From: Flavobacteriales bacterium
Lineage (GTDB): Bacteria; Bacteroidota; Bacteroidia; Flavobacteriales_D; Crocinitomicaceae
NCBI GenBank assembly: GCA_013373595.1
Contig: JABXHO010000084.1
Span: 1-63,534 of the forward strand
Direction: 5' to 3'
DNA: 63,534 bases
Under the pieces are notes generated by a model. It did not search any database and was not told the DNA's origin. It saw nothing but the letters and a program-made list of their open reading frames with translations. Made by a program: the position numbers and the translations under genes. Of this stretch, positions 1-63,534 are shown piece after piece (positions within the stretch are counted from its first letter, which is position 1; each line of letters starts with the position of its first letter).

Positions 1-1188
1 TGCTCCGTCACAAACTGTTTGATCAGTCCCTGCATTCACAACAGGAAGCGGGTTTACTGTTACGTTCACTTGATCGGTATTGACACAACCATTGGCATCC
101 GTTCCTGTTACTGTGTAGGTCGTTGTTCCAACTGCCTGAACAAAACTAACTCCGTCTGTCACTCCATTATCCCAGGAATAACTGACAGCACCAGAAGCGT
201 TCAACGTTGCCGAAACACCATCACACATTGCTTGATCTGGTCCAGCATCTACAATAGGAAGCGGATTCTCTATAACGACAGCAGAATCAGTTGCTGATAT
301 ACATCCCCCTTGATCCGTTACTGTTACAGAGTGCGTACCTCCAAGCGCTGTGATCGTTGAAGTTGTGGCACCGTTACTCCATAAATACGTGAACGGTCCC
401 GTTCCTCCTGTTACATTAGCCGTTAAAGTTACTGGTGGATCTCCCACACAGATTTGCGACATTGCAGGAGTGACATCTACCTGAATAGGATCAACAAAAT
501 TCACACGAATTGTATCACAAATAGGATTGGGGTTACAATCTCCAATATCGCTTCCGCAAACCAAGTAGTCCACAAATGCGGGCGCCCCAATTGAAGGAGC
601 TGTAACGTACGTAGTATCACATCCAGATGTACAACTCAAGTAGGAGTCATAGTCTCCTGGATTTCCAGGGCCAATGCTTGTCCAGCTGATGGAAGGTTCA
701 TTGTAATACTGAGCATAGATGAACCCTTCGCATCCTGCATTTAATGTGATATCAGACCCCACGATTGGTTCTGAATACGAGACAATACTGAAGGCATTAT
801 CATTGTTTCCGGGCTTACAAAACGTCAAGTGATGTGGACCTGGACCATCTAAACAGATGGGTGAACCTACCGGAGTGGGCGGACCGCAGTCAACTTGATA
901 GAATAATGCTCCTGGCGGAACAGCACCTGCAGCAATTGAAAAGCTTACCGCAATTGCATTTGGGTGTAAGGTAATGACGAATTCCAAACAATTGTCTGGA
1001 GCCACCGTACCACAACAATTTCCATCTCTAGCAATCATAGGACTGGTCCACATGACGTTAGGCGATGCCGATAGATCGACATTCATTGTTGGAGTAATAC
1101 TGTCGCAATATTGCGAAAAACTAAGATGTGGTTGGATGATAGAAATTAGTAGCAGGACTTTTAGCAGAGTCTGAGTAGCTATTTTCAT
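1..1188 (-). CDS. Large secreted PKD/Ig-like repeat adhesin, N-terminal part (runs off the window)
   Basis: The frame is open from an ATG at 1188 to base 1, giving 396 codons with no stop, so the C-terminus lies outside the window. Residues 1 to about 25 form a signal peptide (basic start, leucine/isoleucine core, ending LSFS). The next ~200 residues are cysteine-rich and unassigned. From about residue 235 there are PKD/SprB-like modules with motifs such as PFTYLWSNG, and two near-copies of a module beginning NPLPxVxAGxDQxxCDG. Such proteins in Bacteroidota are very long surface adhesins exported by the type IX secretion system and usually end in a sorting or gliding-associated domain; that end cannot be seen here. 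The start is chosen because it places the signal peptide at the N-terminus. It faces away from the next gene, so the 379-bp gap between them should hold divergent promoters. The adhesin role is inferred from domain type only. Confidence 0.8.
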   Translation of the reverse strand, partial: MKIATQTLLKVLLLISIIQPHLSFSQYCDSITPTMNVDLSASPNVMWTSPMIARDGNCCGTVAPDNCLEFVITLHPNAIAVSFSIAAGAVPPGALFYQVDCGPPTPVGSPICLDGPGPHHLTFCKPGNNDNAFSIVSYSEPIVGSDITLNAGCEGFIYAQYYNEPSISWTSIGPGNPGDYDSYLSCTSGCDTTYVTAPSIGAPAFVDYLVCGSDIGDCNPNPICDTIRVNFVDPIQVDVTPAMSQICVGDPPVTLTANVTGGTGPFTYLWSNGATTSTITALGGTHSVTVTDQGGCISATDSAVVIENPLPIVDAGPDQAMCDGVSATLNASGAVSYSWDNGVTDGVSFVQAVGTTTYTVTGTDANGCVNTDQVNVTVNPLPVVNAGTDQTVCDGA

Positions 1189-1567
1189 AATCAACATTTT
1201 GGTTTCTATTATCTAAACGTTTTAGTTTAAACCTGGTTGCTATGCGTACATACCATAAAATACAGGGAAAAATGGAGGAAAATAACGGGTTCAACTGAAA
1301 ATTTTCATCATTGAACTATCAAAAAAATGCGTTCATCTAAAAAATAAGGCGGAAAAGCGAAAGCTGACGATTAAATATTTGAACTCTCCGAATGAATATT
1401 TAAAGGCTCTGCATGAATATTTAAATTCTGGATTTTAAGAGAATCATGACGTTCTTCCTAAAAAGTGAACAAGTACGGTCAAAATAATCACATCAAATAC
1501 CCAAAAAAGAAGCAAACTCCTTAAATCTCCTTGAGAATTAATACATTTATTTCAAACTTATACTTTT
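1189..1567. other. Divergent intergenic region
   Basis: AT-rich 379-bp gap between two divergently transcribed genes. It contains a short 21-bp-period tandem repeat (annotated separately) and no open frame that looks coding. I see no perfect TAnnTTTG element on either strand close to the starts. Confidence 0.6.
1371..1433. repeat. Three-copy 21-bp imperfect tandem repeat
   Basis: ATGAATATTTAAA begins at 1392 and again at 1413, exactly 21 bp apart, and a diverged copy (TTAAATATTTGAA, 10 of 13 matching) sits 21 bp earlier at 1371. The spacing is two helical turns, so the copies face the same side of the helix, as in operator arrays. It lies about 140 bp upstream of the membrane-protein gene. 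Confidence 0.5.
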
Positions 1568-2086
1568 ATGGAAGAATACTATTCAAACGACTCCTTCACT
1601 GCTTTCAAATCAGAAAACGGTATTGTAATTGAAGAAAAGAAAAAGGGATCAATTAAAATGCTCGTTGCTATTATCGGAATTGGTATACTCGTGCTCATCG
1701 GAGGATTTATTACAGGTTTATTCGGTGGAAACATTGGTTTGGCAATTGCTCCGTTTCTCATTTGGGGTTCTGCCCTCGTTCTTGTGATTGCCTTAATTGC
1801 ATTTATCTTGAAGCTGTTTGTTTCGCCTTCTAATACAAAAATCACATTTGACACCACAACGAATGAATTGACATTACGAGGAAAAGTGATTCCATTTGGA
1901 GACATCACTCAACTATCATATCAAGAACAAGCCATGATGGGAAGAACCATGATCGTTGCTTTCCTGATCGTTAACGGAAAGAAAAAATCATTGTTCAACA
2001 CCGGAATCATGACAACCGATCCAATTGGAATGAACAACTTTATTCAAGAGTTAAATGCCTTGATCCAAAAGGAAAAATCTGCATAG
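1568..2086 (+). CDS. Hypothetical membrane protein with two TM helices
   Basis: A 172-residue protein I do not recognise. Residues 1-27 are polar and acidic. Two strongly hydrophobic helices follow at about 30-50 and 54-82, separated by a short glycine-rich turn. The remaining ~90 residues are soluble and beta-rich (for example FDTTTNELTLRGKVIPFGDI), somewhat like the small PH-like domain that follows a TM hairpin in some bacterial membrane proteins. That resemblance is weak and no function is claimed. The ATG is preceded by AT-rich sequence with no Shine-Dalgarno, as is normal in this phylum. It is followed by a 68-bp gap containing the pabB promoter, so it is probably monocistronic. Confidence 0.7.
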   Translation: MEEYYSNDSFTAFKSENGIVIEEKKKGSIKMLVAIIGIGILVLIGGFITGLFGGNIGLAIAPFLIWGSALVLVIALIAFILKLFVSPSNTKITFDTTTNELTLRGKVIPFGDITQLSYQEQAMMGRTMIVAFLIVNGKKKSLFNTGIMTTDPIGMNNFIQELNALIQKEKSA

Positions 2087-2142
2087 CAAAACAGTATCAA
2101 AAAAGATCGGAATAACAACCACACAGAATCAAGAATTGCTTT

Positions 2143-2150
2143 TAACTTTG
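2143..2150 (+). promoter_or_regulatory. -7 element of the pabB promoter
   Basis: TAACTTTG matches the Bacteroidota -7 consensus TAnnTTTG exactly. It ends four bases before the pabB ATG, so transcription would begin at or next to the start codon. No clear TTG -33 element lies at the expected spacing. Confidence 0.5.
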
Positions 2151-2154
2151 CTTC

Positions 2155-3357
2155 ATGTATAAATTTCCAGTCGCCTATTTCAATAGTAACAACGGAATTG
2201 GTCGTCTCGCCTTTGGTGAAGGACCAATGATCAAACTTTCTGATGAAAATCCACTTGAAGAGCTACAAGCCTTCATCGATGAACATGAAGGTAAACACCT
2301 GTTGGTTAATTTAAGCTACGACCTCAAAAATCATGTTGAAGATCTTACTTCGAAGAATCCAGACTACATGAATTTCCCTCTGGGATATGCTTGGGTTCCG
2401 AAGTACATGGTTGATTTGGAGCACGAAAACCTCATCTTCGTTCAAGGAGAAAAAAATTCGGAGGCGCTACAGTTTTTAGATCACTTCATGCAAGAGGAAA
2501 TCGATGAGAATTTCCAATCATTTCCGCACAAGTTAACCGCTCGAATTTCGAAGGAAGAATACATCAAGAATGTAAAATCGCTGAAGGAACATATTCAAAA
2601 CGGGGACATTTACGAAGTAAACTACTGTCAGGAATTCTTTGCTGAGGATGTTGAAATTCCACATAAGTTGGATGCCTACTTCAAGCTCAACTACCTGACG
2701 CGAGCGCCCTATTCGTCGTTCTTCTTTATTGATCAGTTTACCCTTTTGTGTGGAAGTCCAGAACGGTTTCTCTACCGAAAAGGCAATCGCCTGATCTCTG
2801 AACCGATCAAAGGAACAACGCGTCGTGGGAAAACACCCGAAGAAGACGAAGCATTGAAAGAAGCTTTGCTTAACGATCCAAAAGAGCGTTCTGAAAACGT
2901 CATGATTGTGGACTTGGTTCGAAATGATCTTTCCCGCATTGCGCTTCCTAACTCAGTTGAAGTAGAAGAATTATTTGGGATTTATTCGTTCGAAACAGTA
3001 CACCAAATGATTTCTCGTATTGGTTGTAATATTTCAGAAGAAACCTCTTTTACCGATATTTTACGTTCAACGTTCCCTATGGGGTCAATGACGGGTGCTC
3101 CAAAAATCAGTGCGATGAAATTGATCGAAGAGCACGAGTGCTTTCAACGTGGAATTTATTCCGGATCAATTGGATACATCCGCCCAAATGGTGATTTCGA
3201 CTTTAACGTGGTCATCCGAACCTTGGTGTACAATCACGTAAGCAAATACCTTTCATGTGCAGTAGGTGGCGCTATTACCATTAAATCTGATCCTGAAAAG
3301 GAATATGAAGAATGTAATATCAAAGTGAAAGGGATTTTAGACGGTATGAATGAATAA
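2155..3357 (+). CDS. pabB: Aminodeoxychorismate synthase component I (chorismate-binding enzyme)
   Basis: A 400-residue member of the chorismate-utilising family (anthranilate synthase I / PabB / isochorismate synthase). It converts chorismate to 4-amino-4-deoxychorismate for folate synthesis, in the cytoplasm with a glutaminase partner. Family motifs appear in order: GSPERFL (~200), PIKGTTRRGK (~217), DLVRNDLS (~257), FPMGSMTGAPK (~307) and SGSIGYI (~337). The protein is shorter than typical E. coli TrpE (~520) and close to compact PabB, and there is no trp gene nearby, so PabB is preferred over TrpE; the choice is inference. No glutaminase (PabA) gene is adjacent. Its last codons overlap tilS by 8 bases, so the two are translationally coupled. 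Confidence 0.85.
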   Translation: MYKFPVAYFNSNNGIGRLAFGEGPMIKLSDENPLEELQAFIDEHEGKHLLVNLSYDLKNHVEDLTSKNPDYMNFPLGYAWVPKYMVDLEHENLIFVQGEKNSEALQFLDHFMQEEIDENFQSFPHKLTARISKEEYIKNVKSLKEHIQNGDIYEVNYCQEFFAEDVEIPHKLDAYFKLNYLTRAPYSSFFFIDQFTLLCGSPERFLYRKGNRLISEPIKGTTRRGKTPEEDEALKEALLNDPKERSENVMIVDLVRNDLSRIALPNSVEVEELFGIYSFETVHQMISRIGCNISEETSFTDILRSTFPMGSMTGAPKISAMKLIEEHECFQRGIYSGSIGYIRPNGDFDFNVVIRTLVYNHVSKYLSCAVGGAITIKSDPEKEYEECNIKVKGILDGMNE

Positions 3358-4594
3358 GGGCTGGGAACATACGCTTTCATTCTGGAATCAATTAAAGGAT
3401 AAATCTATTTACTTAGGATGCAGTGGAGGTGTCGATTCGATGGTACTCTTGCATCTACTCCATTCTCTCAAAGTCAAACTCACCGTACTTCACGTCAATT
3501 ATCAGTTGCGTGATGAAGCATCGGATGCAGACGAACAATTTGTCCGATCGACTTGTAAGCAGCTCGGAATTCCGTTTCAAGTGAAACGAGTCGACTTGAA
3601 ATCAACATTGGAAAACGGAGGAAACTTGCAAGAAGAAGCGCGCATCGTTCGCTACAATTGGTTTCATGAAATTTTAGAAGACAATTCGAACAACCGCGTG
3701 GCTTTGGCGCATCATCAAGACGATCAAATCGAAACATTTTGGTTGAATTTGGCTCGAAAATCGGGAATTATGGGGCTCGCCTGCATGAAGCATGAGCACA
3801 ACCGCATTGTTCGTCCCCTACTCGACTTTTCGCGTGCGGAAGTGCTGAAATACGCCAAGACTCACTCCATTGAATGGCGCGAAGACCAATCCAATTCGAG
3901 CAATACATATCGACGGAATCGCTTGCGGAATGTGTTTATTCCCGAACTCGATAACGCCATTCCTAGTTTACGATCATCCACACTAAAATTGATTGCTCAT
4001 TTTCAAGAAACGCAATCTGAATTGGAAGAAAAAACACATCGCTACACGCAATCTATTCTTGAAGAAGGAAGATTATTGATTTCCACCTTCGATGCATTTT
4101 CAAGAGAAGAACGTATTGAATTGTTGCGACAATTGAACATCCTTCCGAGTTATTCTGCGCGATTGGCTGAACTCACCGAAAAAGGAACACGCATCGAGGT
4201 CAATACTCCGCTATTTTCGAGCATTGTTCGCGATGAACAACAATTCACCTTCCTTCGGAAGAAGAAAATACAACATCACCTCATCGTGGAAGAAGTTGAC
4301 CGACTCCCATCATCGTTTTCCAAAGACATCGCTTATTTTGATGCCGACAAAATTCAAGGAGAGCTACAACTACGCCCATGGAAAATTGGGGATCGCATCG
4401 CTCCTATTGGAATGAACGGAAGTCAAATGATTTCGGACATTATCAAAGACGCAAAGATTACGGCTGATATCAAACAACAGCAACTTGTCATTCACGACGA
4501 TGACTCCATTTTATGGTGTGTCGGATTAAAAATCAGTCGGAATGCCCTCCCGGATTCATCCACGAAGCGCATTTTACGCTGCTCTATTTCTTGA
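3350..4594 (+). CDS. tilS: tRNA(Ile)-lysidine synthetase
   Basis: TilS uses ATP to attach lysine to C34 of the CAU-anticodon isoleucine tRNA so that it reads AUA. The PP-loop SGGVDS sits at residues 25-30, followed by the TilS-typical helix VLLHLL, the HVNYQLR segment (~48), AHHQDDQIET (~122) and the RRNRLRN region (~182). The ~80 C-terminal residues form the TilS C-terminal domain (PWKIGDRIAPIGMNGSQMIS). Length is 414 aa, normal for the family. The ATG lies inside the last codons of pabB, indicating an operon. Its stop codon overlaps the convergent phosphatase gene by 11 bases. Confidence 0.92.
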   Translation: MNKGWEHTLSFWNQLKDKSIYLGCSGGVDSMVLLHLLHSLKVKLTVLHVNYQLRDEASDADEQFVRSTCKQLGIPFQVKRVDLKSTLENGGNLQEEARIVRYNWFHEILEDNSNNRVALAHHQDDQIETFWLNLARKSGIMGLACMKHEHNRIVRPLLDFSRAEVLKYAKTHSIEWREDQSNSSNTYRRNRLRNVFIPELDNAIPSLRSSTLKLIAHFQETQSELEEKTHRYTQSILEEGRLLISTFDAFSREERIELLRQLNILPSYSARLAELTEKGTRIEVNTPLFSSIVRDEQQFTFLRKKKIQHHLIVEEVDRLPSSFSKDIAYFDADKIQGELQLRPWKIGDRIAPIGMNGSQMISDIIKDAKITADIKQQQLVIHDDDSILWCVGLKISRNALPDSSTKRILRCSIS

Positions 4595-6221
4595 GCAAAG
4601 GAATAATGGGTTTTCCCGTTAATGCATTCGGACGTTGCAAATACAAAAGATGCGTCAATGTTGCCGAAATCGAAGTGATTTCCATATCATCAAACAACTC
4701 CTGATCAGGTACATTTTTTCCGTACCACAACAAAGGAACGTGCGTATCATAGCTAAATGCAGAACCATGACTTGTTCCCTTTCGTGCGCGCTCGGAATCT
4801 TTCGATTTTGGCAAGTAACCAGGCTCCAAAATAAAGACAACATCACCACTTTCCTCGTGATGAACTCCTTTTCGAACCATATCCATCCATTCCGCATCGA
4901 TTGACGCGCCATACAATTGCGACGACGTGAATGATCGTTTTACACCTTTCCACGTTTGCACCTCTTTTGCAATGAAACTCTGTGCGGCTTCCAAATCAAT
5001 TCCTTTCGCCTTGGCTGCAGCGTGATCCAGATAGATATTCAAGTTGTCTTGATGCTCAATCAAACTATCACCAAACTCAGCTGTCAATTTCAATTTCAAA
5101 TCTGCCAAGTGATCATTCAGGAAGAAATATCCCCCAGGCAATTTATGATCGGTTAAATACTGTGGAACAGGAACTACAGCATGATCGGCTGTTAAGAACA
5201 GGACGAATTCATCTTTTCCCACTTGCTTTTCCAATTCCTTGATCAACTTTTTGATTTCCAAATCCAATCGAACATAAGTATCTTCAATTTCAACTGAGTA
5301 CGGTCCAAAAGCATGACCAATAATGTCTGGCGTCGAATAGCTGATGCAAAGCATGTCCGTTTGAGCATCTTGCCCCATTCCTTCATTTTTCAATGCTCCA
5401 ATTGCGAAATCGGTCAAGTACGTATTCGCAAAAGGCGTGTAAACGAAAAGTCCATAATCCAACGAATCATTCGTCATCTCCTTCAAATTATAGGGGAAAG
5501 TTGGAGTTGTTTTTCCTGGCAACAAGTGCTCGTATGGTCGATTATCGGGACCGCTTTCTCCATATGCTTCTATATCCATGATCGGATTCCACGTTTCCTT
5601 CAACATCTTATCGACATACTTCTGACCATTGAATTCATCCACCCACGATGGCAATTGATTCATAAAAAACGAACTTGAAATGAATTTCCCAGAATCGAAA
5701 TCGTACCAATATGAACCATCACTGAGATGTCCCCCAGGAAGAATTGCCCCTCTATTTTTAATCGACATTGAGATTACTTTGGCATCTGGATACGTCAATT
5801 TCAATTGATCGGTAATGGTATTCGCTTTCAATCGTGTTGGAGCAAATTTTCCGTAGTCGGAAGTCGACCCAACAGTTGTGACACTGTTATCCTCCACACA
5901 GTTCACTTCGGCTTTATCTTCGCGGCTGTACCAGTCGTTCGCTACAATTCCGTGATTACTAGGCGTTGTTCCTGTGTAAATTGACGCGTGTCCAGGCCCC
6001 GTATACGTTGGAATATAGTTGTAGCGTACATTTCGGCAATTCGTTCCGTCTTCCATCAACGTTCGAAAACCACCATCACAGAACTTATCGTAGTATCGGT
6101 AGAGGTATTCGTAGCACATTTGATCCACCACAATTCCAACGACCAATTTTGGCGAATCAGATTGTTGTGCGTGTGAGAAAGCGATTGAAAAAAGAAGACT
6201 GAATGCTAAAATGTATTTCAT
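4584..6221 (-). CDS. PafA-type alkaline phosphatase (nucleotide pyrophosphatase/phosphodiesterase superfamily)
   Basis: A 545-residue secreted or periplasmic metallophosphatase. The start at 6221 is chosen over an in-frame ATG 54 bases upstream because it gives a clean signal peptide (MKYILAFSLLFSIAFSHAQ). Zinc ligands and nucleophile can be followed: VVDQM (D33), the nucleophile threonine in TYTGPGH (about T74), N95 in IVANDWY, the SIKNRGAI pair (lysine and arginine that bind phosphate in PafA), DIIGHAFG, TADHAV and GTSHG. The lysine/arginine pair is the signature of PafA-like monoesterases rather than diesterases. It stands alone and converges on tilS with an 11-base overlap. Its product should scavenge phosphate from organic monoesters; no Pho-box-like site is obvious. 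Confidence 0.88.
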   Translation of the reverse strand: MKYILAFSLLFSIAFSHAQQSDSPKLVVGIVVDQMCYEYLYRYYDKFCDGGFRTLMEDGTNCRNVRYNYIPTYTGPGHASIYTGTTPSNHGIVANDWYSREDKAEVNCVEDNSVTTVGSTSDYGKFAPTRLKANTITDQLKLTYPDAKVISMSIKNRGAILPGGHLSDGSYWYDFDSGKFISSSFFMNQLPSWVDEFNGQKYVDKMLKETWNPIMDIEAYGESGPDNRPYEHLLPGKTTPTFPYNLKEMTNDSLDYGLFVYTPFANTYLTDFAIGALKNEGMGQDAQTDMLCISYSTPDIIGHAFGPYSVEIEDTYVRLDLEIKKLIKELEKQVGKDEFVLFLTADHAVVPVPQYLTDHKLPGGYFFLNDHLADLKLKLTAEFGDSLIEHQDNLNIYLDHAAAKAKGIDLEAAQSFIAKEVQTWKGVKRSFTSSQLYGASIDAEWMDMVRKGVHHEESGDVVFILEPGYLPKSKDSERARKGTSHGSAFSYDTHVPLLWYGKNVPDQELFDDMEITSISATLTHLLYLQRPNALTGKPIIPLLKK

Positions 6222-6284
6222 ATCATGTTCAATTGAACCATAAAAATATTGAAAAGCAGGCAGGGAATTCCCCATAAGATCGAT

Positions 6285-6292
6285 TAACTTTG
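6285..6292 (+). promoter_or_regulatory. -7 element of the miaE promoter
   Basis: TAACTTTG, a perfect TAnnTTTG match, 39 bases upstream of the miaE ATG. No convincing TTG lies at 17-23 bp upstream. Confidence 0.5.
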
Positions 6293-6331
6293 TGTTAAGA
6301 AGAATTCACGACACCAAATAAGTAAGAAGAG

Positions 6332-6922
6332 ATGCTCGGATTAAAGCTGCCTACAGACCCAAGATGGGTAAACATTGTTGAGAAAAACGTCAATGAAATC
6401 CTGACGGATCATGCTTATTGTGAGCAAAAAGCGGCAAGTAACGCCATTTCGGTGATTGTGAAATTTCCCGAATATCCAGATGTCGTAGACGCGATGACAG
6501 AAATTGTTCAAGAAGAAATGGAACATTTCAGTATGGTACACGAAAAGATCAAAGAACGCGGAATGGAACTTGGTCGTGAGCGCAAAGACGAATACGTGGG
6601 TGATTTGATGTCGTATTTGAAAGCGAAGTACCCTGGAGGATCAAAAGACAGTCAATTTGTGAGTCGCATGTTGTTTGCCGCAATGATTGAAGCACGAAGC
6701 TGCGAACGTTTCCGCATTCTCTCCGAAGAAATTGCCGATCCCGATTTAGCTGAATTCTACCGCAGTTTGATGGAAAGCGAAGCTCGTCACTACACGACCT
6801 TTTTAGGTTTTGCAAGAAAGTACGGAGGAGATGTTGATGTAGATGCGCGTTGGAATGATTTTCTCGAGTACGAAGCGGGACTGATGGAAAAGTACGGGAA
6901 GAGCGAGACGATGCATGGTTGA
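6332..6922 (+). CDS. miaE: tRNA-(ms2io6A37) hydroxylase, MiaE-like di-iron protein
   Basis: A 196-residue ferritin-like four-helix protein. The di-iron ligands of MiaE can be placed: E31 (CEQKAA), E62 and H65 (EEMEH), E120 (MIEARSCERF), E150 and H153 (ESEARHY). The MIEARSCERF block is characteristic of MiaE. The enzyme hydroxylates the isopentenyl side chain of ms2i6A at position 37 of tRNAs reading UNN codons. Length is close to the usual ~200-270. The gene is monocistronic, with its own -7 element, and is followed by a 191-bp gap. MiaA/MiaB are not in the window. Confidence 0.85.
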   Translation: MLGLKLPTDPRWVNIVEKNVNEILTDHAYCEQKAASNAISVIVKFPEYPDVVDAMTEIVQEEMEHFSMVHEKIKERGMELGRERKDEYVGDLMSYLKAKYPGGSKDSQFVSRMLFAAMIEARSCERFRILSEEIADPDLAEFYRSLMESEARHYTTFLGFARKYGGDVDVDARWNDFLEYEAGLMEKYGKSETMHG

Positions 6923-6950
6923 TTAGGGGATTCTGATCGATGCGCTTTAC

Positions 6951-6990
6951 GATTGCCCGATTCTCTGATTCTCTGATTTTCCGATTCATA
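6951..6990. repeat. 8-bp degenerate tandem repeat (GATTnnnn x5)
   Basis: Five consecutive 8-mers each start with GATT: GATTGCCC, GATTCTCT, GATTCTCT, GATTTTCC, GATTCATA. It lies just downstream of miaE. No coding function; it looks like a small slipped-strand repeat. Confidence 0.5.
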
Positions 6991-7113
6991 AACATTTAGA
7001 ATTACTGATGACACTGAAGATCTCACAGTGTCGACCGACGTATGACATTTGAACAATTAAGAACGGGGTTCGATAGTCTCATCCTAACACTATAATCACT
7101 TCACCATAAAAAA

Positions 7114-7806
7114 ATGAACACAAACAAAACACATATTGCCACCATTCTTGATGATCTATTCGTTGCTATTCCCGAAGGGAAGGTAGAAATGCGCGATGAT
7201 CGTATTGAAAAGAAATGGTCGGAAACGATTCTAGCATTCGAGCTCGCGAAGTTTCCTGTAACGCAAGAGCTATATCAAATGGTTATTGGAGAAAATCCTT
7301 CAGTGGATCAACACCCAAACAAACCTGTTGAAAGCGTTTCATGGGTAGATGCCTTGAAATTCTGTAACGCCTTATCGGAACTATTCGATCTTACTCCGTG
7401 CTATACAATTGTTTCGGAGTCCGACATCACCTTTGATATTTCCTCCAATGGTTATCGTCTTCCTACGGAAGCGGAATGGCAGTACGCATGCCAGGAAGGC
7501 ACGAACGCCATTCGCTATGGAGAATTAGATGCTATCGCATGGTACGTTGAGAACTCAGGACGCGCGTTGCAAGAAGTTGGGCAAAAAACGTCGAATCGTT
7601 GGGGCTTGTTTGACATGCTCGGGAATACTTGGGAATGGTGTTCGGACGTGTACGATGAAACGGTGTACGGGTCGTATCGTGTTTTGCGCGGTGGCGGTTG
7701 GTGTGATGAAGAACGAAGCGTAATGGCTACTACGAGAAGAAGAAGTCACCCCGTGGCGTTTAAAATTGATGATTTAGGATTTCGAATTGGGAGGAATGGT
7801 GCGTGA
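7114..7806 (+). CDS. Formylglycine-generating-enzyme (FGE/SUMF1)-like domain protein
   Basis: A 230-residue protein that is almost entirely an FGE-sulfatase domain. Motifs in order: EGKVEMRDD (~21), FELAKFPVTQELYQ (~42), PVESVSWVDALKFCNALSE (~71), GYRLPTEAEWQYAC (~113), WGLFDMLGNTWEWC (~163), RVLRGGGWCDEE (~189) and LGFRIGRN (~221). The fold is shared by true FGEs, ergothioneine/ovothiol synthases and non-enzymatic binding modules. The copper-binding cysteine pair of real FGE is not present in its usual arrangement; only C197 lies near that place. No sulfatase is adjacent (the nearby PafA-like phosphatase uses threonine). Activity as an FGE is therefore doubtful. There is no signal peptide, so it is probably cytoplasmic. 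Confidence 0.8.
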   Translation: MNTNKTHIATILDDLFVAIPEGKVEMRDDRIEKKWSETILAFELAKFPVTQELYQMVIGENPSVDQHPNKPVESVSWVDALKFCNALSELFDLTPCYTIVSESDITFDISSNGYRLPTEAEWQYACQEGTNAIRYGELDAIAWYVENSGRALQEVGQKTSNRWGLFDMLGNTWEWCSDVYDETVYGSYRVLRGGGWCDEERSVMATTRRRSHPVAFKIDDLGFRIGRNGA

Positions 7807-7924
7807 TTTTTGGTCTACTTTTCCTAGCTCCTCCTTTCTATTATTAACGAATAAACATTCCCTCTGCTCAAACCGAGAGGAGTGAGATTTTCGCACTCCG
7901 AATTTCTATTTGTCTCATCTTTTC

Positions 7925-8005
7925 ATGAAAAAGTGTACCATCTGTCAAGGCGAATCCAACCATTACAAGAAGAAAAAACACTACTTTCGAAAGTACAACA
8001 ACTAA
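7925..8005 (+). CDS. Possible 26-residue cysteine/lysine-rich small protein
   Basis: A short open frame that starts ATGAAAAAGTG and ends TAA, 15 bases before the next gene. It encodes a CTIC motif at residues 4-7 followed by a lysine- and aromatic-rich tail (HYKKKKHYF). It could be a real micro-protein with half a zinc site, or chance. The close spacing to the downstream gene and the lack of any other explanation for the gap are the only support. Confidence 0.3.
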   Translation: MKKCTICQGESNHYKKKKHYFRKYNN

Positions 8006-8020
8006 CAACCAGGTAAAACC

Positions 8021-9175
8021 ATGTACACTAAACCTTCACCTATGAAAGAAGACCTCATTATAGAATTAGTAAAGCGCATCCGTCGATCTGATCGACTTTA
8101 TCAATTGATTATTTATCTGAAAAGTCATGGGATACCTGAAGATGAAATAGATGCGTATATCGCTGCGGCAAACGCTAGAATGAAAGAAGATCGGATAAAA
8201 TCTTTACCAAGAAAGAATAAGAGAACGTTTGCTGTTTTGTGTACGATATCTCTTCTTACACTTATTGCGTTTGTGTTTATTCTGCCCAAAATGGGATTTC
8301 AGCTTACCACATTTTTAGCAATTGTTGGTGCTGTTATCTTTTCGACTACCTCCATCTTAACGATTACCTATTACAATAGCTGGAAAGAGGAAAACGTAAA
8401 GCGAGAGGCCGAGATTGAGGAAAAAGATAATGGTTGGCTTTCAGTTCTTTTCGTATTGGTTCCTATACCCGCGGTGATTTTTTCATTTATTTTCATGTAC
8501 ACGCTTGAAAGCGGAGCTGATCAATTATTAAAAGAAACTCAAATTGAAACAGAGGGAATCATTATTGGTGGCTCTTCAAATTCAGTGCGCGTTCGACGAG
8601 GTAGTTTTGACTATTCAAGTGTATCCGTGAAGTTTCAAACCAAAGACGGAAAAGAAGTAGTGGCAACAGAAGATGTCTCTGAATACGAGTTCAAAGGTTT
8701 TTACAAAGGGCAGAAAGTCACGTTGATTTACTCTTCAGAAGACCCTCAAAATATTGAACTTCTGACAAACAAGAGTGCCATCAAGAAATTTAAAGATTCA
8801 GAAGAAAGAGATATTAGTGCGAACGATTTGTTGGTTCTGATGGATGCAAAGGACAGTCAGGTTTTGAATTTGCTCAATAAAATCACCTATGGATGGACCT
8901 TTGACCAAAATATTCAAGCCTATACAAATAAGTCGAAAAACATGGTCTTCCAAAAACAACCGAGTGAAATCGTTTTTATCTCAGGTGAAGTTTCCATGTA
9001 TAAGTTACCCAAACAATTTATGGGGCTAGATTTCAAAGACATCACAGAAGGAGGAATTGGAAACCCGATGATTCAACGCGAACGAAACCTTGAGAATGAA
9101 CGCTTTTTGGTAAGTATTGAGCGCACACGATCTGGGCAACAGCGCTTTGTAACAACTACGGTTGCAAAGAAATAA
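8021..9175 (+). CDS. DUF3592-like membrane protein
   Basis: A 384-residue protein. Residues 1-65 are charged and helical (a leader resembling short C-terminal SHOCT/helical-hairpin modules, not assigned). Hydrophobic helices lie at about 68-90, 95-116 and 143-165. Residues ~172-245 are beta-rich and read EGIIIGG...SVSVKFQTKDGKEVVA...YKGQKVTLIYSSEDPQNIEL, which has the look of the DUF3592 domain found in many membrane proteins of unknown function. The last ~130 residues are soluble and unassigned. An in-frame ATG at 8042 is an alternative start. It is followed by the REP-like array with no clear terminator. Confidence 0.65.
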   Translation: MYTKPSPMKEDLIIELVKRIRRSDRLYQLIIYLKSHGIPEDEIDAYIAAANARMKEDRIKSLPRKNKRTFAVLCTISLLTLIAFVFILPKMGFQLTTFLAIVGAVIFSTTSILTITYYNSWKEENVKREAEIEEKDNGWLSVLFVLVPIPAVIFSFIFMYTLESGADQLLKETQIETEGIIIGGSSNSVRVRRGSFDYSSVSVKFQTKDGKEVVATEDVSEYEFKGFYKGQKVTLIYSSEDPQNIELLTNKSAIKKFKDSEERDISANDLLVLMDAKDSQVLNLLNKITYGWTFDQNIQAYTNKSKNMVFQKQPSEIVFISGEVSMYKLPKQFMGLDFKDITEGGIGNPMIQRERNLENERFLVSIERTRSGQQRFVTTTVAKK

Positions 9176-9205
9176 GCTTTATGATAGTGAAGCTGATACT
9201 AATTA

Positions 9206-9873
9206 GCTCTGCAAGGCTTACAATTCTGCGTTAACTAAACTAGCCTTGAAGTCTGAATGGCGAAGGATTGTAAATCCTTCGCAGCCGCGAGTAATCTCAA
9301 GTTAAATCGAGCTCTATTCATAGCAAGTTAAGCTGCACAGGATGACGAAGGATTACAAATCCTTCGTAGCAGTGTTTCATCAACGCTATTCGAGACATAA
9401 TGCAGCTGCGCAGGATTTGCAATCCTGCGCTAACCAAACTAACCTTCAAACCCATAACAGCAACAATTCACAAAAAGGCCTTACCTCAGAACCTCCTTTC
9501 AATTTCTGTTATCGTTCGCGATTAATGAAATAGTTAACTTCATAAGTGAATGGCGAAGGATTGTAAATCCTTCGTAGCAGTGTTTCACCAACACTATTCA
9601 AGGCATAATCAGCTGCGCAGGATTTGCAATCCTGTGCTAACCAACCTAACCTTCAGGTCTATCACAGCAACAATTCACAAAAATGGCCGTGCCTCAGAAC
9701 AACTTTTCAATTTCTGTTATCGTTAGCGATTAATGCAATAATCAACTTCATGAGTGAGTGAATGTCGAAGGATTGCAAATCCTTCGTGGCGACGTTTCGT
9801 CAGCACTGTTAAAAGCATAATGCAGCTACGCTGGATTTGCAATCCTGCGCTAACCAATATATTCACCATTTTC
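9206..9873. repeat. Left half of a REP/BIME-like tandem array
   Basis: Begins with diverged fragments (a B-like palindrome at ~9206-9233 and an A hairpin at 9261-9281), then units starting at 9346 (208 bp), 9554 (212 bp) and 9766 (cut short by the transposase gene). Each unit has hairpin A, cgaaggatt-nnn-aatccttcg (A copies at 9346-9366, 9554-9574 and 9766-9786), a small stem-loop CAGTGTT...AACACTG in some copies, and hairpin B, GCGCAGGATT-TGC-AATCCTGCGC (9408-9430; variants 9615-9637 and 9828-9850). Complete units also carry a C element, AAAAGGCC...CTCAG...CCTTTC. Stems are conserved while loops vary. No gene is supported in this stretch; short open frames here are the repeat read as protein, and indels between units break their frame. 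Confidence 0.85.
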
Positions 9874-10473
9874 TCAACTCACAGTCTGCAGCCTCGGCGT
9901 TAAACAATAAACTTCCTTCAACAACGACTCCTCATTCTGGTAATTACTCGCCGATGAGTACCGCCAATCTGCAGCATTGCTCACAAAACCTTCTTCAACA
10001 GGATTATTATGAATGTAATTGATTTTGTCCCATGTAAAACGTTCGCTGAATAACTCAATAGCGTGATTACCCGTTTGCCAAAATTTGTAATTTTTATGCT
10101 TTGAACTTACTTCACCTGCTTTCTCAAACTTTTGTAGCATCCATTCCCTACGTGATTCCGGCTCATTTTTAATCTGATCTAGCACTTTCTTCGCTGTAAA
10201 CTTCTTAAAATCACGTATCACATTCTTTAACTCAGTACTTCCATTCGTATTCACGATCAGGTGTAAATGGTTTGGCATTAAACAATAACTGTAAACACTC
10301 AGCCCTTTATTCTTTATACAAAATCGCAATGAATCAATGATCGCATCTTTGTGATTCTTACGTGTAAACACATCGATCCAATCGACTACTGTCATCGTTA
10401 AGTAATAGCTACCATTAGTCTTAATTGTGTGCTTAATTCCTGATCTCATATATATTAAGATAGTAATTTTCAT
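9874..10473 (-). mobile_element. REP-associated tyrosine transposase (RAYT, Y1/HUH family)
   Basis: A 199-residue single-domain Y1 transposase; an in-frame ATG at 10446 (MRSGIKH) may be the true start. The HUH-type motif is MPNHLHLIV with H69 and H71, and the nucleophilic tyrosine is Y153 in DKINYIHNNPV, the usual RAYT signature. Proteins of this family cut and join single-stranded DNA at REP hairpins and are domesticated relatives of IS200/IS605 transposases. Here the gene sits inside the array of hairpins: hairpin B (9828-9850) lies 23 bases past its stop, and hairpin A (10507-10527) lies 33 bases before its ATG. No terminal inverted repeats or target duplication are visible, consistent with RAYT rather than a classical IS. 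The frame is intact, so it may be functional. Confidence 0.9.
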
Positions 10474-10480
10474 GATGAGA

Positions 10481-10990
10481 GTGAAGTGCGAAGTATAAAT
10501 GTATGGCGAAGGATTTCAAATCCTTCGCAGCAGTGTTTCACCAGCACTATTCAAAGCATAATGCAGCTGCGCAGGGCTTGCAATCCTGCGCTAACCAAAC
10601 TAACCTTCAAACCTATCACAGCAACAATTCACCAAAAGGCAGTACCTCAGCACAACCTTTCAATTTATGTTATCGTTCGCGATTAATGCAATAATCAACT
10701 TCATGAGTGAGTGAATGTCGAAGGATTGTAAATCCTTCGCAGCAGTGTTTCACCAACACTGTTCAAAGCACGATCAGCTGCGCAGGATTTGCAATCCTGC
10801 GCTAACCAAACTAACCTTTAAGTCTATTACAGCAACAATTCACAAAAAGGCCGTGCCTCAGCACGACCTTTCAATTTATGTTATCGTTCGCGATTAATGC
10901 AATAGTGCAACTTCATGAATGAATGGCGAAGGATTGCAAATCCTTCGCAGCAGTGGACTACAAATCCTTCGTAGCACGTTTCTTCGCAGC
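10481..10990. repeat. Right half of the REP/BIME-like tandem array
   Basis: Two full units start at 10507 (212 bp) and 10719 (208 bp), followed by hairpin A at 10927-10947 and a decayed half-copy to about 10975. B hairpins lie at 10569-10591 (one stem base altered) and 10780-10802 (perfect). The unit at 10719 also shows the perfect small stem CAGTGTT-TCACC-AACACTG between A and B. The same C element is seen as on the left, in its most paired form (GGCCGTGC-CTCA-GCACGACC). The 208/212-bp periods match those on the left side. No protein-coding gene is supported. Confidence 0.85.
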
Positions 10991-11001
10991 ACGTGAACTA
11001 A

Positions 11002-11034
11002 AAACAAAAAAAGGCCGCATCGCTGCGACCTTTT
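11002..11034 (-). terminator. Rho-independent terminator of the M14 carboxypeptidase gene
   Basis: On the minus strand a stem AAAGGTCGCA / TGCGGCCTTT with a short loop is followed by a T-rich tract, 22 bases past the stop codon. Its stem closely resembles the C element of the adjacent repeat units. Confidence 0.75.
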
Positions 11035-11056
11035 CCAGTTCTATTTTCAATAGCGT

Positions 11057-13429
11057 TTAATGCACGACCACCAACTTCACGGGTTTCACTGCCACACCAT
11101 TCTCTTCTACGAATACCATGTAAACACCTTGAGCAAACTCAGCTGTATTTACTGTTAACTTATTCGTTTGTTCCTTGATGTCACGCATGTGAATCAATTG
11201 GCCGCTTTGGTTGTAGATTTTCATTGAACCGTCGGTGATCACTTTCGACAAGCTAATGAATGCTTGATGATTCGCTGGGTTTGGAATTGTTTTCACATCG
11301 AAAGCAAACTCGTTTAATCCTGAGGTTGTGTCCGCTTCATTGAAGCTCACTTGGAAATCGTCGAAGTAGAATCCGTCTTCGCGTACACCACCATCAGCTT
11401 CCAAAATGAAACGCAAACGAATGTTTTGACCGAGATAATCACTCAAACTGATTTCTTCCAATACCCAATCCGTTTGGAATCCTTCGTAAATGGGTAAGTT
11501 GTCGGGCTGAACACTTCCATTGGCACTTGTTCCCAACACTGTGTAGTTCCCACACTGTCCTGTCCATGAATTTCCTCCATCGGTTGATACTTGGAATTGT
11601 GCGTAATCGTAATCCGCTTCGATTTCCCATTTTGCGTAGAAACTTACCATCGCTCCTGTTGCATTCGTTAAGTCCACATCTTGGTTGAACTCATAAGTAC
11701 GCGATGAGTTATTTGAATAGTTTCCTGATGGACTATCCGTAAAACTCGTTGAAGGTGAAACAAATGTTTGATTTGTTGTAGACCACGTTCCTGTCCAGTT
11801 CGCTGTGCTTGAAGCATCTTCTGAATACTGCAAAGTTGCCGAACCGTAGGTTTTAATGATTGTATCTCTATCAATCCACAAACCATAATCGGTATTGAGT
11901 ACGTACTTGATTTCATCACCAAAGTTGATCGCTGGATCTAACACAAATGAAATAGTACTAGTCGCTGTTTGGCTAATATTTAAGGTATAAGGAACTCCTG
12001 CCCCAACCGATTGAATGTTTTGCAAAGGCTCAATAGAAACAGTCACTGTTCCATCTTTTCGTCCCAAGCGCTTAACGCTGTGGGTGAAGTCTCCAGTCAT
12101 AGCAGCTACCGAACCCGCATCTTCATCCTTCGTTACGTAATATTGGTGAGGAAGGTGCGCCATCACCAAATTTGGATGCAACATTTCGATACACGTGGGA
12201 ACAATTCCTGCTTGCGAAGGCCAAAACGCATCTCCCACCTCTGGTGTGATTGCAAAAACGGTATCCTTGTTTCCTACACCGATGTCTACCTTATACATAT
12301 AATCATCTGAATCTCCCGATGCTGGGTACAATCCAGAACTTTTTTGAGCTTGGTAGCCATTGTAAACGGCCATGTGATTCGTGTAATCTTGGAAATAATC
12401 GTGGTGATCAGCAAACTCAGCCGATGTTGTCCCTATTGGGTGTAGCAATAAATCACCGTAGGTATGCGAGTTCGAAGCAAACTGAAAACCGTAGGTTTCT
12501 GTTAACCATCTCATTGCTTGTGTTTCTGGTTCAGAAAACGGTCCAGATCCAGGGTAGGTATCGTTATTTGGATCGGAGGATACTCCTGTTGTGTTCCATC
12601 CGTATGAGTAATTTCTGTTCAAATCAACTCCAGGATTCGACGATCCAACAGGCGCTTTATTTTTACGGTGCATTCCGAAACCGCTCGGATCATTCGATTC
12701 ATTCTCAATATATCCATCTGGATTGATACATGGCACAAAGAATAGCTGTGTGTTATCTACCAAAAACTGCACCTCTTCATTGGTTGCATAATTTTCCAAC
12801 AAATACCACATGTAGAAAAGCGTCTGTGTCATTGAAAGCGGTTCGCGCGCGTGGTGAATCGCTGAGTACAATACGTTTGGCTCCGTTGCCGATTCGTCTG
12901 TATTCGGATTGTCTGAAATGACCACGTGGTAGATCGGACGTCCTTCATGTGTTTGAAAGTTCGAAATGGGTGCTTTTACCGTGATCAAGTTCGGATATTG
13001 CGCGACCATGTCATCCAAAGCATTCAGCATGTCTTGATATTTGTAGAATCCAGCGTAGCTATTGTTCTCAAAGTGATTTGCCGGAACGGGTGGATTGAAT
13101 CCTCCGCTGCCAGGACCTTGATTACACGTTGCATTTTTCGTCGACACATACGGATCGTTGCTGTGCTCAGCGTAGTATGCTTTCACGTCGTCAATGATGA
13201 TTTCGTACTGGAAACCATTCGATTCCATGATGGAAATTTCATAATCCGAGAAATCGCTGATGAAGAAGGTGTTCTTTTTTGAAACACCATGATCCACTGC
13301 AACTCCCAGCTCTGCCAGTTGTGACAAGCCATCGGAATCAGTATAAATTTTAACCTTCGAGTATTTTTGTTGAGCCACGGAGAATATGCTCAGGCCGACT
13401 ACGGCGATCAGAGTAGAGAATAATTTCAT
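11057..13429 (-). CDS. Secreted zinc carboxypeptidase (peptidase M14) with T9SS sorting domain
   Basis: The start at 13429 is preferred to an upstream in-frame ATG because it begins a signal peptide (MKLFSTLIAVVGLSIFSVAQ); the product is 790 residues. An M14 domain follows: the zinc site HHAREPLS, the substrate-binding DLNRNYSYGW, the third zinc ligand in SNSHTYGDLLLHP and the catalytic glutamate in ITPEVGDAFWPS. Then come ~300 residues of beta-sandwich, including a jelly-roll-like module (YAQFQVSTDGGNSWTGQCG). The C-terminal ~80 residues form a type A sorting domain (TIPNPANHQAFISL...GVYMVFVEENG), so the protein should be exported by T9SS and anchored or released at the surface. It would trim peptides from their C-termini. 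Monocistronic, with a strong terminator downstream. Confidence 0.9.
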   Translation of the reverse strand: MKLFSTLIAVVGLSIFSVAQQKYSKVKIYTDSDGLSQLAELGVAVDHGVSKKNTFFISDFSDYEISIMESNGFQYEIIIDDVKAYYAEHSNDPYVSTKNATCNQGPGSGGFNPPVPANHFENNSYAGFYKYQDMLNALDDMVAQYPNLITVKAPISNFQTHEGRPIYHVVISDNPNTDESATEPNVLYSAIHHAREPLSMTQTLFYMWYLLENYATNEEVQFLVDNTQLFFVPCINPDGYIENESNDPSGFGMHRKNKAPVGSSNPGVDLNRNYSYGWNTTGVSSDPNNDTYPGSGPFSEPETQAMRWLTETYGFQFASNSHTYGDLLLHPIGTTSAEFADHHDYFQDYTNHMAVYNGYQAQKSSGLYPASGDSDDYMYKVDIGVGNKDTVFAITPEVGDAFWPSQAGIVPTCIEMLHPNLVMAHLPHQYYVTKDEDAGSVAAMTGDFTHSVKRLGRKDGTVTVSIEPLQNIQSVGAGVPYTLNISQTATSTISFVLDPAINFGDEIKYVLNTDYGLWIDRDTIIKTYGSATLQYSEDASSTANWTGTWSTTNQTFVSPSTSFTDSPSGNYSNNSSRTYEFNQDVDLTNATGAMVSFYAKWEIEADYDYAQFQVSTDGGNSWTGQCGNYTVLGTSANGSVQPDNLPIYEGFQTDWVLEEISLSDYLGQNIRLRFILEADGGVREDGFYFDDFQVSFNEADTTSGLNEFAFDVKTIPNPANHQAFISLSKVITDGSMKIYNQSGQLIHMRDIKEQTNKLTVNTAEFAQGVYMVFVEENGVAVKPVKLVVVH

Positions 13430-13585
13430 TTTATAGTTCTTAGTTCGTTTCTGCAATTTACACACTTTTTTCAAGAATTCCAGAATGAACATTCAATTCG
13501 ACTTCAATTCATACGGAACATTTTCCATTCTCCACACGTCGAAACCATTTATACCAATTCAACAATGAAACGTCGAAATGCGCTC

Positions 13586-13593
13586 TATCTTTG
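13586..13593 (+). promoter_or_regulatory. -7 element of the sppA promoter; decides the start
   Basis: TATCTTTG, a perfect TAnnTTTG match. Transcription would begin near 13600, which lies after an in-frame ATG at 13565 and before the ATG at 13622, so the latter is taken as the start of sppA. Confidence 0.5.
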
Positions 13594-13621
13594 TTTGGTA
13601 AAATTGACTCAAAATACTTCT

Positions 13622-15415
13622 ATGTCTACAACTCCACAAAAAATTCGATTCGGACGCATCTTTTGGCCTAGCTTCTGGGCAGCACTCATCGTGTCCATTC
13701 TGGGATTGATCATTTGGTTGATCGTAATCTCTGGAATCATGAGCAGCTTTGAGCCCGAACCAATGAAGGTAGAATCCAACTCGGTTCTTCACATGACGCT
13801 CGACTCACGCATTGCCGAAAAGGGACAAACAAAATTTAACCCATCGACACTCAGCTTAGATAAAACAATCGGCTTGGCTGATATTCTCTACGGACTTGAA
13901 ACAGCGAAAAAGGACAAGAAAATTAAAGGAGTGTTGCTCGAATTGGAAGGTGCTTCTTGCGGATATGCTACAGCACGTGAGATTCGAAATGCGATCAATG
14001 ATTTCGAGAAATCTGGAAAATTCGTTATTGCATACAACTCCGGAGAAGTGATCACCTTAAAACAATATTACATCGCATCTGCTGCGAATACCAACTATGG
14101 TTTCCCAACTTCTAACATGGAATTCCTTGGATTGGGTGGTGAATTGAGTTTCTTCAAAAACACGTTGGACAAACTGGATGTTGAGGTTCAAATTATCCGT
14201 GGAAGTAACAACGATTTCAAAAGTGCGGTAGAGCCATTTTTCTTGGAAAAGATGAGTGATTCTTCTCGTTTTCAAGTGGAGCGCTACATGACAAGTTTGT
14301 GGTCAGATATCCGAAAGGACATCGCGAAAGATCGCAGTCTCGATGCAAAACGTCTGGATGAATTAGCCGAAAATGCTGATGTAAAATCTGTGAAGGAAGC
14401 TGTGAAGTACAAGTTAATGGATGGCGCGAAATATAAAGACGAGATTTTGGACCTTCTTGCGAAGAAAGCAGGAACGAAAAAAGGCGAAGAAGTAGAATTA
14501 TTTGCATTTGAAAAATACGCGAAGAAACGCTTTACACAAGATCAAATTCTTTCAGCAGAAAGTGAGCCAAATGTGGCCGTAATCCTTGCTGAAGGAGGTG
14601 TTTCTCGTGAGGGAGATGGTTTGACATCTAAATCGATCTGTAAACTATTCCGCGAAGCACGAAACAATGAATCGATCAAGACGATCGTGTTCCGCATCAA
14701 CAGTCCGGGAGGAAGTGCCTTGGCGAGTGATGAAATTTGGCGTGAAGTTCAGTTGACAAACAAAACGAAGAAAGTGGTGGTTTCAATGGGTGATGTAGCC
14801 GCTTCTGGTGGATACTATATTGCTGCACCTTCTTCTTACATTTTCGCAGAGCCAACAACCATCACCGGTTCGATTGGTGTGTTCGGAATGATTCCTTACA
14901 CAGGAAAAATGTTGGAAAACAAATTAGGTATCACATTCGATCGCGTTGCCACAAACAAGCACGCTGTAATGACAACCAACCGTAAGTTGACTGAGGAAGA
15001 AATGACCGTGATTCAAGAAAGCGTAGACGAAATTTACGACCAATTTAAAACCGTTGTTGCAAAAGGACGCGGATTAACGAAAGAGCGTGTTCAAGAGATT
15101 GCCAGAGGTCGCGTTTGGACAGGAGTTGACGCCAAGGAAGTTGGACTCGTAGACGAACTCGGAGGAATGAGTGATGCCATCGCATATGCAGCGAAGCAAG
15201 CTAAAATTAAGGATGTAAAAGTATTGTACTACCCAATCGTGAAAGAAGATCCGCTCGAAGAACTTATGGAGCAATTAGTACAAGAAGAGAATGCATCTGC
15301 TTCGGCAGGTGTTGAATTGCCTACAGAATTTGTAAAATATGTGAATCAATTGAAAGAACTCGAATCAACTCAGGGGATTCAGATGAGACTCCCTTTCACA
15401 TTGGATTTAAAGTAA
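13622..15415 (+). CDS. sppA: Signal peptide peptidase SppA, 67K type
   Basis: A 597-residue membrane-anchored serine protease that degrades cleaved signal peptides. One TM helix near the N-terminus (about residues 14-39, WPSFWAALIVSILGL...) is followed by two tandem S49 domains, as in the long SppA form. The N-terminal half should carry the catalytic lysine (around VITLKQYYIASAANTNYG). The C-terminal half carries the serine in MGDVAASGGYYIAAPS, with INSPGGSALASDEIW before it and TITGSIGVFG after it. Length is typical of the ~600-aa class. The start is chosen from the position of the -7 element and because the longer form adds 19 residues without family likeness. Monocistronic, with a terminator downstream. 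Confidence 0.9.
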   Translation: MSTTPQKIRFGRIFWPSFWAALIVSILGLIIWLIVISGIMSSFEPEPMKVESNSVLHMTLDSRIAEKGQTKFNPSTLSLDKTIGLADILYGLETAKKDKKIKGVLLELEGASCGYATAREIRNAINDFEKSGKFVIAYNSGEVITLKQYYIASAANTNYGFPTSNMEFLGLGGELSFFKNTLDKLDVEVQIIRGSNNDFKSAVEPFFLEKMSDSSRFQVERYMTSLWSDIRKDIAKDRSLDAKRLDELAENADVKSVKEAVKYKLMDGAKYKDEILDLLAKKAGTKKGEEVELFAFEKYAKKRFTQDQILSAESEPNVAVILAEGGVSREGDGLTSKSICKLFREARNNESIKTIVFRINSPGGSALASDEIWREVQLTNKTKKVVVSMGDVAASGGYYIAAPSSYIFAEPTTITGSIGVFGMIPYTGKMLENKLGITFDRVATNKHAVMTTNRKLTEEEMTVIQESVDEIYDQFKTVVAKGRGLTKERVQEIARGRVWTGVDAKEVGLVDELGGMSDAIAYAAKQAKIKDVKVLYYPIVKEDPLEELMEQLVQEENASASAGVELPTEFVKYVNQLKELESTQGIQMRLPFTLDLK

Positions 15416-15435
15416 AATTAGCATGTTGATTCGGT

Positions 15436-15470
15436 AACGCTCCAATGATTTTTCGTTGGGGCGTTTTTTA
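15436..15470 (+). terminator. Rho-independent terminator of sppA
   Basis: AACGCTCCAA and TTGGGGCGTT pair around an eight-base loop (one T-G wobble) and are followed by TTTTTTA. Confidence 0.75.
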
Positions 15471-15482
15471 TACATTCCCGCA

Positions 15483-15983
15483 CTACTTCAACCTGTACTC
15501 TACGCCAATTCCAATCAAAAAACCAAGATTACGACCGCCGTATCGATCCCACAGTAAATTGTAACCAACTCCTGGAACGAGATCAACCTTTCCAACAGAA
15601 ACATTGGCTCGTACCTCCCCCAAATAGCGATTACTTTTAAAGAACACATCCGACAATTTGATGTTTCTTCCATACGATTGCATAATGCTAAACGGCAAGG
15701 ATTTGATTTTGAAGTGATATTTTCCGTTTACCTGTACTGGAAATGCTAAAAGTGCAGGATACACATTTATTCCTAATCCTGCGCCCACTGAAAAATGCTC
15801 ATTTAACCTTCGACTGAAATTTTGTTCCACAAAAAATGTTGGACGCTCCTTTTGATACGATCCGAGGCGATATGCTGTTAGTAAAAATGACGTTTCCCCC
15901 GTCCATTTTGGATTCGATTGAGCTTGCACCGACAATAGGCAGAACGAAAAACTCAAAAGTGTAAGTACTCTAATTAATTTCAT
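15483..15983 (-). CDS. Small outer-membrane beta-barrel-like protein
   Basis: A 166-residue protein starting at the ATG at 15983, which gives a signal peptide (MKLIRVLTLLSFSFCLLSVQAQ); an ATG four codons earlier exists. The mature part alternates polar and aromatic/glycine residues (VGAGLGINVYP, LVPGVGYNLLWDRYGG, GFLIGIGVEYRLK) and ends in a charged/aromatic strand, typical of small outer-membrane barrels. No named family is claimed. It overlaps the end of the upstream beta-helix gene by 14 bases and is the last gene of a three-gene minus-strand run. Confidence 0.65.
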   Translation of the reverse strand: MKLIRVLTLLSFSFCLLSVQAQSNPKWTGETSFLLTAYRLGSYQKERPTFFVEQNFSRRLNEHFSVGAGLGINVYPALLAFPVQVNGKYHFKIKSLPFSIMQSYGRNIKLSDVFFKSNRYLGEVRANVSVGKVDLVPGVGYNLLWDRYGGRNLGFLIGIGVEYRLK

Positions 15984-17004
15984 CTGATCCAGCATCTAAA
16001 TTCGTTGTACTTCGGCTATCTCCATCAATATCATATAAAGGAAACTGAGTTAATCCATTGCAATATCCATTGGCTGCAGAAGAGGGTAAAATATGAAAAT
16101 CCTCTCCATTCATATTAACGAAGCCAATATCGGATTGACTCTGCAGGTTTGAGTAAACATCGTTTAACGGATAGAATGATTTCAGGTATTCACCCGAAGC
16201 ATTCACAAAGATGTTTCCGTATATTTCAACATGCGTAGTTGATTCAAAATCTTCTGCCACATACACCGATTCGTTTTCCGTTTCTACCGTTGTATTGAAG
16301 CGAATAATAACGTTTTGATTATGATTGGCTGTATTTCCATCGCTTCCCATGATGATTGAATAAAACGCGCTGTTTGAAATTGTGTTGTTTTCAATAATGA
16401 GTGAATCTCCTCCTGGATGATTGGCATAGTACATAATGCCATTTTTCACTGCATTTTTTATGTGGTTTCCACTCACCCTTCCCGAACTACGAACGCTGAT
16501 TGCATTTCCAAAAGGCTGTTCACCATTTACGAAGGTATTTCCAGTAATGTGTACATTCTTCCCTTTCCAATAAATACCATGATGCGGCTGTCCCATTGCT
16601 GCACCAACTTCTGACATTGCAATATTCTCAAAATAGGAGTTTTGAATGATGCAATCAATTGCTTTCTCATGACTATCAATACCATTCGAACCGATTTGTT
16701 TAAACGTACAGCCATCAATTAAAATATTGGATGCTTCACCAATGAACCCTACTCTTATTCCGTCTGAATTGATGTTCTCGAAGGTGCAATTTCGTATGAT
16801 TACATCGTCTACATTTCCTAACTGAAGTGATTTGTTTGTAAAAGTGCAGTTTTCAATAATCAAACTGTCATAGTCATGACCATCGATTCGAAGTCCCTTT
16901 GTGAAGGTTTCTCCAAAAATATGGTCGAAATTATCCGGGTTCGGTACCTTATTACAAGCAAAAAGGACAGTCACTAATACAAGTGAGGCAGCTATGCGTT
17001 TCAT
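15970..17004 (-). CDS. Right-handed beta-helix lipoprotein
   Basis: A 344-residue protein with a lipoprotein signal peptide and lipobox LFAC (Cys17). The body consists of repeated ~22-25-residue coils of the kind SLIIENCTFTN, DVIIRNCTFENINSDGI, NILIDGCTFKQIGSNGI and CIIQNSYFENI, the parallel beta-helix pattern of polysaccharide lyases and carbohydrate-binding proteins. No catalytic signature can be assigned. The conserved asparagine/cysteine ladder and the G(S)NGI turns are clear. Probably anchored in the outer membrane. It lies 6 bases after the alpha/beta hydrolase gene, so they are likely co-transcribed. Confidence 0.8.
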   Translation of the reverse strand: MKRIAASLVLVTVLFACNKVPNPDNFDHIFGETFTKGLRIDGHDYDSLIIENCTFTNKSLQLGNVDDVIIRNCTFENINSDGIRVGFIGEASNILIDGCTFKQIGSNGIDSHEKAIDCIIQNSYFENIAMSEVGAAMGQPHHGIYWKGKNVHITGNTFVNGEQPFGNAISVRSSGRVSGNHIKNAVKNGIMYYANHPGGDSLIIENNTISNSAFYSIIMGSDGNTANHNQNVIIRFNTTVETENESVYVAEDFESTTHVEIYGNIFVNASGEYLKSFYPLNDVYSNLQSQSDIGFVNMNGEDFHILPSSAANGYCNGLTQFPLYDIDGDSRSTTNLDAGSDEIN

Positions 17005-17010
17005 ATCTAT

Positions 17011-18078
17011 TTACTTTGCTTGTTTCAGAATCCAATCGCTCATAATCTGAAGTGCTTTGGGTGAAAAAGTCTCTTCAATTTTTGCGTATTCAATGGGTAA
17101 TCCTGTTTCGCATTCTTGAAAAAGATGATTGAGGCCTTCTAATTCCTTCGTAGTTACATTACTATTTCCACCTTCGGTGAGCGCTGCTTCAATCTCTTCA
17201 AGGTTTTCCGTTGGAGGAACTTGCACATCCTTGCTTCCATTGAGAGCAAGCACAGGACAATTTGTCTTCGAAAGTGCTGTTTTCGGATCGAATCGGATGA
17301 AATCCGCCAGCCATGGATATGACAACTGCTCGGCAATTGTTTCAATTTGCGCTTTTGGAATCACTCCACCAAATACTTCCGTAAAGTACGTTTCGAGATC
17401 ATCCGTTAATACCTCATCATTCTCTGGAGATTCCAAAATGATTTCGTACGCTCCTCTCATGTTCTTTTGTCCCATTTCGACGGCTGATTCTGGCACTGAC
17501 ATTCCACGTTCGATGACTTCTTTCTGCAAGAGCATCAATTGATCTCCACGTATTCCTGATCCAGCTAGCATTACGATAAACGCCACCTCGTCATTTTTAC
17601 TTGCAATAATCGGTGCGATTACTCCTCCTAAACTATGTCCAACCAATCCAATTCGGGAATCATCAATCTTCTTGTGACTTTTTAGAAAATCGAAAGCACT
17701 TTCTGCATCACGAACGAAATCATCAAGCGATGCCTCATTGTAATTCCCTTCAGATTTTCCCGTTCCACGATCATCGACGCGTAAAACTGCGATTCCATTC
17801 TTCGTTAGATAATCCGCAATCACGAGGAAAGGCTTGTGGCCTAAAATCTCTGAATTTCGATCTTGCGCCCCACTCCCACTAATCAACACGACGGCTGGAA
17901 AGTTCTTTCCCTTTTTAGGTAATGTCAATGTTCCCGCCAGTTCGATACTGTCTGCTTCATTTCTGAAAACGACGTCTTCCGTTCGGTATTTGAACGGTTC
18001 TTTGGGTTCTTGAGGACGGTTTTGAGCAAAGGTTATCCCAGAAAGAATAACGAAAAGAAGTAAAAGTGATTGTTTCAT
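17011..18078 (-). CDS. Secreted alpha/beta hydrolase
   Basis: A 355-residue protein starting at 18078, which gives a signal peptide (MKQSLLLLFVILSGITFAQ). It has an alpha/beta-hydrolase fold: the oxyanion-hole region VLISGSGAQDR (~82), DDRGTGKSEGNYNEAS (~116), the nucleophile elbow GHSLGG, the acid in LALNGSKDVQVPP and the catalytic histidine in EGLNHLFQ. It resembles the S9/dienelactone-hydrolase-like exported esterases common in Bacteroidota, with a beta-rich ~40-residue leader before the hydrolase domain. Substrate unknown; an acyl ester or peptide is possible. First gene of the minus-strand run with the beta-helix lipoprotein and the small barrel. Confidence 0.85.
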   Translation of the reverse strand: MKQSLLLLFVILSGITFAQNRPQEPKEPFKYRTEDVVFRNEADSIELAGTLTLPKKGKNFPAVVLISGSGAQDRNSEILGHKPFLVIADYLTKNGIAVLRVDDRGTGKSEGNYNEASLDDFVRDAESAFDFLKSHKKIDDSRIGLVGHSLGGVIAPIIASKNDEVAFIVMLAGSGIRGDQLMLLQKEVIERGMSVPESAVEMGQKNMRGAYEIILESPENDEVLTDDLETYFTEVFGGVIPKAQIETIAEQLSYPWLADFIRFDPKTALSKTNCPVLALNGSKDVQVPPTENLEEIEAALTEGGNSNVTTKELEGLNHLFQECETGLPIEYAKIEETFSPKALQIMSDWILKQAK

Positions 18079-18127
18079 GTCTAAAAGGTAAACATATTGA
18101 TTCATTCTACGCCGATCTTGGCCAATA

Positions 18128-18160
18128 AAAAAGTCCGCTACCTTTCGATAACGGACTTTC
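18128..18160 (-). terminator. Terminator of tig (possibly bidirectional)
   Basis: AAAGTCCG and CGGACTTT form the outer stem. On the minus strand it is followed by TTTTTTATT, 22 bases past the tig stop codon. Confidence 0.75.
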
Positions 18161-18181
18161 TATATCTAATTCTAAAAAATT

Positions 18182-19543
18182 CTAGTGATTGTGCGCATTC
18201 GCCATTTCAACGAACTCATCGTAAGAAACTTCTTTGTCTTTCAACTTCACAGTTTCTTTGAAGTAATTCGTCAATTTGCGTTCAGCCAACATATCGTATA
18301 CACGATTTGCTTCTTCACGGTTTTGCAACACTTGCATTGCTGATTTCGTCAATTCTTCATCCTCTGGAGCAGGCATTCCGTATTGAGCGTAGTTGCTAGC
18401 GAGTAGTCCTTTTGTGTATTCGATTACTTCTTCGTTCTCCATTTTGATATCGTTCGTTTTGAAGATATTTCCTTGGATCAACTGCCATTTCAAGCTTTTC
18501 GCGTAGTTTTCGTAATCCGCTTCGATTTGCTCCATTGTGATTTCCTTCTCATTTGAAAGTTGAATCCAACGTTTCAAGAATGTATCTGGAAGATCGATGT
18601 TTGTTTTCTCAAGCAAATCATTGTAGATCGCCTGTGTCAACAAGCGGTCAGAATCGTTTACGAACATTCCAGACAAATCTGCTGCAACGCGCTCACGCAA
18701 TTCTTTTTCAGAGGTAACGTTTCCAGGACCGAACAACTTATCGAACAATTCCTCGTTCAATTCAGCCAATTCCATTCCTTTGATTTCAGTAATCGTTAAT
18801 TGGAACTTGTCTGACAATCCTTCCAACTCCTCTTCTTTCACACCCAACATGGCTGCTGTATCTTTTCCTCCGCGAGAAACAGACTCAGGATTTACGATTG
18901 TTTTGTATCCAACCTCTTTTCCTGTCAACTCTTTCTTTACTTTTTTGTCCGTTACAAATTCCATTGAAACTGTTGACGAGTGAAGGATTCCACCTTCTTT
19001 GATCGTCTCATCTTCGTTCAACTCAACGAACTGTGCCATTACTAGATCGTTGTCTCCTACTTTATCAGAAGCAACCAACTTTCCGTAACGACGACGAAGG
19101 TCATCAATTTGCTTATCGATCAACTCATCGTCCACCTTTACTTTCACGTAGTCGAATTTGTTCTTTCCGCTCAACTTTACGTCAACTTCAGGAGCCAATC
19201 CGATTTCGTAGGCAAATGTGAAATCAGCAGGATTATTGAAATCTCCTTCCACTTCGCTATCCGCTTTCGGGATAGGATTTCCAAGGATTTCCACTTTATT
19301 TTCGCTAAGGTATTTTTGAAGTGAATCGTTCACAACGCGGTTCAATTCTTCTGCCAATACTGAATTTCCGTATTGTTTTTGAATCAATCCCATTGGTACG
19401 TGACCTGGACGGAACCCAGGCATATTCACTTTCTTACGATAGTTTTTAAGCGTTTCTTTTACCTTGTCCTGGTAATCTTCAGGTTTCACCTCAACCTTGA
19501 GTACTGCGTTCAACGCATCAATGTCTTCGCGAACTACATTCAT
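18182..19543 (-). CDS. tig: Trigger factor (ribosome-associated chaperone / peptidyl-prolyl isomerase)
   Basis: A 453-residue chaperone that binds nascent chains at the ribosomal exit tunnel. The start at 19543 (MNVVREDIDALNAVLKVEV) fits the family; an ATG eight codons upstream lies nearly in the tRNA terminator. The ribosome-docking loop is GFRPGHVPMGLIQKQYG (~44-60). The central PPIase-like region (~150-245) is divergent, as in Bacteroidota trigger factors. The C-terminal helical arms follow and the protein ends in histidine/asparagine. The gene sits only ~22 bases downstream of the tRNA-Leu terminator, leaving little room for a separate promoter. Confidence 0.92.
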   Translation of the reverse strand: MNVVREDIDALNAVLKVEVKPEDYQDKVKETLKNYRKKVNMPGFRPGHVPMGLIQKQYGNSVLAEELNRVVNDSLQKYLSENKVEILGNPIPKADSEVEGDFNNPADFTFAYEIGLAPEVDVKLSGKNKFDYVKVKVDDELIDKQIDDLRRRYGKLVASDKVGDNDLVMAQFVELNEDETIKEGGILHSSTVSMEFVTDKKVKKELTGKEVGYKTIVNPESVSRGGKDTAAMLGVKEEELEGLSDKFQLTITEIKGMELAELNEELFDKLFGPGNVTSEKELRERVAADLSGMFVNDSDRLLTQAIYNDLLEKTNIDLPDTFLKRWIQLSNEKEITMEQIEADYENYAKSLKWQLIQGNIFKTNDIKMENEEVIEYTKGLLASNYAQYGMPAPEDEELTKSAMQVLQNREEANRVYDMLAERKLTNYFKETVKLKDKEVSYDEFVEMANAHNH

Positions 19544-19565
19544 TGTTTCTTCTTTTACTTTGTAC

Positions 19566-19600
19566 AAAACAAAAAATGGTATAAGCTTCCTTATACCATT
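19566..19600 (-). terminator. Rho-independent terminator of tRNA-Leu
   Basis: An 11-bp perfect stem AATGGTATAAG / CTTATACCATT with the loop GAAG (minus strand) is followed by a TTTTTTGTTTT tract. It lies between the tRNA and tig. Confidence 0.8.
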
Positions 19601-19610
19601 TCAATTTTAG

Positions 19611-19692
19611 TGCGGATGGAGGGACTCGAACCCACACACCTCGCGGCACTAGATCCTAAGTCTAGCGTGTCTACCAATTTCACCACATCCGC
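19611..19692 (-). tRNA. tRNA-Leu (anticodon UAG)
   Basis: The minus strand folds as a class II tRNA: acceptor GCGGATG / CATCCGC with discriminator A, a D-arm containing AAATTGGTAGAC, anticodon stem CTAGA / TCTAG around the loop CTTAGGA (anticodon TAG), a long variable arm (TGCCGCGAGGTGT) and the T-loop GTTCGAG. CCA is not encoded. It reads CUN codons. Confidence 0.95.
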
Positions 19693-19756
19693 TTTTGCTC
19701 AAAAAATCGACTCGTTTGTCTAAGAGCTTTTTATTTACACCATTCAAAATGGGATG

Positions 19757-19764
19757 CAAAGATA
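19757..19764 (-). promoter_or_regulatory. -7 element, probably of the tRNA-Leu promoter
   Basis: Read on the minus strand this is TATCTTTG, a perfect TAnnTTTG match. It lies 65 bases upstream of the mature tRNA 5' end. Confidence 0.45.
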
Positions 19765-19921
19765 TGACTATTTTCTAAAAAACTAAACTCTTTAGCGAAA
19801 AATCATATAAAAAGTTCGAATCACCCGTAATTCGCGGCCTTCGGAATAATTCTTCGTTGAAAAAAGTAGAAAATGTGAATAAGTCTTATTCGCTGTATAA
19901 GGAAAGCCATTTAAAACGTCG

Positions 19922-19929
19922 TACCTTTG
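19922..19929 (+). promoter_or_regulatory. -7 element of the flavin reductase promoter
   Basis: TACCTTTG, a perfect TAnnTTTG match, 19 bases before the ATG. It gives a short leader of about 15 bases. Confidence 0.5.
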
Positions 19930-19948
19930 TATTCGCACAAAAAAAATT

Positions 19949-20845
19949 ATGGTCACAATTAACCCTTCAGAGATTCCCGTTCCGAAACTCCATCATTATT
20001 TGTTGGGGTCTGTTGGACCGCGTCCTATTGCGTTTGCATCTACTGTTGATGAAGATGGGAACGATAACTTGGCACCTTTTAGCTTCTTTAATGTGTTCAG
20101 CGCAAATCCACCAATTATGGTGTTCTCGCCTGCACGAAGCGGAAGAACAAATCAAACGAAGGATACTTATAATAATGTAAAAAAGGTTCCTGAAGTGGTG
20201 ATCAACATTGTGAACTATGATATTGTGCAGCAAATGAGTTTGGCAAGTTCACCTTTTGCTCCTGGCGTAAGTGAATTCGAAAAAGCTGGTTTTACAGCCC
20301 TCGATTCCGAAACCATTCAACCCAAACGCGTAGCAGAATCACCTGTTCAATTTGAATGCAAGGTGATTGAAGTAAAAGAATTAGGACACGAAGGCGGTGC
20401 AGGAAATCTCGTTATTTGTGAAGTGCTTCGCATTCATTTGAAAGAGGAAATTTTGGACGAAAACGGAATGGTTGATCAACACAAGATCGATCTTGTTTCT
20501 CGTATGGGTGGCAACTGGTATTGTCGAGCAGATGAAGGATCCATGTTTGAGATCACCAAACCCATTACCTCAATTGGTATTGGATACGATCAACTACCAG
20601 AAGACATTCGCACCAGTTCCATTCTCACAGGAAATGATCTGGGACAGCTTGCTGGTATCGAGGAAATGCCAAATGAAACAGATGTTAATGAGTTTAAACT
20701 CATCGAATTAAGTGATTTATTTGTTTCTTTGGAAGATGATCCAACAACATTGGAAAAAGAACTTCATCTGAAAGCACAAGCATTGCTTGCAGAAAATAAA
20801 CTGGACGAAGCATGGATGACCCTGTTGGCGTTCAACAACGGATAG
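19949..20845 (+). CDS. Flavin reductase-like FMN-binding split-barrel protein
   Basis: A 298-residue protein of the flavin reductase / DIM6-NTAB family. Motifs: LLGSVGPRPIAFASTVDEDGN (~21), NLAPFSFFNVFSANPPIMVF (~41-60), KDTYNNVKKVPEVVIN, and SPVQFECKVIEV. These proteins bind FMN and often reduce it with NAD(P)H for a partner oxygenase, but many homologues have no known partner. The ~100 C-terminal residues after the barrel are helical and extend it beyond the usual ~200-220 residues. It is followed by the DUF3127 gene after 33 bases, probably as one transcript ending at the strong terminator at 21279. Confidence 0.82.
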   Translation: MVTINPSEIPVPKLHHYLLGSVGPRPIAFASTVDEDGNDNLAPFSFFNVFSANPPIMVFSPARSGRTNQTKDTYNNVKKVPEVVINIVNYDIVQQMSLASSPFAPGVSEFEKAGFTALDSETIQPKRVAESPVQFECKVIEVKELGHEGGAGNLVICEVLRIHLKEEILDENGMVDQHKIDLVSRMGGNWYCRADEGSMFEITKPITSIGIGYDQLPEDIRTSSILTGNDLGQLAGIEEMPNETDVNEFKLIELSDLFVSLEDDPTTLEKELHLKAQALLAENKLDEAWMTLLAFNNG

Positions 20846-20878
20846 CAAAAACAAACACAACAATTATACAATTAGATT

Positions 20879-21256
20879 ATGTTCAAATTAACAGGAAGCG
20901 TAAAACTCATCAAAGATACTGTGCAAGTAACAGAAAAGTTTGCGAAGAGAGAATTCGTTATCAATGATGCTTCAAGCATGTACCCACAAGACATTCTTTT
21001 CCAAGCGGTACAAGATAAGTGTTCTATGCTCGATGGAATCAACGAAGGAGAGCAGGTAGAAGTTTCCTTTAACTTAAGAGGTCGTGAGTGGACAAGTCCA
21101 CAAGGAGAAGTGAAATACTTCAATACTTTGGATGCATGGCGAATTGAAAAAGTAGGACAAGGAATGCCACAAAGCGGACCGTCTGATATGAACCTTGACG
21201 CAACCCCTTCAACAGCTTCAACAGATAGCGCGGAAGACGACGATCTACCATTTTAA
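20879..21256 (+). CDS. DUF3127 protein with an SSB-like acidic C-terminal tip
   Basis: A 125-residue protein recognised as DUF3127, a small Bacteroidota family. Residues 1-92 are beta-rich (MFKLTGSVKLIKDTVQVTEKF, KREFVINDAS, EVSFNLRGREW, KYFNTLDAWRIEKV), consistent with an OB-like barrel. Then comes a low-complexity linker (GPSDMNLDATPSTAS) and an acidic end terminating DDDLPF. That end is nearly the same as the last residues of the SSB in this window (DDLPF), the segment by which SSB recruits repair and replication enzymes. This suggests a single-strand DNA or RNA binder; the function is inferred, not shown. Confidence 0.85.
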   Translation: MFKLTGSVKLIKDTVQVTEKFAKREFVINDASSMYPQDILFQAVQDKCSMLDGINEGEQVEVSFNLRGREWTSPQGEVKYFNTLDAWRIEKVGQGMPQSGPSDMNLDATPSTASTDSAEDDDLPF

Positions 21257-21278
21257 GATGTAAATATTTCGTAATGAG

Positions 21279-21321
21279 ACTCCTACAGTTACTATTTTTT
21301 AGTAATTTGTAGGAGTTTTTA
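21279..21321 (+). terminator. Rho-independent terminator after DUF3127
   Basis: A long stem: ACTCCTACA pairs with TGTAGGAGT, and inside it GTTACT with AGTAAT. It is followed by TTTTTAT. Confidence 0.85.
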
Positions 21322-21331
21322 TATTTACGAG

Positions 21332-22786
21332 ATGCAGAAAACCCTACTACTTTTCGCCGTATCACTCCTCACTTCCCCAGCAACACTTGCTCAAAGTGAC
21401 CTTGACAAGAAGGCGAATAAATTTCAATATTACTGGAGCGAACATCAACTCCCCGAGAGTTCGTACATGCCCTATCACGGCACTACTGAATCATATTTTA
21501 TTGATTCGATTAACAACCGCATTCCCAATCATTCGTACAAGGACATCAAAACTGGAGGAAAACACCATTTCATTGTTCAAAGTGATAAAGGGTTTCACCT
21601 ACTTGACACCAAGTTGAAACTGGTTACGGATAAAGCCTACGATCTAATTGAACTCAACCACGGTTCAGAATTGGAATTAACTTCCGAAGGCAAAAAGAGC
21701 TATTACGTTTGGGATTCTGACACGAAAACATATGCGTATACCAACGAGGTAGCACCTCCCACTCCATGGGCAGTTCCACCCAAAAGAACCTACGATATGG
21801 AACTTGGAAAGGTAAGTGACAATCGTTTTAAGTCAAAAAGAATCGAGCGACTACGCCTTGGCATCGACATGACCAAAACACTGACAACGGAGCAAAAAGG
21901 TAAAAAGCTCTTGGTTATGAAGAATGGAGAAATCGTTTTTAAAGGTGCAGAAAAACCAATGCTTTACTACGATTTCATGATCACGGGAGAGAAAGGTCCA
22001 CATGCAATTTATCACCCAAGCTCTAAAAAACCAATCCTTGAAAACTGTGATCGCTTTTGGTGTGTGGAATCATACCTAATCGTCTCTGTGAAGGATAACT
22101 TGAGAAAATACATCATCTCTGATAAAGGAGAAATTGTACTGACAACAGCGGGCGAAATTCGCTACTACGATTACGATTTTGGCGGTGAGCATTATTCCTA
22201 TTTCTGTGACGGAAGAACCGTTCTCAATCTATCAGGAAATGTCGTGTATCACTCAGACGGAGAATTAATTGGTGTAGGAGAGCACTATATCTTCGCCGGA
22301 AACAAGGGAGGATATTTAGGTGATCTTTCTCACGATATCAAGATGGAATGCACGAATTTCAAACGCATTGGAAACCTGACAATCGGTCAACTTGGGAAAG
22401 ATTCATGGCGTCTCTTCGATCCTACTTCAGTACTTATTAAAAAATTTAGCGATTTCTATTACAATCCATCCGATTCTTTGGTTGTGTGCTCGGGTGAAAA
22501 TAAAACCATTGTTGCCAACCCAGTAAGTGGAAAAATTCACAACATCGATGATTTCAATGTTCGGGCTCAAAAGCAATCGCGTAGTGATGATTGGAAATAT
22601 TACGTTTTAGCGAAAGGCAAGGAAGATGGTACACTTGAAGGACGATTTGATCCGAAAGAAGGAAAACTAATTGAACCGGACTATCTAAAAATCGAGTGGC
22701 CCACATCCGAAGACTATTATATTGTTCTCACCGAAGAAGGAACAATTCGCTACTTGAAGCACGATGGCTCAAAATTGTTCGATTAG
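21332..22786 (+). CDS. Secreted hypothetical protein, beta-propeller-like (WG-repeat-like)
   Basis: A 484-residue protein with a signal peptide (MQKTLLLFAVSLLTSPATLAQ). The mature part consists of repeated short beta hairpins of the kind KGFHLLDTKLKLVTDKAYDLIEL, ISDKGEIVLTTAGEIRYYDY and GNVVYHSDGELIGVGEHYIF, which recall the WG-repeat/propeller arrangement of many Bacteroidota periplasmic proteins. This is a visual match only. There is no T9SS domain and no catalytic motif. Its stop codon lies two bases before the stop of the convergent glycosyltransferase gene. Function unknown. Confidence 0.65.
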   Translation: MQKTLLLFAVSLLTSPATLAQSDLDKKANKFQYYWSEHQLPESSYMPYHGTTESYFIDSINNRIPNHSYKDIKTGGKHHFIVQSDKGFHLLDTKLKLVTDKAYDLIELNHGSELELTSEGKKSYYVWDSDTKTYAYTNEVAPPTPWAVPPKRTYDMELGKVSDNRFKSKRIERLRLGIDMTKTLTTEQKGKKLLVMKNGEIVFKGAEKPMLYYDFMITGEKGPHAIYHPSSKKPILENCDRFWCVESYLIVSVKDNLRKYIISDKGEIVLTTAGEIRYYDYDFGGEHYSYFCDGRTVLNLSGNVVYHSDGELIGVGEHYIFAGNKGGYLGDLSHDIKMECTNFKRIGNLTIGQLGKDSWRLFDPTSVLIKKFSDFYYNPSDSLVVCSGENKTIVANPVSGKIHNIDDFNVRAQKQSRSDDWKYYVLAKGKEDGTLEGRFDPKEGKLIEPDYLKIEWPTSEDYYIVLTEEGTIRYLKHDGSKLFD

Positions 22787-22788
22787 AT

Positions 22789-23892
22789 TCAGTTCTTAAT
22801 CTCTCTCCCCTTCCATTTCGGCTTGTAAAACAACATCAAGACTGCCAAAAGCAAGGAATAGAAAGGAAAGAGCACTTCATAAATTGGCAATAAGAGCCAC
22901 GATTTTATGCGCTTTATACGTAGAAAATACGGCATAAAAAAGATCAAGTCGAAGGCAATTTTTGTAATGAATACGATCCAAAACGCACGCCAATTGCCCT
23001 GAATCATTTCAACGATCAACAACGCAAAAAATGCGATCGCGAGTATAAACTGCAAACCTGCGGAGACGGTCGCCAACGAATCGCCAATATCCGTTGTTTT
23101 CCCCACCCATCGCAAGCGCTGATCAATGAACGAACGAAATGAATGCGGCGTTTCAGTGTGAATGGCTACGTTCAAATCAGAAACGACCTGAATATCTTTA
23201 CCGCGTTTGCGAAAATCGCGTAGCAGATATGTATCATCGCCACTAGCCATGTGCGCATGCGAATCAAAATCATCCACCTCATCAAACACCTCTTTCCGAT
23301 AGAGAAGATTTGCTCCACTACAAAAAATCGGTCGCAACCATCCCGATAATCCTGTATTGAGTGTATTTGCTAAGGCCACGTCCAACTCATAAAACAACTC
23401 GGAGAAATTATCACCTTTCAAAATCGCAGGCAATACATACATATCCGCCTGAGGCAAGGTCTCAATCGATTCAAAATACGTCGTTGGAAATGAAACATCC
23501 GCATCAAAGGTCAATATATACTCAGTTTCACAACATTCAATTCCATGTCGAAGTGCCAACTTCTTCCCCGTCACGTGATCGGGCAATGAAAGAATCTCAA
23601 ATGGAATACCATCTAAGCGCTTCCGAATCAACTCACTCGATCCATCGTCCGAATGATCATCAATAAAAACAATTCGCTTGGGTAGTTTCCGTGCATTGAC
23701 GAAGCTCGACAGCAACTCATCCAATCGTTTGGCCTCATTCCGAAACGGGATCAGTACCGTAATTTCGCTTGCCAAAACTTTCTTATCCTCATCATTTTGA
23801 TTTGATTTTCGCACATGGAAAAGAAATCCTACCAACACAACTCCACCAACGAGCGTCGCGTACACGATCAGGTATGTAGCAAGAACTATCAT
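22789..23892 (-). CDS. Membrane-bound family 2 glycosyltransferase
   Basis: A 367-residue protein: one TM helix at the N-terminus (residues ~2-25), then a GT-A domain with VLIPFRNEAKRLDELLSS, IVFIDDHSDDGSSELI and the DXD-containing LTFDADVSF. The QRLRWVGK segment matches the Q(Q/R)xRW signature of processive GT2 enzymes. Two to three TM helices complete the C-terminus. Such enzymes transfer sugars to lipid or polysaccharide acceptors at the inner membrane. It overlaps the upstream flippase-like gene by ATGA, so both form an operon. Confidence 0.85.
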   Translation of the reverse strand: MIVLATYLIVYATLVGGVVLVGFLFHVRKSNQNDEDKKVLASEITVLIPFRNEAKRLDELLSSFVNARKLPKRIVFIDDHSDDGSSELIRKRLDGIPFEILSLPDHVTGKKLALRHGIECCETEYILTFDADVSFPTTYFESIETLPQADMYVLPAILKGDNFSELFYELDVALANTLNTGLSGWLRPIFCSGANLLYRKEVFDEVDDFDSHAHMASGDDTYLLRDFRKRGKDIQVVSDLNVAIHTETPHSFRSFIDQRLRWVGKTTDIGDSLATVSAGLQFILAIAFFALLIVEMIQGNWRAFWIVFITKIAFDLIFFMPYFLRIKRIKSWLLLPIYEVLFPFYSLLLAVLMLFYKPKWKGREIKN

Positions 23893-24812
23893 TTTTTGGG
23901 GCGATCACAGATTACTAGACCGAGTAAGGCAGGTGACATTGAATTTACAAACCAAATAATTAAGGAAGCAAACAAGATTGAGAATTCATTCATCCCGAGT
24001 CCACCCAAAATCGCCACCGATACGGCTTCCTTCACTCCTAATTTTCCTAAAAACAAGGATGGAACCATGATCGTAATCAAGTACACTTGCCAAATCGCGA
24101 TGATCAATTCAATTGATAATTCCTCTCCAAAAGCATGCAAAACGAGCGCAAACTGCGTTGTGAAGACTAAAAATCGGAAGGTACTCCAACCGATCATTTT
24201 CCAGCGATACGACGGATTTTCTTTCAAAATAGATCGGCTGATCGCTAAAAATCGTGATCGCTTGAACCATTTTAGCACGATATCTACGAGAAAATAGGCC
24301 CAGAATGCCAGAAAACCAGCAACGGCAAAGGCTGAAATCAATTGCCAACTTTTTCCTAAACCGTACACTTCTTCTGCAAACACAATGGCAATCATCCCAA
24401 AGAAAACCGTTGACAAAAGCTGAGCATAATTTGAAACAAGTGTAAGAAAGGTAATCGTTCCTCGATGCTGAGACGGAAAGTAGTACAATCGACCGATGAA
24501 ATTACCCACCATATTTGGCGTAAGCATTCCTGTAACCAATCCAGCAAAGAAGGAATGAACATTTCGTTTCCTGTCTTCATCCAGTTCGAGTAGTTTTAGT
24601 GTGATTTTCCACTTTTTATAGACCATCCAAATATTGGGAAACACCAAAACAATAGCCAAAACAAGGGAATATGGTCTAAGGATTTCAAAACTTTGCCATT
24701 TTTCGGGCTCTACTCCAGCGAGTTGTGCATAGAGCACATAACCAACAGCCACAAATAAGATCAGCTTTAGGAAAAAGAAGATTGCAGCTTGTTTTTTGTT
24801 AGTTTTAAGCAC
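23889..24812 (-). CDS. Lysylphosphatidylglycerol synthase TM region / UPF0104-like membrane protein
   Basis: A 307-residue integral membrane protein with about seven to eight hydrophobic helices (for example ~12-30, 46-65, 120-145, 155-178 and 218-260). Its layout matches the membrane domain shared by MprF and the YbhN/AglD family, which often partners glycosyltransferases in lipid-linked saccharide export or synthesis. It lacks the soluble lysyl-transfer domain. The start codon is GTG at 24812, only 12 bases from the divergent ruvC start, so promoters of both genes must overlap their coding regions. It is coupled to the downstream GT2 gene. Confidence 0.75.
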   Translation of the reverse strand: MLKTNKKQAAIFFFLKLILFVAVGYVLYAQLAGVEPEKWQSFEILRPYSLVLAIVLVFPNIWMVYKKWKITLKLLELDEDRKRNVHSFFAGLVTGMLTPNMVGNFIGRLYYFPSQHRGTITFLTLVSNYAQLLSTVFFGMIAIVFAEEVYGLGKSWQLISAFAVAGFLAFWAYFLVDIVLKWFKRSRFLAISRSILKENPSYRWKMIGWSTFRFLVFTTQFALVLHAFGEELSIELIIAIWQVYLITIMVPSLFLGKLGVKEAVSVAILGGLGMNEFSILFASLIIWFVNSMSPALLGLVICDRPKK

Positions 24813-24824
24813 CGAAGCGTTTTT

Positions 24825-25379
24825 ATGGTTGAAGATAAAATAATTCTAGGAATCGACCCCGGAACTACAGTAATGGGGTATGGTATTATCCATGTGAAGG
24901 GTAAGAAAATGGAGATGTTGAATTTCGGAATTATTGAACTGAAAAAACTCCCAACTCACCCAGATAAGTTGAAACGAATTCTGGATCGCCTAAACGGATT
25001 GATCCAAGAATACCGACCTGATGAAATGGCGATTGAAGCCCCTTTTTTCGGCAAAAATGTTCAATCGATGCTCAAATTGGGACGCGCTCAAGGAGTTGCG
25101 ATTGCGGCTGCTTTGTTGCACGATGTTCCATTCGAAGAATATACCCCTCGTCGTATTAAGCAAGCCATTACTGGATCGGGAAGTGCCTCCAAAGAACAGG
25201 TAGCTGCCATGTTGCAAAAGCTACTTAAGTTCAAAGAAATCCCAAAATACTTGGATGCCACGGATGGATTGGGTGTCGCTGTTTGTCATCACTTTTCGAA
25301 AGGAGTGGGTGAACATAATAAGACTTCAAGTTCGAATTGGTCTAGTTTTGTAAAAAACAATCCTGGGCGAAAGCGGTAA
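24825..25379 (+). CDS. ruvC: Holliday junction resolvase RuvC
   Basis: A 184-residue endonuclease that cuts Holliday junctions with RuvAB. The four acidic catalytic residues are visible: D11 (GIDPGT), E71 (AIEAPFF), D144 and D147 (YLDATDGLGVAVCH). The start at 24825 (MVEDKIILGIDPGT) is preferred over an in-frame ATG 12 codons earlier, which would overlap the divergent gene. Length is normal for the family (~170-190). Monocistronic; downstream lies the palindrome-bearing gap. Confidence 0.95.
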   Translation: MVEDKIILGIDPGTTVMGYGIIHVKGKKMEMLNFGIIELKKLPTHPDKLKRILDRLNGLIQEYRPDEMAIEAPFFGKNVQSMLKLGRAQGVAIAAALLHDVPFEEYTPRRIKQAITGSGSASKEQVAAMLQKLLKFKEIPKYLDATDGLGVAVCHHFSKGVGEHNKTSSSNWSSFVKNNPGRKR

Positions 25380-25430
25380 TGAGCGGTAGTGGCAGGTTTG
25401 GGTGGATTTGAAAGGTGGTTTTTGGAATCT

Positions 25431-25450
25431 ATTTCGCAATATTGCGAAAT
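25431..25450. repeat. Perfect 20-bp palindrome between ruvC and DUF4296
   Basis: Half-site ATTTCGCAAT is followed directly by its reverse complement ATTGCGAAAT, with no spacer. The 14-bp core TCGCAATATTGCGA occurs again at 1103-1116. No T-tract follows, so it is not a standard terminator. Confidence 0.7.
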
Positions 25451-25535
25451 TGCAATATGTACACATGGCAACATTGAAACATTGAAAATCAAAAACAGAA
25501 AAAAAAAAATAAATCCGACACCAGAAAACCAAAAC

Positions 25536-25886
25536 CTACTCCGACTCCAACTCTCCCAACTCCTCATTCATCTGCTCAAGCGATTCTGAATAAATTGCTT
25601 TCATTTCTTCCTGACGAGATCCGTAGTAATCCATCGAAGCTTCGTATGCCTCACGATCTAACTGAAAAGTTGATAATAACGAATCACCTGAGTGCTCCAT
25701 TACCTTATAATAAATTGAAACTTGTCCGTACTGGTTTTGAATGTGCGACTCCAACTTCAGCATTTCTTTGAGAACCGTCACCATTTTCTCCCTTGGAATG
25801 AGATTATCTGGTGTAGGAAGACGTTCGATACTTCGCGAACAAGACACGAGTGATACTAAAAGCGCTATGAAAAAAAGTTGCTTCAT
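25536..25886 (-). CDS. DUF4296 lipoprotein
   Basis: A 116-residue lipoprotein with signal peptide and lipobox LVSC (Cys16). The mature region PDNLIPREKMVTVLKEMLKLESHI matches the DUF4296 pattern, a helical family restricted to Bacteroidota. It overlaps pyrC by ATGA and is the third gene of the operon that begins with the mannosyltransferase-like gene, an arrangement I recall from other Bacteroidota. Function unknown; envelope-located. Confidence 0.82.
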   Translation of the reverse strand: MKQLFFIALLVSLVSCSRSIERLPTPDNLIPREKMVTVLKEMLKLESHIQNQYGQVSIYYKVMEHSGDSLLSTFQLDREAYEASMDYYGSRQEEMKAIYSESLEQMNEELGELESE

Positions 25887-27217
25887 CTATTGAATAACAA
25901 TCGGCTTCCAACTGTTCCGTCAATGACCAATCCATTTCGATAAACAAGGTTTCCATTCACAAAAGTCATATCCACACTATTCGAGAAATTCACTCCTTCG
26001 AACGGTGACCAACCACATTTGTACAAAATATTCTCTTTCGATACCATGTACTGTTGTTTTGGGTCTACTACCACGATATCAGCGTAATATCCTTCACGGA
26101 GATAACCACGATCTTCCACTCGGAATAAGTCTGCTGGAGCATGCGCCATTTTCTCAACAACGCGCTCAATAGAAATCATGTTTTGTTCTACCTTCTCCAA
26201 CATCGCCATGAGTGCATGCTGAACCAGTGGACCTCCCGAAGGAGCCGTGAGGTATTTATTTTGTTTTTCTTCAATTGTATGTGGTGCATGATCCGTTGCA
26301 ATCACATCAATTTTGTTATCGAGAACAGCTTGAAAAATTGCATCGCGATCACTCGCTTTTTTTACAGCCGGGTTCCATTTGATGAATGTTCCCTTTTCGT
26401 CGTATTGTTCATCCGAAAACCACAAGTGGTGAATACACGCTTCTGCGGTGATCTTCTTTTCGGTCAATGGCGTTGTGTTATCGAATAACTCAAGTTCCTT
26501 TGCTGTACTAATGTGAAAAATGTGCAAACGGCTTCCGTGTTTTTTGGCCAACTCTACCGCTGCAGACGAACTCAAATAACACGCTTCCTCACTGCGAATA
26601 ATTGGATGCATGCGAATTGGAATGTCCTCTCCGTACTTCTCTTTTGCCGCTTCAAGGTTTGCTCGAATTGTTCCCTCATCTTCACAATGCGTAATGAGTT
26701 GATGATCCAATTGGAAAATTCCTTCCAAAGTTTCTCGTTCATCCACCAACATGTTTCCTGTTGACGATCCCATGAAAATTTTGATTCCAGCAACATCTCG
26801 CTTGCTCACCTTTTTGAGTTCCTCAAGGTTATCGTTTGTGGCTCCCATATTGAAACTGTAATTCGCAATGGAAACTTCGCTGGCGCGTTGGTACTTTTTC
26901 TCGAGTTCTTCGATCGTTGTTGCCGCTGGTTTTGTGTTCGGCTGTTCCATATAGGAAGTGATTCCTCCCGCTACAGCTGCTCTTGATTCAGATTGAATAT
27001 CGCCTTTATGCGTTAATCCAGGCTCACGAAAATGCACCTGATCATCAATACATCCAGGCATCACAAACTTCCCTTCAATATTGATTTCCTCCGCATTTGA
27101 ATCGTTTGAAATGGAAGGAGCAATCTTCTCGATTCGACCGTTCTTGATTAAAATATCAGCGACGAATTGTCGTCCCTCGTTTACAATAGTTCCTGATTTG
27201 AGGATGGTTGACTTCAT
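25883..27217 (-). CDS. pyrC: Dihydroorotase
   Basis: A 444-residue amidohydrolase that closes N-carbamoyl-aspartate to dihydroorotate in pyrimidine synthesis. Motifs: PGCIDDQVHFREPGLTHKGD (~53), SYMEQPNT (~90), HCEDEG (~182), HIFHISTAKE (~236) and the metal aspartate in VIATDHAPH (~312). The first histidine of the usual metal-binding HxH is glutamine here (QVH), a form I believe is usual in Bacteroidota PyrC. It overlaps both neighbours by four bases (ATGA), indicating tight coupling with the mannosyltransferase-like gene upstream and DUF4296 downstream. Confidence 0.92.
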   Translation of the reverse strand: MKSTILKSGTIVNEGRQFVADILIKNGRIEKIAPSISNDSNAEEINIEGKFVMPGCIDDQVHFREPGLTHKGDIQSESRAAVAGGITSYMEQPNTKPAATTIEELEKKYQRASEVSIANYSFNMGATNDNLEELKKVSKRDVAGIKIFMGSSTGNMLVDERETLEGIFQLDHQLITHCEDEGTIRANLEAAKEKYGEDIPIRMHPIIRSEEACYLSSSAAVELAKKHGSRLHIFHISTAKELELFDNTTPLTEKKITAEACIHHLWFSDEQYDEKGTFIKWNPAVKKASDRDAIFQAVLDNKIDVIATDHAPHTIEEKQNKYLTAPSGGPLVQHALMAMLEKVEQNMISIERVVEKMAHAPADLFRVEDRGYLREGYYADIVVVDPKQQYMVSKENILYKCGWSPFEGVNFSNSVDMTFVNGNLVYRNGLVIDGTVGSRLLFNR

Positions 27218-27927
27218 AATTTCATTCTACGCATTTTCCAAACTCCGAAAAACGCTTCTTTAAAAATTCCTGTACTCATTTTTGACTCTCCATACACGCG
27301 ATCGATAAAGGTGATGGGAACTTCAGTGATTTTAAAACCGTGTTTTTTGGCAGCATATTTCATGCAAATTTGAAATGCGTAGCCTTTGAACGTCACTCCG
27401 TCCAGATTGATTTTTTGAAGCACCTCACTTCGGTAGCACTTGAATCCTGCCGTTGTGTCCTTGATGCTAATCCAAAGAATCATACGTACATATACGCTCG
27501 CAAAATACGACATCAAAATACGCTTCAACGGCCAGTTTTTCACTTTCCCTCCTTTCACATAGCGCGAACCAATACTAAGATCAGCTCCATCTTTGTGACA
27601 TGCGTTATAGAGTCGAATTAAATCATCTGGATCGTGAGAGAAGTCGCAATCCATTTCGAAAACGTAATCGTAATCGTTTTTCAATGCCCAACGAAAACCA
27701 TGAATGTACGCTGTACCCAATCCCAATTTTCCTTCACGTTCTTCGAGGTGAATTCGACCGGGAAACTTCTCCATCATTCGCTTGATTATAGAAGCTGTTT
27801 GGTCTGGTGAGTTGTCATCCACATAGAGAATATGAAAATCCTTTTTCAAGGACATAACCTTTTCAGTCATGCGTTCAACATTCTCTTCTTCGTTGTAAGT
27901 GGGTATAATTACTATTGCGTCTGACAC
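27214..27927 (-). CDS. Polyprenol monophosphomannose synthase-like GT2
   Basis: A 237-residue soluble GT-A enzyme. It starts at GTG (27927): VIIPTYNEEENVERM (~6), ILYVDDNSPDQTASII (~34), EREGKLGLGTAYIHGF (~63) and the DXD motif in FEMDCDFSHDPDDL. The IKDTTAGFKCYR and FQICMKYAAKKHGF blocks match dolichol-phosphate mannosyltransferase (DPM1)-type enzymes. It would charge undecaprenyl phosphate with a sugar from GDP- or UDP-sugar for envelope glycan assembly; the sugar is not certain. First gene of the operon with pyrC and DUF4296. Confidence 0.87.
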   Translation of the reverse strand: MSDAIVIIPTYNEEENVERMTEKVMSLKKDFHILYVDDNSPDQTASIIKRMMEKFPGRIHLEEREGKLGLGTAYIHGFRWALKNDYDYVFEMDCDFSHDPDDLIRLYNACHKDGADLSIGSRYVKGGKVKNWPLKRILMSYFASVYVRMILWISIKDTTAGFKCYRSEVLQKINLDGVTFKGYAFQICMKYAAKKHGFKITEVPITFIDRVYGESKMSTGIFKEAFFGVWKMRRMKL

Positions 27928-28037
27928 TTCTATCTATTAAAGTGTCGCTAAAATAAGTATTAATCACATATCACCCTATTCAACCCTCCAATTCTTCGCT
28001 TTGTTCTATCTTTACATTAACAATTTTTGGAAATTCA

Positions 28038-29420
28038 ATGATCCGCGCTCTAGTTTGCATTTTTCTCTTTTCAGCTCTTCCGATTTTCGGTCAAGACATG
28101 AGAAATATTGAATTATTGGATCAATGGGAAGATGATACACTGGTTGTTTTTACGCACGGAATGCGCTACAACGAATGTTGGGGATTTACACACAATGGGA
28201 ATGAATATGCTGTAGCTGGATCAACTGAAGGAACGCACTTCTTTCTCATTAGCGATACCGACAAACTGATACCCGTTGGATTTGTGAAAGGTAATTATGC
28301 TCATGGATCGGTTATTCATCGCGATTTCAAAACGTATCAACACTATATATATAGTGTATGCGACGAGGGATTGAGCAGCCTACAAATTATCGATATCTCA
28401 AATCTTCCCAATTCTGTTTCATTGGTAAAAGAAGATTCCGTGAACTTTGCGCGGGTACACAACATCTTTATTGATACAAGTAATGCCATTCTCTATGCAT
28501 GCACAGTCGCTGGTTCTTCAAATGGAACGCTTTTGCCTGCTGTTTCCATGCGCGTTTATTCTCTTAGTGATCCCTTAAACCCTTCACTTTTGTGGACAGG
28601 ACCAAATGATATTCCAGAAGTACACGATGCTTACGTTAGGAATAATATCGCTTATCTCAACTGTGGATTCGATGGACTTCGCGTGTACGATTTCACCAAC
28701 CCGACTTCTCCCCTATTTTTACAAAACTTAGGATTTTATCAAGAGCAAGGTTACAACCATCAGGGTTGGCTTTCTCCAGACGGAACGAAATACGTGTTTG
28801 CAGATGAGACAAATGGAAAGAAGGTGAAGTTTTGTGAAGTAGAAGACAACCTTGTCACAATTCGGGGATATTTCGGCACCAACTACGAAGAGAACAGCGT
28901 TCCGCACAACATTGTTGTGAGCAATCGTTTTGCATATGTGGCCTATTACAATGAAGGATTGCGGATTTATGACATGAATGAACTTCCTCCGAAAGAGGTT
29001 GCACACTTTGACACACACCCTGAAGAAGAAGGTCCATATACGATGAACGGAGCGTGGGGTGTTTACCCTGAACTTCCATCGGGGAGAGTGTTGGTATCAG
29101 ATCGTAAAAATGGATTATTCTTGTTTCGATTTAGGGATGATATCTTGGGGGCGACAAACGGAAATGAACTGGTTGTATTTTCGAATCCAAATGCGCAAGG
29201 AAATCCCATTCAATTTAGAATTGACAATCCTTCTGTTGATGAATTCAACTACCGAATCGTGGACATGACGGGAAAAGTAATTGAAGAGAAAACCGTTGTA
29301 AAACAAAGCTACGCTTCTTCCACTGTTTCTCTATCCGTTGGCGTTTATCACTTACAAGTGAATTATCAGGATTATTTAGATGACACGATCGAGTTGCATC
29401 AAAAGATTATGATTTACTAA
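28038..29420 (+). CDS. Choice-of-anchor-B/LVIVD-repeat surface protein with T9SS sorting domain
   Basis: A 460-residue protein with a signal peptide (MIRALVCIFLFSALPIFGQ). The body is a propeller built from repeats of the type YIYSVCDEGLSSLQIIDISN, AYLNCGFDGLRVYDFTNPTSP and FAYVAYYNEGLRIYDMNE, typical of choice-of-anchor-B family proteins. The last ~80 residues (VVFSNPNAQGNPIQFRI...YRIVDMTGKVI...GVYHLQVNYQ) are a type A T9SS sorting domain. Secreted or surface-attached; binding partner unknown. The end of the gene overlaps the convergent recX by 14 bases. Confidence 0.87.
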   Translation: MIRALVCIFLFSALPIFGQDMRNIELLDQWEDDTLVVFTHGMRYNECWGFTHNGNEYAVAGSTEGTHFFLISDTDKLIPVGFVKGNYAHGSVIHRDFKTYQHYIYSVCDEGLSSLQIIDISNLPNSVSLVKEDSVNFARVHNIFIDTSNAILYACTVAGSSNGTLLPAVSMRVYSLSDPLNPSLLWTGPNDIPEVHDAYVRNNIAYLNCGFDGLRVYDFTNPTSPLFLQNLGFYQEQGYNHQGWLSPDGTKYVFADETNGKKVKFCEVEDNLVTIRGYFGTNYEENSVPHNIVVSNRFAYVAYYNEGLRIYDMNELPPKEVAHFDTHPEEEGPYTMNGAWGVYPELPSGRVLVSDRKNGLFLFRFRDDILGATNGNELVVFSNPNAQGNPIQFRIDNPSVDEFNYRIVDMTGKVIEEKTVVKQSYASSTVSLSVGVYHLQVNYQDYLDDTIELHQKIMIY

Positions 29421-29886
29421 CTTCTTCCACCGCATCTTTAATCAAATCTGTCTCGTATCCTTTGGATGATAAGAAGCGATACACCTTCGCTTTTCGTTTG
29501 TAGGGATCTTTCTCCTTTGCAGACATCTCCCATTTTCGTTCTGCGAGGTGAAGTAAGTTTTGCCAGTATTCGTCTAAATCAATTTCCTTAAACGCCTTAT
29601 CAATGGAGTAGTTTGAGATCATCTTTCGCTTCAGCTCTGTACGAATTTTAATGCGGCCCCATCGTTTGATACGTACCTTTCCAGAGGTAAAAGCTTCTGC
29701 GAAGCGTTCTTCACTTAAAAAATTAGAGGAGATAAGTTCTGCCAGTAAACGATCCTGGTCTTCTCGGTCAATCGACCACTGGTTCATTTTTTTGATGAGC
29801 TCAAATGAACACCGCTCCTGGTAAGCACAAAGCGCTTCTAATCGCGCTTTGGCTTCCAGTAGTGAGTATTTACGCTCCGACTTCAT
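29407..29886 (-). CDS. recX: Regulatory protein RecX
   Basis: A 159-residue helical protein that modulates RecA filaments. RecX signatures: LEALCAYQERCSFELIKKM (~16), LISSNFLSEERFAEAFTSGKVRIKRWGRIKIRTELKRKMIS (~50-90) and a C-terminal repeat KVYRFLSSKGYETDLIKDAVEEV. Length is in the family range. It follows rng with a one-base gap and so is probably co-transcribed with it. RecA is not in the window. Confidence 0.88.
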   Translation of the reverse strand: MKSERKYSLLEAKARLEALCAYQERCSFELIKKMNQWSIDREDQDRLLAELISSNFLSEERFAEAFTSGKVRIKRWGRIKIRTELKRKMISNYSIDKAFKEIDLDEYWQNLLHLAERKWEMSAKEKDPYKRKAKVYRFLSSKGYETDLIKDAVEEVSKS

Positions 29887-29887
29887 G

Positions 29888-31435
29888 TCAGAGTGTAATT
29901 TCTTCTTTCTTCTTATTGATGAATGCGTATTGCAACAAATGGTTCGCAGAGTTTCCTTGAACAGGAATCCACTTTTTGTATTTGAAGAACCACTTCATCT
30001 GCTTGGAAATAAGTCCTTTCTTGAAGTACGCTTCCAAATACGGATGAACATGCAGCGAGAATCCACTTTCCTTTTTCGTTTCGAGGAGATATACCAAATT
30101 ATTTTCGATCTCTTCAGCAAACAAAATAGATGCTTGTACTTCTCCCGTTCCATTACACGTTGGACACTTTTCCGAAGTCGTGATATCCGTTTCCGGACGT
30201 ACACGTTGGCGCGTAATTTCAACTACTCCGAACTTCGATGGAGGAATGATATTGTGCTTCGCACGGTCATTGCTCATGGCTGCTTTTAGCGTGTTGAACA
30301 ATTCCTTGTTGTTGGCACGATCATGCATATCAATGAAATCAATACACACAATTCCTCCCATGTCGCGTAATTGCAATACACGCGCAATTTCTTTGGCCGC
30401 CTCCATGTTCGTTGAAAGCGCATTGCTTTCTTGTCCATCAGCTCCTTTTCTGTTACCACTGTTCACGTCAATAACGTGCATGGCTTCGGTATGCTCAATA
30501 ATGAGATATCCTCCACTTGGCAACGGAACTTTCTTTCCGAACAACGCTTTAATTTGACGGTTGATTCCAAATCGTTCAAAAATTGGAATTTTGCCATCAT
30601 AGTGCTTCACCATTTTCTCGCGACCAGGAGCAATTCCAGAAACATATTCTTTGATGCTCGCAGCCAACGTTGGGTCATTCACATGAATGTTCGTAAAATC
30701 GGCATTTAATAAATCTCGAAGGATGGTAGACGTTTTGTCCATTTCTCCCAAGACACGTGATGGTGGTTTTGCGTCTTGCAAGTTTCCGTGCAAGAGTTTC
30801 CATTTCTCGATCAAGTTTCTAAGGTCTTGATCGACCAATTCGATTTTCTTTCCCTTTGCTACTGTTCTGATGATTACCCCGAAGTTCTTCGGTTTAATTC
30901 CCATTACAACTTCCTTCAAACGTTTCCGTTCTTCGGAATCTTTAATTTTCTGAGAAATCGAAACTTTATTTGAAAAAGGAACCAACACGAGGTATCTACC
31001 CGCCAGCGTAATTTCGGCACAGAGTCTCGGTCCTTTAGAGGAGATTGGTTCTTTCGCCACTTGAACCAAAATAGGCGCCGAAGAAGAGACGACATCTTTA
31101 ATTTTACCGTCTTTGGGAATATCCTTCTCCGATTTGAAATATAGCAAATCAGCTACATTCTGCTTGTTCCGCAATGTATCGCGGCTAAACTTATTAAGTG
31201 AATTGAACTGTGGGCCCAGATCAAGGTAATGCAAAAAGGCATCCTTTTCATATCCCACATCTACAAAAGCGGCATTCAAACTAGGAACTACCTTACGGAC
31301 ACGCCCAAGATAAATATCTCCCACGGCGAATTCCGCATTGCCTTGTTCTTCATGCAACTCAATAAGCTTACCGTCATCGAGCAGAGCAAGCCAGATGCCA
31401 TTTCGTCTGGCATCGACTATTAATTCTAAACTCAC
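29888..31435 (-). CDS. rng: Ribonuclease G (Rne/Rng family)
   Basis: A 515-residue endoribonuclease for rRNA 5' processing and mRNA decay. It starts at GTG (31435; MSLELIVDARRNG). An S1 RNA-binding domain covers ~36-130 (VGDIYLGRVRKVVPSLNAAFVDVG). The catalytic core contains metal aspartates in MHVIDVNSGNRKG and GGIVCIDFIDM. The zinc-link CPTCNGTG (~427) holds dimers together. Length and lack of a long C-terminal scaffold fit RNase G rather than RNase E. Downstream recX is adjacent; upstream lies the 30-aa COX24-like gene with its own terminator. Confidence 0.93.
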   Translation of the reverse strand: MSLELIVDARRNGIWLALLDDGKLIELHEEQGNAEFAVGDIYLGRVRKVVPSLNAAFVDVGYEKDAFLHYLDLGPQFNSLNKFSRDTLRNKQNVADLLYFKSEKDIPKDGKIKDVVSSSAPILVQVAKEPISSKGPRLCAEITLAGRYLVLVPFSNKVSISQKIKDSEERKRLKEVVMGIKPKNFGVIIRTVAKGKKIELVDQDLRNLIEKWKLLHGNLQDAKPPSRVLGEMDKTSTILRDLLNADFTNIHVNDPTLAASIKEYVSGIAPGREKMVKHYDGKIPIFERFGINRQIKALFGKKVPLPSGGYLIIEHTEAMHVIDVNSGNRKGADGQESNALSTNMEAAKEIARVLQLRDMGGIVCIDFIDMHDRANNKELFNTLKAAMSNDRAKHNIIPPSKFGVVEITRQRVRPETDITTSEKCPTCNGTGEVQASILFAEEIENNLVYLLETKKESGFSLHVHPYLEAYFKKGLISKQMKWFFKYKKWIPVQGNSANHLLQYAFINKKKEEITL

Positions 31436-31463
31436 GAAAGCTTAATTTTAATGAATAAAAAAG

Positions 31464-31496
31464 AAAACTTAGTAGTTATTCCAACCACTAAGTTTT
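31464..31496 (-). terminator. Terminator after the 30-aa COX24-like gene
   Basis: AAAACTTAGT and ACTAAGTTTT pair around a 13-base loop. On the minus strand a TTTTCTTTTTTATT tract follows. It lies 22 bases past the stop codon and upstream of rng. Confidence 0.75.
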
Positions 31497-31517
31497 CAAA
31501 GTAAGTTTCGAAAAAGA

Positions 31518-31610
31518 TTATTTCTTTTTCTTGTGACGGTTTTTTCTTAGTCTTTTCTTACGCTTGTGCGTCGACATCTTATGTCTTTTTCTTTTTTTAC
31601 CACTTGGCAT
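31518..31610 (-). CDS. 30-residue basic AURKAIP1/COX24-domain (mS38/bS22-like) protein
   Basis: A tiny gene of 31 codons: begins MPSGKKRKRHKMSTHKRK and continues KRLRKNRHKKKK. The KKRKRHKMSTHKRKKRLRKNRHK pattern is the core of the COX24/AURKAIP1 domain, known from mitochondrial ribosomal protein mS38 and short bacterial homologues found in Bacteroidota. It would be expected to bind the small ribosomal subunit rRNA; this role is inference from the family. It has its own terminator and lies between HU and rng. Easily missed by gene callers because of its size. Confidence 0.85.
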   Translation of the reverse strand: MPSGKKRKRHKMSTHKRKKRLRKNRHKKKK

Positions 31611-31663
31611 AACCTATATTTTTTTCTATTAAACTTCTTGGTTGCAGTGCTCTTCACTAAGGT

Positions 31664-31696
31664 GAAAAAAAACACTCCTGCTTTTAGACAGGAGTG
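31664..31696 (-). terminator. Rho-independent terminator of the HU gene
   Basis: CACTCCTG / CAGGAGTG stem with an eight-base loop, followed on the minus strand by a run of eight or more T. Lies 51 bases past the HU stop codon. Confidence 0.85.
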
Positions 31697-31747
31697 CAAA
31701 GATAATAATTTCGTTTAAATTTTACGAATCCAATCGAAATTAAAGTG

Positions 31748-32038
31748 TTATTTTACTTTCACCTTCGACTTTACGTCCTCTACGAATGTTTTCGCCGGCT
31801 TAAATGCTGGCACATTGTGAGCTGGAATGATGATCGCAGTGTTCTTTGAGATATTTCTACCAGTTTTCTCCGCTCTCTCTTTCACGATGAAACTTCCGAA
31901 CCCACGCAAGTAAACGTTTTGCCCTGATGCCAATGATCCTTTGATCGATTGCATGAATGCTTCAACAGCTTTCAACGCCTCAACTCTCTCTAATCCTGTT
32001 TCTTCTACAATGTCTGCTACAATATCTGCTTTTGTCAT
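31748..32038 (-). CDS. HU family DNA-binding protein
   Basis: A 96-residue nucleoid protein. Two N-terminal helices (TKADIVADIVEETGLERVEALKAVEAFM) are followed by the beta-arm region VYLRGFGSFIVKERAEKTGRNISK and the DNA-contacting NTAIIIPAHNVPAFKPAKTF. The usual proline at the arm tip is replaced by an I/P-rich stretch (IIIPAHNVP), still consistent with HU/IHF. It bends and compacts DNA. Divergent from mutY, an arrangement common in Bacteroidota. Monocistronic with a strong terminator. Confidence 0.93.
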   Translation of the reverse strand: MTKADIVADIVEETGLERVEALKAVEAFMQSIKGSLASGQNVYLRGFGSFIVKERAEKTGRNISKNTAIIIPAHNVPAFKPAKTFVEDVKSKVKVK

Positions 32039-32076
32039 AACTATTAAATATTTGTTCTTTCCTTGCTTAAAGCGCT

Positions 32077-32084
32077 CAAAAATA
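32077..32084 (-). promoter_or_regulatory. -7 element of the HU promoter
   Basis: On the minus strand it reads TATTTTTG, matching TAnnTTTG, 38 bases upstream of the HU ATG. Confidence 0.45.
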
Positions 32085-32107
32085 AGTTTCTAATTTGTTT
32101 TATTCTG

Positions 32108-32115
32108 TAGTTTTG
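32108..32115 (+). promoter_or_regulatory. -7 element of the mutY promoter
   Basis: TAGTTTTG, a perfect TAnnTTTG match, 27 bases upstream of the mutY ATG. Confidence 0.45.
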
Positions 32116-32142
32116 CCCAACATTTTTTCGATTTTTCCATAA

Positions 32143-33144
32143 ATGACAGATTTTCATCTACTAATAGCCGATTGGTATAGACTAAATTTTAGAGAGTTAC
32201 CATGGCGAAATACCAAAAATCCATATTTCATCTGGCTATCCGAAATAATCATGCAGCAAACGCGCATCGAACAAGGAACGGCGTATTACCTTAAATTCAT
32301 TCATGCATACCCGACCGTTTTTGACCTCGCCAAAGCAACCGAAGAAGATGTTTTAAATAATTGGCAAGGACTGGGATATTATTCGCGTGCTCGGAACCTG
32401 CACTACTCTGCTAACTATATAGTAGATGAATTAAATGGTGAATTTCCTTCCACCTACGACGAAATTCTAAAACTAAAAGGTGTCGGCTCGTACACGGCTG
32501 CAGCCATTGCTTCCTTCGCATTTAATGAGCGAAAAGCCGTAGTCGACGGAAACGTATACCGTTTTCTGAGTCGTTTGTTTGACATCTCCACACCGATTGA
32601 TTCAACACAAGGAAAGAAAGAGTTTCAGTTGATAGCCGATGAACTAATTGAACGTGCGGTTCCTGAAATTCACAATCAAGCGATGATGGAAATTGGGTCG
32701 GTTATTTGCGCACCGAACCCAAAATGTGAAGAGTGCCCCGTCAATATTCACTGCTTGGCTCGCAAAAATGATACAATCGATCAACGTCCGGTCAAAACAA
32801 AAAAAACAAAAGTGCGCGATCGATACTTCCACTACCTTATATATAGCTTCGACGGAAAAACCATCATTACGAAACGTACGAAAAAGGATATCTGGCAAAA
32901 TATGTATCAATTCCCACTCATCGAGACTTCGAGTAATGAGATTCCTGCACACATTGAGAATCGGGTTCAATTTTCATCCGAACCTCAAAAACACATTTTG
33001 AGTCACCAACGGATTTATGCACGATTCCATCATATAGAAGGAGAGCCAAAAACAGCCGAAAAGGATTTTATATCGATTCAAGAAAGTGACATTCAAGATT
33101 ACCCTTTGCCGCGAATCATCGATCGATATCTTGAAAATTTATAA
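32143..33144 (+). CDS. mutY: A/G-specific adenine DNA glycosylase
   Basis: A 333-residue base-excision repair enzyme that removes A opposite 8-oxoG. E34 in SEIIMQQTRIEQG, the helix-hairpin-helix LKGVGSYTAAAIASF (~111) and the catalytic D135 (VVDGNVYRF) are all present. The iron-sulfur cluster cysteines are C189, C195, C198 and C204; spacing is x5-x2-x5 instead of the common x6-x2-x5. The C-terminal ~120 residues are the Nudix-like 8-oxoG recognition domain. Divergent from HU. Followed after 99 bases by ssb, with its own -7 element. Confidence 0.93.
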   Translation: MTDFHLLIADWYRLNFRELPWRNTKNPYFIWLSEIIMQQTRIEQGTAYYLKFIHAYPTVFDLAKATEEDVLNNWQGLGYYSRARNLHYSANYIVDELNGEFPSTYDEILKLKGVGSYTAAAIASFAFNERKAVVDGNVYRFLSRLFDISTPIDSTQGKKEFQLIADELIERAVPEIHNQAMMEIGSVICAPNPKCEECPVNIHCLARKNDTIDQRPVKTKKTKVRDRYFHYLIYSFDGKTIITKRTKKDIWQNMYQFPLIETSSNEIPAHIENRVQFSSEPQKHILSHQRIYARFHHIEGEPKTAEKDFISIQESDIQDYPLPRIIDRYLENL

Positions 33145-33220
33145 ATCCATCATCATTTTTTACTACATTTAATAAACTGAGAAAAGAAATGAAAACACAT
33201 TCATTGTACTCTCAGGTTCG

Positions 33221-33228
33221 TATATTTG
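33221..33228 (+). promoter_or_regulatory. -7 element of the ssb promoter
   Basis: TATATTTG, a perfect TAnnTTTG match, 15 bases upstream of the ssb ATG. A TTG lies 14 bases upstream, closer than the usual 17-23. Confidence 0.5.
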
Positions 33229-33243
33229 CTTTAATAAATAACT

Positions 33244-33690
33244 ATGGCAGGAAGCGTAAATAAAGTCATCTTAATCGGTAACCTTGGGAAAGACCCAGAA
33301 GTTCGACACCTTGAAAATGGCGCCGTTGTTGCAAATTTTCCAATTGCAACATCAGAGACATACACGGATCGAAACACAGGCGAGCGTAGAGAAAACACTG
33401 ACTGGCACGACATCGTTTTATGGCGAGGTTTGGCTGAAGTAGCAGAGAAATATCTCCGAAAAGGTCAGAAAGTGTACATTGAAGGGAAGCTCAAAAAGCG
33501 TTCTTGGCAAGATAAAGAAGGAAATACGCGCTACACAACAGAGGTTGTTGCCGATGAAATGACAATGCTTTCCAGAGCTGACAATCAGCAACAAGCATCG
33601 AGTGCTCCGTATAATTCGGGAGGCACTCCGCCGCAACCTAGCAAAGTAGATGACATCATCAATAATGACTCGGACGATCTTCCGTTTTAA
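33244..33690 (+). CDS. ssb: Single-stranded DNA-binding protein
   Basis: A 148-residue SSB. The OB-fold is complete: [73 protein letters not shown] and [15 protein letters not shown] glycine/proline/glutamine linker (~115-138) precedes the acidic tip DDLPF that binds repair and replication partners. It begins the ssb-gldE-gldD-folK run. The -7 element gives a short leader. Confidence 0.95.
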
Positions 33691-33699
33691 TTTGTATTC

Positions 33700-35067
33700 A
33701 TGACTTCAAGTGACCCCCTGAGTATTACGCCCCTAATTACCGAACCCATTTCGGATGCAGGGGCACAAATTGCCGGATTCAATACTACACAACTCGTTAT
33801 CGCAAGTGTGGTTCTATTACTTTTATTACTTATTTCTGCTCTCGTTTCGGGATCTGAAGCAGCGTTCTTTTCGCTCAGTCCAACGGATAAAGAAGAAGTA
33901 AAAAATGACTCTGAGAAAAAAGCATCTTTCGTCAATCGAATGCTAAATCGTCCGAAGGAATTACTCGCAACAATTCTTATCGTCAACAACTTTATCAATG
34001 TTGGGATTGTTATTCTGTCGAGCTCGATTTTTGCCGCACTCACGGCAGATTCAGAAATCAATGAACTCCTCCACTTCTTAATCGAAGTAGTTGCCATTAC
34101 CTTAATATTATTGCTCCTTGGCGAGGTAATTCCTAAGATCTACGCCACAAAAAATGCCCTCGGATTTTCCAAAATGATGGGACGCGCGTTGTACCTTCTG
34201 AATCGTACCCCACCTATTTCTTGGATTCGCTATCTACTTGTTCGTGGATCATCTTTTATTCAAAAAACAGCTGGAAGCGGAAAGGTAAGCATCTCATCAA
34301 GTGAGCTGGAACAGGCGCTCGCCCTCACAAAAGACGATGACGTTTCAGATGAAAAACAACGAATTCTCGAAGGAATTGTCAAGTTTGGAGGAACCGATGT
34401 ACGACAGATTATGCGTTCTCGAATGGATGTTTACGCTATTGAAATGAATAGTAGTTATGACGAAGTCATGGAAATGATTCTCGACTGCGGTCACTCGCGC
34501 ATCCCTGTTTACGAAGAAACCTTCGATCAAATCCAGGGCGTGCTCTTCATTAAAGATTTACTTCCCTTCTTGGGAGAAAAGAAAGAAGACTGGAACACCT
34601 TGATTCGCAAGCCCTTCTTCGTTCCTGAAAACAAGAAAATTGACGACCTCCTGAAAGAATTTCAAGAAAAACGCTTTCACATCGCTATGGTCGTGGATGA
34701 ATATGGTGGAACGAGTGGAATTGTCACCTTGGAAGACATCCTAGAAGAAATTGTAGGAGATATCACCGATGAATTCGACGACGACGAGGTTATTTACACT
34801 AAAATTGATGAGAACACGTATTTATTTGAAGGAAGAACGTCTTTAGTTGACTTCTTCAAAGTGTTGAACATCGATGAAAAAGATTCAGAAGCCTACACGA
34901 GTATTGCCGATTCTTTAGGTGGATTTATCACCGAAAATGCGGGAAGAATACTGATGAATAACGAATTCATTGTAGCGGGCGACTTAAAACTAATCGTTGA
35001 GTCGAGTGACAAGAAACGTGTAAAAATGGTGAAGGTTATCAAACAAGAAACGCAATTGGAAAAATGA
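33700..35067 (+). CDS. gldE: GldE, CorC/HlyC-like CBS membrane protein of the gliding locus
   Basis: A 455-residue protein with a DUF21 membrane domain (helices ~27-50, ~90-120 and ~128-150; motif ALVSGSEAAFFSLSPTD), a CBS pair (~225-340; RIPVYEETFDQIQGVLFIKDL, RFHIAMVVDEYGGTSGIVTLEDILEEIVGDITDE) and a CorC/HlyC transporter-associated domain at the C-terminus. This architecture followed directly by gldD is the gldE-gldD pair known from Flavobacterium gliding. GldE is a helper of gliding motility; its exact job is not settled. Its stop overlaps gldD by ATGA. It starts nine bases after the ssb stop. Confidence 0.9.
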   Translation: MTSSDPLSITPLITEPISDAGAQIAGFNTTQLVIASVVLLLLLLISALVSGSEAAFFSLSPTDKEEVKNDSEKKASFVNRMLNRPKELLATILIVNNFINVGIVILSSSIFAALTADSEINELLHFLIEVVAITLILLLLGEVIPKIYATKNALGFSKMMGRALYLLNRTPPISWIRYLLVRGSSFIQKTAGSGKVSISSSELEQALALTKDDDVSDEKQRILEGIVKFGGTDVRQIMRSRMDVYAIEMNSSYDEVMEMILDCGHSRIPVYEETFDQIQGVLFIKDLLPFLGEKKEDWNTLIRKPFFVPENKKIDDLLKEFQEKRFHIAMVVDEYGGTSGIVTLEDILEEIVGDITDEFDDDEVIYTKIDENTYLFEGRTSLVDFFKVLNIDEKDSEAYTSIADSLGGFITENAGRILMNNEFIVAGDLKLIVESSDKKRVKMVKVIKQETQLEK

Positions 35068-35630
35068 GATTACTTCTTTTATTTACAGTCATTATCACCG
35101 TTGCATCCTGCGCAGAACCAACGTATACGCCGAAACCGCCAACCTATTTACGTTTAGAACTACCTGAACCCAACTACGTGGAGTACGCAGATAGCTGCCC
35201 GTATACCTTTGAGATCTCGAATCTGTATACAGTTGAAAATGCCCCCGACCAAACGGATGGTACCTGTCACAAACGTATCAACCTTGGACCACTAAATGGA
35301 ATGGCATACATCCGTTATTGGGACATGACTCAACCACTATCTTACTACGTAAACAGTGCAAACGATGAAATTGATCGGCATAAGCTAAAAGCAAACAACA
35401 TTGTAGATGAACGCATTATCCGTCCGGAAGATCGCGTTTTCGGTAGCTTTTTTGAACTTCAGGGAGATGTTGCAACTCCATTTCAATTCTACCTTACAGA
35501 CAGCACTTCTCGCTTTCTCTATTGTGAAGTATTGTTTAATTCAACGCCCAATTACGATTCGCTTCGTCCCTCACTTAATTACGTCAAACGTGATTTAGAA
35601 AAATTCATGACCACATTAAAATGGGAATAA
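35064..35630 (+). CDS. gldD: Gliding motility lipoprotein GldD
   Basis: A 188-residue lipoprotein with lipobox VASC (Cys16). The mature protein matches the GldD family: PKPPTYLRLELPEPNYVEY, CPYTFEISN, HKRINLGPLNGMAYIRYWDMTQPL, VFGSFFELQGDVATPFQFYLTDS and LRPSLNYVKRDLEKFMTTLKWE. Required for gliding and T9SS-dependent secretion in Flavobacterium johnsoniae. Location: periplasmic face of a membrane, lipid-anchored. It overlaps gldE and folK by a few bases, so all are translated from one mRNA. Confidence 0.92.
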   Translation: MRLLLLFTVIITVASCAEPTYTPKPPTYLRLELPEPNYVEYADSCPYTFEISNLYTVENAPDQTDGTCHKRINLGPLNGMAYIRYWDMTQPLSYYVNSANDEIDRHKLKANNIVDERIIRPEDRVFGSFFELQGDVATPFQFYLTDSTSRFLYCEVLFNSTPNYDSLRPSLNYVKRDLEKFMTTLKWE

Positions 35631-36133
35631 TTCGGCATTCACTGGCGTACCTCAGCTTAGGAAGCAACGTAGGCGACCGCGAACAACACCTCGAAAACGC
35701 TCAACGCGAGTTAGCGGAACACGTTGGGAAAATTGTTTCCGTTTCACCATTGTATGAAAATCCCCCATTTGGGTTTGAAGCAGACCAACATTTCTTGAAT
35801 CTTTGCTTGTGCATACAGACCACTTTATCCCCCTCAGAATTGCTTCAAAAATGTAACAAAATTGAGTTTTCGATAGGAAGGGTTAAAAAATCGACGAACG
35901 GTATGTATCATTCGCGCTGCATCGACATCGACATCATTCTTTTCAATAATTTAACCATTGATTCTGAAGCGCTTACAATTCCACACCCTCACTTCAGAAA
36001 AAGACGCTTCGTTCTTAAACCTCTGAATGACATCGCATTTAACAAAATAGACCCAGAAACATCCCTCACCATCGAACAACTCTTGGCAAATTGCACGGAT
36101 GAATCAGACATGAAGATTTGGACTCAATCTTGA
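35621..36133 (+). CDS. folK: 2-Amino-4-hydroxy-6-hydroxymethyldihydropteridine diphosphokinase
   Basis: A 170-residue pterin pyrophosphokinase that activates the pterin before dihydropteroate synthase. YLSLGSNVGDREQHLENA (~10), SPLYENPPFGFEADQHFLNLCL (~42), the NKIEFSIGR segment, YHSRCIDIDIILFNN (~97) and IPHPHFRKRRFVLKPL (~120) are all family motifs. Normal length. It overlaps gldD by 10 bases, so a folate gene is coupled to gliding genes. PabB, the other folate gene in the window, is 32 kb away. Confidence 0.93.
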   Translation: MGIIRHSLAYLSLGSNVGDREQHLENAQRELAEHVGKIVSVSPLYENPPFGFEADQHFLNLCLCIQTTLSPSELLQKCNKIEFSIGRVKKSTNGMYHSRCIDIDIILFNNLTIDSEALTIPHPHFRKRRFVLKPLNDIAFNKIDPETSLTIEQLLANCTDESDMKIWTQS

Positions 36134-36162
36134 TTTTCCCTGTTTATCTTGCTGAGCGCTTT

Positions 36163-36190
36163 TTGTTAACGAAAAAAATATGTAATATTG
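36163..36190 (+). promoter_or_regulatory. Promoter of the OmpA/TPR lipoprotein gene
   Basis: TTG at 36163-36165, 17 bp, then TAATATTG at 36183-36190 (one mismatch to TAnnTTTG). The ATG lies 37 bases downstream. Confidence 0.5.
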
Positions 36191-36226
36191 CAGGTGAAAT
36201 TTGATTAGAATTTATTTAGAACAAAC

Positions 36227-37927
36227 ATGAAAAAACAAAGCATCAGAGTTTTGGCATTGGCTGCAGTTGCAGGTACTACTGTATCTAGCTGTACATTGTT
36301 GAAGGATTTAGAGTACGAGGTTACTCCTTGCCCACTGGAAATGCACGGTGACTCAGTACAAGTAACAGTTGATATCACTTTCCCAGAGAAAAGTCTCAAC
36401 AAGAAAGCATCTGCAGAAATTACTCCAATGTTAGGAGAAACGGCATTGAAGCCTGTAACCTTCCAAGGAGAAAAAGCAACTGGAAACGGAAACGTGATTC
36501 AGTACAAGCCAGGAGGTAAATACACATACACTGATGTTGTTGCATACAAACCAGCATTCGAAAACACAGAGTTGATGATTACTGGAACAGTTTCGAAAAA
36601 AGGGACTGTAAAAGATGAAATCGATCCAATCGAAATCTGTAAAGGAACAATTGTAACACCATTGTTGGTTAATAAATCTGGTCAAGTTCGTTTGGCTGAC
36701 GATAAGTTCGAGCGTGTAACGCCTGAAACTGAGTTTGCTCAAATCAATTACTTGAAAGGAAAATCAAATGTTCGTACTTCTGAATTGAGAGAAGACGACA
36801 TCAAGGAAACTGAAGCATGGTTGGCTAGCGCTGAAACAAATCCTAAAATCGACATCAAATCGATCAAAGTTACAGGATACGCTTCACCTGAAGGAGAAGA
36901 AGACAAAAACGGAACGCTTTCATCTGATCGTGCCACTACAGGTAAAGAGACAATGATGAAACTTGCTGATAAAGCGAAAAACACAAAAGCATCTGACGAA
37001 GGTATCTACTCAACTGTTGGTAGTGGAGAGGATTACCCAGGATTCAAAAAAGCGCTTAAAGCAGATACTCAAATGAACGAAGATGACAAGAATCTTGTTA
37101 TCCGTGTGATCGAAATGAACGCTAGCTCTGCACAACGTGAGGAGGAATTGCGTAACATGCGTGCAACATTCACGTACTTGGACAAAAACATCTTCCCATT
37201 GCTTCGTCGTTCTGAAATCGTAACAAACTACGATTTGACTGGATTCTCTGATGAAGAGTTGAAAAACTACTCTGTATCTAACCCAGATACATTGAACTTG
37301 GAAGAATTGTTGTTCACAGCAACTCTTTACGAAGATTTGAACGAAAAATTGAGAATTTACAAAATTGCTGAAGGTCGTTACGCTGAAGATTACCGTCCAT
37401 CTAACAACGTTGGAGCTGTATTGTACATGCAAAACAAAGTTTCTGAAGCAAAAGCGAAATTCGAAAAAGCTAACGGAATCAAAGACAACGAAATTTCTAA
37501 GAACAACTTAGGAGCTGTTGCTATCGTTGAAGGAGACAGAGAAAAAGCATGGTCTTTATTGAACCAAGCAGGATCTTCTTCTGAAACTTCTTACAACAAA
37601 GGAGTATTGAACATCCAAGATGGAGATTACGATGATGCAGTTTCAAACCTTGGTTCTGAAGCTACATTCAACAAAGCATTGGCTCAATTGTTGAACGGTA
37701 ACCCAAGTGCTGCAGTTAGTACAATCGACAACTCTGTTGACGCTGAAACTGCTCAAGGTTACTACTTGAAAGCTATTGCCGCTGCTCGTCAAGATCAATT
37801 GAACGAGTTGGTTAACAACCTTAAGAGTGCAATTGCGAAAGACGGAAGCTACAAAGCAAAAGCAATGAAAGATCGTGAGTTCTTGAAATATGCTGAAAAC
37901 GCAGCTTTCACAGCAATCGTGAAGTAA
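36227..37927 (+). CDS. Lipoprotein with OmpA-like and TPR-like regions
   Basis: A 566-residue lipoprotein (lipobox VSSC, Cys22). Residues ~30-160 are beta-rich. Around 165-290 lies a segment like the OmpA peptidoglycan-binding fold (NYLKGKSNVR..., IKVTGYASPEGEEDKNGTLSSDRA). The rest is helical and repeats in TPR style (YAEDYRPSNNVGAVLYMQNKVSEAKAKFEKANGIKDNEISKNNLGAVAIVEGDREKAWSLLNQAG). It reads with a very narrow codon choice (many AAC, GAA, GGA, TTG), unlike most neighbours, which suggests high expression. It has its own promoter and a strong terminator. Likely an abundant envelope protein linking the outer membrane and cell wall; that role is inferred. Confidence 0.78.
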   Translation: MKKQSIRVLALAAVAGTTVSSCTLLKDLEYEVTPCPLEMHGDSVQVTVDITFPEKSLNKKASAEITPMLGETALKPVTFQGEKATGNGNVIQYKPGGKYTYTDVVAYKPAFENTELMITGTVSKKGTVKDEIDPIEICKGTIVTPLLVNKSGQVRLADDKFERVTPETEFAQINYLKGKSNVRTSELREDDIKETEAWLASAETNPKIDIKSIKVTGYASPEGEEDKNGTLSSDRATTGKETMMKLADKAKNTKASDEGIYSTVGSGEDYPGFKKALKADTQMNEDDKNLVIRVIEMNASSAQREEELRNMRATFTYLDKNIFPLLRRSEIVTNYDLTGFSDEELKNYSVSNPDTLNLEELLFTATLYEDLNEKLRIYKIAEGRYAEDYRPSNNVGAVLYMQNKVSEAKAKFEKANGIKDNEISKNNLGAVAIVEGDREKAWSLLNQAGSSSETSYNKGVLNIQDGDYDDAVSNLGSEATFNKALAQLLNGNPSAAVSTIDNSVDAETAQGYYLKAIAAARQDQLNELVNNLKSAIAKDGSYKAKAMKDREFLKYAENAAFTAIVK

Positions 37928-38263
37928 AAGATTAAATAAAATCTTATCAAATAAAAAGCCCTAACTCTCTTGAGTTGGGGCTTTTTATTTTACGGAAATG
38001 TTAAGCCAATACTATGCTTTGCTCATTTAGAATAAATTATTGTTTATAACTGTTCATATCCTTGTCAAGGAAGTTCAAGAAACCATACTCATACTAAAAC
38101 GTTTAATTCAGCAACTTGAGAGATGTCTCCCGGAAAACACTCCCTTTATTTCTTAATAATCTCCGAAAACCTGTGTAAAACTCGACTTTGAAGATTACAA
38201 ATGATCCCGTAACTTGCACATACGAAACCATCAAACTTTTGTTTGAAGCTAATATTACTCTAC
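37928..38263. other. Intergenic gap
   Basis: 336 bp between the OmpA/TPR lipoprotein and the lamin-tail-like protein. The first 60 bases hold the terminator; in the rest I see no gene, perfect -7 element or strong hairpin. Confidence 0.6.
37953..37990 (+). terminator. Rho-independent terminator of the OmpA/TPR lipoprotein gene
   Basis: AAAAAGCCC-TAACTC / GAGTTG-GGGCTTTTT stem with a TCTT loop, followed by TTTTTATTT. Symmetrical, so it can act on both strands. Confidence 0.88.
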
Positions 38264-40339
38264 ATGTTGCGTGCTATCCCAATGCTAGCAATCCTACTGC
38301 TCCCAATTCTAAGTTTCTCCCAAGCTCCTTGGATAAATGAAATTCATTACAATAATTCTAGCGGTGATGTCAATGAAGGAATTGAAGTTGCCGGTCCGGC
38401 GGGAACAAACCTCGCTTGTTACGAACTGATCCCTTACAATGGAAATGGTGGCGTAAGCTACAGCAATACCGTTCTTTCTGGTACAATCCCAGATGAAGGT
38501 TGTGGTTATGGAGCCATCTGGTTTCCAATAGCAGGACTTCAAAACGGAGCTCCTGACGGAATCGCGCTGTATGACAACTGTACAAACACTCTTATTTCCT
38601 TATTGAGTTATCAAGGTACTTTTGTTGCTGTAAGTGCTCCAGCAACAGGTGCCAATTCCACTGACATTGGTGTAGCTGAAACAAGTTCTACGCCAATTGG
38701 TGAATCGCTACAACTTACTGGATCAGGAAACAATAGCGGTGCATTTTCATGGACAGGACCAAGCGCAGCTTCTCCTGGAACACTCAATACAGGACAAACA
38801 ATTGCACCGTGTGGTGCCGCCAACACAATTACTTCTGGTGCTGTTAGTGGCGGTCCGTTCACAGTGGACTGTACCAACTCTACTTCCGATGCAGGAACAA
38901 TTGACTTCACTTCATCAGGAACATTCAATGCAGGAAATGTGTACAGCGTAGAACTGTCAGACGCTTCGGGTTCTTTTGCCACTCCAACGGTTGTTGGAAC
39001 ACTTGCATCCACAACAAATACAGGAACGATTTCTTTTACGCTCCCTTCTACTCTGGCATCTGGAACAGGGTACTTGATGCGCATAGTTTCTGACGATCCT
39101 ATTGTTACGGGTTCAACGAGTACGACCTCTATTCAAATCATTCAAGCTGCACCTTGTGTATCACCTACTCCTACTGGAACAGGTGTTATCATTAATGAAT
39201 GGTCGAATGGACCAAGTGGCAATCAAGAGTTCTACGAATTTGTAGTTGCAGGACAATGTGGTACACTTGTCGATATTCGCGGGTACATTCTCGACGACAA
39301 CAACGGAACGTTTACCGAACCAGCAAGCTATTCGGGAACATCCTCAGGAATTGCAGATGGACACTTCAGGTTCTCAAACGCTGCACAATGGTCTTCAATT
39401 CCAGTAGGGTCACTCATCGTTGTATACAATAGTGACGACCCCAACCCTGCACTACCTGCAGATGACCCAACGGACGCCAACAATGACTCATTATACGTGG
39501 TTCCTCACGACGATGTACTTTTTGAAAGATGTACTACACTTCCTGCTCCCACTGCTCCCGACTCGGTTTATTCGCCATGCACCTACGCCACAGCACCTTT
39601 GAATGGATGGGGACCTTTAAGCTTGAGAAACAGCGGTGATGCTATCCAAGTACGAAATCCTGATGGAAGCTATTACCACGGTGTTTCTTACGGAGGATCT
39701 GAAATGAGTGGAGGTCCAAACAATCTCAAACTCTTCACTGGAAGCGGTAGTGGTATGATGGGCTGGTTCAGCGACGGTGACTTCTTTGATGCCGCACAAT
39801 GGAATTCGGGTCCAGTTTCTGCAGGAACAGAAACACCAGGACTTCCAAATAATGCTGCGAACGCGGCTTGGCTTGTACTTATGCGTGATCCAAGCGCTGC
39901 CTCGTGCCCAATTGTTGTCTTACCCGTTGAACTAATCAATTTTGGAGGAAAGCGAATCGATAATGACAACCTCTTGTATTGGCAAACTCAAACAGAAATA
40001 AACTCTTCATTTTTTACGCTTGAACGAAGCACTGACCTTAAAGAATGGGATGTTATCTCGATTGAACCGGCAGCAGGAAATAGTCAAGATGTATTAGGAT
40101 ACTCTTTCATGGATCGTGGATACGAAGACGGTATGATGAACTATTACCGTTTGAGTCAAACCGATTTTGATGGAACGACCAAAACCTTCAATAAGATTGT
40201 CTCAATTGACGATACCGAATTGGATGTTACACTCGTGAAAATTGTCAACTTACTCGGACAGGAAATTTCTCATGATACACCTGGAGTACAAATTCATGTG
40301 TATAGCAACGGTACTTCAGAAAAGGTATTTAAGTTGTAA
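38264..40339 (+). CDS. Secreted protein with lamin-tail-like domains and a C-terminal sorting-domain-like region
   Basis: The start at 38264 (MLRAIPMLAILLLPILSFSQ) gives a clean signal peptide; an upstream TTG in frame is rejected. The product is 691 residues. The first module (WINEIHYNNSSGDVNEGIEVAGPAG) and a second (GVIINEWSNGPSGNQEFYEFVVAGQCGTLVDIRGYILDDNNG) look like lamin-tail (LTD)-type domains, which bind extracellular nucleic acids or sugars in some bacterial proteins. Between them is a beta module rich in threonine/serine/glycine. The end (LPVELINFGGKRI...NLLYWQTQTEINSSFFTLERS, then a short VKIVNLLGQEI segment) is the usual lead-in to, and start of, a T9SS sorting domain. Possibly a nuclease partner or adhesin; not shown. 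Confidence 0.78.
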   Translation: MLRAIPMLAILLLPILSFSQAPWINEIHYNNSSGDVNEGIEVAGPAGTNLACYELIPYNGNGGVSYSNTVLSGTIPDEGCGYGAIWFPIAGLQNGAPDGIALYDNCTNTLISLLSYQGTFVAVSAPATGANSTDIGVAETSSTPIGESLQLTGSGNNSGAFSWTGPSAASPGTLNTGQTIAPCGAANTITSGAVSGGPFTVDCTNSTSDAGTIDFTSSGTFNAGNVYSVELSDASGSFATPTVVGTLASTTNTGTISFTLPSTLASGTGYLMRIVSDDPIVTGSTSTTSIQIIQAAPCVSPTPTGTGVIINEWSNGPSGNQEFYEFVVAGQCGTLVDIRGYILDDNNGTFTEPASYSGTSSGIADGHFRFSNAAQWSSIPVGSLIVVYNSDDPNPALPADDPTDANNDSLYVVPHDDVLFERCTTLPAPTAPDSVYSPCTYATAPLNGWGPLSLRNSGDAIQVRNPDGSYYHGVSYGGSEMSGGPNNLKLFTGSGSGMMGWFSDGDFFDAAQWNSGPVSAGTETPGLPNNAANAAWLVLMRDPSAASCPIVVLPVELINFGGKRIDNDNLLYWQTQTEINSSFFTLERSTDLKEWDVISIEPAAGNSQDVLGYSFMDRGYEDGMMNYYRLSQTDFDGTTKTFNKIVSIDDTELDVTLVKIVNLLGQEISHDTPGVQIHVYSNGTSEKVFKL

Positions 40340-40362
40340 ACTTAGTTGAGCTGAGTCGAACA

Positions 40363-41277
40363 CTATCCTTTTCTTTTTTTCCATAACTGCAGCAAATATT
40401 CTTGTTCAGCCTGTCCTTTCGTTGGAGTTAAACGTGTTTCAGCCTCCAACTCCAAGCAATCCATCAATGTGGAATAGCCCGAATGCGAAATAATCAACTT
40501 TGCGCTTCGAATAAGTGCATCCTTCTCTCTCCAACTTCCTTTACATTGATAGGGAAAATTCTGAGAGGTCGCATGCACAACATGAAGTCCTGAAGGAGTT
40601 GACGGATCATTCAGCACCTGTTCGATCAATTGAACGGCATACGATTCTGGTCCACTTGCCACAAGCACAGCTTCAACTGATTTCACTTCCTTTTTCGGAT
40701 AGAGCGCAAATCGAGAATAATGTCCGATGTATGTTCCATTCTCAGGACAGTCAGCGCTAAGTTTCCCTGCCAAAGACGAACGATCATCATCCATCAACCA
40801 CACATGCGAAAAACGCCTTATCAACTTTCGATGCAAAGCATTCACTCCTCCTTCGTACCATTTAACAGGCAAGTTCAATTGATGCGTAAGGAAAATAGAT
40901 GGAACCTCTTCCGAACAAAAACCGTAGCGATGATCAGAAATAACTATATCAATCGCATGTGTTTTAACGATTGACGCGACCTCTTCCCGTTCCTCATTCA
41001 GCCGCTTTCGCAACGCGTTTGAACGCTTCAACAAATCCCATCCGAAGTGACCTTTCCCTCCAAACTGAAAAGGGTAACCAGCATGGGAAACAAACGTAAC
41101 ATCACTAAAATACTCCTCAAAAACACGCTTCTGACGATCGTCGCATGCGATCCATACATCGTTGTTTTGAATCACCAATTGGTGGATCAAACCAATGCAC
41201 CGCGAAACATGTCCCATTCCCCAATTCAATGGAGAAATTAGAACCCGTTTATCTTGTACATCTTCTGGCCGAATCAT
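40363..41277 (-). CDS. MurG/GT28-like glycosyltransferase
   Basis: A 304-residue soluble GT-B-type protein. The N-terminal domain starts KRVLISPLNWGMGHVSRCIGLIHQL, with the glycine-rich loop seen in MurG/UGT-like enzymes. The C-terminal domain has LIRSAKLIISHSGYSTLMDCLELE, the acceptor/donor-site SHSGYST motif of GT28. The usual sugar-nucleotide motif near the end is shorter (RLTPTKGQAEQEYLLQLWKKR). It is shorter than MurG (~360). It may build an envelope lipid or glycan; donor and acceptor unknown. It stands alone on the minus strand with a possible -7 element TATCTTTA (minus strand of 41283-41290). Confidence 0.75.
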   Translation of the reverse strand: MIRPEDVQDKRVLISPLNWGMGHVSRCIGLIHQLVIQNNDVWIACDDRQKRVFEEYFSDVTFVSHAGYPFQFGGKGHFGWDLLKRSNALRKRLNEEREEVASIVKTHAIDIVISDHRYGFCSEEVPSIFLTHQLNLPVKWYEGGVNALHRKLIRRFSHVWLMDDDRSSLAGKLSADCPENGTYIGHYSRFALYPKKEVKSVEAVLVASGPESYAVQLIEQVLNDPSTPSGLHVVHATSQNFPYQCKGSWREKDALIRSAKLIISHSGYSTLMDCLELEAETRLTPTKGQAEQEYLLQLWKKRKG

Positions 41278-41367
41278 TCAGCTAAAGATATCAATTTCCA
41301 TAAGGAAATGCGTCCAACACAACCTTCATCTTGTTAACTTTGAAATGCTCCGCACGTCAAAAAGTCA

Positions 41368-41397
41368 TTGTTAATCCCAACTTTGATAGTATCTTTA
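41368..41397 (+). promoter_or_regulatory. clpP promoter
   Basis: TTG at 41368-41370, exactly 19 bp, then TATCTTTA at 41390-41397 (one mismatch to TAnnTTTG). It lies 28 bases upstream of the clpP ATG. A second perfect -7 element, TAACTTTG, occurs at 41335-41342. Confidence 0.65.
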
Positions 41398-41424
41398 TCG
41401 TCTAATAAACAGAAACACAAAACT

Positions 41425-42099
41425 ATGTTCGATAATAACGAATTCAAAAAATACGCAACAAAGCACATGGGCATCAACAGCATGCACATGGAAAACTATA
41501 TTCAATCCTCTCTTACACCTTATATTATTGAGGAACGACAATTGAATATGTCGCAAATGGACGTTTTTTCCCGTTTGATGATGGACAGAATTATTTTTCT
41601 TGGAACAGGAATCAACGATCAAGTTGCCAATATCATTAATGCACAGTTGTTGTTCTTGGAATCAGTAGATCCGAAGAAAGACATTCAGATTTACTTGAAC
41701 TCTCCAGGAGGATCAGTTTATGCAGGTCTTGGAATTTACGACACGATGCAATACATCAATCCAGATGTAGCGACAATTTGTACAGGAATGGCTGCATCAA
41801 TGGGAGCTGTTTTGTTATGTGCAGGAGCTGACGGAAAACGTTCTGCGTTGAGACACTCGCGTGTTATGATTCACCAACCGTTAGGAGGTGCACAAGGGCA
41901 AGCTTCTGACATTGAAATTACAGCGCGTGAAATTCAGAAATTGAAGAAAGAATTGTACGACATCATTGCGACGCACTCTAAACAAGATTACGATAAAGTT
42001 TGGAACGATTCTGACCGTGATTACTGGATGACTGCATCAGAAGCGAAAGAATATGGAATGGTAGACGAAGTATTGCTTCGCAACCCACACCAAAAGTAA
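41425..42099 (+). CDS. clpP: ATP-dependent Clp protease proteolytic subunit
   Basis: A 224-residue serine peptidase that degrades substrates fed by ClpX. Catalytic triad: S125 (GMAASMGAVLLCAGA), H150 (RVMIHQPLGG) and D199 (DRDYWMTASEAKEYGMVDE). The ATG at 41425 (MFDNNEFKKYATKHMGIN) is chosen rather than a TTG at 41368, because that TTG is the -33 element and the extra 19 residues do not resemble the family. The N-terminal ~30 residues are longer than in E. coli, as in Bacteroidota ClpP. Followed by clpX after 71 bases with a hairpin in between. Confidence 0.95.
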   Translation: MFDNNEFKKYATKHMGINSMHMENYIQSSLTPYIIEERQLNMSQMDVFSRLMMDRIIFLGTGINDQVANIINAQLLFLESVDPKKDIQIYLNSPGGSVYAGLGIYDTMQYINPDVATICTGMAASMGAVLLCAGADGKRSALRHSRVMIHQPLGGAQGQASDIEITAREIQKLKKELYDIIATHSKQDYDKVWNDSDRDYWMTASEAKEYGMVDEVLLRNPHQK

Positions 42100-42118
42100 C
42101 TAAAGAATTATAGAGTTT

Positions 42119-42150
42119 CCTTGCCAAACCGTTTTAACGGCTTGGTGAGG
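42119..42150 (+). promoter_or_regulatory. Stem-loop between clpP and clpX
   Basis: CCTTGCCAA-A-CCG and CGG-C-TTGGTGAGG pair around TTTTAA. No long T-tract follows, so it may pause or attenuate transcription or stabilise mRNA ends rather than terminate fully. It lies about 20 bases before the clpX start. Confidence 0.45.
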
Positions 42151-42170
42151 ACTTTATGTCAAAAAATATT

Positions 42171-43400
42171 ATGGCGAAGAAAGATACAAACTGTTCATTT
42201 TGTGGTCGTTCGAGAGACGAAGTAGGAATGCTTATTGCAGGTGTCTCAGGACATATCTGTGAGAGCTGTGTGACGCAGGCCCATACTATTGTGAAGGAAG
42301 AAAACGTTGTTTCGGAAAGCACAAACGAACAAATCGTCAATGTAATGAAGCCCCTTGAGATCAAGGAAAAGTTAGACGATTATGTGATTGGTCAGGATGA
42401 TGCGAAAAAAGTATTGTCTGTAGCCGTTTACAATCATTACAAGCGTTTGAACCAGCCTGCTCCAAAGGAGGATGAAATAGAAATTGAGAAGTCGAACGTG
42501 GTCTTGGTTGGACGAACAGGGACAGGAAAAACCTTGTTAGCAAAAACCATTGCAAAAATGTTGAACGTTCCTTTCTGTATTGCAGATGCGACGGTTTTAA
42601 CAGAAGCAGGTTACGTGGGTGAAGATGTCGAAAGCATTCTTTCTCGATTGCTTCAAGCGGCAGATTACGACGTAAACTCAGCCCAACGAGGGATTGTTTT
42701 TGTTGACGAGATTGATAAAATCGCTCGTAAAAGTGACAACCCTTCAATTACACGTGATGTTTCCGGAGAAGGTGTTCAGCAAGCGCTTTTGAAATTATTG
42801 GAAGGTGCAACAGTAAACGTTCCACCACAAGGAGGACGTAAGCACCCAGAGCAAAAAATGATTCAAATTGATACCAAAAACATCCTATTCATTTGTGGAG
42901 GAGCGTTTGATGGCATCGAAAAGATCATTGCAAATCGTGTGAACCGTCAAACGATTGGTTTTGCGTCAGTAGATGAAGCAGCACAAGTCGATAAAGAGTC
43001 GTTATTGAAATACGTGAACCCAACAGACATTAAATCCTTTGGATTGATTCCAGAGTTGATTGGACGTTTCCCTGTGTTGACGTACTTGGAGCCTTTGAGC
43101 GCCGAAAGTTTGAAACTGATTCTGACGGAACCAAAAAATGCGTTAATCAAGCAATACATTCGTTTATTTGAATTGGATGAAATTGATTTGAAATTTGACA
43201 GCGACGTTCTCGATTTTATCGTGGAGAAAGCCATTGAATTCAAGTTGGGAGCACGTGGACTTCGTTCCATTTGTGAAGCCATTCTAAACGACGCAATGTT
43301 TGATCTTCCATCGAAGAATGAGAAAGAATTCCGTGTAACAGCGGATTACGCAAAAGCACAATTCTCAAAATCGAAAATGGCGAAATTGAGAGTAGCATAA
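42171..43400 (+). CDS. clpX: ATP-dependent Clp protease ATP-binding subunit ClpX
   Basis: A 409-residue AAA+ unfoldase. The N-terminal zinc-binding domain has CSFCGRS and CESCV (four cysteines). The core has Walker [12 protein letters not shown], Walker [14 protein letters not shown], the [22 protein letters not shown] segment, and the sensor/arginine region [19 protein letters not shown]. The start at 42171 ([12 protein letters not shown]) fits the family; an ATG 15 bases upstream (42156) is the alternative. It forms ClpXP with the adjacent ClpP. A strong bidirectional terminator follows. Confidence 0.95.
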
Positions 43401-43423
43401 CAGCGATTTAAAGAAATACTATG

Positions 43424-43459
43424 AAAACCTCGACTCACGAATGAGCCGAGGTTTTTTTT
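43424..43459. terminator. Bidirectional terminator between clpX and the convergent gene
   Basis: AAAACCTCG-ACTCA / TGAG-CCGAGGTTTT stem with a short CGAA loop, flanked by T-tracts on both sides. Serves clpX on the plus strand and the gene ending at 43463 on the minus strand. Confidence 0.85.
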
Positions 43460-43462
43460 GGT

Positions 43463-44248
43463 TTAGTTGATCCGCGCAGGTTCAACTTCTTGCTTCTTGA
43501 TGCGCAAATCACGCAATCTTCGAGCACCAAGAATAACCACCACTCGGGCAGTCGGAATACGGTTTTTGTGTACGGTGCGTTCGTCTAATTCAATGCTCAT
43601 ACCAACACAAGCGTAGCGGCCACGTTTAAGATCAATCAACACTCTATTTCTTTTAAGTTCTCGCACGAACTGCTTCAGCAAATCTGTCTCAGTGAAATAC
43701 GCTAAGGGAATTGGATCTGGCAATTCCTCCTTCTCCTCTTTTGTTAATCCTTTGGGCTTCCTTCCTTCATATAAATCCAGACTACTTATCCCCGCTTTTC
43801 GATCACAGTAAAATCGTTTCCCCTTGTTATTCACCAATTTTATGCGAAAAGAAAACTCTTTGGTGTAATTGAATTTCGAGGTAGATCGATTGAAAGCCCG
43901 CTGAAAGTGTTTCGTCAATGCGCGCCATTTTTTTGCATTAGCGTACTGCGTGCCCTTCCAGGCCGTTGTTGCCAATTGCGCAATGAGCATTAAGTTCTTA
44001 CTTTCTTCAAGTTCATCAGGGTGTTTGCCCGCAATATCTTTTGTTTCCGACATAAAGATGTGTACGAGTTCATCCATCCCTTCTTCCAAAAAGGGATACG
44101 GATCATCACTTGCAGGATAGACTTCAATAGGCTGAACAGAGTCTTTCGCCTCAATCAATTCTTGAACACTACCATTGAATACCCTCACTTGAGCCACCGA
44201 ATAAAGACAACACATCAGCAATCCGAACAACGCTATTAACCTATTCAT
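43463..44248 (-). CDS. Secreted hypothetical protein
   Basis: A 261-residue protein; the start at 44248 gives the signal peptide MNRLIALFGLLMCCLYSVAQ (an ATG two codons earlier also works). The mature part is mixed helix/strand with many charged residues (KFNYTKEFSFRIKLVNNKGKRFYCDRKAGI, RTVHKNRIPTARVVVILGARRL). I do not recognise a family. It has no sorting domain. Its start overlaps the end of the LRR gene, so the two form a transcription unit ending at the bidirectional terminator. Confidence 0.6.
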   Translation of the reverse strand: MNRLIALFGLLMCCLYSVAQVRVFNGSVQELIEAKDSVQPIEVYPASDDPYPFLEEGMDELVHIFMSETKDIAGKHPDELEESKNLMLIAQLATTAWKGTQYANAKKWRALTKHFQRAFNRSTSKFNYTKEFSFRIKLVNNKGKRFYCDRKAGISSLDLYEGRKPKGLTKEEKEELPDPIPLAYFTETDLLKQFVRELKRNRVLIDLKRGRYACVGMSIELDERTVHKNRIPTARVVVILGARRLRDLRIKKQEVEPARIN

Positions 44249-46820
44249 TTCCAACGGCTAAAATTTTACGTTTTATATCGGAAGGACTGTCAACCGAAGA
44301 AATAGGAACGCGCTCTACCTTAGGTCTAAAAAGTCCACTTTTCAATTGCTCCCATCCTTTCACAATAGCGATTTCGAATGGGGCAATCAAAAAGAAAATA
44401 ATCGTTCGTTTCTTCTCAAATACAGGAACTTTGTTGGATGTTGATGCAAGGAATACATTATCGTCGAGATAGACATTTCTGACATCCAACGGAACACGAA
44501 TGGTTTGTCCGTCTCTGTCTACACCAACCGAATCGAGTGCCAAGTATTTATCCGGAACATTTCGTGAAAAATAATCGCAATTAACCAATCCAAATGAACT
44601 TAATCCGAATCGCAGATACTCACGACTGGCAGCTTCCTGATCGGGAAACTCAGCTAATTCCTGCGCTCTTCTTTCTCTATATACTTTCGCATATTCTTCA
44701 AGAACTGTTTTCTCATACTTCTCCACTAAATCGCGTTCTTTCTGAGCCTCTTTCTGTGCCTTCTGGAATACTTTGAAATTGCTACGTTCTTTCGCTTGAA
44801 TCCGCCTGATGGAGCCCTGAAAACTCGGCACTACAGGTATTCGATGAACCGTATCGCGGTATTCAAAAGACATGGTATAGTTATCATTTTCAATGTTCGG
44901 AGACAATTGGAGCTTTTTTATGACTCGTGGAAACCCATAATAATTCATTTTCCGACCCGCTTCCCATCTTTTCTGACTTCGCTTAGTATCCTTTTTAATA
45001 GACTTCAACAAATTCTTTGTTTCGTCGGTTATCATCGTGTCAATTTTCCACCTCTTACCTCTTGCAATCCACTGTTGATCGGCGTTAGAGGTATAGATGA
45101 TTGGAGTGAAATCTTTTATCTTTCGAACTGATGTACGTCTCCCCTTGTATACCGAAATAGACAATTCGTACGGGTCTTTTCTGCTCCTTTTATGTGCCAA
45201 ATCGAGATAAATCGGGACTTGTTGAAATCCTGTCACTTGTCCTGCAGACAATCTATTCAACGAATCGAGAATACGCTTTTTTCGTTCTGCAATTCCACTT
45301 GAAACAGGAGCTTGCGCTTCTTCCCAGTTATTCGTAGTCTCGTCAAATGTGTAGAAATTTGAATTTTGAGAAGGTTGAAGGTCGTTCATCTCAACTTGAA
45401 TGATGTTTTCAGGATTTGGGGCAAGCTCATTTCCTTTATCGTCATAGGCACGAAAATCAAGCATTCCTGCCGAGGAAAAAACTTCATTGCGCTCATCTGT
45501 CCGAAAGACCATTGGCATTCCTGTCAATGCATTTTCCAGTGGATCCATGTATTCTTTCACCACGACTTTTACCTCTCCTGTGTAGATTTGTCCCGATTGC
45601 GTCAGAAAAGCTTCACTTGGAATATCGAAAATTGTATTCTCAGTGCGAATCATCGTTTTAGCGTCTCCCGAAACAAATTGTACTTCTTCGCGCTGCTTAG
45701 AAATCGGCGATAACTGATTATTAATCATTTCATCACTCATCAATATTTCACTTGAATAAGCCTGAACGCTCGAATTTTCGACATCCGCAATTTTTGCATT
45801 CCCAATATAATTTCCATCAACAATATCGGTTCCTTTTGCTATAATTTGTATCCGCGGTTTAACATCTTTCAATTCGCTTTTCTTTGTAACGGTACAGTTC
45901 TCAAATTCCATCACCTTAACAGATGTAATCTCATCCAACAAGGTCGGTGTTTCCATATTTTTGAAGACGATTCGCTCCATATTCCGCATTCGATTAGCCC
46001 AATCAACAAATCGTTTCGAGTTCTCAACAGTTACCTCATCGAAAACAACCGATTTCAATGCTTTATTTCGAGCGAGTCGATTATTCAACCCTTCTACGGC
46101 GCAATTCTTAATGGTTAATGTTTCCATTTGAAGTGCTTCAAAAACATTTGGAACTCCCTTCGCTAAATAATCATCACAAGAGATGATTAAATTTTCAAGA
46201 GGATCTTTTAGCAAGAAGAATACTCCGACCTGATTTAGTGAAAGATCTTTGTTACCCGAAATATCCAATACTTTCAAATTCCAAATTCCTTCTAGGAAAG
46301 CGAGTTGTTTCAATTGATTATTTCCCAAATAAAGATGCGTTAGCTTGTCCAACGATTCCAATTGATTCGGCAAATACTGAATGGAATTATTTTGGAGATT
46401 CAGCGACTTAAGGTTCACGCATTTCGCTAATTCAGGCGATACCGTCAAACAATTCGTATTGCTCAAATCAAGATGAGCTAATTCCGGTAAACTCCTATTT
46501 ATACCATCGATGGAAAAGGTGTTGAATCCAGGATTTTTAGAGAGGTTCAATTGTTCGAGAGAAGGAAGTCTTAGCGACTTAAAATTGATCTCATAGATAA
46601 AGTTTTCACTCAGGTCGAGTGATTCTAAAAATGGAAATTGACTTAATTCTTTGGGAACCTCCTTTAATCCTTTAGCGCTCAAATCAAGATGTTTTACTCG
46701 CTTTGGCTCAACCAGAGCATCTTCCAGAGATGTGCAATAACTACAGGCGGAGACTTCATCAGATTGTGAAAACACAGGGAACCCGACGGTAATCGTGAAA
46801 AGTAAAATTAGTTTAGACAT
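44241..46820 (-). CDS. Secreted leucine-rich-repeat protein with a long beta/helical C-terminus
   Basis: Start at 46820 (MSKLILLFTITVGFPVFSQ signal peptide); the product is 859 residues, with alternative ATGs at 46826 and 46829. Residues ~60-215 are LRRs of the pattern LxxLxLSxNxL/I (HLDLSAKGLKEVPKELSQF, SLDLSENFIYEINFKS, HLYLGNNQLKQLAFLEG). A middle region includes DIPSEAFLTQSGQIYTGEVKVVVKEYMDPLENALTGMPM, a beta module frequent in Bacteroidota envelope proteins. A coiled-coil-prone stretch (~690-750, KAQKEAQKERDLVEKYEKTVLEEYAKVYRERRAQE) follows. No T9SS sorting domain is seen at the end. Probably periplasmic or outer-membrane-facing; function unknown. Confidence 0.75.
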   Translation of the reverse strand: MSKLILLFTITVGFPVFSQSDEVSACSYCTSLEDALVEPKRVKHLDLSAKGLKEVPKELSQFPFLESLDLSENFIYEINFKSLRLPSLEQLNLSKNPGFNTFSIDGINRSLPELAHLDLSNTNCLTVSPELAKCVNLKSLNLQNNSIQYLPNQLESLDKLTHLYLGNNQLKQLAFLEGIWNLKVLDISGNKDLSLNQVGVFFLLKDPLENLIISCDDYLAKGVPNVFEALQMETLTIKNCAVEGLNNRLARNKALKSVVFDEVTVENSKRFVDWANRMRNMERIVFKNMETPTLLDEITSVKVMEFENCTVTKKSELKDVKPRIQIIAKGTDIVDGNYIGNAKIADVENSSVQAYSSEILMSDEMINNQLSPISKQREEVQFVSGDAKTMIRTENTIFDIPSEAFLTQSGQIYTGEVKVVVKEYMDPLENALTGMPMVFRTDERNEVFSSAGMLDFRAYDDKGNELAPNPENIIQVEMNDLQPSQNSNFYTFDETTNNWEEAQAPVSSGIAERKKRILDSLNRLSAGQVTGFQQVPIYLDLAHKRSRKDPYELSISVYKGRRTSVRKIKDFTPIIYTSNADQQWIARGKRWKIDTMITDETKNLLKSIKKDTKRSQKRWEAGRKMNYYGFPRVIKKLQLSPNIENDNYTMSFEYRDTVHRIPVVPSFQGSIRRIQAKERSNFKVFQKAQKEAQKERDLVEKYEKTVLEEYAKVYRERRAQELAEFPDQEAASREYLRFGLSSFGLVNCDYFSRNVPDKYLALDSVGVDRDGQTIRVPLDVRNVYLDDNVFLASTSNKVPVFEKKRTIIFFLIAPFEIAIVKGWEQLKSGLFRPKVERVPISSVDSPSDIKRKILAVGNE

Positions 46821-47005
46821 ACGCATCATTTCTTCAAGATGTCTTGAAGTATAAAAGGTAAACACCTAAAACGAAAAAAAATGCAAAATGGTATTTGCGC
46901 TCGTCTTCAAGCAATCCTTCCGTATGTAGAATTATAAATTTGTAAAAAGTTACACTCACCTCATCGAAAGAAGTAAGTTAGAGAAAATGTAGAAGGCTGA
47001 TTTGA

Positions 47006-47677
47006 TCAGTTAATTTTGAATCTACAGTACTTTATAACCGAACCGCGTGCCGTAAATAATTTCTCGTAATGCGTTTTGATATGGAAGATTTCGCGCGTAG
47101 TCGGGTCAATATTTTCAGGAAGTTCTCCGTACAAATCCCACGTAAGTTCGAGCAATTCATAAGGCTGTGTTTTGATTTGCTCCTCCGTGTACTCAAACAG
47201 TAAATCGCTGTCGGTTTTCATGTGAACAATTCCCCCCGGCTTCAATAATTTTCGGTAACGCTCAATAAACAAAGGCGAACTCAATCGCTTACGCGGCTTT
47301 TTGGGCTGAGGATCAGAAAAGGTCAACCAAATTTCGTCCACTTCTCCCTCAGCGAAATAGTCGTTAATGAAATCGATTCGTGTCCGAAGAAAAGCAACAT
47401 TCGTCATTTTATCGTTCAAAGCTTCTTCTGCCCCCACAAACATGCGGGCTCCTTTGATATCCACTCCGATAAAGTTTCGATTGGGGTAGTGTTTTGCCAA
47501 GCCTACGCTGTACTCTCCTTTTCCACATCCCAATTCCAACACGATGGGATTGTCGTTTTTAAAGTACTCTTCTCGCCACTTCCCTTTCATTGCAAAAGGC
47601 TCGTCAATAGCAGGTTCAAAGAAATTATCGAACTCCTTTACTGCTGCAAATCGTCTTAACTTATCCTTTCCTGCCAT
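47006..47677 (-). CDS. trmB: tRNA (guanine-N7-)-methyltransferase
   Basis: A 223-residue SAM-dependent enzyme that methylates G46 of tRNA. Motifs: LELGCGKGEYSVGLAKHYP (SAM-binding, ~47), NFIGVDIKGARMFVGAEEAL, FLRTRIDFI, TFSDPQPKKPRKRLSSPLF (~120) and KPGGIVHMKTDS (~147). A basic N-terminal extension of ~20 residues is usual in this phylum. A perfect -7 element (TATCTTTG) lies 25 bases upstream of the ATG. Monocistronic. Confidence 0.93.
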   Translation of the reverse strand: MAGKDKLRRFAAVKEFDNFFEPAIDEPFAMKGKWREEYFKNDNPIVLELGCGKGEYSVGLAKHYPNRNFIGVDIKGARMFVGAEEALNDKMTNVAFLRTRIDFINDYFAEGEVDEIWLTFSDPQPKKPRKRLSSPLFIERYRKLLKPGGIVHMKTDSDLLFEYTEEQIKTQPYELLELTWDLYGELPENIDPTTREIFHIKTHYEKLFTARGSVIKYCRFKIN

Positions 47678-47701
47678 GTTTTTTTATTCGCGTTTAAGCG
47701 A

Positions 47702-47709
47702 CAAAGATA
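47702..47709 (-). promoter_or_regulatory. -7 element of the trmB promoter
   Basis: On the minus strand it reads TATCTTTG, a perfect TAnnTTTG match, 25 bases upstream of the ATG. Confidence 0.5.
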
Positions 47710-47842
47710 ATAAGCTGATTTCTATTCTGCAGATGCTTTAAAGGTGAGTTCAATTTTAATCCATCATATTTCAAGCGAAATGCCCCCTTTTGGATGCACA
47801 TATTTGAATGAATACATCCATTTGAGCATGGAAGTTATGCGA

Positions 47843-47876
47843 TAAAAAAAAGCGAGAGGGCAAATACCCTCTCGCT
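47843..47876 (-). terminator. Terminator of the outer-membrane barrel gene
   Basis: AGCGAGAGGG / CCCTCTCGCT perfect 10-bp stem with a six-base loop, followed on the minus strand by seven T. Lies 36 bases past the stop codon. Confidence 0.85.
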
Positions 47877-47911
47877 CTTGCAATTTCTGTCTTAACACTA
47901 GAAACACTAAC

Positions 47912-48553
47912 CTAGAACCTATAACCGACAGCTAATTGCAACCACTGATTTTTATATCGTATATCGGAAGAAGTTCCGTCGCCGTCATTCGACTGAAGGT
48001 CCCATCCAGCTCTTGGCGAAATCACCCAATCGTTCACGTTTACATCAAACCCAACTACTGCTCCCAAGGTGTTTTTACGAATGTTTTCGTTCTCGTAACG
48101 TTCGAAATCCGTTGCGCTTAATGTTCCTGAGGTAAACTGGTCTTCTTTACTCATCAAGAATGAATATTGCGGTCCTGCCACAATCGTAAGCATCTTCGTT
48201 GGTTTGAATTCAAATAAAACGGGAATATCCAAATAGTTTGTTGTTCGCGTGAAGGTGTAGCTATTTCCTAAAACTTGTCCTTGTTCTTGAAATCCTTTTT
48301 GTGAGTAAATTACCGAAGGCTGAACTCCTACGTATTCTCCAAGTGGAATGGATATGAATGCTCCTCCCACAAAACCAGCCTTGCTGTTCGCTTCGAAATC
48401 TCCTTGATTCTCATCCCAAACGTTGGAAATGTTGGCACCTGCCTTCAGACCAAAATTCACGTCTTCTCGTCTATCTTCTACTTCGGTTTGTGCGACTACT
48501 GAAGCCGAAACTACAACCATTGCTATTGTTAATATGTTCTTTCTAATATTCAT
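47912..48553 (-). CDS. Outer-membrane beta-barrel (porin-family-like) protein
   Basis: A 213-residue protein with a signal peptide (MNIRKNILTIAMVVVSASVVAQ). Strands alternate with turns as in Bacteroidota beta-barrel families: NFGLKAGANISNVW, KAGFVGGAFISIPLG, YVGVQPSVIYSQKGF, YLDIPVLFEFKPTKMLTIVAGPQYSFLM, and the final strand NQWLQLAVGYRF ending in aromatic phenylalanine. Similar proteins make up small 8-stranded outer-membrane barrels. The ligand or partner is unknown. Monocistronic with its own terminator. Confidence 0.85.
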   Translation of the reverse strand: MNIRKNILTIAMVVVSASVVAQTEVEDRREDVNFGLKAGANISNVWDENQGDFEANSKAGFVGGAFISIPLGEYVGVQPSVIYSQKGFQEQGQVLGNSYTFTRTTNYLDIPVLFEFKPTKMLTIVAGPQYSFLMSKEDQFTSGTLSATDFERYENENIRKNTLGAVVGFDVNVNDWVISPRAGWDLQSNDGDGTSSDIRYKNQWLQLAVGYRF

Positions 48554-48743
48554 AATGTTGATTTAAAGGTTCGTATTCGACAAAGGATAGGTCGAGAACC
48601 GTACCACAAATGAAGCACTAACCAACTAAATACATTTAAACGATTGAATTATAGATAATTGAAAGAAATAACAAACATAACAAGGCGCTCACAAAAACAC
48701 CGTTTTATTTTCAAACTGAAGAAAGGCTTTTCAAATTGAAAAA

Positions 48744-50021
48744 CTAGAGGAAGATTCGCGTAACCGTGTTCCCTGCTACCAACAAGTACATTCCAGCATT
48801 CATTTTCGATCGGTGAATTTGAAGGTGCTGTTGATCACTCCACGCTTCAATGAGTGCTCCCTCAATGGAATAGAGTTGAGCCGAAGAGTTTTGATGGAGG
48901 TCAATTAGAACTCGGTCTGAAAAGTAAGAGATTGTCAAGGGATCATTAGGATTGAGTTCACCTACGGAAACGGAAGGATTCTCAAGTAAAAATGTACGAT
49001 TTGAAACCACCTGATTGGTGTCCATTCCTCCACAAATAATCCAGCGATTGTTAGACAGTTTGGCAATTCCACGCAAATCCATCACACCATATGGCTCCGA
49101 AACCTCATCGCTATACTGGTAGTCGTACAAATTAAAATGGAGAATTCGAGCCGAAGGATTTACACCTCCACTTCCGTCATAGGCAATTCCGTCATAATTA
49201 TACGCCGTTGGCGCTCCTCCCACCCAAAACACAGTGTTTCCAGCGGAGCTACAAGCAGAACGATATCCAGCATCGCCTGGAGCATCGTTTATTTGTTCCC
49301 ACGTGATATCTGTTGGGTCAATTGGATTGATGAACCCTTTACGAACGTATGTTCTGGCAACAAACGAGAAGGAACCTGAAACTCCTCCATGGTAATAAAG
49401 TGTATCGCCAATAATGGTTCCCGACGCGCCAAACGCTTTGAAAAAATTATCATTTGGAACCGATGTTCCCACTTGCCATTGATCGAAGTAGATATCGTAA
49501 ATCTGTACTTCCGGACGATTTGCTGTGTTACTCCATCCCGTTACGACAAAAATCAAACTATCCTTGTACACCGCTTGTACGTGATCGTCAATTGGAATAG
49601 GAATGGGCGCTCCATCCGTTTCGTAACTGTCGGTTGTTGGATTGTAAATATGAACACGATCCGAAGACACTTCATTCCCGTTTGACAAGACATGATATCC
49701 ACCTAAAATATAGATCTTCCCGTTTACAAACGACGCTCCTTTTGCAATCTTGCCCAGAGTATCGGGTAACGGTGCAATTTCCGACCATGTATTCGTTGAT
49801 ACCGCATACTTAAAGCTTCGTTGATGAATTCCCGAATACTGTTTCGTTACATCGATTCCTCCAAAAGAATAGACAAACTCTTCGCCATTAACAACCGCTT
49901 CACACACAGCATTATTTGCCGTGCGAAATGGCATGGTGTCCAGTTCAGTCCACGTCCAATTGAACTGCGCGAAGGTCGAGAACGACGCAAAACAAAGAAT
50001 CAGATTAACAAATCTCAACAT
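48744..50021 (-). CDS. Kelch-repeat-like secreted protein with T9SS sorting domain
   Basis: A 425-residue protein. The start at 50021 (MLRFVNLILCFASFSTFAQ) gives a signal peptide; an ATG 15 codons earlier would reach deep into the upstream gene. Body: repeats with GG-type turns typical of kelch propellers, e.g. EEFVYSFGGIDVTKQYSG, GKIYILGGYHVLSNGNEVSSDRVHIYNPTTDSYETDG and RWIICGGMDTNQVVSNRTFLLENPSV. The last ~65 residues (LTISYFSDRVLIDLHQNSSAQLYSIEGALIEAW...GMYLLVAGNTVTRIFL) are a type A sorting domain. Secreted or surface protein, binding partner unknown. It overlaps the DUF2797 gene by 17 bases and ends the minus-strand gldB-gldC run. Confidence 0.87.
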   Translation of the reverse strand: MLRFVNLILCFASFSTFAQFNWTWTELDTMPFRTANNAVCEAVVNGEEFVYSFGGIDVTKQYSGIHQRSFKYAVSTNTWSEIAPLPDTLGKIAKGASFVNGKIYILGGYHVLSNGNEVSSDRVHIYNPTTDSYETDGAPIPIPIDDHVQAVYKDSLIFVVTGWSNTANRPEVQIYDIYFDQWQVGTSVPNDNFFKAFGASGTIIGDTLYYHGGVSGSFSFVARTYVRKGFINPIDPTDITWEQINDAPGDAGYRSACSSAGNTVFWVGGAPTAYNYDGIAYDGSGGVNPSARILHFNLYDYQYSDEVSEPYGVMDLRGIAKLSNNRWIICGGMDTNQVVSNRTFLLENPSVSVGELNPNDPLTISYFSDRVLIDLHQNSSAQLYSIEGALIEAWSDQQHLQIHRSKMNAGMYLLVAGNTVTRIFL

Positions 50022-50793
50022 AATAGCCCGTGTGTTTTCGGATATTGAGTACACGTCCTCCATCAAAAATCAAGTACTGTCCCTTGATTCCCATTAGTGT
50101 TCCTTCAATTACAGGCAATTTATCAAAGGACAAACTTTTCACCTTTGTGGGATACTCATCCACGGGATAATCGAGTTCAATGATTTCATCATTCTCAGAA
50201 AAGTATTCCGTGATATCCGCAGGAAGTTGTTCTTCCAAAGACCACTTTTCCTCTTCCAAGTCGATGGAATCATCCACCTCATTTTTGAGCATGCGCTGCC
50301 AACTTGTTTTGTCCGTGAAAAAATCTTTTAGCGCTACCTCTATCCTACCCGCTTCAAAACGGTTGGGAACTTCGGCTAGTCGAATCGCTGCTGAGGCACC
50401 TTGGTCAATCCATCGAGTCGGTACTTGCGTTGCTCGGGTAATTCCTACCTTCACCGCACTGGATGCCGCCAAATAAACAACGTGTGGTTGATTGTGGTGT
50501 TTTTCCTCCCATTCAGGATCACGTCCTTCGCCGAGGTGAGCTCGACATAATTCCGGTCGAAGAATACACTCTGCCGCTTCGGGTGCACTGATGAAGCAAC
50601 TGTAGCAAAATCCTTGTCCAAATGACTTCTTGGTGACTTTACCACAATTCTTACAATTGATTCGTCCACCCCACTTCAATACAATTTCCTTCCCGATGAA
50701 ATCATTCATTAATAACTCTTCGGACAGATCCAATCGGTATTCGATCGGATTGCCCAATGTCGCTTTCATCTTGTGGAGATTTCCCTCTGCCAT
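50005..50793 (-). CDS. DUF2797 protein with zinc ribbon
   Basis: A 262-residue protein recognised as DUF2797. A zinc-ribbon-like cysteine set C47, C50, C63 and C66 (NCKNCGKVTKKSFGQGFCYSC) lies near the N-terminus. A segment VYLAASSAVKVGITRATQVPTRWIDQGASAAIRLAEVPN (~109-147) has the look of a GIY-YIG-type strand/helix core, but the exact GIY...YIG motif is not complete and nuclease activity is not claimed. Cytoplasmic. It sits directly downstream of gldC (4-base gap) and overlaps the kelch-like gene, so it is co-transcribed with gliding genes. Confidence 0.82.
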   Translation of the reverse strand: MAEGNLHKMKATLGNPIEYRLDLSEELLMNDFIGKEIVLKWGGRINCKNCGKVTKKSFGQGFCYSCFISAPEAAECILRPELCRAHLGEGRDPEWEEKHHNQPHVVYLAASSAVKVGITRATQVPTRWIDQGASAAIRLAEVPNRFEAGRIEVALKDFFTDKTSWQRMLKNEVDDSIDLEEEKWSLEEQLPADITEYFSENDEIIELDYPVDEYPTKVKSLSFDKLPVIEGTLMGIKGQYLIFDGGRVLNIRKHTGYYVEIC

Positions 50794-50797
50794 TCTT

Positions 50798-51145
50798 TTA
50801 CTGTTCAGGTAAGATTTTCATTTTGTCGGCAAAGTGATAGCAGTAATCACGTAAGTCTTCACAGATATTATGCTCACCTGTCGCTTTTTCAAATGTATCC
50901 GACATGGTCAACAAGGTTTGATGAAAGAACTGTTTCATCTCTTCGATGGACATATCTTTGGTCCATAAATCAATCTTCATGGTATTTTTAGCCGCTGGAT
51001 CCCAGATAGACAACAAAAATGCACGCGCCTCGGCATCTTTCACATCTCCATCTTCTGCACTCCACTTCATGCGAACAGGTAGGTTATTCTCGTTCATACC
51101 TACCTTTAGCTCAATTGCCGATGTCTTTACTACTTTATCTTCCAT
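50798..51145 (-). CDS. gldC: Gliding motility protein GldC
   Basis: A 115-residue cytoplasmic protein matching GldC: SAIELKVGMNENNLPVRMKWSAEDGDVKDAEARAFLLSIWDPAAKNTMKIDLWTKDMSIEEMKQFFHQTLLTMSDTFEKATGE. The block IDLWTKDMxxxEMKxFFHQTLxxMSDTF is the strongest family signature. GldC enhances gliding in Flavobacterium and pairs with GldB. It overlaps the last base of gldB; DUF2797 follows after four bases. Confidence 0.92.
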   Translation of the reverse strand: MEDKVVKTSAIELKVGMNENNLPVRMKWSAEDGDVKDAEARAFLLSIWDPAAKNTMKIDLWTKDMSIEEMKQFFHQTLLTMSDTFEKATGEHNICEDLRDYCYHFADKMKILPEQ

Positions 51146-52161
51146 TAATCTGTTGTTTCGTATCCTTGTAAAATTTCGTTGTATCCTATATTTTTCAGTT
51201 CACTGAGTGGTAAGTCGGAGTGATTTTCCATGTATTGCTGCACCATTCTCCAGCCGAGGAATTGTCCTAGTCTATCTGGACCTTTTTCTGGAAGTCCCGG
51301 TGTGAATGGACCTTCTTGAAGCATATTCGCTTTGGTTCGCTCGTCCATGAGGAAGAGTAATTTTTGATCCACCAAATATTGCCAGAACGATGCTTCGTTT
51401 TCAATTGCCCATTTGTAATCGCTTTTCGAATAACGAATAATGATGTCTTTCTCTGCTTTCGGAAATGATGCCTCCACGAAGTACAGAACTTTTCCCCACC
51501 AAATCATCGACTCGGCAAGTGAACCCGACTGAAGTTCTTTCATGTGATTCGCTGAAATCCATGATGCCAGTACATCTCTTTCGAGGTATTTCGCCTCCAT
51601 TCCATCTTTGTACCATTGATAGTATTCATTGGTTGGAAGTTCTTTGATGACCGCTGCATCAGGTCCTAGGTATTGCTCCAATCCAATCGCAATGTCATTT
51701 TCAAACGACGCTGCACTCGAACGGAACAGTGAATTCAAATAGACAATATGCGTTGGGTATTTTTCCTTTGGAAAATGCGCCTTCAAGTACTTAAAACCAT
51801 CATTAATCTTAGTTTCAATGGCTGACTTATCGTCAAACTGTTGTGCGATTTCCGCTTCTAAGCGATGAATGTATGCATCTTCCAGAAACGTAGATATAGC
51901 GCTGTAAACGTTCGAGTCAGAGACATCTCCAATATTCAAACAATGCCCGAATTCGTATTCATACACATCACGAATTTCGTTTTTATAGCTATTCACCTGT
52001 TTCACGAGGGAACTAGAATCGGCCGTTCGAAATGCCTTATCCATGTCGATGTAAGAAATATCAATTTTCACCTTCGAGGTATCCACATCAAACGGATCAT
52101 GGCTACATGATAGTAAAAGCACGGAAAGAACTGATGTAAAAAAAATGCTTTTCAGAGTCAT
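51145..52161 (-). CDS. gldB: Gliding motility lipoprotein GldB
   Basis: A 338-residue lipoprotein (lipobox LLSC, Cys19). Family-typical segments: KVKIDISYIDMDKAFRTADSS, PTHIVYLNSLFRSSAASFENDIAIGLEQYLG, NTNEYYQWY-type region, MIWWGKVLYFVEASFPKAEKDIIIRYS and WRMVQQYMENHSDLPLSELKNIGYNEILQGYE. GldB is needed for gliding and T9SS function in F. johnsoniae. It probably sits at the periplasmic face of a membrane. First gene of the gldB-gldC-DUF2797-kelch run; divergent from the OMP-nadE pair. Confidence 0.93.
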   Translation of the reverse strand: MTLKSIFFTSVLSVLLLSCSHDPFDVDTSKVKIDISYIDMDKAFRTADSSSLVKQVNSYKNEIRDVYEYEFGHCLNIGDVSDSNVYSAISTFLEDAYIHRLEAEIAQQFDDKSAIETKINDGFKYLKAHFPKEKYPTHIVYLNSLFRSSAASFENDIAIGLEQYLGPDAAVIKELPTNEYYQWYKDGMEAKYLERDVLASWISANHMKELQSGSLAESMIWWGKVLYFVEASFPKAEKDIIIRYSKSDYKWAIENEASFWQYLVDQKLLFLMDERTKANMLQEGPFTPGLPEKGPDRLGQFLGWRMVQQYMENHSDLPLSELKNIGYNEILQGYETTD

Positions 52162-52183
52162 TATTAATCCTTAATTTCGTAGT

Positions 52184-52191
52184 CAAAAGTA
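52184..52191 (-). promoter_or_regulatory. -7 element of the gldB promoter
   Basis: On the minus strand it reads TACTTTTG, a perfect TAnnTTTG match, 23 bases upstream of the gldB ATG. Confidence 0.45.
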
Positions 52192-52245
52192 CTTAAAATA
52201 GTGCACCTTTGAATCAAACCAACGACCAAATTTAAAATGATAAAC

Positions 52246-53067
52246 ATGAAAAAAACCTTACTAGCATTTGCCATTTTAGGTCTTTCTGCAAGTGTCATGG
52301 CACAGGAAGCAGCGGACAAAACAGTTCAAGCTGGATTAATAATGGCAGTTGGTCCGAATTTCCAAAAAATGGGAACAAAGATCATGGCAAAAGATGGTGC
52401 CGGAAATGATCTAACTATCGGAATGAATGCAAATTGGGCGTTCAACGACAATTTAGGGCTCAACTTGGGAGTTGAATTTGATTTCTCAACATTAAAATAC
52501 AAAACGAGCGCTGAGAACGATATTTACTATTGGTACGCAGACACGAAAATCTTACAACAGAAAGAAGTGGCTGATGCTAGTAACGCGGAGTTGTATAAAT
52601 TGAGTACACGTTCTCAGAAAGGAACTTACTTATCGGTTCCAACCATGCTTTTGTTCCGCACAAACTTCATTGGGTATTTTAGATATTTCGGAAAGTTCGG
52701 TTTGAGAAACAGCTTCCTTCTTTCAAGCAAGATCAATGACACTGGAGCGAATTATAACAGTGATATCCCAGGAGCTTCGGATGAAGTACAGGGAGAAAAC
52801 TTGAATATGAAAGCAAAAGGTGATATGTTCTTCTTCAAATCTGCTGTTGGTTTAGCAGGAGGAGCTGAGTGGAACTTCTCTGGTTCAACTTCATTGGTAG
52901 CAGAACTCGGATTCTACTATGGATTCACACCTTTGCACCTTGATAAAAATGACGGAAACACAACCTTGTTTAGAACGGTTGAAGAAAACGGAACTACGAC
53001 ATTTGATCACTTCTCGAACCAAGCGACACAACAACAGCTTCAGTTCAAAGTATCCATCTTATTCTAA
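52246..53067 (+). CDS. Outer-membrane beta-barrel protein divergent from gldB
   Basis: A 273-residue protein. The start at 52246 gives the signal peptide MKKTLLAFAILGLSASVMAQ; an in-frame ATG three codons earlier exists. Strands run as amphipathic repeats (AGLIMAVGPNFQKM, GMNANWAFNDNLGLNLGVEFDFSTL, TYLSVPTMLLFRTNFIGYFRYFGKFGLRNSFLL, FFKSAVGLAGGAEWNFSGSTSLVAELGFYYGF) and the protein ends QQLQFKVSILF, with a C-terminal phenylalanine suited to barrel insertion. Similar in style to the PorT-like barrels of T9SS organisms, but that identity is not claimed. nadE follows after 13 bases, so both are in one operon. Confidence 0.78.
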   Translation: MKKTLLAFAILGLSASVMAQEAADKTVQAGLIMAVGPNFQKMGTKIMAKDGAGNDLTIGMNANWAFNDNLGLNLGVEFDFSTLKYKTSAENDIYYWYADTKILQQKEVADASNAELYKLSTRSQKGTYLSVPTMLLFRTNFIGYFRYFGKFGLRNSFLLSSKINDTGANYNSDIPGASDEVQGENLNMKAKGDMFFFKSAVGLAGGAEWNFSGSTSLVAELGFYYGFTPLHLDKNDGNTTLFRTVEENGTTTFDHFSNQATQQQLQFKVSILF

Positions 53068-53080
53068 AAAATAGCACGAT

Positions 53081-53854
53081 TTGAATTACTCAAAAGTTGC
53101 ACAACATATTACAGCCTGGCTAAGCGATTACTGCGATAATGCCGGGCTGTCTGGTTTTATTGTAGGAATTTCTGGAGGCGTTGACTCTGGATTAACCTCA
53201 ACTCTTTGCGCTCTCACTGGAAAGAAAACGATCCTGATGAGCATGCCTATTCGTCAGACACATGCCGAATATGAGCGCGCGAAGAACCACATAGCGGATT
53301 TAGAGCATCGTTTCCCTAATGTTTCTTCGTACGATATCGATTTAACGGCATCTTTCGACCAGTTTGAAAAAGACATGCCTGAAGATGTAGCCGAACATTC
53401 ACTTGCCATGGCCAACTCTCGGGCACGCTTGAGAATGGCCACCTTGTATGCAATTGGACAGGTAAACGGTTGCTTGGTATGTGGAACAGGAAATAAAGTG
53501 GAAGATTTCGGTGTTGGATTCTACACCAAGTATGGCGACGGAGGCGTAGATGTTAGTCCTATTGCAGACCTCAATAAGACAGAAGTATGGGGATTGGCCG
53601 CAGAAGTTGGTGTGATTCAAGAAATTGTTGAAGCGAAGCCAACAGACGGACTTTGGGCTGACGGTCGATCGGATGAAGATCAAATTGGCGCATCCTATCC
53701 TGAGTTAGAATGGGCAATGGAATACAAAGGTGATGGTTCCATTTTAAGTGAACGCCAAGAGGAAGTGCTTAAAATTTACCGACGATTGAATAAAATCAAT
53801 CGTCATAAAATGGAACCAATTCCCGTTTGCCTTATTCCCGATGAGCTAAGATAA
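53081..53854 (+). CDS. nadE: Ammonia-dependent NAD+ synthetase
   Basis: A 257-residue enzyme making NAD+ from NaAD, ATP and ammonia. The PP-loop GISGGVDSGLTSTL is at ~27-40. MANSRARLRMATLYAIGQ, CGTGNKVEDFGVGFYTKYGDGGVDVSPIADLNKTEV and PTDGLWADGRSDEDQIGASYPELE are all family motifs. No glutaminase domain is present, so it is the ammonia-dependent short form. It begins with TTG; there is no in-frame ATG near the start that would preserve the N-terminal helix. Coupled to the OMP gene upstream. Its neighbourhood (gldB, gldC, nadE) is the one known in Flavobacterium. Confidence 0.92.
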   Translation: MNYSKVAQHITAWLSDYCDNAGLSGFIVGISGGVDSGLTSTLCALTGKKTILMSMPIRQTHAEYERAKNHIADLEHRFPNVSSYDIDLTASFDQFEKDMPEDVAEHSLAMANSRARLRMATLYAIGQVNGCLVCGTGNKVEDFGVGFYTKYGDGGVDVSPIADLNKTEVWGLAAEVGVIQEIVEAKPTDGLWADGRSDEDQIGASYPELEWAMEYKGDGSILSERQEEVLKIYRRLNKINRHKMEPIPVCLIPDELR

Positions 53855-54038
53855 CTCCACAGGAACCTCTTATTGTTAGTTTTCTTATTGATTTGTAAGC
53901 TTTTCGTTTGAATTTCGTCAAATCTTCGATTCGAACTTTCCAGTTTGTTTTAGCATTTTGAAATAAACTAGAATGGTCGTAAATTAGACGACGAGGTAGC
54001 AATGTAGTTTGTTACCTTAATTTAAACAGCTACAACTT

Positions 54039-56996
54039 ATGAATGTTTTGCGTAAAGCTCTCCAAGCGCTAATGATATTGCTATTTAGTGCAACATCTTT
54101 TTTCTCCTTTTCTCAAAGTATAACTCCTCAAATTCAAAAATACCTTCACGACAACCGTGAATCGTTGGAGTTAACTTCAACCGACATCCAGAACTGGCGC
54201 ATAACCAGTGAACATCTATCCAAACAAACAAATCTTCACCACATCTATGTGAGTCAAGAAGTGAATGGCGTGGAGGTTCATGGTGCGAACGCCGTATTTG
54301 TTCTTCAAAATGGAGAAACCTTTCTTACCGGAAATCGATTTATTTCAGGGATTTCAGAAATGATGCCCGCAAACAGCCAAGTACTTTCGCCAGAAGAAGC
54401 GATCTATGCTGCAGCATCAGAACTAAATCTTGAAGCACCACTGATCCTTCGCCAACTGGAAAATAAGAATGAAGAAACGAGTGTTTTTTCTGCGGATGGA
54501 CTTTCTCAAGAACCCATTCCTGTTCGATTGATGTACGTGCTCGACGAAAACGAATTGAAACTAACATGGAACCTGAGTATCTACGAAATGTCTTCACTAC
54601 ACTGGTGGGATGTCCGCTTGGATGCTGCAACAGGTGAAATCATCAACAAAAATGATTGGGTTGTAAGTTGTCAGTTTGATCACGATCACAGCAATCAATC
54701 ATGTTCAAACCTCGTTACAGAAGTAAATACAGCTGTACCGAATTACTTATTGATGCCGCCTCCACCTCCTCCGGGAACAGATCAATACAACGTATTTGCC
54801 TTGCCTTTAGAAAGTCCGAATCACGGATCGCGCTCTTTATTAGTGGGGCCTTACGATCCAACAGCTTCACCTTTTGGGTGGCATGATGTAGATGGAATCT
54901 CAGGAGAAGAGTTCACCATTACACAAGGAAACAACGTGTACGCGACAGAGGATCAAAACGACAACAACGGAACGGGTTACTCTCCAGATGGAGGAGCTTC
55001 ACTCAATTTTGATTTCCCATTGGATTTGAATCAACCAACGAATACCTTTTTGGATGCGGCCATTACGAATTTGTTCTATATGAACAATATGATGCACGAC
55101 ATCTGGTATCACTACGGATTTGATGAAGCCAGTGGAAATTTTCAAGAAAACAATTACGGAAATGGCGGAGCGGGATCTGACTACGTAAATGCAGATGCTC
55201 AAGATGGTGGAGGTACTAATAATGCCAACTTTGCCACACCGGCAGACGGTTCAAATCCGCGTATGCAAATGTACTTGTGGTCACCAACTGGTGGTTCCGA
55301 TCTATTGACGATTAATTCTCCTTCGGGCTTGTCGGGTACATACGGAGCAGTTGAAGCAGGTTTTGGACCAGGCGTTCCATCGACACCGATTACCGCAGAC
55401 TTAGCGTTACCTATCGATAGTGATCCAGATGTATACGATGCTTGCAGCGATCCCGTGACTCAAGGATTAATGAATGGAAAAATTGCCTTGATTATGCGTG
55501 GAACCTGTCCGTTTGTTGACAAAGTTCAGCGCGCTCAGGATGATGGAGCGATTGCAGCAATCATTATTAATAATGTTGGAACAGCACCTTTCGCAATGGG
55601 AGGAACGAGTTCTACGATCAACATTCCAAGTGTGATGATTTCCAATGCAGACGGTTTGGCCTTAATTACTGAAATCGAAAATGGAGGAACCATCAACGCG
55701 ACCTTGGTGAACTCAGGAGTTTACGCATTCGACGGTGATTTCGATAATGGTATCATCGCACACGAATACGGTCACGGTATCTCTAACCGATTGACTGGTG
55801 GTGCAAACGACAGTGGTTGTTTGGGGAATGCCGAGCAAATGGGAGAAGGTTGGTCTGATTGGTTTGCCATTGTGATGACAATTGAACCAGGAGATCTTGG
55901 AACGGACGTTCGTGGAATGGGAACGTATGCAAGTGGTGATCCAATTACAGGGAATGGAATTCGTCCAGCTCCATACAGCACAGATCCAACCGTGAATAAT
56001 TTCTCCTACGCAGCAACGAACAACAACAGTATTTCTCAACCACACGGAATTGGTTTCGTTTGGGCAACGATGTTGTGGGATATGACGTGGGCATTGATTG
56101 ATGAATATGGATTTGATCCTGACTTGATTTCTGGTACGGGAGGAAATAACATCGCCATGGATCTTGTAACCAATGCCTTGAAATTGCAACCATGTAGTCC
56201 GGGCTTTGTAGATGGACGTGACGCCATTTTACAAGCAGATCAACTGCTCTACAACGGAGCTCACGAATGTTTGATCTGGAATGCATTTGCCAATCGTGGA
56301 TTAGGATTCTCTGCAGATCAAGGAGATCCAGATAGTCGATCTGATCAAGTAGAAGCGTTTGATTTACCACCAGGTTTGGACCCTGTAACAACGGTAACAA
56401 CATGCGGTAGCTACGTATGGCCTGTTGATGGACAAACCTATACAACAAGTGGGACATTTACCGCTCCACTTACAGGAAATGCTTGCTCAACTACAGCTAC
56501 GCTAGATTTAACCATCACTCCAGCCATTACAAATACAAATGTCGTTCAAAACGGTTCTGTTCTTACAGCTTCTCAACCGAATTTGAATTACCAATGGATT
56601 GATTGCGAAACCAGTACTCCACTCGCTGGAGAAACGAATCAATCATTGATCCCAACCGCTTCAGGCAACTACGCCGTAATCTTATCCCTCGGAACATGTG
56701 CAGACACTTCAGAATGTAAAGCGGTAAGCGTTGTTGGACTTGATGAGCATGCATTCTCCAACAGTTTGGTTGTTTATCCAAATCCAACGGAAGGAAAATT
56801 ATCCATTGAATTCAACGAAATGCAAACAGGGATTGAAACACGATTGCTGGATATGAGCGGACGAGTTGTTTTATTGAAGCGATTAGAAAGTGCTGAAAAA
56901 ATAGAACTATCCTTCGAGGGACAATCGGGAATTTATTTCTTAGAAATTAAAAATGCAGAAGGACAAAAAACGATCGTAAAAGTCGACAAACTGTAA
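54039..56996 (+). CDS. Secreted M36 (fungalysin-like) metallopeptidase with PA and T9SS sorting domains
   Basis: A 985-residue protein with an N-terminal signal peptide (ending FFSFSQ) and a fungalysin propeptide (~26-215). The M36 catalytic domain has HEYGHGISNRL (H575, E576, H579) and the third zinc-ligand glutamate in GEGWSDWFAI. A PA-like insert (GKIALIMRGTCPFVDKVQRAQDDGAIAAIIINN) precedes the catalytic site. A short beta module (TVTTCGSYVWPVDGQTYTTSGTF) and a type A sorting domain from ~910 (VVYPNPTEGKLSIEF...GIYFLEIKNAEGQKTIVKV) complete it. It should be a surface or secreted protease that matures by propeptide cleavage. Confidence 0.93.
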   Translation: MNVLRKALQALMILLFSATSFFSFSQSITPQIQKYLHDNRESLELTSTDIQNWRITSEHLSKQTNLHHIYVSQEVNGVEVHGANAVFVLQNGETFLTGNRFISGISEMMPANSQVLSPEEAIYAAASELNLEAPLILRQLENKNEETSVFSADGLSQEPIPVRLMYVLDENELKLTWNLSIYEMSSLHWWDVRLDAATGEIINKNDWVVSCQFDHDHSNQSCSNLVTEVNTAVPNYLLMPPPPPPGTDQYNVFALPLESPNHGSRSLLVGPYDPTASPFGWHDVDGISGEEFTITQGNNVYATEDQNDNNGTGYSPDGGASLNFDFPLDLNQPTNTFLDAAITNLFYMNNMMHDIWYHYGFDEASGNFQENNYGNGGAGSDYVNADAQDGGGTNNANFATPADGSNPRMQMYLWSPTGGSDLLTINSPSGLSGTYGAVEAGFGPGVPSTPITADLALPIDSDPDVYDACSDPVTQGLMNGKIALIMRGTCPFVDKVQRAQDDGAIAAIIINNVGTAPFAMGGTSSTINIPSVMISNADGLALITEIENGGTINATLVNSGVYAFDGDFDNGIIAHEYGHGISNRLTGGANDSGCLGNAEQMGEGWSDWFAIVMTIEPGDLGTDVRGMGTYASGDPITGNGIRPAPYSTDPTVNNFSYAATNNNSISQPHGIGFVWATMLWDMTWALIDEYGFDPDLISGTGGNNIAMDLVTNALKLQPCSPGFVDGRDAILQADQLLYNGAHECLIWNAFANRGLGFSADQGDPDSRSDQVEAFDLPPGLDPVTTVTTCGSYVWPVDGQTYTTSGTFTAPLTGNACSTTATLDLTITPAITNTNVVQNGSVLTASQPNLNYQWIDCETSTPLAGETNQSLIPTASGNYAVILSLGTCADTSECKAVSVVGLDEHAFSNSLVVYPNPTEGKLSIEFNEMQTGIETRLLDMSGRVVLLKRLESAEKIELSFEGQSGIYFLEIKNAEGQKTIVKVDKL

Positions 56997-57434
56997 TTCA
57001 TTTCCTCAAGATATAGCAATGAACGCCTCTGGAAAATCTAGGGGCGTTTTTCTTTGGAGATGGCACCAAACGGTTATCGAACCGTGCATACGTAACCGAG
57101 AGAGAATAATCGGTAAAGGCTAACTATTTCTTTCGTAACATTCACCCAAGTGACAAGGTGAACCCGTGTTTTCTTTAAACTTTTATCGTTTTTCCCTTGA
57201 TATTTCGATTTATTTTGTTTAACATATAAATAAGTTCATTAAACATTTTATTTATTAACTCGTCAGTACGTTCTCAAATCTCGACAAACTGATTCCGTTA
57301 TTGAGCCTTCATTGGTATCACGTTTGCGGTTTCGATTTGGTTTAATGAACAACAAGAGAAAAATCTATTTGTCAACATTGAGTTCCGTCTATTTTACTTC
57401 GTAAGATATGCCCTACTGACATAAAACATAAAAA
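56997..57434. other. Long intergenic region with terminator and possible structured RNA
   Basis: 438 bp between the M36 peptidase and the 58-aa membrane protein. It holds the terminator at 57022-57053 and two small stem-loops at 57070-57113 (ACGGTT-ATCG-AACCGT and CCG...CGG). The rest is AT-rich, and I see no open frame of note. Confidence 0.5.
57022..57053 (+). terminator. Rho-independent terminator of the M36 peptidase gene
   Basis: AACGCC-T-CT and AG-G-GGCGTT pair with a nine-base loop, followed by TTTTTCTTT. Confidence 0.75.
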
Positions 57435-57611
57435 ATGAGTATTACAGCATTTATAATTTTGGGCCTTGCCGTTTTTGCAGGCTATCTATTTTTCTTACTT
57501 CGAATGGTTTGGAAGCAGCACCGAATTCAAAAGAAAAATCCGAATCAAAACCCAAAACCCAAACCCTATTTCCGCATAGAGCGATCCGAAGAAAAACGTC
57601 AGGCTTCATAG
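57435..57611 (+). CDS. 58-residue single-pass membrane protein
   Basis: A small open frame from ATG at 57435 to TAG at 57611. Residues ~3-22 form a TM helix (SITAFIILGLAVFAGYLFFL). The rest is basic and proline/asparagine rich (KQHRIQKKNPNQNPKPKPYF) and ends RSEEKRQAS. It lies nine bases before the CIA30-like gene, so it is probably co-transcribed with it. No family known to me; the hydrophobic core and close spacing argue that it is real. Confidence 0.6.
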   Translation: MSITAFIILGLAVFAGYLFFLLRMVWKQHRIQKKNPNQNPKPKPYFRIERSEEKRQAS

Positions 57612-57620
57612 AAACGCTTT

Positions 57621-58217
57621 ATGAAAAAATACATTATCAATCATCACTTTAAAGTACTAGCACTGCTTTCTTTATTTATTTTTTGTTCAACCAATATGCA
57701 TACAGAAACACCCATTGAAAAACCTTCGTCAACTATGATTTTTAACTTCAATCCCGACGTGGATGCCAGCAATTGGTTTATCCTGAATGATGGTGTGATG
57801 GGAGGTGAATCGGCTGCTTCTGTTCGTGTGAATGAAGAGGGAAATGGTGTTTTCGAAGGGAACGTTTCTACTGCGAACAATGGTGGCTTCGCTTCCGTAC
57901 GATATCGACCTGAATCGTTAGAAATGACAGGGAAAAATACCGTTTCTTTTCGTATCAAGGGTGATGGAAAACCCTACCAATTTAGAGTAAAGAAAAAGGT
58001 TTCTGACAAGGAATCGTTCATTACGACTTTCCAAACATCGGGAGAATGGGAAACGATATCCATTCCACTAAACGAACTTTATCCGAGTTATAGAGGACGA
58101 AAATTGGATCAACCCAATTATGACGCCACCGAGCTGAGTGAAATTTGCTTTCTGATCGCCAACGAACGCAACGAAACCTTTAAGCTATTGATTGATCACA
58201 TCTCAATCGAATCCTAA
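57621..58217 (+). CDS. CIA30-like (NADH:ubiquinone oxidoreductase assembly factor 30-like) protein
   Basis: A 198-residue protein. The N-terminus has a short hydrophobic segment (KVLALLSLFIFC, with a possible lipidation cysteine). The CIA30 fold is marked by NWFILNDGVMGGESAASVRV (~50), FEGNVSTANNGGFASVRYRP, TVSFRIKGDGKPYQFRVKK and SEICFLIANERNETFKLLIDHISI. The WxxxNDGVMGGxS motif is diagnostic. Bacterial CIA30 proteins are galactose-binding-like folds of mostly unknown role; the complex I name comes from the eukaryotic homologue. Likely exported or membrane-attached. Confidence 0.85.
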   Translation: MKKYIINHHFKVLALLSLFIFCSTNMHTETPIEKPSSTMIFNFNPDVDASNWFILNDGVMGGESAASVRVNEEGNGVFEGNVSTANNGGFASVRYRPESLEMTGKNTVSFRIKGDGKPYQFRVKKKVSDKESFITTFQTSGEWETISIPLNELYPSYRGRKLDQPNYDATELSEICFLIANERNETFKLLIDHISIES

Positions 58218-58315
58218 GTTGATTCAAACTTGAAATCGTGCATCAGCCTAGAAGAAACGATATACTTACATCCTTTTTTCTACAGACATTTAGATCAGAA
58301 AATCTATTTTAAACG

Positions 58316-58355
58316 AATGGAGTTGTTTTACCCAAAAACGCTCCATTTTTGTTTT
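58316..58355 (+). terminator. Terminator after the CIA30-like gene
   Basis: AATGGAG / CTCCATT outer stem and GTTTT / AAAAC inner stem, followed by TTTTTGTTTTG. It lies ~100 bases past the stop codon. Confidence 0.65.
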
Positions 58356-58468
58356 GCACGAAAAATTGACCTTGGGCGATTTCACACAATAACAAAACTT
58401 GTACCCAATCGCTTCCCCCTAAAAACAGGAAATAACGTATCTTCGAACCCGAATACGAAGCGAAGGAA

Positions 58469-60328
58469 ATGGAAAATACACAAATGATCAATTACATCAA
58501 GGACGTACTCAACAATATGCCAGCGGATTGGCTTAAATTGACAACTCATCGACTGGACATCTACAACGAAAGTTTAGCCAAAACAGAGTTTTTGGATCAG
58601 TTTGAGGCATTGTACAATGCAAATAATGCAGAAGAAGCTGCACTTAAAGCACTGCCAACCGCTTTCGACTACATCCGATTGGGACATCCCCTTTCGTGTG
58701 TACTGGAATGGATTATTGCCCGCGAAAACAAGTTGGATACGGACAGTGTGATCACTTTTTCATCGAAAATAACACCGATTCTTGCCGTATTGAGAAAGAA
58801 TCTTTTTGCAGGAAAGAATACGCGCATCGTTTACCAAAACGAATTGCCAGCGTGTTTCGATGCTGAAGCCATTCAATCTGTTTACGGATATCAATTTGAG
58901 TTGAAGAAAATCAATGCGCTCAGTGAAATCGATGGATTTGACGGAAGTACCTTACTCATCTCTGAGCAGAATGATTTGAGTAATATCCACTATGCAGATC
59001 AATTGCCTGAGAATGTCGATTTCCTCGTGACAATCACCAAACATTTGGGCAGTATCATTTTGGCAAATGGTGAAGTGAATAAAACATACGTTTCGGAAAT
59101 TCAACACGTACGACGCAGAGAAACGATCTCCATGACGCCATCCAACTGTTTAGTCATGTTGAACAAATATGCTGGAATTGAAGCAAATGAAGAGGCCGAT
59201 GAAAATCGCGCATCAAACAAAGCAACGGTTTCCAAGCTTATCAACGAAATCACCAATACACAAAGTAAGGTTGCCGTTGGTTCGAGTGGACTTTCTATTC
59301 AATATGCCATTGCGATGGGATTGATTGATAACGCTCTTCAGCATTACCCTGGAAAGGAAATCAAATTTGTGGTACCACCGAACTGTTACGGAGGAACGAA
59401 CGATCAAGCACGTAGAGTAGCAGCTTGTCTCGATAATGTAGAGGTAGTTGATTTACCTGTAGATAGTGGAAACGACATGGTGCAGAGCATCAACCGTGTG
59501 CTCGATGGCATTGCTCAGCAAGATGCTGTTCCGTTAATCATTGTCGAAATTCCAACCAATCCACGTGTGGAAGTGCCAGATCTTCAGCAATTGAGAGAAA
59601 CCTTGGTGAAAGAACGAAAAACAGCCAATGGCGAAACAGCGATTGATCCTGTATTCATTTTGGATCAAACGTTTTGTCCAAATGTTCACTTCTTAGGAGA
59701 AAATGACATCCTCTCTCCTATTCGCGCCATTTCATACGCAAGTGGATCGAAATTCCCAAGCGGTGGTTTGTGTACTTCTGGTTACTGCGTAGCCAATGGT
59801 CGCGCTGCTTCCTTGATGAATGACATTGAAAAACACTTACTTCTTTGCGACAACGAAGCAACGGATCAACAGTATGAGATTCTTGCCAAACAATTGCCCT
59901 CAATGAATCAACGTATTGCAGACGCGTACGTGAACACGCGCTCATTCGTCAGCTTTATCGAAGAAACCCTACCTGAAGCAAAAATCAATTTCGTTTCGGA
60001 AGAATTGGCAGCTGAAGGATTTACTCCTTCTGTATTCTCATTGGATCTCCCAACAAAAGGAAATACCGATGAAGAGCGCGAAGCATACAAGCGTGAAAAG
60101 AATCTTCAGTTAATCAATATGATGATTCAAGAAATTCCGAATGAAAGCAAGTTTTGCGTGAGTTACGGTCAGTTGAAAGGATGCTACTGGACGATTCCTG
60201 CAACCTCTACCCAAGGAACAACGAAAGAAGGAGACAAAGATTATATCGTACGCGTTTCACTTTCTGGAAACATGGATTTAGACCATCACAAAAAGGTGTT
60301 TTCTGCATTCGTGAATGAATTGAAGTAA
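58469..60328 (+). CDS. Cys/Met-metabolism-type PLP-dependent enzyme with N-terminal extension
   Basis: A 619-residue cytoplasmic protein. The PLP-binding lysine is in ISYASGSKFPSGGLCTSGY (~425), in line with the cystathionine gamma-synthase/beta-lyase fold. Ahead of it is GSSGLSIQYAIAMG...IKFVVPPNCYGGTNDQARRVAACLDNVEVVDLP, the standard first half of the large domain. The first ~200 residues (RLGHPLSCVLEWII...VITFSSKITPILAVLRKNLF...NTRIVYQNEL) are extra to the ~400-residue core and themselves resemble another copy of that first half. The substrate is not determined; the family acts on sulfur amino acids or related gamma-substituted substrates. Monocistronic. Confidence 0.78.
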   Translation: MENTQMINYIKDVLNNMPADWLKLTTHRLDIYNESLAKTEFLDQFEALYNANNAEEAALKALPTAFDYIRLGHPLSCVLEWIIARENKLDTDSVITFSSKITPILAVLRKNLFAGKNTRIVYQNELPACFDAEAIQSVYGYQFELKKINALSEIDGFDGSTLLISEQNDLSNIHYADQLPENVDFLVTITKHLGSIILANGEVNKTYVSEIQHVRRRETISMTPSNCLVMLNKYAGIEANEEADENRASNKATVSKLINEITNTQSKVAVGSSGLSIQYAIAMGLIDNALQHYPGKEIKFVVPPNCYGGTNDQARRVAACLDNVEVVDLPVDSGNDMVQSINRVLDGIAQQDAVPLIIVEIPTNPRVEVPDLQQLRETLVKERKTANGETAIDPVFILDQTFCPNVHFLGENDILSPIRAISYASGSKFPSGGLCTSGYCVANGRAASLMNDIEKHLLLCDNEATDQQYEILAKQLPSMNQRIADAYVNTRSFVSFIEETLPEAKINFVSEELAAEGFTPSVFSLDLPTKGNTDEEREAYKREKNLQLINMMIQEIPNESKFCVSYGQLKGCYWTIPATSTQGTTKEGDKDYIVRVSLSGNMDLDHHKKVFSAFVNELK

Positions 60329-60474
60329 TTCATCCCTCTGGGAAGCGCGAAACTCACTGGTTTCATCCTGTTTTTCGCGTTTCTCGTAGATTTGTGTTAC
60401 TCAAAAATGGACAGAGCAGATTTATTTCGATAATTTCGTTCTCGACAAACTAAACTCGAAACAATTCGACAGCT

Positions 60475-61347
60475 ATGGCATCAGGATTTTTTGCACTTCT
60501 CGACGATATCGCAACACTCATGGACGATGTGGCGGCATTAACGAAATCGACTACGGAAAAAACTGCAGGAATTCTTGCCGATGATTTGGCCGTGAATGCG
60601 GAAAAAGCCTCAGGATTTGTTTCTTCCCGTGAGCTTCCCGTTCTTTGGAAAATTGCAAAAGGATCTTTCCTAAATAAAGCGATTATTCTGCCTATTGCCT
60701 TTCTTCTTAGTGCTTTTCTTCCCGTTGCCATCATTCCCATCCTTATTGCTGGAGGAACCTATTTGGCGTACGAAGGAGCCGAAAAAATCTATGCGTTTCT
60801 CTTCCATCGCAAGGAAAAAGAAGAGGTGACAGAATTGGTTGAGCTATCAAAGGAAGAAGTCCTAGAACGAGAAAGTAAAAAAGTAAAATCTGCGATTCTT
60901 GTTGATTTCATTTTATCTATCGAAATTGTGATCCTTTCGCTTGGAATCGTTTTGGAAGAAACGATCGTAATGCAAATCTTTGTTGTGACGATTGTCGCTA
61001 TTCTTGCCACAATTGGCGTGTACGGTATTGTTGCCTTAATTGTTCGTATGGATGATATAGGATACCGTTTCATGGCTCGAAACAAAGACCCAAAGAGTTT
61101 CACTCATCGCTTTGGAAATGCTCTCGTGAAGACTTTACCTTGGATTGTTCGCGGACTTGCTATTTTAGGAACCTTCGCCATGATTTTGGTAGCAGGTGGA
61201 ATCTTCGTTCACAACATTCACTACATCCACGAATTGGTACATGCTCTCCCAGCGCTCCTTGGAGAATTTGCTGTTGGATTGATTGTTGGAATTGTTGTTC
61301 TTGCAGTGGTTTTACCCGTGAAAAAATTGTTCGGGAAAGGACAGTAA
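60475..61347 (+). CDS. DUF808-family inner-membrane protein
   Basis: A 290-residue membrane protein. It begins MASGFFALLDDIATLMDDVAALTKSTTEKTAGILADDLAVNAEKASGF, the conserved DUF808/YedI N-terminus. TM helices lie at about 65-90, 135-155, 165-190, 222-245 and 260-285. Members are found in many bacteria; function unknown. Monocistronic. No close partner gene suggests a role. Confidence 0.88.
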   Translation: MASGFFALLDDIATLMDDVAALTKSTTEKTAGILADDLAVNAEKASGFVSSRELPVLWKIAKGSFLNKAIILPIAFLLSAFLPVAIIPILIAGGTYLAYEGAEKIYAFLFHRKEKEEVTELVELSKEEVLERESKKVKSAILVDFILSIEIVILSLGIVLEETIVMQIFVVTIVAILATIGVYGIVALIVRMDDIGYRFMARNKDPKSFTHRFGNALVKTLPWIVRGLAILGTFAMILVAGGIFVHNIHYIHELVHALPALLGEFAVGLIVGIVVLAVVLPVKKLFGKGQ

Positions 61348-61639
61348 GCATGCGCTTTCCGATGTGCCATTTATCGCATTGCAAAATCCCATAGTATCTT
61401 TGGTAGAGTTGCTATTCACACTCACTATCAACGAGATAAAAATTAAACAAAACCTACTCAATTCTCTCATTCTCACATTTTTCCGTTATATTAGGTCACT
61501 CACCTAACCAGAACACTTGTACTTAATGTATTATTGGTGAGCATTTCTACAATGCTGTATTCTACACACTAGCGTGGTTCATCAAGCACTCGCTAAGCGT
61601 GGTTATTGAACCATATTATTAACCTTAATACATAATAGT
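61348..61639. other. Intergenic region
   Basis: 292 bp. It contains an inverted repeat GGTTCA ... TGAACC and a repeated AGCGTGGTT (61571-61603), but no clear promoter or terminator. No gene seen. Confidence 0.5.
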
Positions 61640-63534
61640 ATGGCCAAAAAAACAATCAAAAAAAGCACTGTAAGCGCCAAAAGCACGACTGGAAAGAAAA
61701 AGGTCACCGCCAAAGGAAAAACGGCATCCAGTAAAAAGGCAACAAAACCCAAAAGCACAGCCTCTGCAAAGAAGGTTGCTGTGAAGAAAGCCACCACAAA
61801 AACATCAAAGGTGAGGAAGTCGGTCGTATCGAAAAAAGATCTACGTGGTGCGAAAAAAGTAAACCTCAAAGACCTAAAGAAGGTTCAGTTCGAAGAACAA
61901 TTTCACAAATGTACGCCACCACCTGAAGTAAAAGAAGATCTAAAAATTCAGTCAATCAAGAATCCTATTGACCGATCGAAAATCAGAAAATTCCTCACAA
62001 AGCTTCCTCCCATTCGAGAAAAATCCCAGCCTCGAAGAGGTTTTGTTTTGAAAGATGCTTTGCGTGCTCCGCAATGGAATGCCGTGGCTCTTTTCTGCAA
62101 TTTGCACACTTCCGTTCCAAGACCTTCCGACTATTCAACTGCCACTTCACAAGATGTATTGAATTGGATGGACGAAGGAGTGAATCCAAGTAATCCGAAC
62201 ATCAAGGATTTTACCTATGATTATTGGAACAATTTGAGTCATGGCAACCTACGGTTTTCAATTGAAGTTGTAAGAGATGCGAGTAAAAATCCCGTTGTTC
62301 CTACAATTACACCAAGCAAGCTCGATGCCCACGCCTACCCAGAAATTGCCGAAGCGATTATTCGGAACAACCCTGAAGGCGTATGGGAAGCAGGAGGAAG
62401 CATTATGATGGATGGCAAGCGATTCATTCCATGTGTATTTGTCGTTCATAAATACTATTCAGGTGCATGGGCATGGTACAGCTGGGGATTAGAATTCACT
62501 TCTGGAGGTCACACATACTACGTCAACGATTTCACTCATATTCCTTTCGACCTAACACAAATGTCCTTACCTGGCGGATATAATCCACGGAATTGGGCGC
62601 ACCCGTTGTTCCACGAATTCGCACATACCTTTATTGAAGGTCCCGATTTATACGGACCTGGTGGATGTACTGGGTATTGGGACATTTTGGGCGATTATTT
62701 AGCTCCGGGATTGATGGCGGAAAGTTGCTCTCTATTCAAAGAACGCCTAGGCTGGATCAACTTCAAAGAAGTTATCAGTGGTCCAAATCTCCGTCCTCGA
62801 ACAATCAGTTTACGACCATATACGACCACAGGTGATGCCTTTAAGGTGATTCCCGACCCTGTCAATAATCCGTACGAATATTTCTTATTGGAATACCGAA
62901 AAAGTACAGGATCGCAGCCTCACATTCCCGATGGTGGATTGGTAGGTGAAGGACTTCTCATCATACACATCAATGAGCGATTAGGCCAAAGAGGAAAACC
63001 GTGGATATTGCGTGAAGCACCATTTTTCGATCCTGAATACGCTGACTTCTCCGATTTTGGCGAAGCGATGTGGCACGGTATTGCACAGCAAGATCAATTT
63101 AAGGTGCTCTATCCCACTCCAACCAATAACAGCTTTACTCCGAGCACACAACCCAACAGCCATTTCTACGGAAATCGACCCAGTGGACTGCAAATCACGA
63201 ACATTCGCTTTACAGCAGCTGGTACGATAGCCTTTGAACTCTCCATCAACTGCGTTTCCAACATCGGGTGGACGGTTGACAACAAGGATCGTGGTGTTGC
63301 TGGAAGATTCTCGGGAAGTAGCTCCGCTGTCGGTGAAGAAATCTTCATGAGAAATGATAACTCCGCCGCACTCATTACGCAACGAGGCGGACAAGTATTT
63401 GTAAAGTCGAGACAAAACGGATGGATTGACGGATGGAACTTAGGATCTGATAACCGTGAAATTGTTGGCGATTTTGATGGCGACGGGCGCGATGAGATTT
63501 TCGTACGTTCACCTGAATGGGCTGGCATTTTCAA
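61640..63534 (+). CDS. M6-like metalloprotease with histone-H1-like basic N-terminus and FG-GAP repeat (C-terminus outside the window)
   Basis: The frame is open from ATG at 61640 to the end of the window (631 complete codons). Residues 1-82 are about one third lysine, with alanine, serine and threonine (TVSAKSTTGKKKVTAKGKTA), like histone-H1-type tails of Bacteroidota. A catalytic domain follows with HPLFHEFAHTFIEGPDLYG (H325, E326, H329), the HExxH zinc site and PDLY segment of the M6/InhA-type family, then GYWDILG where a Met-turn SLM would be expected. The end carries an FG-GAP-like repeat (IVGDFDGDGRDEIFV). There is no visible signal peptide. The protein is truncated by the window, so a C-terminal sorting signal cannot be excluded. 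Confidence 0.75.
   Translation, partial: MAKKTIKKSTVSAKSTTGKKKVTAKGKTASSKKATKPKSTASAKKVAVKKATTKTSKVRKSVVSKKDLRGAKKVNLKDLKKVQFEEQFHKCTPPPEVKEDLKIQSIKNPIDRSKIRKFLTKLPPIREKSQPRRGFVLKDALRAPQWNAVALFCNLHTSVPRPSDYSTATSQDVLNWMDEGVNPSNPNIKDFTYDYWNNLSHGNLRFSIEVVRDASKNPVVPTITPSKLDAHAYPEIAEAIIRNNPEGVWEAGGSIMMDGKRFIPCVFVVHKYYSGAWAWYSWGLEFTSGGHTYYVNDFTHIPFDLTQMSLPGGYNPRNWAHPLFHEFAHTFIEGPDLYGPGGCTGYWDILGDYLAPGLMAESCSLFKERLGWINFKEVISGPNLRPRTISLRPYTTTGDAFKVIPDPVNNPYEYFLLEYRKSTGSQPHIPDGGLVGEGLLIIHINERLGQRGKPWILREAPFFDPEYADFSDFGEAMWHGIAQQDQFKVLYPTPTNNSFTPSTQPNSHFYGNRPSGLQITNIRFTAAGTIAFELSINCVSNIGWTVDNKDRGVAGRFSGSSSAVGEEIFMRNDNSAALITQRGGQVFVKSRQNGWIDGWNLGSDNREIVGDFDGDGRDEIFVRSPEWAGIF

Follow-up and report, generated by a model that had tools for sequence, protein, structure and literature searches.

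A RAYT gene within a tandem array of inverted REP pairs whose units partly resemble the end of an adjacent gene in a Flavobacteriales bacterium

Introduction

How REPs spread, and how tidy tandem arrays of them come to lie next to genes for REP-associated tyrosine transposases (RAYTs), is an unsettled question. In those parts of the published reports that were available to us, a REPtron is described as a gene for a Y1 HuH enzyme with inverted REPs on both sides, with REPs dispersed elsewhere in the genome and with one enzyme gene (PMC2817692, PMC6006769). The accessible text of one study states that a third of its RAYTs were directly associated with BIMEs (PMC2817692). REP pairs are also found in tandem, together with flanking DNA, near RAYT genes, where they have been called tandem REPINs, BIME-2 or REP clusters (PMC3116915, PMC3733652); in Pseudomonas fluorescens SBW25, an excerpt describes tandem REPINs 'including the flanking sequences' beside each RAYT (PMC3116915). 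RAYTs of E. coli and other bacteria are reported, in the portion at hand, to cut at CT or CA in the vicinity of REPs, the REP foot being the likely guide (PMC8266576). The IS200/IS605 elements share with these systems a related Y1 HuH enzyme, the recognition of hairpins and a short foot sequence that guides the cut (PMC2817692, PMC8266576), and their members are said in the available text not to make larger target site duplications (PMC2817692). As far as these excerpts go, both the nesting of a RAYT gene among REPs and the repetition of flanking DNA are already in print in general terms (PMC3733652, PMC3116915, PMC2817692).

Here we describe a locus of this known kind from a Flavobacteriales bacterium, a REPtron inside a tandem array of inverted REP pairs, and we compare it with other arrays of the same genome and with RAYT loci of related genomes.

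Results

Layout of the array

The window, by which we mean the whole 63,534-nt stretch of DNA that was analysed, carries the array between two convergent genes (8021-9175, plus strand, and 11057-13492, minus strand). A reading made from the sequence alone had described units of 208 and 212 bp with hairpins A, B and C, and this description was confirmed. A hairpins start at 9260, 9345, 9553, 9765, 10506, 10718 and 10926, with consecutive spacings of 85, 208, 212, 741, 212 and 208, and B hairpins start at 9408, 9615, 9828, 10569 and 10780. The two halves of the array received TRF scores of 739 and 733. Pairwise identity among the four complete units is 87.4-91.8%, which excludes a chance origin of the array.

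On the plus strand, the array opens with a decayed leftmost unit (9204..9289) that consists of a B remnant (~9204-9230), a short spacer and an A hairpin (9260-9282) with its outer foot. It is followed by unit 1 (9345..9553, 208 bp; A 9345-9367, B 9408-9430, C ~9473-9499) and unit 2 (9554..9765, 212 bp; A 9553-9575, B 9615-9637, C ~9680-9707). Only the first half of unit 3 is present (9765..9857; A 9765-9787, with the foot GGC and not AGC, and B 9828-9850); its likeness to the other units ends at ~9857 and resumes a few bases before the A hairpin at 10506. Beyond the RAYT gene lie unit 4 (10506..10718, 212 bp; A 10506-10528, B 10569-10591, C ~10633-10661) and unit 5 (10719..10926, 208 bp; A 10718-10740, B 10780-10802, C ~10844-10872). 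The array closes with a last A hairpin (10926-10948) and its 7-nt foot AGCAGTG (10949-10955), which together span 10926..10955 of the plus strand; the likeness to the other units ends directly after this foot (10955/10956). REP fragments (about 10956..10996, plus strand) separate the last A hairpin from native DNA and its terminator. These fragments and the decayed leftmost unit go beyond the sequence-only description.

The A-B pairs of the four complete units and of the half unit have their feet toward each other, 62-63 bp apart, so that the array consists of inverted REP pairs in tandem, as do BIME-2 and tandem REPIN clusters. Hairpin C is imperfect and is followed by T's when read on the minus strand. 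The sequence-only reading had regarded a RAYT gene within an ordered REP array as out of the ordinary, a view that could not be upheld, as the E. coli rayt gene is flanked on both sides by BIME-2 in the available text of a published account (PMC2817692).

The RAYT gene

One intact RAYT gene of 199 aa (9874..10473, minus strand) lies between B3 and A4, 23 nt separating B3 from the stop codon and 32 nt separating the ATG from A4; it takes the place of one unit's B-to-A interval, as had been noted from the sequence. The earlier identification as a RAYT was likewise borne out. The protein matched the NCBIfam family for REP-associated tyrosine transposases (NF047646) with 100.6 bits against a cut-off of 80 (E 6.7e-29) and the Pfam family Y1_Tnp, and the best PDB chain for its predicted model (mean pLDDT 87.9) was 4er8, the E. 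coli RAYT-REP complex (E 8.9e-8). Residues H69, H71 and Y153 are intact, and all three are invariant across 21 aligned sequences, that of the window included; Y153 is presumably the catalytic tyrosine, given the family's known YIHxNP context. Family membership, catalytic residues and predicted fold all identify the gene as a RAYT. Most of the aligned relatives begin at residue 9 of the window RAYT, and the true start may therefore lie 24 bp inside the ORF.

As in a REPtron, the REP family is accompanied in this draft genome by one full-length enzyme gene, the 4.69-Mb assembly holding a single Y1_Tnp match. A 26-aa RAYT remnant with a stop was seen on contig C137 (L030 1129-1298), beside two identical 31-bp REP copies. 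Of 202 RAYT relatives found, the best 80 were kept, and the nearest two named relatives among these 80 are from Crocinitomicaceae MAGs (73-74% identity). Among 349 genomes of the order, 59 had a RAYT match with an E-value of 1e-25 or better, and at this threshold another query gave matches in 124 of 395 genomes of the class; in a first set of relatives, a RAYT was found in 18/60 at E 1e-10. In-frame stops were observed in the RAYT matches at L068, L082 and L107, three of the 33 ranges checked, and in several more matches of the genome-wide tables.

Hairpins and their feet

The A and B hairpins had been taken for REPs of a dispersed type, and a genome search agreed with this. The A-type palindrome pattern, with at most two mismatches, has 30 sites in the genome, of which nine lie in the window and the remaining 21 are spread over nine further contigs, and a reversed control pattern has none. 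Confinement of the hairpins to this locus, which the sequence-only reading had named as grounds for refuting dispersal, is thus not what was observed. REPs dispersed elsewhere in the genome are a further feature that the locus shares with REPtrons.

All A and B hairpins of the window except A3 (11 of 12) have GCT/AGC as their outer foot. The GCT feet of B3 and A4 are directed away from the RAYT gene, which is thus flanked by REPs in inverted orientation. Canonical REPs, as described in the accessible parts of the REPtron literature, carry GT[AG]G at the hairpin's 5' foot, in contrast to the GCT foot found in the window. A Bacteroidetes RAYT subclass, 2.6, is said in the available text to have atypical REPs (PMC6006769); it is set beside the window RAYT here by description only.

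Palindromes were located within 150 bp of related RAYTs on 118 of 204 flank sides. Their outer foot is GCT in 46/118 and CGC, AGC, TGC or GGC in 39/118, and their inner foot follows no consensus; these counts leave out a broad REP pattern scan in six relatives. REPs around related RAYTs mostly have an outer GCT foot, not GTAG, an observation that is new here.

In the sequence-only reading, the ~210-bp unit was itself a candidate mobile unit, and the RAYT gene had landed in one of its copies. The regularity of the units and the seating of the gene in one of them would fit such an origin. However, a genome search with a 225-bp unit query gave 14 matches, and the seven outside the window were hairpin pieces of 24-32 bp and no copy of the unit; the other arrays of the genome have other spacers, and each unit resembles the end of the neighbouring gene in its second half. 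A mobile ~210-bp unit is therefore highly improbable.

Host gene ends within the units

The gene next to the array (11057..13492, minus strand) encodes an 811-aa M14 zinc carboxypeptidase that has a secretion-tail domain. In each complete unit, the second half aligned with the terminator and the last 23-28 nt of this gene, and the order after hairpin A is conserved. Sequence and alignment suggest that the terminator-like hairpin of the peptidase gene (11003..11035, minus strand) was the model for hairpin C. The last 28 nt of the gene (11057..11084, minus strand) match the end of units 2 and 4, and in units 1 and 5 the match runs to 11079. The tail of unit 5 aligned with the gene end at a local score of 56; when it was placed at random on the same strand of the window 1935 times, no placement attained this score (maximum 44). 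The flanking DNA of the units thus resembles the end of the adjacent gene, which would be its source. Tracing such DNA to a probable origin is new here, and it is one respect in which the array differs from the REPtrons and tandem REPIN clusters of the excerpts that we compared.

We searched 40 genomes for homologs of the peptidase and obtained 24 loci with the C-terminus and at least 262 bp of downstream sequence, 18 of which were the best match of another genome of the same genus. None of the 24 loci had direct repeats downstream of the peptidase gene. In one other genome of the same genus (L158), a single REP-like palindrome (CGCAGTAGTTTGACTGCTGCG) was observed directly after the stop codon of the peptidase homolog.

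These results bear on whether the array is kept for regulation, its terminators being stacked between the two convergent neighbours. The position of the array and the terminator-like hairpin C in the four complete units are consistent with such a role, which would explain the retention of the array but not its origin; the 24 homologs, all devoid of repeats, also argue against it, and we consider it improbable.

Capture of host gene ends was found elsewhere in the same genome. At the start of contig C103, 41 nt from the 3' end of its 699-aa gene (40/41 identical) are fused to a REP, and the units on C155 contain ~31 nt of the SRP RNA 3' end (Rfam RF04183) fused to a REP. In the REP clusters that we inspected at C165 and C5, a host-end capture like those of C103 and C155 was not clear. 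The start of C103 (L016 1-782) and the end of C130 (L017 2506-3174) apparently belong to one REP array with units of 164-168 bp, and both contigs break inside it, so that the assembly may understate its length.

Contig C43 (L021) presents two further arrangements. At 3381-4215, a tRNA-Leu 3' end and its terminator are repeated in tandem; a GIY-YIG nuclease ORF (3469-3765, minus strand) is nested between the copies, no RAYT is present there, and the palindrome at the junctions of this array (CCCGATAGCTATCGGG) is a different one. Within 2373-3385, two direct repeats of 241 bp (95% identical) with REP-like hairpins flank a 159-aa ORF (2658-3137, minus strand) that has no Pfam or PHROGs match and is perhaps a passenger gene between REP repeats.

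Repeats flanking related RAYT cassettes

We compared the left and right 700-bp flanks of RAYT loci for direct repeats of at least 40 bp. Such repeats were present at 22 of 96 RAYT loci, the window included, and three mismatched control sets gave 0, 1 and 2; the same flank test at peptidase loci gave direct repeats at 0/25. Inverted flank repeats of at least 40 bp were likewise found at 22 of the 96 RAYT loci, a figure that stands without a control set. Direct repeats around some relatives' cassettes are a further difference from the REPtrons of the available descriptions, and, at ~28-123 bp, they also set these cassettes apart from IS200/IS605 elements. We found no report of long target duplications at RAYT cassettes in the titles and abstract openings that were searched, a body of text in which subscription papers were mostly not covered.

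The edges of the repeats were then placed relative to the REP foot, again a difference from the tandem REPIN clusters as described in the excerpts. The edge histogram comprised 113 loci, 202 tagged sides and 377 repeat pairs. Edges facing the tagged side were located 5, 6, 7 and 8 nt outside the hairpin in 5, 8, 8 and 6 cases (27 in total); no edge fell between -9 and 0 or at 9. Thirteen loci contribute the 22 edges at 6-8 nt, and these do not represent 22 events, as four of them come from one array (L120). With looser hairpin calling, the 6-8 bin contained 27 edges compared with 9-13 in the adjacent bins; the larger peaks at -24 to -30 correspond to the hairpin's other foot and are expected because REPs themselves repeat. 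Edges of the other kind peak at 2-7.

When both ends of a cassette had to lie within 2 nt of 7, a first run yielded one locus, and pooling the hairpin callers under two BLAST settings yielded 3/118 (L070, L071 and L096). Shifted controls with the same tolerance of 2 yielded none, except for one locus each at -30 and +25. Both cassette ends of L070 and L096 lie exactly at 7 nt, with repeats of 92 and 104 bp, and the flanking repeat of L071 measures ~50 bp.

A further test anchored the repeats at the tags. We examined 143 locus clusters, 85 of which were without tagged REPs on both sides or enough flank. Nine of the 58 testable RAYT loci, the window's own array included, scored at least 15, each locus being scored as the best over its tag pairs, which slightly favours true loci; the anchored repeat was absent at the other 49. 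Among 3306 mismatched pairs, one reached 15 and two reached 12 (scores of 47 and 13), both of them pairing Lutibacter L124 with L128. When the anchor was shifted, the count stayed at nine for offsets 3 to 10 and was 7-10 from -60 to 0. The anchored test therefore shows flanking repeats and not the exact distance of 7 nt. The best offsets of the nine loci and of a duplicate, L215, range from -2 to 16.

L096 allowed a comparison of occupied and uninterrupted target DNA, since two uninterrupted copies of the target are also present. The left flank corresponds to positions 10-131 of one uninterrupted copy and the right flank to positions 35-206, so that ~100 bp that are single in the uninterrupted copies are double around the RAYT gene. 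The left and right repeats are 88% identical and have in common a short variant that is missing from both uninterrupted copies.

L217 (G151:C6, 598-2034) contains two nearly identical RAYT cassettes in tandem, each followed by a 123-bp host piece (122/123 identical) that includes 63 nt of the 3' end of one neighbour gene and ~39 nt of that of the other. The host pieces and the tandem RAYT copies are recent. A search for the orthologous unoccupied site gave matches in six of ten genomes of the genus, one of them L217's own, and the upstream neighbour was not detected at the loci of the five relatives. Possible tandem RAYT arrays were also noticed at G348:C152:4-1146, with three RAYT 3' portions in a row ~400 bp apart, and at G392:C163:698-1822, with two RAYT matches ~660 bp apart.

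A scan of 94 loci for REP-linked repeats located the 3' end of 12 ORFs (10 loci) and the 5' end of seven ORFs (six loci) inside a repeat; ends of the RAYTs themselves and some ORFs of doubtful status are included in these counts, and the old case of the window falls below the threshold. A rule by which only gene 3' ends are captured was rejected, as the 5' ends of the seven ORFs are captured too.

Discussion

The REPs of this genome may have been placed by the RAYT and then have been duplicated passively, through replication slippage or a template switch at stable hairpins and subsequent unequal recombination, with no part of the RAYT in the making of the array. This is a serious rival to an active role of the enzyme. 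The A-B pairs form strong hairpins (DNA folding energies of -21 to -27 kcal/mol), and the tRNA-Leu copies on C43, with their different palindrome and GIY-YIG gene, indicate that similar captures occur beside another palindrome without a RAYT. In the window, moreover, host DNA meets hairpin A on the side of the hairpin that is untagged. However, slippage does not predict that repeat edges on tagged sides cluster 5-8 nt outside the hairpin, nor that the cassette ends of L070 and L096 both lie at 7 nt, and we regard a purely passive origin as somewhat unlikely.

Our main reading, to which we assign a probability of about one half, is that this REPtron lies in an array whose units arose by local duplication of DNA beside REPs, through cutting by the RAYT, joining, copying and recombination. 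The array would carry host DNA because its units arose in this way; what was locally duplicated would be the peptidase gene's terminator and final 25-28 nt. The RAYT would cut single-stranded DNA ~7 nt outside the REP foot, on the GCT-tagged side. Host DNA at a distance of tens to ~120 bp, probably on a sister strand at the replication fork, could then receive the freed end, and the interval would thereby be copied. The resulting direct repeats would permit the array to grow or shrink by unequal crossing-over. Cleavage at a fixed distance from a GCT foot is plausible in view of the CT or CA cuts that other RAYTs make near REPs, and the last A hairpin of the window, with a likeness that ends after the 7-nt foot, fits the cutting model. 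In favour of the reading are the identity of the RAYT, the dispersed hairpins, the likeness of the unit tails to a peptidase gene end that has no repeats in 24 homologs, the captured ends at C103 and C155, the GCT feet, the edges at 5-8 nt, the cassette ends of L070, L071 and L096, the tandem cassettes of L217 and the L096 target copies. Against it stand the 49 loci with no anchored repeat, the insensitivity of the anchored test to the offset, the larger edge peaks at the other foot and the edges of the other kind at 2-7, the inverted flank repeats, the captured 5' ends and the 88% identity of the L096 repeats. The window's array is old, and we infer its origin by cutting, joining and copying. 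The 25-26 bp tag-to-tag interval (9583-9607 in unit 2) has no recognisable partner outside, and this, together with the junction on the untagged side, means that the window alone is no proof of the model.

For this Bacteroidota clade as a whole, we tentatively suggest that RAYTs still move or rejoin their cassette by cutting ~7 nt outside GCT-tagged REPs, each event copying ~30-120 bp of target, and that the arrays are the product of these events and of recombination. Such continued activity is possible, if somewhat less probable than the local origin proposed for the units of the window.

New here are the host source of the flanking DNA, as suggested by its resemblance to the adjacent gene end, the GCT foot and, at the relatives, repeat edges ~7 nt outside the tagged hairpin. 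Arrays of this kind have been said, in the accessible part of an earlier report, to point to a second mechanism of cluster formation (PMC3116915). The concrete prediction to be drawn from the clade is that cutting occurs ~7 nt outside a GCT foot, and the clade's recent tandem RAYTs (L217), readable flanking repeats and clustered edges provide natural substrates. If true, continued movement or rejoining of the cassette would answer how tandem REPIN clusters form, and this array and its relatives give clues to how such rows may grow.
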